Assembly (NCBI GenBank): GCA_023250585.1
Contig: JAHFAK010000014.1
Location: 1-11,639, forward strand
DNA: 11,639 bases
Origin: Deltaproteobacteria bacterium
GTDB lineage: Bacteria; Bdellovibrionota_F; JAHFAK01
Direction of reading: 5' to 3'
Shown: positions 1 through 11,639 of the stretch, in pieces
How the letters are laid out: every line of letters begins with the position of its first letter
Numbering within the stretch: position 1 is the stretch's first letter
Notes under the pieces: model-generated
Databases searched by the model: none
The model's input: only the letters and a program-made list of their open reading frames with translations
What the model was told of the DNA's origin: nothing
Made by a program: the position numbers and the translations under genes

Positions 1-104
1 ATCTTTGACTATACATATGATATGAAACTTGCTTTTTTTTAGTGTTTATGAAATTAATGCATATATTTGAAAAATTTTTACAAATAACTATAAGCTATAC
101 CTGA

Positions 105-130
105 TATTAATATTGTAACCTATTAATATT
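105..130. repeat. tandem self-complementary sites upstream of the sigma-54 promoter
   Basis: The 10-mer TATTAATATT occurs at 105-114 and again at 121-130, 16 bases apart. Its core TATTAATA is its own reverse complement. The pair lies about 52 to 77 bases upstream of the predicted transcription start. That is close, but possible, for an activator or IHF-like bending site of a sigma-54 promoter. The surrounding DNA is very AT-rich, so chance similarity is a real alternative. Confidence 0.3.
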
Positions 131-155
131 AAAAGTAATTAATGAGTGTTAACAT

Positions 156-171
156 TGGCATACAATTTGCA
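156..171 (+). promoter_or_regulatory. sigma-54 (RpoN) promoter, -24/-12 type
   Basis: The site reads TGGCAT-N5-TTGCA and matches every position of the sigma-54 consensus TGGCAYRN4TTGCW. The invariant GG is at 157-158 and the invariant GC at 169-170, exactly the 10-base gap that sigma-54 needs. This predicts a start near base 182 and a leader of about 33 bases before the ATG at 215, with AGGAGG at 204-209. Sigma-54 promoters are silent without an AAA+ enhancer-binding activator, so the TPR operon is likely switched on by a specific signal. Inference: the AT-rich sequence from 1 to 150 carries the activator and bending sites. I see no sigma-70 promoter there that is equally good. Confidence 0.8.
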
Positions 172-214
172 ATTAAAGAAGAGTAGATATTGTATCGTAA
201 TCTAGGAGGCCGAA

Positions 215-3196
215 ATGAAAAAGTATATTGTCGCTATTTCCTTACTCGCTCAGATGAGTTATTTTGTAACTGCATCACCAGCGAAAGCAGATGTTAAAGA
301 ACCAACTTTTTTTGATAATTATGTCAAAGAAGGAAAATATAACCTTGATGAAATTCAAAGTTCTATTTCGCTCATAACAAAATTGCTCTCACGCGCCACT
401 GCTGAGAATGAAACAGCAGATCTGCTGTTTAAATTAGGAAAACTCTATACCATTTTGGCAAATGAATCAGCCGGAACCAAAGATGAATTGTCATATCGAC
501 AAAAAGCGATTTCACATTTCAAACGAGTCATTCGTGATTATAAACGTTTTAATATGAGAGGATATGTTCTCTATTATTTATCACAGAATCTATACAGAAT
601 GGGTAATCAAGAAGAAGCAAAAACAATTAGTACGTATATTTTAAAAAACTTTGCGAGCTATCCATTCATTGATGAAGTAAATCTTCTTCTTGCTGAGTAC
701 TACTTTGATAAAGGAAACTATACTACTGCAACAAAATATTATTCTGAAACAATCAATAAGAAAAAAATTAAATCCAGCGTTTTTGCGCTCTATAAAATCG
801 GGAAGTCATTTGAAAAGCAATCGATGTATCCGAAGTCTCATGTGGCTTATAAAAAGTCTATTGAGATTATGGCTAAATATCCTGGTTTGCCCCAAGAATA
901 TAGTAAAGCTATGAAGGGAGCGGCGCTTAATTCTATTTTATTTGCCTATGCAGAAACAAAAGATGTCGCAAGCGCAGAAGCTTTTTTCAAACAGTACGAA
1001 CAAGGTCATGAGTATCGTACGCTAATGAAAACCTTGGGAGATATGTTCGATAAAAAAAATGAAAGCTTTAAAGCAGTTGAAGTATACAAAAAGATTCTCG
1101 AAAAAGATCCTTATCATGCAGAGAATCCAAAGATTCATTTTGCAATGATTAAACTTGCAGAAAAAATTGATATGAAAGTACTCGGAGATGATTTAGCTGT
1201 ACAATTCATCTCGCTTTACAATCCAGTAAGCAAATGGGCAACAACAAATAAAAATAATCAAGATGAGTTGAATTACGCTTTCCCTAAAGTCGAAATCATG
1301 CTCCGTAATATTGCTTTTACTCAGTATCAAAATGCAGTTACTGCTAATGCTTTAGAAGGATACAAGCGAGCATATGAAAATTATTCCAAATATATTGAGT
1401 ATTTTCCCGGTATTCCTTATACCTATACTGCCCGATACTATAGAGCAAATTGTGAATATCAGCTCGATGATTTTGAAAAAGCTAAGACACATTTTACTGA
1501 ACTCGTAAATTTAGAAGGAGAATTTCGCTTAGATTCAGCATATAAAGTTGTAGTGATTAGTGGAATACAAGCATATGGCAAAAATTTCGTTCTTGGTCAG
1601 AATATTTTTAATTTCAGAATAGATGAAAATGCGAATAAAGTTCAGCCTAAAGAAAAAATGACGATTCCGGAAAAGGAAACAAACCTTATTGCTGCATGCG
1701 ATACTTATGTCGATATTGCGCAATTAAAAGATGAATTTGCAAAGATGCTTTTTCTATCAGGTAAAATCTATTACAAATATAATCATTTTGATGAAGCAAA
1801 CAAAAAATTTACTGCAATTATCAATCAATATGAACGACGAGAATTATCAGTTCAGGCAGCACGTCTCGTGCTTTCTTCCTATCGATTACAAAACGATTGG
1901 ACTGGTTTAAATACGCGTGCGAAAGAGTATATTAAAGTTGAGAAGCTCGCAAAAGGAGCTTTCCAAGAAGAACTTGCGAAAATTATCGAAGAATCAACAT
2001 TTAATGAAATTGCTGAACTCGAAAGACAAGGTAAACTCTATACCGCTGCAGAAAAATATGAACGTTTTACTGCAGAGTTTCCGAATTCCACTCTTTCAGC
2101 TGAAGCCCTTTATCTTGCAGTACGAAACTATACTAAAATTAATGAAAAACAAAAAATGGCAACTATTGCTACTGCATTATTTAAACAATATAAAGACACT
2201 AAATTTGCACCATTAGCGATTAGAGAAGTTGCTCTTTATTATGATTCCATTACCAGTTTTGCTCAAGCTGCAAGCTATTATGAGTTACTGGTGAAAAATT
2301 ATCCTGCCGATAAAGATGCTCTTGCATCAGTTGAACGTGCGGGACTTTTACGAGAAAGTCTGCGGGATTATCCTAAAGCAATTGAAAATTATACGTTGTA
2401 TTTAACGATTGCTTCTTCGTCTAAGGATGTTCCACAAGTAAAACTCAAAATTGCAAAACTCGCATTAAAGACTAATGATAAAGTATTATATGACAAGACA
2501 ATTTCTGAGTTACTTATTAATCCAGATGTTATGATTGCATATACCGCTGCAGTTATAAGCTTAGAAAATTACTTTAGTGATAAAGATTCAAAGAATGCAT
2601 TGACCACGTATCAGGCAACAATGAATCATTTAAAAATGCAAAAAGCGGATAAAAAACTCCTCGATACTTTTGACTCAGAATATGCGATATTAGAAGAAAG
2701 ACGTATATATAATGATTTTTCAGCTATGACGATTAAAGGAACATTTGATGAACAAAAAACTGAGCTGGGTGAAAAAGAAAAACTGGTAAAAAATGCTGAA
2801 AATTATCATAAGGTAATCGTTAACATAAGAAATGATGACAAACTTTTTGAATCTTATTATCGTATTGGGGCTATGTACAAGTCGGTCTCTAAATCTATTT
2901 ACGAAATATTGAAAAGTGCAGAAGCTGAAGACGAAAAGAAATTTCCTTTTAGCTTACAGAGCGAATTTGAAGATAAGGCTCTTACGTTAGAAGATAAAGC
3001 TATCAAAAATTTTGAACGTGCAATTGAAATTGCACAAACAGGTGATACAATTTCTGAATGGGTCCGACTCGCTACGGTTGAACTTGAAAGTTATAAACCT
3101 TCAGGGCTTGTAGCATTTAAAGATCCAAAAGTTGAAATCAAAATTTTAGAGTCTGAAGTACTCCCTGATAATTGGTTTATTAAGGAGCTTCCGTAA
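215..3196 (+). CDS. large exported TPR-repeat protein, probably periplasmic scaffold
   Basis: The 993-residue product starts with a Sec signal peptide: K2 and K3, a hydrophobic core at about 4-20, and a signal peptidase I site after AKA at residue 25. AGGAGG at 204-209 sits 5 bases before the ATG. The mature protein is built almost wholly of TPR-like helical hairpins of the BamD/YbgF style. Clear units lie near residues 116-220, 400-435, 506-560, 608-740 and 920-960, with recurring patterns such as A-x-x-Y-Y-x-x-L-V-x-x-Y-P. There is no second membrane segment and no recognisable catalytic domain. It ends in TAATG, overlapping a possible start of the next gene. Large TPR proteins beside a TPR lipoprotein occur in envelope machines such as the gliding or focal-adhesion complexes of myxobacteria. 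The resemblance here is one of architecture only, so the specific function is unknown. Confidence 0.9.
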   Translation: MKKYIVAISLLAQMSYFVTASPAKADVKEPTFFDNYVKEGKYNLDEIQSSISLITKLLSRATAENETADLLFKLGKLYTILANESAGTKDELSYRQKAISHFKRVIRDYKRFNMRGYVLYYLSQNLYRMGNQEEAKTISTYILKNFASYPFIDEVNLLLAEYYFDKGNYTTATKYYSETINKKKIKSSVFALYKIGKSFEKQSMYPKSHVAYKKSIEIMAKYPGLPQEYSKAMKGAALNSILFAYAETKDVASAEAFFKQYEQGHEYRTLMKTLGDMFDKKNESFKAVEVYKKILEKDPYHAENPKIHFAMIKLAEKIDMKVLGDDLAVQFISLYNPVSKWATTNKNNQDELNYAFPKVEIMLRNIAFTQYQNAVTANALEGYKRAYENYSKYIEYFPGIPYTYTARYYRANCEYQLDDFEKAKTHFTELVNLEGEFRLDSAYKVVVISGIQAYGKNFVLGQNIFNFRIDENANKVQPKEKMTIPEKETNLIAACDTYVDIAQLKDEFAKMLFLSGKIYYKYNHFDEANKKFTAIINQYERRELSVQAARLVLSSYRLQNDWTGLNTRAKEYIKVEKLAKGAFQEELAKIIEESTFNEIAELERQGKLYTAAEKYERFTAEFPNSTLSAEALYLAVRNYTKINEKQKMATIATALFKQYKDTKFAPLAIREVALYYDSITSFAQAASYYELLVKNYPADKDALASVERAGLLRESLRDYPKAIENYTLYLTIASSSKDVPQVKLKIAKLALKTNDKVLYDKTISELLINPDVMIAYTAAVISLENYFSDKDSKNALTTYQATMNHLKMQKADKKLLDTFDSEYAILEERRIYNDFSAMTIKGTFDEQKTELGEKEKLVKNAENYHKVIVNIRNDDKLFESYYRIGAMYKSVSKSIYEILKSAEAEDEKKFPFSLQSEFEDKALTLEDKAIKNFERAIEIAQTGDTISEWVRLATVELESYKPSGLVAFKDPKVEIKILESEVLPDNWFIKELP

Positions 3197-3237
3197 TGAA
3201 ACAATATATAATGATATTTAAATATGTGGAGGATCAC

Positions 3238-4569
3238 ATGAAAATTACCAAGATAATTCTGAGTATAGCCAGTATCTCTTTCATTGTCGGATGTGCTACA
3301 ACCTCAAAGAGAACACTCGTTTCTACTAAAATAGAAAATAGTGAAGAAAAAAAAATACAATCTGAACTCATCAAACGCGAAGTTAAAAACACTAAAACCA
3401 AACCAGAAGTGAGAAAAGCATTTTTGGAAGGTGTAAATCTTGCTGAAAAGGCGCAGAGTATAGCCGATTTTGATGCTGCTATTGCGGTATTTAAGCAGGT
3501 TGTTGAAATGGATCCAATATTTTTGGAAGCGTATATTAATCTCGGATGGCTTCTTGAAAGAAGAGGCAATAAAGAAGAAGCAGAAAAAATTTATTTAACT
3601 GCTCTTTCCTATGATCAAAATTATAAGCTTGCAGCTCTTGCTCTCTCTAATTTATACAAATCACAAGGCGCGTATAAAAAAGCTATTACACTGCTTGAAG
3701 ATCTGAAAAAACAGGAAAAAAATTCGATACCTGAGATTGAGTATACCTTAATGGGACTCTATCGTCTCAGTGGAGATTATACCACTGCTCTTGCTCTTGC
3801 TCAAAGCAAACTTGAGAAGAATAAAAATGATATTGGAGCTTTAAATAACAGTGCACTTACGTATGCAAAAAAAGGTGACTATGATCTTGCAGTATTGGTG
3901 TTGAAACAAATTATAGCTCTTAAGCCAGAGCTTGCATATGCATATAATAACTTGGGAGTGATAAGTTTACGCCAAAAGAAATTTGATGAAGCTATTTCAT
4001 ACTTTAATCAAGCAATTGCAAAGGATAAATCATTTTTACTTGCCTATAGAAACTTAGGTGCTCTCTATCTCGAAAATAATCAATATACAAAAGCAAGCCA
4101 GATTTTTTTAAGAGTAACTGAACTTAACCCTTACGACTTTGCTGCTTACAATGATTTAGGGCTTGCATATATGGGAACACGTGAATTTACAAAGGCTCGT
4201 AAAGTATATGAGCATTTATATGAAAAAGAAAAAAATAATGCATATATCTTTAAAATTGCAGTATCCTTAAATAATGAAAAGTCATATGAGGAATCACGCA
4301 CTTATTTTGAAAAATATCTTAAAGAAACAGGAAGCATGCCGAGTGCAGAAGAAGGTGGACTTGCCTATGCTCAAAAGGCACGTGGTTATTTAGAACGTCT
4401 TGAAGACATGAAAAAACTCAAAAGTTTAGAGTCTCAATCAGCTACAATGGGAGGAGTCGAGGGTGAAAAACGAGGCAAAGAAGAAATACTCAAAGATGAT
4501 GAATTAGACCTCCTCGATTTCAATCAAGACGAGAAACAGACAAAACTCGATGAAGGTCCGCAACAATAA
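3238..4569 (+). CDS. TPR-repeat outer-membrane lipoprotein
   Basis: The start chosen is the ATG at 3238, preceded by GGAGG at 3228-3232. It gives 443 residues with a compact lipoprotein signal whose lipobox I-V-G-C has Cys19 as the lipidated residue. The residue after Cys is Ala, which by the E. coli rule favours the outer membrane. An upstream in-frame ATG at 3196 overlaps the previous stop and also has an AAGGAG (3182-3187). It would add 14 residues in front of the signal peptide. Residues of about 62-390 form roughly nine TPR units, the clearest at 94-127, 200-230, 234-265, 267-298 and 302-330. The C-terminal tail is acidic (DDELDLLDF). It is probably a protein-protein scaffold partner of the upstream exported TPR protein, with which it is surely cotranscribed. 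The exact process is unknown. Confidence 0.88.
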   Translation: MKITKIILSIASISFIVGCATTSKRTLVSTKIENSEEKKIQSELIKREVKNTKTKPEVRKAFLEGVNLAEKAQSIADFDAAIAVFKQVVEMDPIFLEAYINLGWLLERRGNKEEAEKIYLTALSYDQNYKLAALALSNLYKSQGAYKKAITLLEDLKKQEKNSIPEIEYTLMGLYRLSGDYTTALALAQSKLEKNKNDIGALNNSALTYAKKGDYDLAVLVLKQIIALKPELAYAYNNLGVISLRQKKFDEAISYFNQAIAKDKSFLLAYRNLGALYLENNQYTKASQIFLRVTELNPYDFAAYNDLGLAYMGTREFTKARKVYEHLYEKEKNNAYIFKIAVSLNNEKSYEESRTYFEKYLKETGSMPSAEEGGLAYAQKARGYLERLEDMKKLKSLESQSATMGGVEGEKRGKEEILKDDELDLLDFNQDEKQTKLDEGPQQ

Positions 4570-4577
4570 GCATTCTT

Positions 4578-5408
4578 ATGCATGTTCTTGTTTGTTCTAA
4601 AAAAAGCCTCTATGAGGTTTATCAACATAGTATTCTTTCGAAATATCATCTCAACAAAATTGTAGTAAATCATAAAGAACATACACAAACTCAAGAAGTA
4701 ATTTTTTCTGTTCTCAAAAAACTGAAAATACCCTATAAGAGTGTTTATAGAGATGATCTTAGCAGGTTAAAACGCATTGATCATTATGATTTAATAATTA
4801 GCTGTGGTGGCGATGGAACCTTACTTCATGTGCAACGCTTTATTCGCAAAGGTAAAATTTTTGCGGTTAATTCAGATCCAAAAAATAGTGTTGGATATTT
4901 TAGTATTGCTCATCGTTTTACTTTTTTAAAACAATTAACAAAATATTTGGATGGAGAGCTCTCAGAAGTTTCAATAAATCGACTGATGCTCAAAATTAAT
5001 AAAAAAATATATACCAAGCGCATTTTTAATGATGTGTTAATTTCAAATGAAACTCCATCTTTGACGAGTCGCTATGAAATAACAGTGAATAACAAAAAAG
5101 AAGTTCAAAAAAGTTCTGGGATTTGGATTACCACTGCTGCTGGCTCAACTGGAGCAATTAAGTCAGCAGGCGGAAATGCACTTCCGGCGAATTCCAAAAA
5201 GTTCGAATTCTTGGTTCGTGAACCGGATTATACTTTCAATTCAAGACTCATTAATAAAATCATGAAACCCGAAGAATCAATCATCATCGATTCTCGTATG
5301 ATTAATGGCATCTGCTACATCGATGGAGCAGCTGATAGTGTCCGGTTTAATTTGGGCGATCGTCTTACTTTTTCGAACTCTTCTGAGCCTATTACGCTTA
5401 TTCGATAA
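4578..5408 (+). CDS. nadK: NAD kinase, NADK2-like variant
   Basis: It phosphorylates NAD to NADP in the cytoplasm. The 276-residue product has the family's GGDGT motif at 77-81 and the acidic metal/nucleotide-site region N-D at 151-152. The Gly/Ser/Thr-rich segment T-T-A-A-G-S-T-G with AGG lies at 185-199, and the C-terminal strand I-D-G-A at 248-251. After GGDGT the usual bacterial G-x-N-x-G-x-L-G-F is replaced by N-S-D-P-K-N-S-V-G at 98-106. The motif K-S-S-G-I-W comes before the TT-AGS segment. Both recall the mitochondrial NADK2 branch more than E. coli NadK. The gene starts 8 bases after the TPR lipoprotein stop without a visible Shine-Dalgarno, so translation is probably coupled. The first Met fits the family's opening strand. 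Its presence in the TPR operon may reflect only chance co-transcription. Confidence 0.9.
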   Translation: MHVLVCSKKSLYEVYQHSILSKYHLNKIVVNHKEHTQTQEVIFSVLKKLKIPYKSVYRDDLSRLKRIDHYDLIISCGGDGTLLHVQRFIRKGKIFAVNSDPKNSVGYFSIAHRFTFLKQLTKYLDGELSEVSINRLMLKINKKIYTKRIFNDVLISNETPSLTSRYEITVNNKKEVQKSSGIWITTAAGSTGAIKSAGGNALPANSKKFEFLVREPDYTFNSRLINKIMKPEESIIIDSRMINGICYIDGAADSVRFNLGDRLTFSNSSEPITLIR

Positions 5409-5485
5409 ATCATTCTTGATAATTTATCTTCATTCTACTAACTTTGAACCGTTTTAATTTTACGTACAACAGATTAGGAGGATTT

Positions 5486-6406
5486 ATGAAAATTAGTGTT
5501 GTTGGTGCAGGAAATGTTGGGGCGACTACTGCTCAATATCTTCTTGAAGAAAAACTGGCGGATGAGCTTGTTGTCGTTGATGTTGTTCCAGGGCTTGCAA
5601 AAGGCAAATGCCTTGATTTTCTTGAAGCTTCACCACTTCGACATTACCCAATTAAAGTTGCCGGGACAGAGGATTTTTCAGAAATTCGTAATTCAAATAT
5701 CATTGTAATTACTGCTGGAATTGCACGAAAGCCAGGAATGAGCCGGTTAGATCTTCTTAAAACAAATGAAAAAATTATGAAAGATGTTTCAATTCATATT
5801 AAGACTCATGCTCCGACTGCTGTGGTACTTGTTGTTTCAAATCCTCTTGATGTTATGTGCTATGTGGCTTTAAAAACCACCGGATTTCAAAAAAATCGTG
5901 TGTTTGGTATGGCAGGAGTCCTTGATACATCTCGTTTTCGTTATTTTGTTGCTGAAAAATTACGAGTCAATCCCGTGGATATTCAAGCAATGGTGCTCGG
6001 TGGTCATGGTGATGAAATGGTTCCAATTATTTCTACGGCAACAATTTCTGGAATACCACTGACACATTTTCTTAACAAAACTCAGATTCAAGAAATTGTA
6101 GAAAGAACACAAAAAGCCGGCGCCGAAATCGTATCGTATTTAAAAACGGGAAGCGCATTTTATTCTCCTGCTGCGTCGGTTGTTGAAATGGTTAGATGCC
6201 TTGTCACCGATGTACAAAAAATACTACCGCTTGCCTGTTACTTAGAAGGTGAATATGGAGCTTGCGATCTTTACTGTGGAGTTCCTGCAAGGCTTGGCCG
6301 AGGTGGAGTTCTTGAGATTATCGAAATGAAATTAAATCCCGAAGAAAAAGAAGCTTTTGGAAAATCTATTACTGCAGTAAAGGCATCCTTACAGGAATTA
6401 AAATAA
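5486..6406 (+). CDS. mdh: malate dehydrogenase, LDH-like type
   Basis: It oxidises malate to oxaloacetate with NAD in central carbon metabolism. The start is the ATG at 5486 with AGGAGG at 5476-5481, which gives 306 residues. The longer in-frame TTG start at 5444 adds residues with no family match before the first beta strand. The Rossmann motif G-A-G-N-V-G is at 7-12, and Asp32 at the end of strand two favours NAD over NADP. Arg81 and Arg87 in R-K-P-G-M-S-R bind the substrate; arginine at the specificity position means malate rather than lactate. N-P-L-D lies at 119-122, Asp147/Arg150 in G-V-L-D-T-S-R, and the catalytic His174 in G-G-H-G-D. All expected residues are present. It lies 77 bases after nadK and is closed by a long hairpin, so it is probably its own transcription unit. 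I see no convincing promoter in the gap. Confidence 0.95.
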   Translation: MKISVVGAGNVGATTAQYLLEEKLADELVVVDVVPGLAKGKCLDFLEASPLRHYPIKVAGTEDFSEIRNSNIIVITAGIARKPGMSRLDLLKTNEKIMKDVSIHIKTHAPTAVVLVVSNPLDVMCYVALKTTGFQKNRVFGMAGVLDTSRFRYFVAEKLRVNPVDIQAMVLGGHGDEMVPIISTATISGIPLTHFLNKTQIQEIVERTQKAGAEIVSYLKTGSAFYSPAASVVEMVRCLVTDVQKILPLACYLEGEYGACDLYCGVPARLGRGGVLEIIEMKLNPEEKEAFGKSITAVKASLQELK

Positions 6407-6415
6407 GATGCGATA

Positions 6416-6532
6416 AGCGAGAGTGTCTATGTTCTTTTTTTGTTTTCTCTAACGACGTGGTTCAATTAAATAATTAAGAACGGGGTAACCACGCTCGTTA
6501 GAAAACAAAAAAAGAACATAGACACTCTCGCT
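6416..6532. repeat. near-perfect long hairpin after mdh
   Basis: The left arm (6416-6462) and right arm (6487-6532) are reverse complements over about 46 bp. The only differences are a two-base bulge (CT in the left arm near 6449) and a small indel near 6456. The loop at 6463-6486 is 24 bases. The left arm contains a run of seven T and the right arm the matching run of seven A. The hairpin starts about 10 bases after the mdh stop. No U-tract follows the right arm, so it is not a standard intrinsic terminator, although it could still block transcription or protect the 3' end of mdh mRNA. The blocks GATAAGCGAG (6412-6421) and TATGTTCTTTTTTT (6428-6441) recur after hslV at identical spacing, which suggests a dispersed palindromic repeat family. 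Confidence 0.85.
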
Positions 6533-6561
6533 ACTATAAAGCATTAAGGAAAGGAATTTTT

Positions 6562-7596
6562 ATGATTCAGAAACGCGCTGTTATTTTTGCGGAAGGGGAA
6601 TTTACGGGGAAATTCTCGAAAACCGCTCGTGGTATTCTCAAATATGGCTCGTATGAGATGATTGCGGTTATTGATTCTACGCTTAAAGGAAAATTTGTTC
6701 ATGAATTCTTACCGGTGACCAAAAAAATTCCTTTTGTAGGATCACTGAAAGAAGTACTCAATAAAAAACCGGAAGTTTTTATTTTGGGAATTGCACCGCG
6801 AGGAGGACAGCTTCCACCATCATGGCGAGAGGTGATCGAAGAAGCAATCGATCATAGATTGGATATTTATAATGGTTTACACCTTTTTTTAGGCAAAGAT
6901 GAAGCATTAAAAAAGCGTGCAGAGGCTCATAAAGTAACTCTATGGGATTCACGGGCATATCCAGAAAAATTAGAAGTTGCGACCGCAAAAGTACTGGGGC
7001 TTAGATCAAAAATAATTCTTACCATTGGAACCGATTGTGCCATAGGAAAAATGACGGCGACTTACGAACTTCATTACGAGGCACAAAAACAAAAATTCAA
7101 AAGTGTTTTTATTCCAACAGGCCAAACTGCAATAATGATTGAAGGAAGAGGAATTTCTATTGATGCGGTTCCTGGTGATTTTATGGCCGGTGCATGCGAA
7201 AAAATGATTCTCGATTATGGAAAAGATGCTGATTATATCTTTGTCGAAGGGCAGGGATCGCTTTCGCATCTTGGATACTCAAATACAAGTCTTGCATTAC
7301 TTCATGGTTCGTTACCAACACATTTAGTGCTTTGTCATGATCCAAGTCGAAACAATATAAAAGATACACCATTTCCATTGCCAACAATCGAAAGAACGAT
7401 TAAATTAAATGAAATGATCACACCTCCCTTTCGAAAAGCAAAGGTATGTGGCATTTCTCTCAATACTTCTTCGATGGATGAAATGAATGCTCGTAAAATT
7501 ATCACTGAATATGAACAGCGCTATGGTTTACCAACAACAGATGCAATGCGCTTTGGTGTTAAAAATATTTTGGATGCAATAACGAAGACAGAATAA
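6562..7596 (+). CDS. dgcN: DUF1611 / DgcN-family P-loop protein, probable D-glutamate N-acetyltransferase
   Basis: The 344-residue product follows two AAGGA boxes at 6546-6555, 6 bases from the ATG. The N-terminal part (about 1-145) looks like the Rossmann-like DUF1611 N-domain, opening with a beta strand and E-G-E-F-T-G-K-F. The C-terminal part carries a P-loop-like motif G-T-D-C-A-I-G-K-M-T at 156-165. It also has the family blocks T-G-Q-T at 186-189, D-A-V-P-G-D-F at 201-207 and V-E-G-Q-G-S-L-S-H at 228-236. Family knowledge: DgcN has been described as an N-acetyltransferase acting on D-glutamate, working with the racemase DgcA. The next gene, 16 bases downstream, is an epimerase of that kind, which supports the assignment. 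The substrate is inferred from family and neighbour, not proved by residues. Confidence 0.8.
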   Translation: MIQKRAVIFAEGEFTGKFSKTARGILKYGSYEMIAVIDSTLKGKFVHEFLPVTKKIPFVGSLKEVLNKKPEVFILGIAPRGGQLPPSWREVIEEAIDHRLDIYNGLHLFLGKDEALKKRAEAHKVTLWDSRAYPEKLEVATAKVLGLRSKIILTIGTDCAIGKMTATYELHYEAQKQKFKSVFIPTGQTAIMIEGRGISIDAVPGDFMAGACEKMILDYGKDADYIFVEGQGSLSHLGYSNTSLALLHGSLPTHLVLCHDPSRNNIKDTPFPLPTIERTIKLNEMITPPFRKAKVCGISLNTSSMDEMNARKIITEYEQRYGLPTTDAMRFGVKNILDAITKTE

Positions 7597-7612
7597 ACAT
7601 AAAAAAGGTTTT

Positions 7613-8641
7613 ATGAAATTAAAACATGAAAAATATACTTTAGAGTTAAGTTCAACACGAAGAATTGCGAGTGGTTCATTTGATAGTAAAGATAATATCC
7701 TTGTTAATTTATTTTTTGAAAACATACAGGGAATCGGGGAAGCAGTTCCTATTCATCAATTCAATGAAGATTATATATCAATTGATTCATGGTTTGATTC
7801 AATCCAAGAGGACATTCCTGCAAATCCTGAGGAAATAAAAAGTACTGCTGATCTTTTAAGCGAGAAGAGAGTACCCAATTCAGTTATCGCTGCAATTGAT
7901 ATGTGTCTTTATGATATTATGGGAAAAATAAAACGTACGTCGCTGTATTCGATGCTTGGGCTCTTTTATATCCCCCAAGGGCCTGTTTCAAAAACTATTT
8001 ACATCAATACTCCCGAAAAAATGATTGAACAAGCGATTCGTTTTAAAGGCTACCCCGTCATAAAACTCAAAATAAATTCAGAGATGGATTTAGACATGGT
8101 AAAAAAAATCCATGATGCGAGCGGATACAGCAAGCTGATTATCGATAGTAATGAAGGATGGGGTGTTGATGAAGCAATCGATAAAATTCGTTTCTTAAAA
8201 AAACACGAATATATTCTTTTTTTCGAACAGCCAATCCGTGCACGCAATCTTTCGGGGCTTGAGGAAATTAAACGAAAAGTTAATGCTTCTGTATTTCTCG
8301 ATGAAGATATTATTACACTTAAAGATCTCGATGACACGCGTGGGCTAGTCGATGGAGTAAGTTTAAAAATTCAAAAATGCGGAGGAATTTATAAAACAAT
8401 TGAAATGATTACTCGAGCTCGAAAAAACAATTTTAAAGTTCTTTTAAGTTCGTATACTGAAAGTGCTATTTCAATAACCGCAGCTTCTCATTTAATTCCA
8501 CTGGTCGATTTTATCGATCTCGATGGCAATATTTATGTGACTAATGAAAAATATTCAGGAGCGTATATTGATGCAAAAGGGAATATGATTATTCCTTCAA
8601 GACCGGGAATAGGACTGACCGCAATTAATGCACTTCATTAA
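7613..8641 (+). CDS. dgcA: enolase-superfamily epimerase (DgcA / L-Ala-D/L-Glu epimerase type)
   Basis: The 342-residue product has an N-terminal capping domain and a barrel of the muconate-lactonizing-enzyme subgroup. The acid/base lysines are Lys153 in K-L-K at 151-153 and Lys252 in L-K-I-Q-K-C-G-G at 251-258. The metal ligands are Asp178 (I-I-D-S-N), Glu205 (F-F-E-Q-P) and Asp230 (F-L-D-E-D). Near the C-terminus D-L-D at 302-304 matches the Asp-x-Asp motif that, in B. subtilis L-Ala-D/L-Glu epimerase, holds the dipeptide amino group. So it may epimerise Ala-Glu muropeptide fragments, or act as the N-acetyl-glutamate racemase DgcA beside dgcN. The sequence alone does not settle which. AAAAAAGG at 7601-7608 precedes the ATG by 4 bases. 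A palindromic element begins inside its stop codon. Confidence 0.85.
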   Translation: MKLKHEKYTLELSSTRRIASGSFDSKDNILVNLFFENIQGIGEAVPIHQFNEDYISIDSWFDSIQEDIPANPEEIKSTADLLSEKRVPNSVIAAIDMCLYDIMGKIKRTSLYSMLGLFYIPQGPVSKTIYINTPEKMIEQAIRFKGYPVIKLKINSEMDLDMVKKIHDASGYSKLIIDSNEGWGVDEAIDKIRFLKKHEYILFFEQPIRARNLSGLEEIKRKVNASVFLDEDIITLKDLDDTRGLVDGVSLKIQKCGGIYKTIEMITRARKNNFKVLLSSYTESAISITAASHLIPLVDFIDLDGNIYVTNEKYSGAYIDAKGNMIIPSRPGIGLTAINALH

Positions 8642-8765
8642 GGAACCTCTACAAAGGCCCATCTGCATCGTTGCATGTAAAACCACAATCCTCACATACT
8701 ATCAAAGTATGCTCCGGTTGTGGCTTTGCATGCGCCTCGCATCTGGACCTTTGTAGAGGTTCCTT
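8640..8765. repeat. imperfect palindrome between the convergent dgcA and khpA genes
   Basis: The outer 18 bp pair perfectly (8640-8657 with 8748-8765). Inside, about 40 more bases per arm pair in blocks, for example GCATG, CCACAA and CATACT, around a 5-base loop near 8701. Some inner differences would be U-G wobbles in RNA. The repeat overlaps the dgcA stop codon. Taken as 8641-8764 it is flanked by the triplet TTA on both sides (8638-8640 and 8765-8767), as a short target duplication would be. No T-run follows either arm, so it is not a canonical terminator. It may act as a bidirectional transcription barrier or be a small non-coding mobile repeat. It carries no ORF and no transposase. Confidence 0.8.
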
Positions 8766-8795
8766 TATATACAATTTTTTCAGAGAGTTTTAAAG

Positions 8796-9041
8796 TTATC
8801 GTGGATTAAGGGTATCTTTTATTTCCAGTATGATCTTTTTGTTTTGTTTTCCACCAAGCGCTTTAAGAATAGTTCGGATTGCATCAGCTGTTCTGCCTTG
8901 CTTGCCTATAACTTTTCCCGTATCTTCAGCATGTACTTCAAGCTTGTAGATTACCGTATGATCACCAGGAACTGTTTGGATAGAAATTTTGTCTGGATGG
9001 TCAACTATTACACTTACAATTTTAGTAATTAATTCTTCCAT
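8796..9041 (-). CDS. khpA: KhpA-type KH-domain RNA-binding protein
   Basis: The start at 9041 gives 81 residues beginning MEELI, with AGGA 5 bases upstream (TCCT at 9047-9050 on the plus strand). The in-frame extension to 9086 adds 15 residues that do not fit the family. The single KH domain carries the G-K-Q-G loop at 46-49, flanked by the characteristic T-G-K-V-I before it and R-T-A-D-A-I-R-T after it. KhpA, often as a dimer or with KhpB/EloR, binds RNA and affects cell division and envelope synthesis in Gram-positive bacteria. In many genomes the gene sits between rpsP and rimM. Here it is alone, converging on dgcA and diverging from the lipoprotein-xerC-hslV operon. A good sigma-70 promoter lies upstream at 9108-9137 on this strand. 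Confidence 0.92.
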   Translation of the reverse strand: MEELITKIVSVIVDHPDKISIQTVPGDHTVIYKLEVHAEDTGKVIGKQGRTADAIRTILKALGGKQNKKIILEIKDTLNPR

Positions 9042-9076
9042 AAGAATCCTACTTTCTTTTAAAACCGTTAATCGCG

Positions 9077-9105
9077 TTGACTTCAAATTTGCTTTTCATT
9101 ACACT
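9077..9105 (+). promoter_or_regulatory. sigma-70 promoter for the lipoprotein-xerC-hslV operon
   Basis: TTGACT at 9077-9082 and TACACT at 9100-9105 are separated by the ideal 17 bp. This predicts a start near 9112 and a 5' leader of about 45 bases. It faces the khpA promoter, with the -10 boxes only 2 bp apart, so one polymerase should exclude the other. Confidence 0.6.
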
Positions 9106-9107
9106 TA

Positions 9108-9137
9108 ATTATAAAAAGAAAACGTGCAAAAAGTCAA
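9108..9137 (-). promoter_or_regulatory. sigma-70 promoter for khpA
   Basis: Read on the minus strand, TTGACT (9137-9132) is followed after 18 bp by a perfect TATAAT (9113-9108). The predicted start is near 9101, and transcription runs leftward across the opposing promoter into khpA. The leader is about 60 bases. The two -35 boxes form an inverted repeat, GTTGACTT at 9076-9083 and AAGTCAAC at 9131-9138. Confidence 0.65.
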
Positions 9138-9156
9138 CCTACATTATGAGGTTTGA

Positions 9157-10128
9157 ATGGATCGACGATATACGTATACCTATATAATTTTTTTCTTGTT
9201 GATCATTGTTTCGAGCATTTTTTCTTGTCATAAAAAAAATTCTCTGCAATCAGCAGATACGCGAGAAATTACTTCTAACAGTAAAGCCTCTCTCAACTCG
9301 AAAGATATACAATCTATTGATAATAAAGATGAATCTTCACAAGATCTTCCCTTCCGGCCCTATGCCAATGGGCTTACTGAATTAAAAACACATAACTATT
9401 CCGATGCAAAGAGATGGTTTAGTATAACGATTTCTGATTTTCCTAACTCAGAATTTGCAAAAATGGCAAAAGTTATGAACAGTGTTATACTTTTAGCTGA
9501 AGAATTGGGAAATTTACGCTGTTTAAAATTTTGGAATGAAAAAAATGAAAGTCTTAAGGCAAGTGGAGAAACAGGATCGCTTTTACAACAAGCTATTGAA
9601 AGAGATATGGTAGCATTTGAACAAAAAGCTCAAATGCTTGGTAAAGAATTGGTACATTCTTCTACATTAGTCGATATAAAAGACTTAACCGTTGAAAAAT
9701 TTGATCTTTCTCTTTCATTAGAAGAAAAATATGTGAGCGATTTAGATAATACTCAATTTATAGAACTTTTACGTAATGCTACCAATTATGAGCAAATCAA
9801 TGCAGGCAAAGATGAGTTTATTCGAGAGCAGACGATTAAAAATTTTTTATCATTTAGTACTGAATTTTTTAAAGTTACTTTGATGAAAGGAACCGTGAAT
9901 CTTATTGAAGCGCCAGCTGATTATTTAGTTTTTTTAAATGCATTGGGAACGAGGCTCTATTATATTTCAGAGAGTAGTGCACAAGACGAGAATCAGAGAG
10001 TAGAGTATATTGATGCAAGTAAGCGCATTCTTTTAATGGCAAAAACTATTTCTGAAAATGATAAGTATAATGCTCAGCGACTGAAAATAATTGATTTACT
10101 GAATAGAATTGAAAAAGAGTCTCAATGA
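9157..10128 (+). CDS. TPR-like lipoprotein of unknown function
   Basis: The 323-residue product starts at an ATG preceded by GAGG (9148-9151) with 5 bases between. Residues 3-24 form a lipoprotein signal: R3 and R4, a strongly hydrophobic stretch at 10-22 and the lipobox I-F-S-C with Cys24. The lipobox is slightly unusual, with Phe at -2. A Ser/Asn/Lys-rich linker of about 40 residues follows. Next comes one BamD-like helical hairpin with Y-A-N-G-L-x-x-L and F-P-N-S-E-F-A, then a helical region without a domain I recognise. The gene overlaps xerC by 4 bases (ATGA), so the two are translationally coupled. It may be an envelope scaffold or assembly factor, but nothing visible links it functionally to XerC or HslV. 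Confidence 0.85.
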   Translation: MDRRYTYTYIIFFLLIIVSSIFSCHKKNSLQSADTREITSNSKASLNSKDIQSIDNKDESSQDLPFRPYANGLTELKTHNYSDAKRWFSITISDFPNSEFAKMAKVMNSVILLAEELGNLRCLKFWNEKNESLKASGETGSLLQQAIERDMVAFEQKAQMLGKELVHSSTLVDIKDLTVEKFDLSLSLEEKYVSDLDNTQFIELLRNATNYEQINAGKDEFIREQTIKNFLSFSTEFFKVTLMKGTVNLIEAPADYLVFLNALGTRLYYISESSAQDENQRVEYIDASKRILLMAKTISENDKYNAQRLKIIDLLNRIEKESQ

Positions 10129-11045
10129 ATTTTGTAGATATTAATGAATGGATGGGAAAATTCATTACGTATCTAGAGGCCGTTAAGCATTATTCGCCTC
10201 ATACTATTCGCAATTATCATCATGACCTTGTAGAATTTTTAGAATTCTTAAAAAAAGAACATAAAGCTACGGAAACAATAGACAAGTTTTTTATCAGACG
10301 CTATCTTGTAAGTATTCATGATAAAAATACGAAACGAACCGTACGAAGAAAGGTTTCGACGCTGCGAACTTTTTTTGATTTTTTGATTAAGGAAGAAATT
10401 ACCCATGATAATCCTGCACGAAAAATTGATCTTCCAAAACAAGGCCAAAAACTTCCTGAAATTTTGAGTATTGATGAGATGCAGCAGCTCCTCGATTCTT
10501 ATCCCAACAAAGAAGTAAACCTTCGTGAATTACGGGATACCTGTATGCTGGAGCTTTTATATGCGACTGGTATGCGAATCAGTGAACTTGTTTCATTGAA
10601 TCTTGTCGATATTAATAATGATGAAAAATTTGTTAAAGTTCGAGGCAAAGGTAAAAAAGAACGGATTGTCCCCTTTGGAAATAAAGCCCTTGAGCTCGTG
10701 GTAAAATATCTTGCAAAAAGAAAAATAATGATTAATACAGTATCAAAGGAGATGCGAAAGCTACCCCTTTTTGTTAATCAAAGGGGAGAACGTATTTCAG
10801 ATCGGCAGATCCGAAGGATATTGCATAAACGCCTTGTTTTAGTGGGAATTTTAAAAAAAGTGAGTTTACACTCTTTAAGGCATTCATTCGCAACCCATCT
10901 TTTAGATCGTGGAGCTGATTTACGATCAATACAGGAGTTACTGGGGCATGCAAGTCTTGCAACAACTGAGAAATACACGCATCTTTCAACGCAAAAGCTC
11001 ATTGAAATTTATGACAAAACACATGGTTTAGATAAGGATAGATAA
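10125..11045 (+). CDS. xerC: tyrosine recombinase XerC
   Basis: It is the site-specific recombinase that, with XerD, resolves chromosome dimers at dif during division. The 306-residue length is typical. The N-terminal SAM-like DNA-binding domain covers about 6-95 (Y-S-P-H-T-I-R-N-Y). The catalytic domain has the full set: Arg151 (A-T-G-M-R-I-S-E-L), Lys175 (R-G-K-G-K-K), His249 and Arg252 (H-S-L-R-H-S-F-A-T-H), His275 (L-G-H-A-S) and the nucleophile Tyr284 (K-Y-T-H-L-S). Nothing is missing, so it should be active. I choose XerC over XerD because it sits directly upstream of hslV, as in the codV-clpQ order of Bacillus. That is context, not proof. The ATG overlaps the lipoprotein stop. Confidence 0.9.
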   Translation: MNFVDINEWMGKFITYLEAVKHYSPHTIRNYHHDLVEFLEFLKKEHKATETIDKFFIRRYLVSIHDKNTKRTVRRKVSTLRTFFDFLIKEEITHDNPARKIDLPKQGQKLPEILSIDEMQQLLDSYPNKEVNLRELRDTCMLELLYATGMRISELVSLNLVDINNDEKFVKVRGKGKKERIVPFGNKALELVVKYLAKRKIMINTVSKEMRKLPLFVNQRGERISDRQIRRILHKRLVLVGILKKVSLHSLRHSFATHLLDRGADLRSIQELLGHASLATTEKYTHLSTQKLIEIYDKTHGLDKDR

Positions 11046-11573
11046 ATGTTTCACGCAACTACAATTCTTGCAGTTAAGAAAGATAACCATATTGCAATTG
11101 CTGGCGATGGCCAAGTTACTTTTGGCCATTCGGTTTTGAAGAGCAAAGCAAAAAAAGTTCGAAAAATATTTAATGATAAAATCATCGTAGGTTTTGCCGG
11201 TGCTACGGCAGATGCCTTCACTTTATTTGATAAATTCAATGAAAAGTTAGAAAAATATAATGGTAATATTACGAGAGCATCAGTTGAGTTAGCTAAAGAT
11301 TGGAGAACGGACCGAATCTTACGTCGCCTTGAAGCGCTTATGATTGTTGCGGATAAAGATAAAATTTTTACCATTTCAGGAAGTGGAGATGTAATCGAGC
11401 CTGATGATAATATTGCTGCAATTGGATCCGGCGGTCCGTATGCACTTTCTGCTGCGCGAGCTCTTATGAACTTTTCTCCATTATCTGCCGCTGAAATTGT
11501 ACGCGAAGCCATGAATATAGCAGCTGATATTTGTATCTTCACGAATAAAGAGATTGAGGTATTAGAATTATGA
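11046..11573 (+). CDS. hslV: ATP-dependent protease subunit HslV (ClpQ)
   Basis: It is the proteolytic chamber subunit of the cytoplasmic HslUV (ClpQY) protease. The 175-residue protein is full length. By alignment with E. coli HslV the nucleophile is Thr5 in M-F-H-A-T-T-I-L, with Asp21 (G-D-G-Q-V-T) and Lys37 (A-K-K-V-R-K) in the Asp17 and Lys33 positions. G-S-G-G lies at 127-130. The four residues before Thr5 resemble the longer N-termini of Bacillus and Staphylococcus ClpQ and must be trimmed or tolerated. The ATG directly follows the xerC stop, with AAGGA at 11034-11038. The partner ATPase hslU is not in the window. The 66 bases after the stop hold a hairpin arm instead of an immediate hslU start. 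Confidence 0.95.
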
Positions 11574-11639
11574 TAAGCGAGCAGCGATATGTTCTTTTTT
11601 TATTTTGTATCGATCGCGCTTTCTGTTCTTAATAGTATT
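11572..11639. repeat. second copy of the mdh-type palindromic repeat, cut by the window end
   Basis: GATAAGCGAG (11572-11581) overlaps the hslV stop and is followed after 6 bases by TATGTTCTTTTTTT (11588-11601). Both blocks are identical to 6412-6421 and 6428-6441 and have the same spacing. The 6-base box between them differs: CAGCGA here, AGTGTC there. The right arm is not in the window. By analogy with the mdh copy it should start within about 10 bases past the end. Confidence 0.65.

Follow-up and report, generated by a model that had tools for sequence, protein, structure and literature searches.

The window, the whole 11,639-nucleotide stretch analysed here, stands at the start of a scaffold of 27,590 bases (G000:C44:1-11639) and harbours two related hairpins. 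The first, complete at 6416..6532, is located between mdh and a DUF1611 gene, with the mdh-like gene (5486..6406, + strand; Ldh_1_N, E 4.9e-40; Ldh_1_C, E 9.1e-36) immediately upstream. It was delineated by its fold, by the match between its arms and by a covariance model. Its 33-nt arms (6416-6448 and 6500-6532) are 100% complementary and enclose a core in reverse orientation: our covariance model, R1, matches at 6418-6530 on the minus strand with a score of 90.2 bits. The fold has an energy of -69.7 kcal/mol as compared to a shuffle mean of -26.1 (z = -12.1). In agreement with the initial annotation, the six-base box of this copy, AGTGTC, is paired exactly by GACACT, within arms that are perfect over all 33 nt. 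A scan of the window against Rfam 15 yielded 0 matches above the gathering score.

The second hairpin lies between hslV, which encodes a proteasome-type peptidase (11046..11573, + strand; PF00227, E 3.1e-35), and the downstream ORF (L160:96-1445), which by sequence is HslU. The paired arm starts 3 nt after the hslV stop codon. The left arm, AGCGAGCAGCGATATGTTCTTTTTTT, spans 11576..11601 (+ strand) and is followed at 11602..11639 (+ strand) by the inner arm and conserved core, ATTTTGTATCGATCGCGCTTTCTGTTCTTAATAGTATT (core profile match at 11610-11639), which is cut by an assembly gap of 10 N (bases 11640-11649) inside the loop. Two blocks had been noted to keep equal spacing in the two hairpins, and they do: GATAAGCGAG-CAGCGA-TATGTTCTTTTTTT is found at 11572-11601 and GATAAGCGAG-AGTGTC-TATGTTCTTTTTTT at 6412-6441. 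It had also been predicted that an arm containing AAAAAAAGAACATA, TCGCTG and CTCGC lies past base 11639. We read the next contig bases, and the complementary arm is there, right after the gap: the predicted letters are all present, followed by a T (CTCGCT), and C44:11650-11675, AAAAAAAGAACATATCGCTGCTCGCT, is the exact 26-nt reverse complement of 11576-11601. The covariance-model match to this hairpin covers C44:11578-11673. A third copy, of the same TIR-less kind (see below), is located 3' of hslU (C44:13057-13167), and hslU is thus flanked by two hairpins.

Both window hairpins are members of a repeat family that has about 80 copies across the 2.24-Mb genome, nearly all of them intergenic. 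A profile of the core only gave 79 matches, or 78 distinct copies after one duplicate was dropped, in the 1.79 Mb of genome searched (overlaps included), and the covariance model, built from 10 copies, recovers largely the same set. Among 58 other genomes, a single one of them in the same class, the model has no match; since the lineage is isolated, these genomes are nearly all distant relatives. A search for named relatives with HslV likewise returned distant matches only, the best at 68% identity. The core pattern is also absent from the viral contigs searched. Each unit consists of an asymmetric, conserved core of ~39 nt flanked by complementary arms of ~37-47 bp. At the level of the family, two elements of the initial description had to be given up. 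GATAAGCGAG is not a fixed family block, as it occurs 6 times in 1.79 Mb and is hairpin-associated only in the two window copies, where its GATA falls outside the paired arm; and there is no discrete six-base box between two fixed blocks, the box being a piece of an outer arm that is hypervariable and about 10-23 bp long.

The repeats are short, non-autonomous DNA elements of MITE-like type. Both inverted ends, GTAATCCCTCAGTTAT and GTAACAGCTCAGTTAATGGGGGAG (GTAA...TTAC), are present in 38 copies, with scores of 19-40 against a shuffled maximum of 15. These TIR-bearing copies are ~157 bp long and make up about half of the family. An 8-bp target duplication is exact (8/8) in 13 of them and matches at 7/8 in 7, i.e. 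at least 7/8 in 20/38; by their anatomy the 38 copies are MITEs. A further 35 copies, including the one next to mdh, are TIR-less, and here a target duplication was seen in 0/35, with none beyond permutation. The TIR-less group includes both window copies; the hslV copy, whose loop is cut by the gap, is assigned to it as judged from its flanks and stands outside the count of 35. Most likely, TIR-less copies are older, stripped derivatives.

Parent transposons of MITEs are often lost. Our search of 1.79 Mb found no end pair with a duplication that is longer than 161 bp, and no transposase with matching ends was found either by this end-pair search or by looking for PF03050 and PF03400 in the genome. 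GTAA ends and 8-bp duplications are features of IS66-type elements; we rejected an IS66-type origin, there being no IS66 transposase (PF03050) in the genome, as well as an IS1 origin (no PF03400).

The initial annotation proposed that changes in the box are copied across the stem, and the collected genomic copies bear this out in that boxes covary between arms. In the 10-copy alignment, 23/36 outer-stem pairs have changed on both sides while 99.7% of outer-stem cells are paired; overall, 99.8% of pair cells are standard pairs, falling to 41-45% when partners are slid by one base. The core profile ignores the outer arms, so that arm statistics of copies located by the core only are not selected for pairing: 59 of the 73 measurable copies have no mismatch, and the 73 together have 25 among 2753 pairs. 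Five more copies are out of register, of which two are paired save for a one-base homopolymer shift, one is boundary-cut yet paired, one has no right half any more, and L239 combines two arm types as a chimera. Per 34 nt, copies differ from each other at a mean of 7.7 (TIR-bearing) and 13.1 (TIR-less) positions; within-copy mismatches in the same subset, which favours well-paired copies, number 0.03 and 0.13. Comparison of nearest-neighbour copies, again in a subset biased to well-paired ones, gives 247 paired differences versus 5 unpaired positions. The two arms of a copy thus resemble each other more closely than arms of different copies do. Unpaired or chimeric arms do occur (L239, L178-, L220, L208). 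The left and right arms of L239 (C140, about 139-250) resemble two different arm variants, which suggests recombination between dispersed copies.

One could ask whether misassembled palindromes or coincidence make the arms look matched. The assembly gap in the loop of the hslV copy is in keeping with such an artefact, but we regard it as extremely improbable, given that about 78 copies reside in independent contexts with loops nearly all complete, that the mdh hairpin is complete and folds at the z given above, and that intact copies carry exact target duplications.

Functional RNAs are customarily recognised by covariation of their paired bases. The hairpin might accordingly act in the transcript, as a between-gene mRNA stabiliser, processing site or terminator, with compensatory mutations keeping the stem, and the strong fold, the covariation and the many copies between codirectional genes, hslV-hslU among them, are all what one would expect. 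So stable a stem may also have some effect where it separates genes such as hslV and hslU. However, an RNA stem would tolerate G.U above other mismatches, and the mismatches between arms (GT 8, AC 5, AA 4, TT 3, CT 2, CC 1) show no such enrichment: G.T accounts for 8/23, against a neutral expectation of 0.17-0.30 from random single mutations. Gene context, assigned with a simple ORF caller, follows the background without a 3'-end bias. T-type copies are distributed as 18 codirectional, 8 divergent and 3 convergent and copies with an A-rich arm centre as 17, 13 and 5, where the respective background is 54/33/13% of intergenic bases or 70/15/15% of junctions. Relative to codirectional genes, core orientation is 18:18. 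The T-run lies within the stem and not 3' of it; an intrinsic terminator was rejected on this ground and since 21/73 copies sit between divergent genes and 8 between convergent ones. Neither gene context nor core orientation of the copies gives any sign of a terminator or a strand-specific RNA role. As RNA-level selection would also leave the block corrections and spacer inversion described below unexplained, we consider it unlikely. The covariation looks DNA-level rather than RNA-level, and a host function is unnecessary to explain the pattern.

Several footprints, read from copies compared within one genome rather than from orthologous sites, point to copying of DNA. The first concerns a 3x3 mismatch that flanks the core, (G/T)CG opposite ACG, in 58/65 parsed copies. 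While it stays uncorrected in most copies, 4 copies now have a paired block in its place; the template was the right arm in L163, L217 and L223+ and the left arm in L215-. Second, T-run length varies from 4 to 8 across copies and is the same in both arms in 30/32 T-type copies. Third, in four TIR-bearing copies the tracts extend outward into the inverted ends: in L211- and L161- TIR2 was made TIR1-like, and in L219- and L169- the reverse has happened (L219- is also short of about 10 nt in both arms). Finally, the core is flipped. As the arms are symmetric, we abandoned an arm-relative reading of core orientation and read it relative to the inverted ends, where the ratio is 18:16; between the sister copies L186+ and L240+, neither arms nor core differ in sequence, yet the core points the opposite way.

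We therefore favour, as the probable explanation, a MITE-derived palindrome family whose arms are homogenised by DNA template switching and not by RNA selection. As inferred from the footprints, the long palindrome would fold during replication and the polymerase would switch template from arm to arm. A mutation in one arm would thereby be copied into the other arm or erased, copying tracts could extend outward beyond the arm, and the intervening core could be flipped. The stem sequence would then drift with its complementarity kept, without selection on RNA. 'Copied' is probably to be taken literally, as copying of DNA, because stepwise compensatory selection would not readily yield multi-base corrections, outward tracts and core inversions. 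Core inversion could also stem from homologous recombination between the arms, which is not separable here from template switching.

Arms could, on the other hand, be healed only during transposition, when a folded single strand moves and its mismatches are repaired before or at insertion. Intact copies do keep their ends and target duplications, core orientation already differs between sister copies that are nearly identical, and the genome has four matches to the REP-type single-strand transposase Y1_Tnp, one of them below the cut-off (G000:C13, C32, C47 and C69). Yet target duplications of 8 bp speak for a transposase of the cut-and-paste rather than the single-strand type, and TIR-less copies, which show no signs of recent movement, are about equally well paired (mismatch 1.1% versus 0.8%). 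We hence judge healing restricted to transposition to be improbable. In-place correction and correction during transposition are not separated by our data except in the TIR-less copies without visible recent movement.

Simple template switching alone does not account for the high variability of the outer arms of TIR-less copies, which are far more variable than the inner arms and core. In T-type copies, which are mostly TIR-less and occupy narrower intergenic spaces (39 nt remaining at the median, versus 106), an inner identity of at least 0.97 goes with an outer identity of 0.71 (two pairs only) and an inner identity of 0.8-0.88 with 0.62, the shuffled value being 0.55. Outward template switching may be a partial account of this variation; it leaves the conservation of the inner arm and core unaccounted for. 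Near-independence of outer boxes from inner ancestry would be expected if the boxes came from the target, i.e. if the unit inserted into, or made, an inverted local duplication. Against this, the outer boxes have a common, purine-rich, GAG(T)-type pattern that aligns with GGGAGTAGG of the TIR-bearing copies. Moreover, the 5' side of TIR-less outer arms has a purine fraction of 0.76 and a GC content of 0.54 in a genome with 0.36, unlike random flank, and target duplications were not found at TIR-less copies. A target origin of the boxes is accordingly quite unlikely. It is also doubtful, in our assessment, that this is a mobile element with structural inheritance, in which arms are rewritten fast, with new outer boxes in nearly unchanged interiors, and a dedicated process rather than background template switching keeps the arms complementary and flips the core. 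The TIR-less copies L178 (18640-18756) and L225 (411-532) share the rare interior GTCCCATGA and the core and have different outer boxes, which hints that these boxes change faster than the rest.

The genome contains other hairpin repeats. An unrelated one lies in the window at 8637-8768 (AAGGAACCTCTACAAAGG ... CCTTTGTAGAGGTTCCTT, with an interior of ~90 nt); it has 21 matches in 1.79 Mb, and in its family the arms are 3% mismatched, with some paired differences. A further family has ATACTAAGTTGCATTCAAA arms around CGCTAACTGCGTTGGCTTCG... and numbers 26 copies with arms, mostly identical between copies (L175:12983-13106, L176:9603-9727, L177:9834-9958 and others). In these two families, whose arms measure 17-20 bp and whose loops are longer, pairing is less perfect (mismatches 11/360 and 11/498), which fits a dependence of pairing on arm and loop length. 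A second MITE family (L193:415-570, L265:5099-5254, L293:2428-2585 and L177:7182-7342) has the same GTAA ends and exact 8-bp duplications with a different interior hairpin, GAAGATGGATCCCGTGG-TCAAG-CCACGGGATCCATC; the same GTAA ends thus carry different hairpins.

The process that we invoke is known; what is new here is the MITE family and an unusually clear and extensive natural example. As strong covariation apparently arises here from DNA copying and not from selection, the family could be used in the testing of covariation methods, both as a benchmark and as a counter-example. Furthermore, with its ~80 natural loci in parallel, the length and direction of template-switch tracts and the inversion of spacers could be measured in a bacterium.

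Published work describes arm homogenisation and spacer inversion as outcomes of template switching between the arms of inverted repeats (PMC8604942), and such switching has been proposed as creator and maintainer of RNA hairpins (PMC8794818). Our family resembles the quasi-palindromes studied in these reports and in E. coli reporters (PMC7202029) in that imperfect pairs are made perfect blockwise and both ways, the intervening loop or spacer becomes inverted, and paired changes appear together. It differs in comprising ~80 elements scattered over a single bacterial genome, with a core flipped about 50:50 and arms of ~37-47 bp, whereas the cited cases are short repeats, reporters or single loci. 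With bacterial MITEs the family shares its size of ~157 bp, imperfect inverted ends, 8-bp duplications, intergenic location and multiple copies, and a second family with the same ends; unlike in these, the interior stem varies with pairing kept, about half of the copies are without ends and the parent was not found. REP/REPIN elements and their TnpA-REP (PMC3116915, PMC3733652, PMC8266576) are likewise extragenic palindromes in many copies, and Y1_Tnp proteins are encoded in this genome. REPs are 20-40 bp long with GTAG or CGTC tags (PMC3733652), while the elements described here are ~115-157 bp long with GTAA ends and 8-bp duplications; membership was rejected, since the arms are ~37 bp each and the aligned copies have no common GTAG/CGTC tag at the hairpin base. 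Lastly, the RHE of sponge mitochondria (PMC2800124) are also dispersed, near-perfect hairpins whose function is not known. In those elements the stems are conserved and the loops vary (PMC2800124); in the family described here it is the loop-side core that is conserved and the stems that vary.
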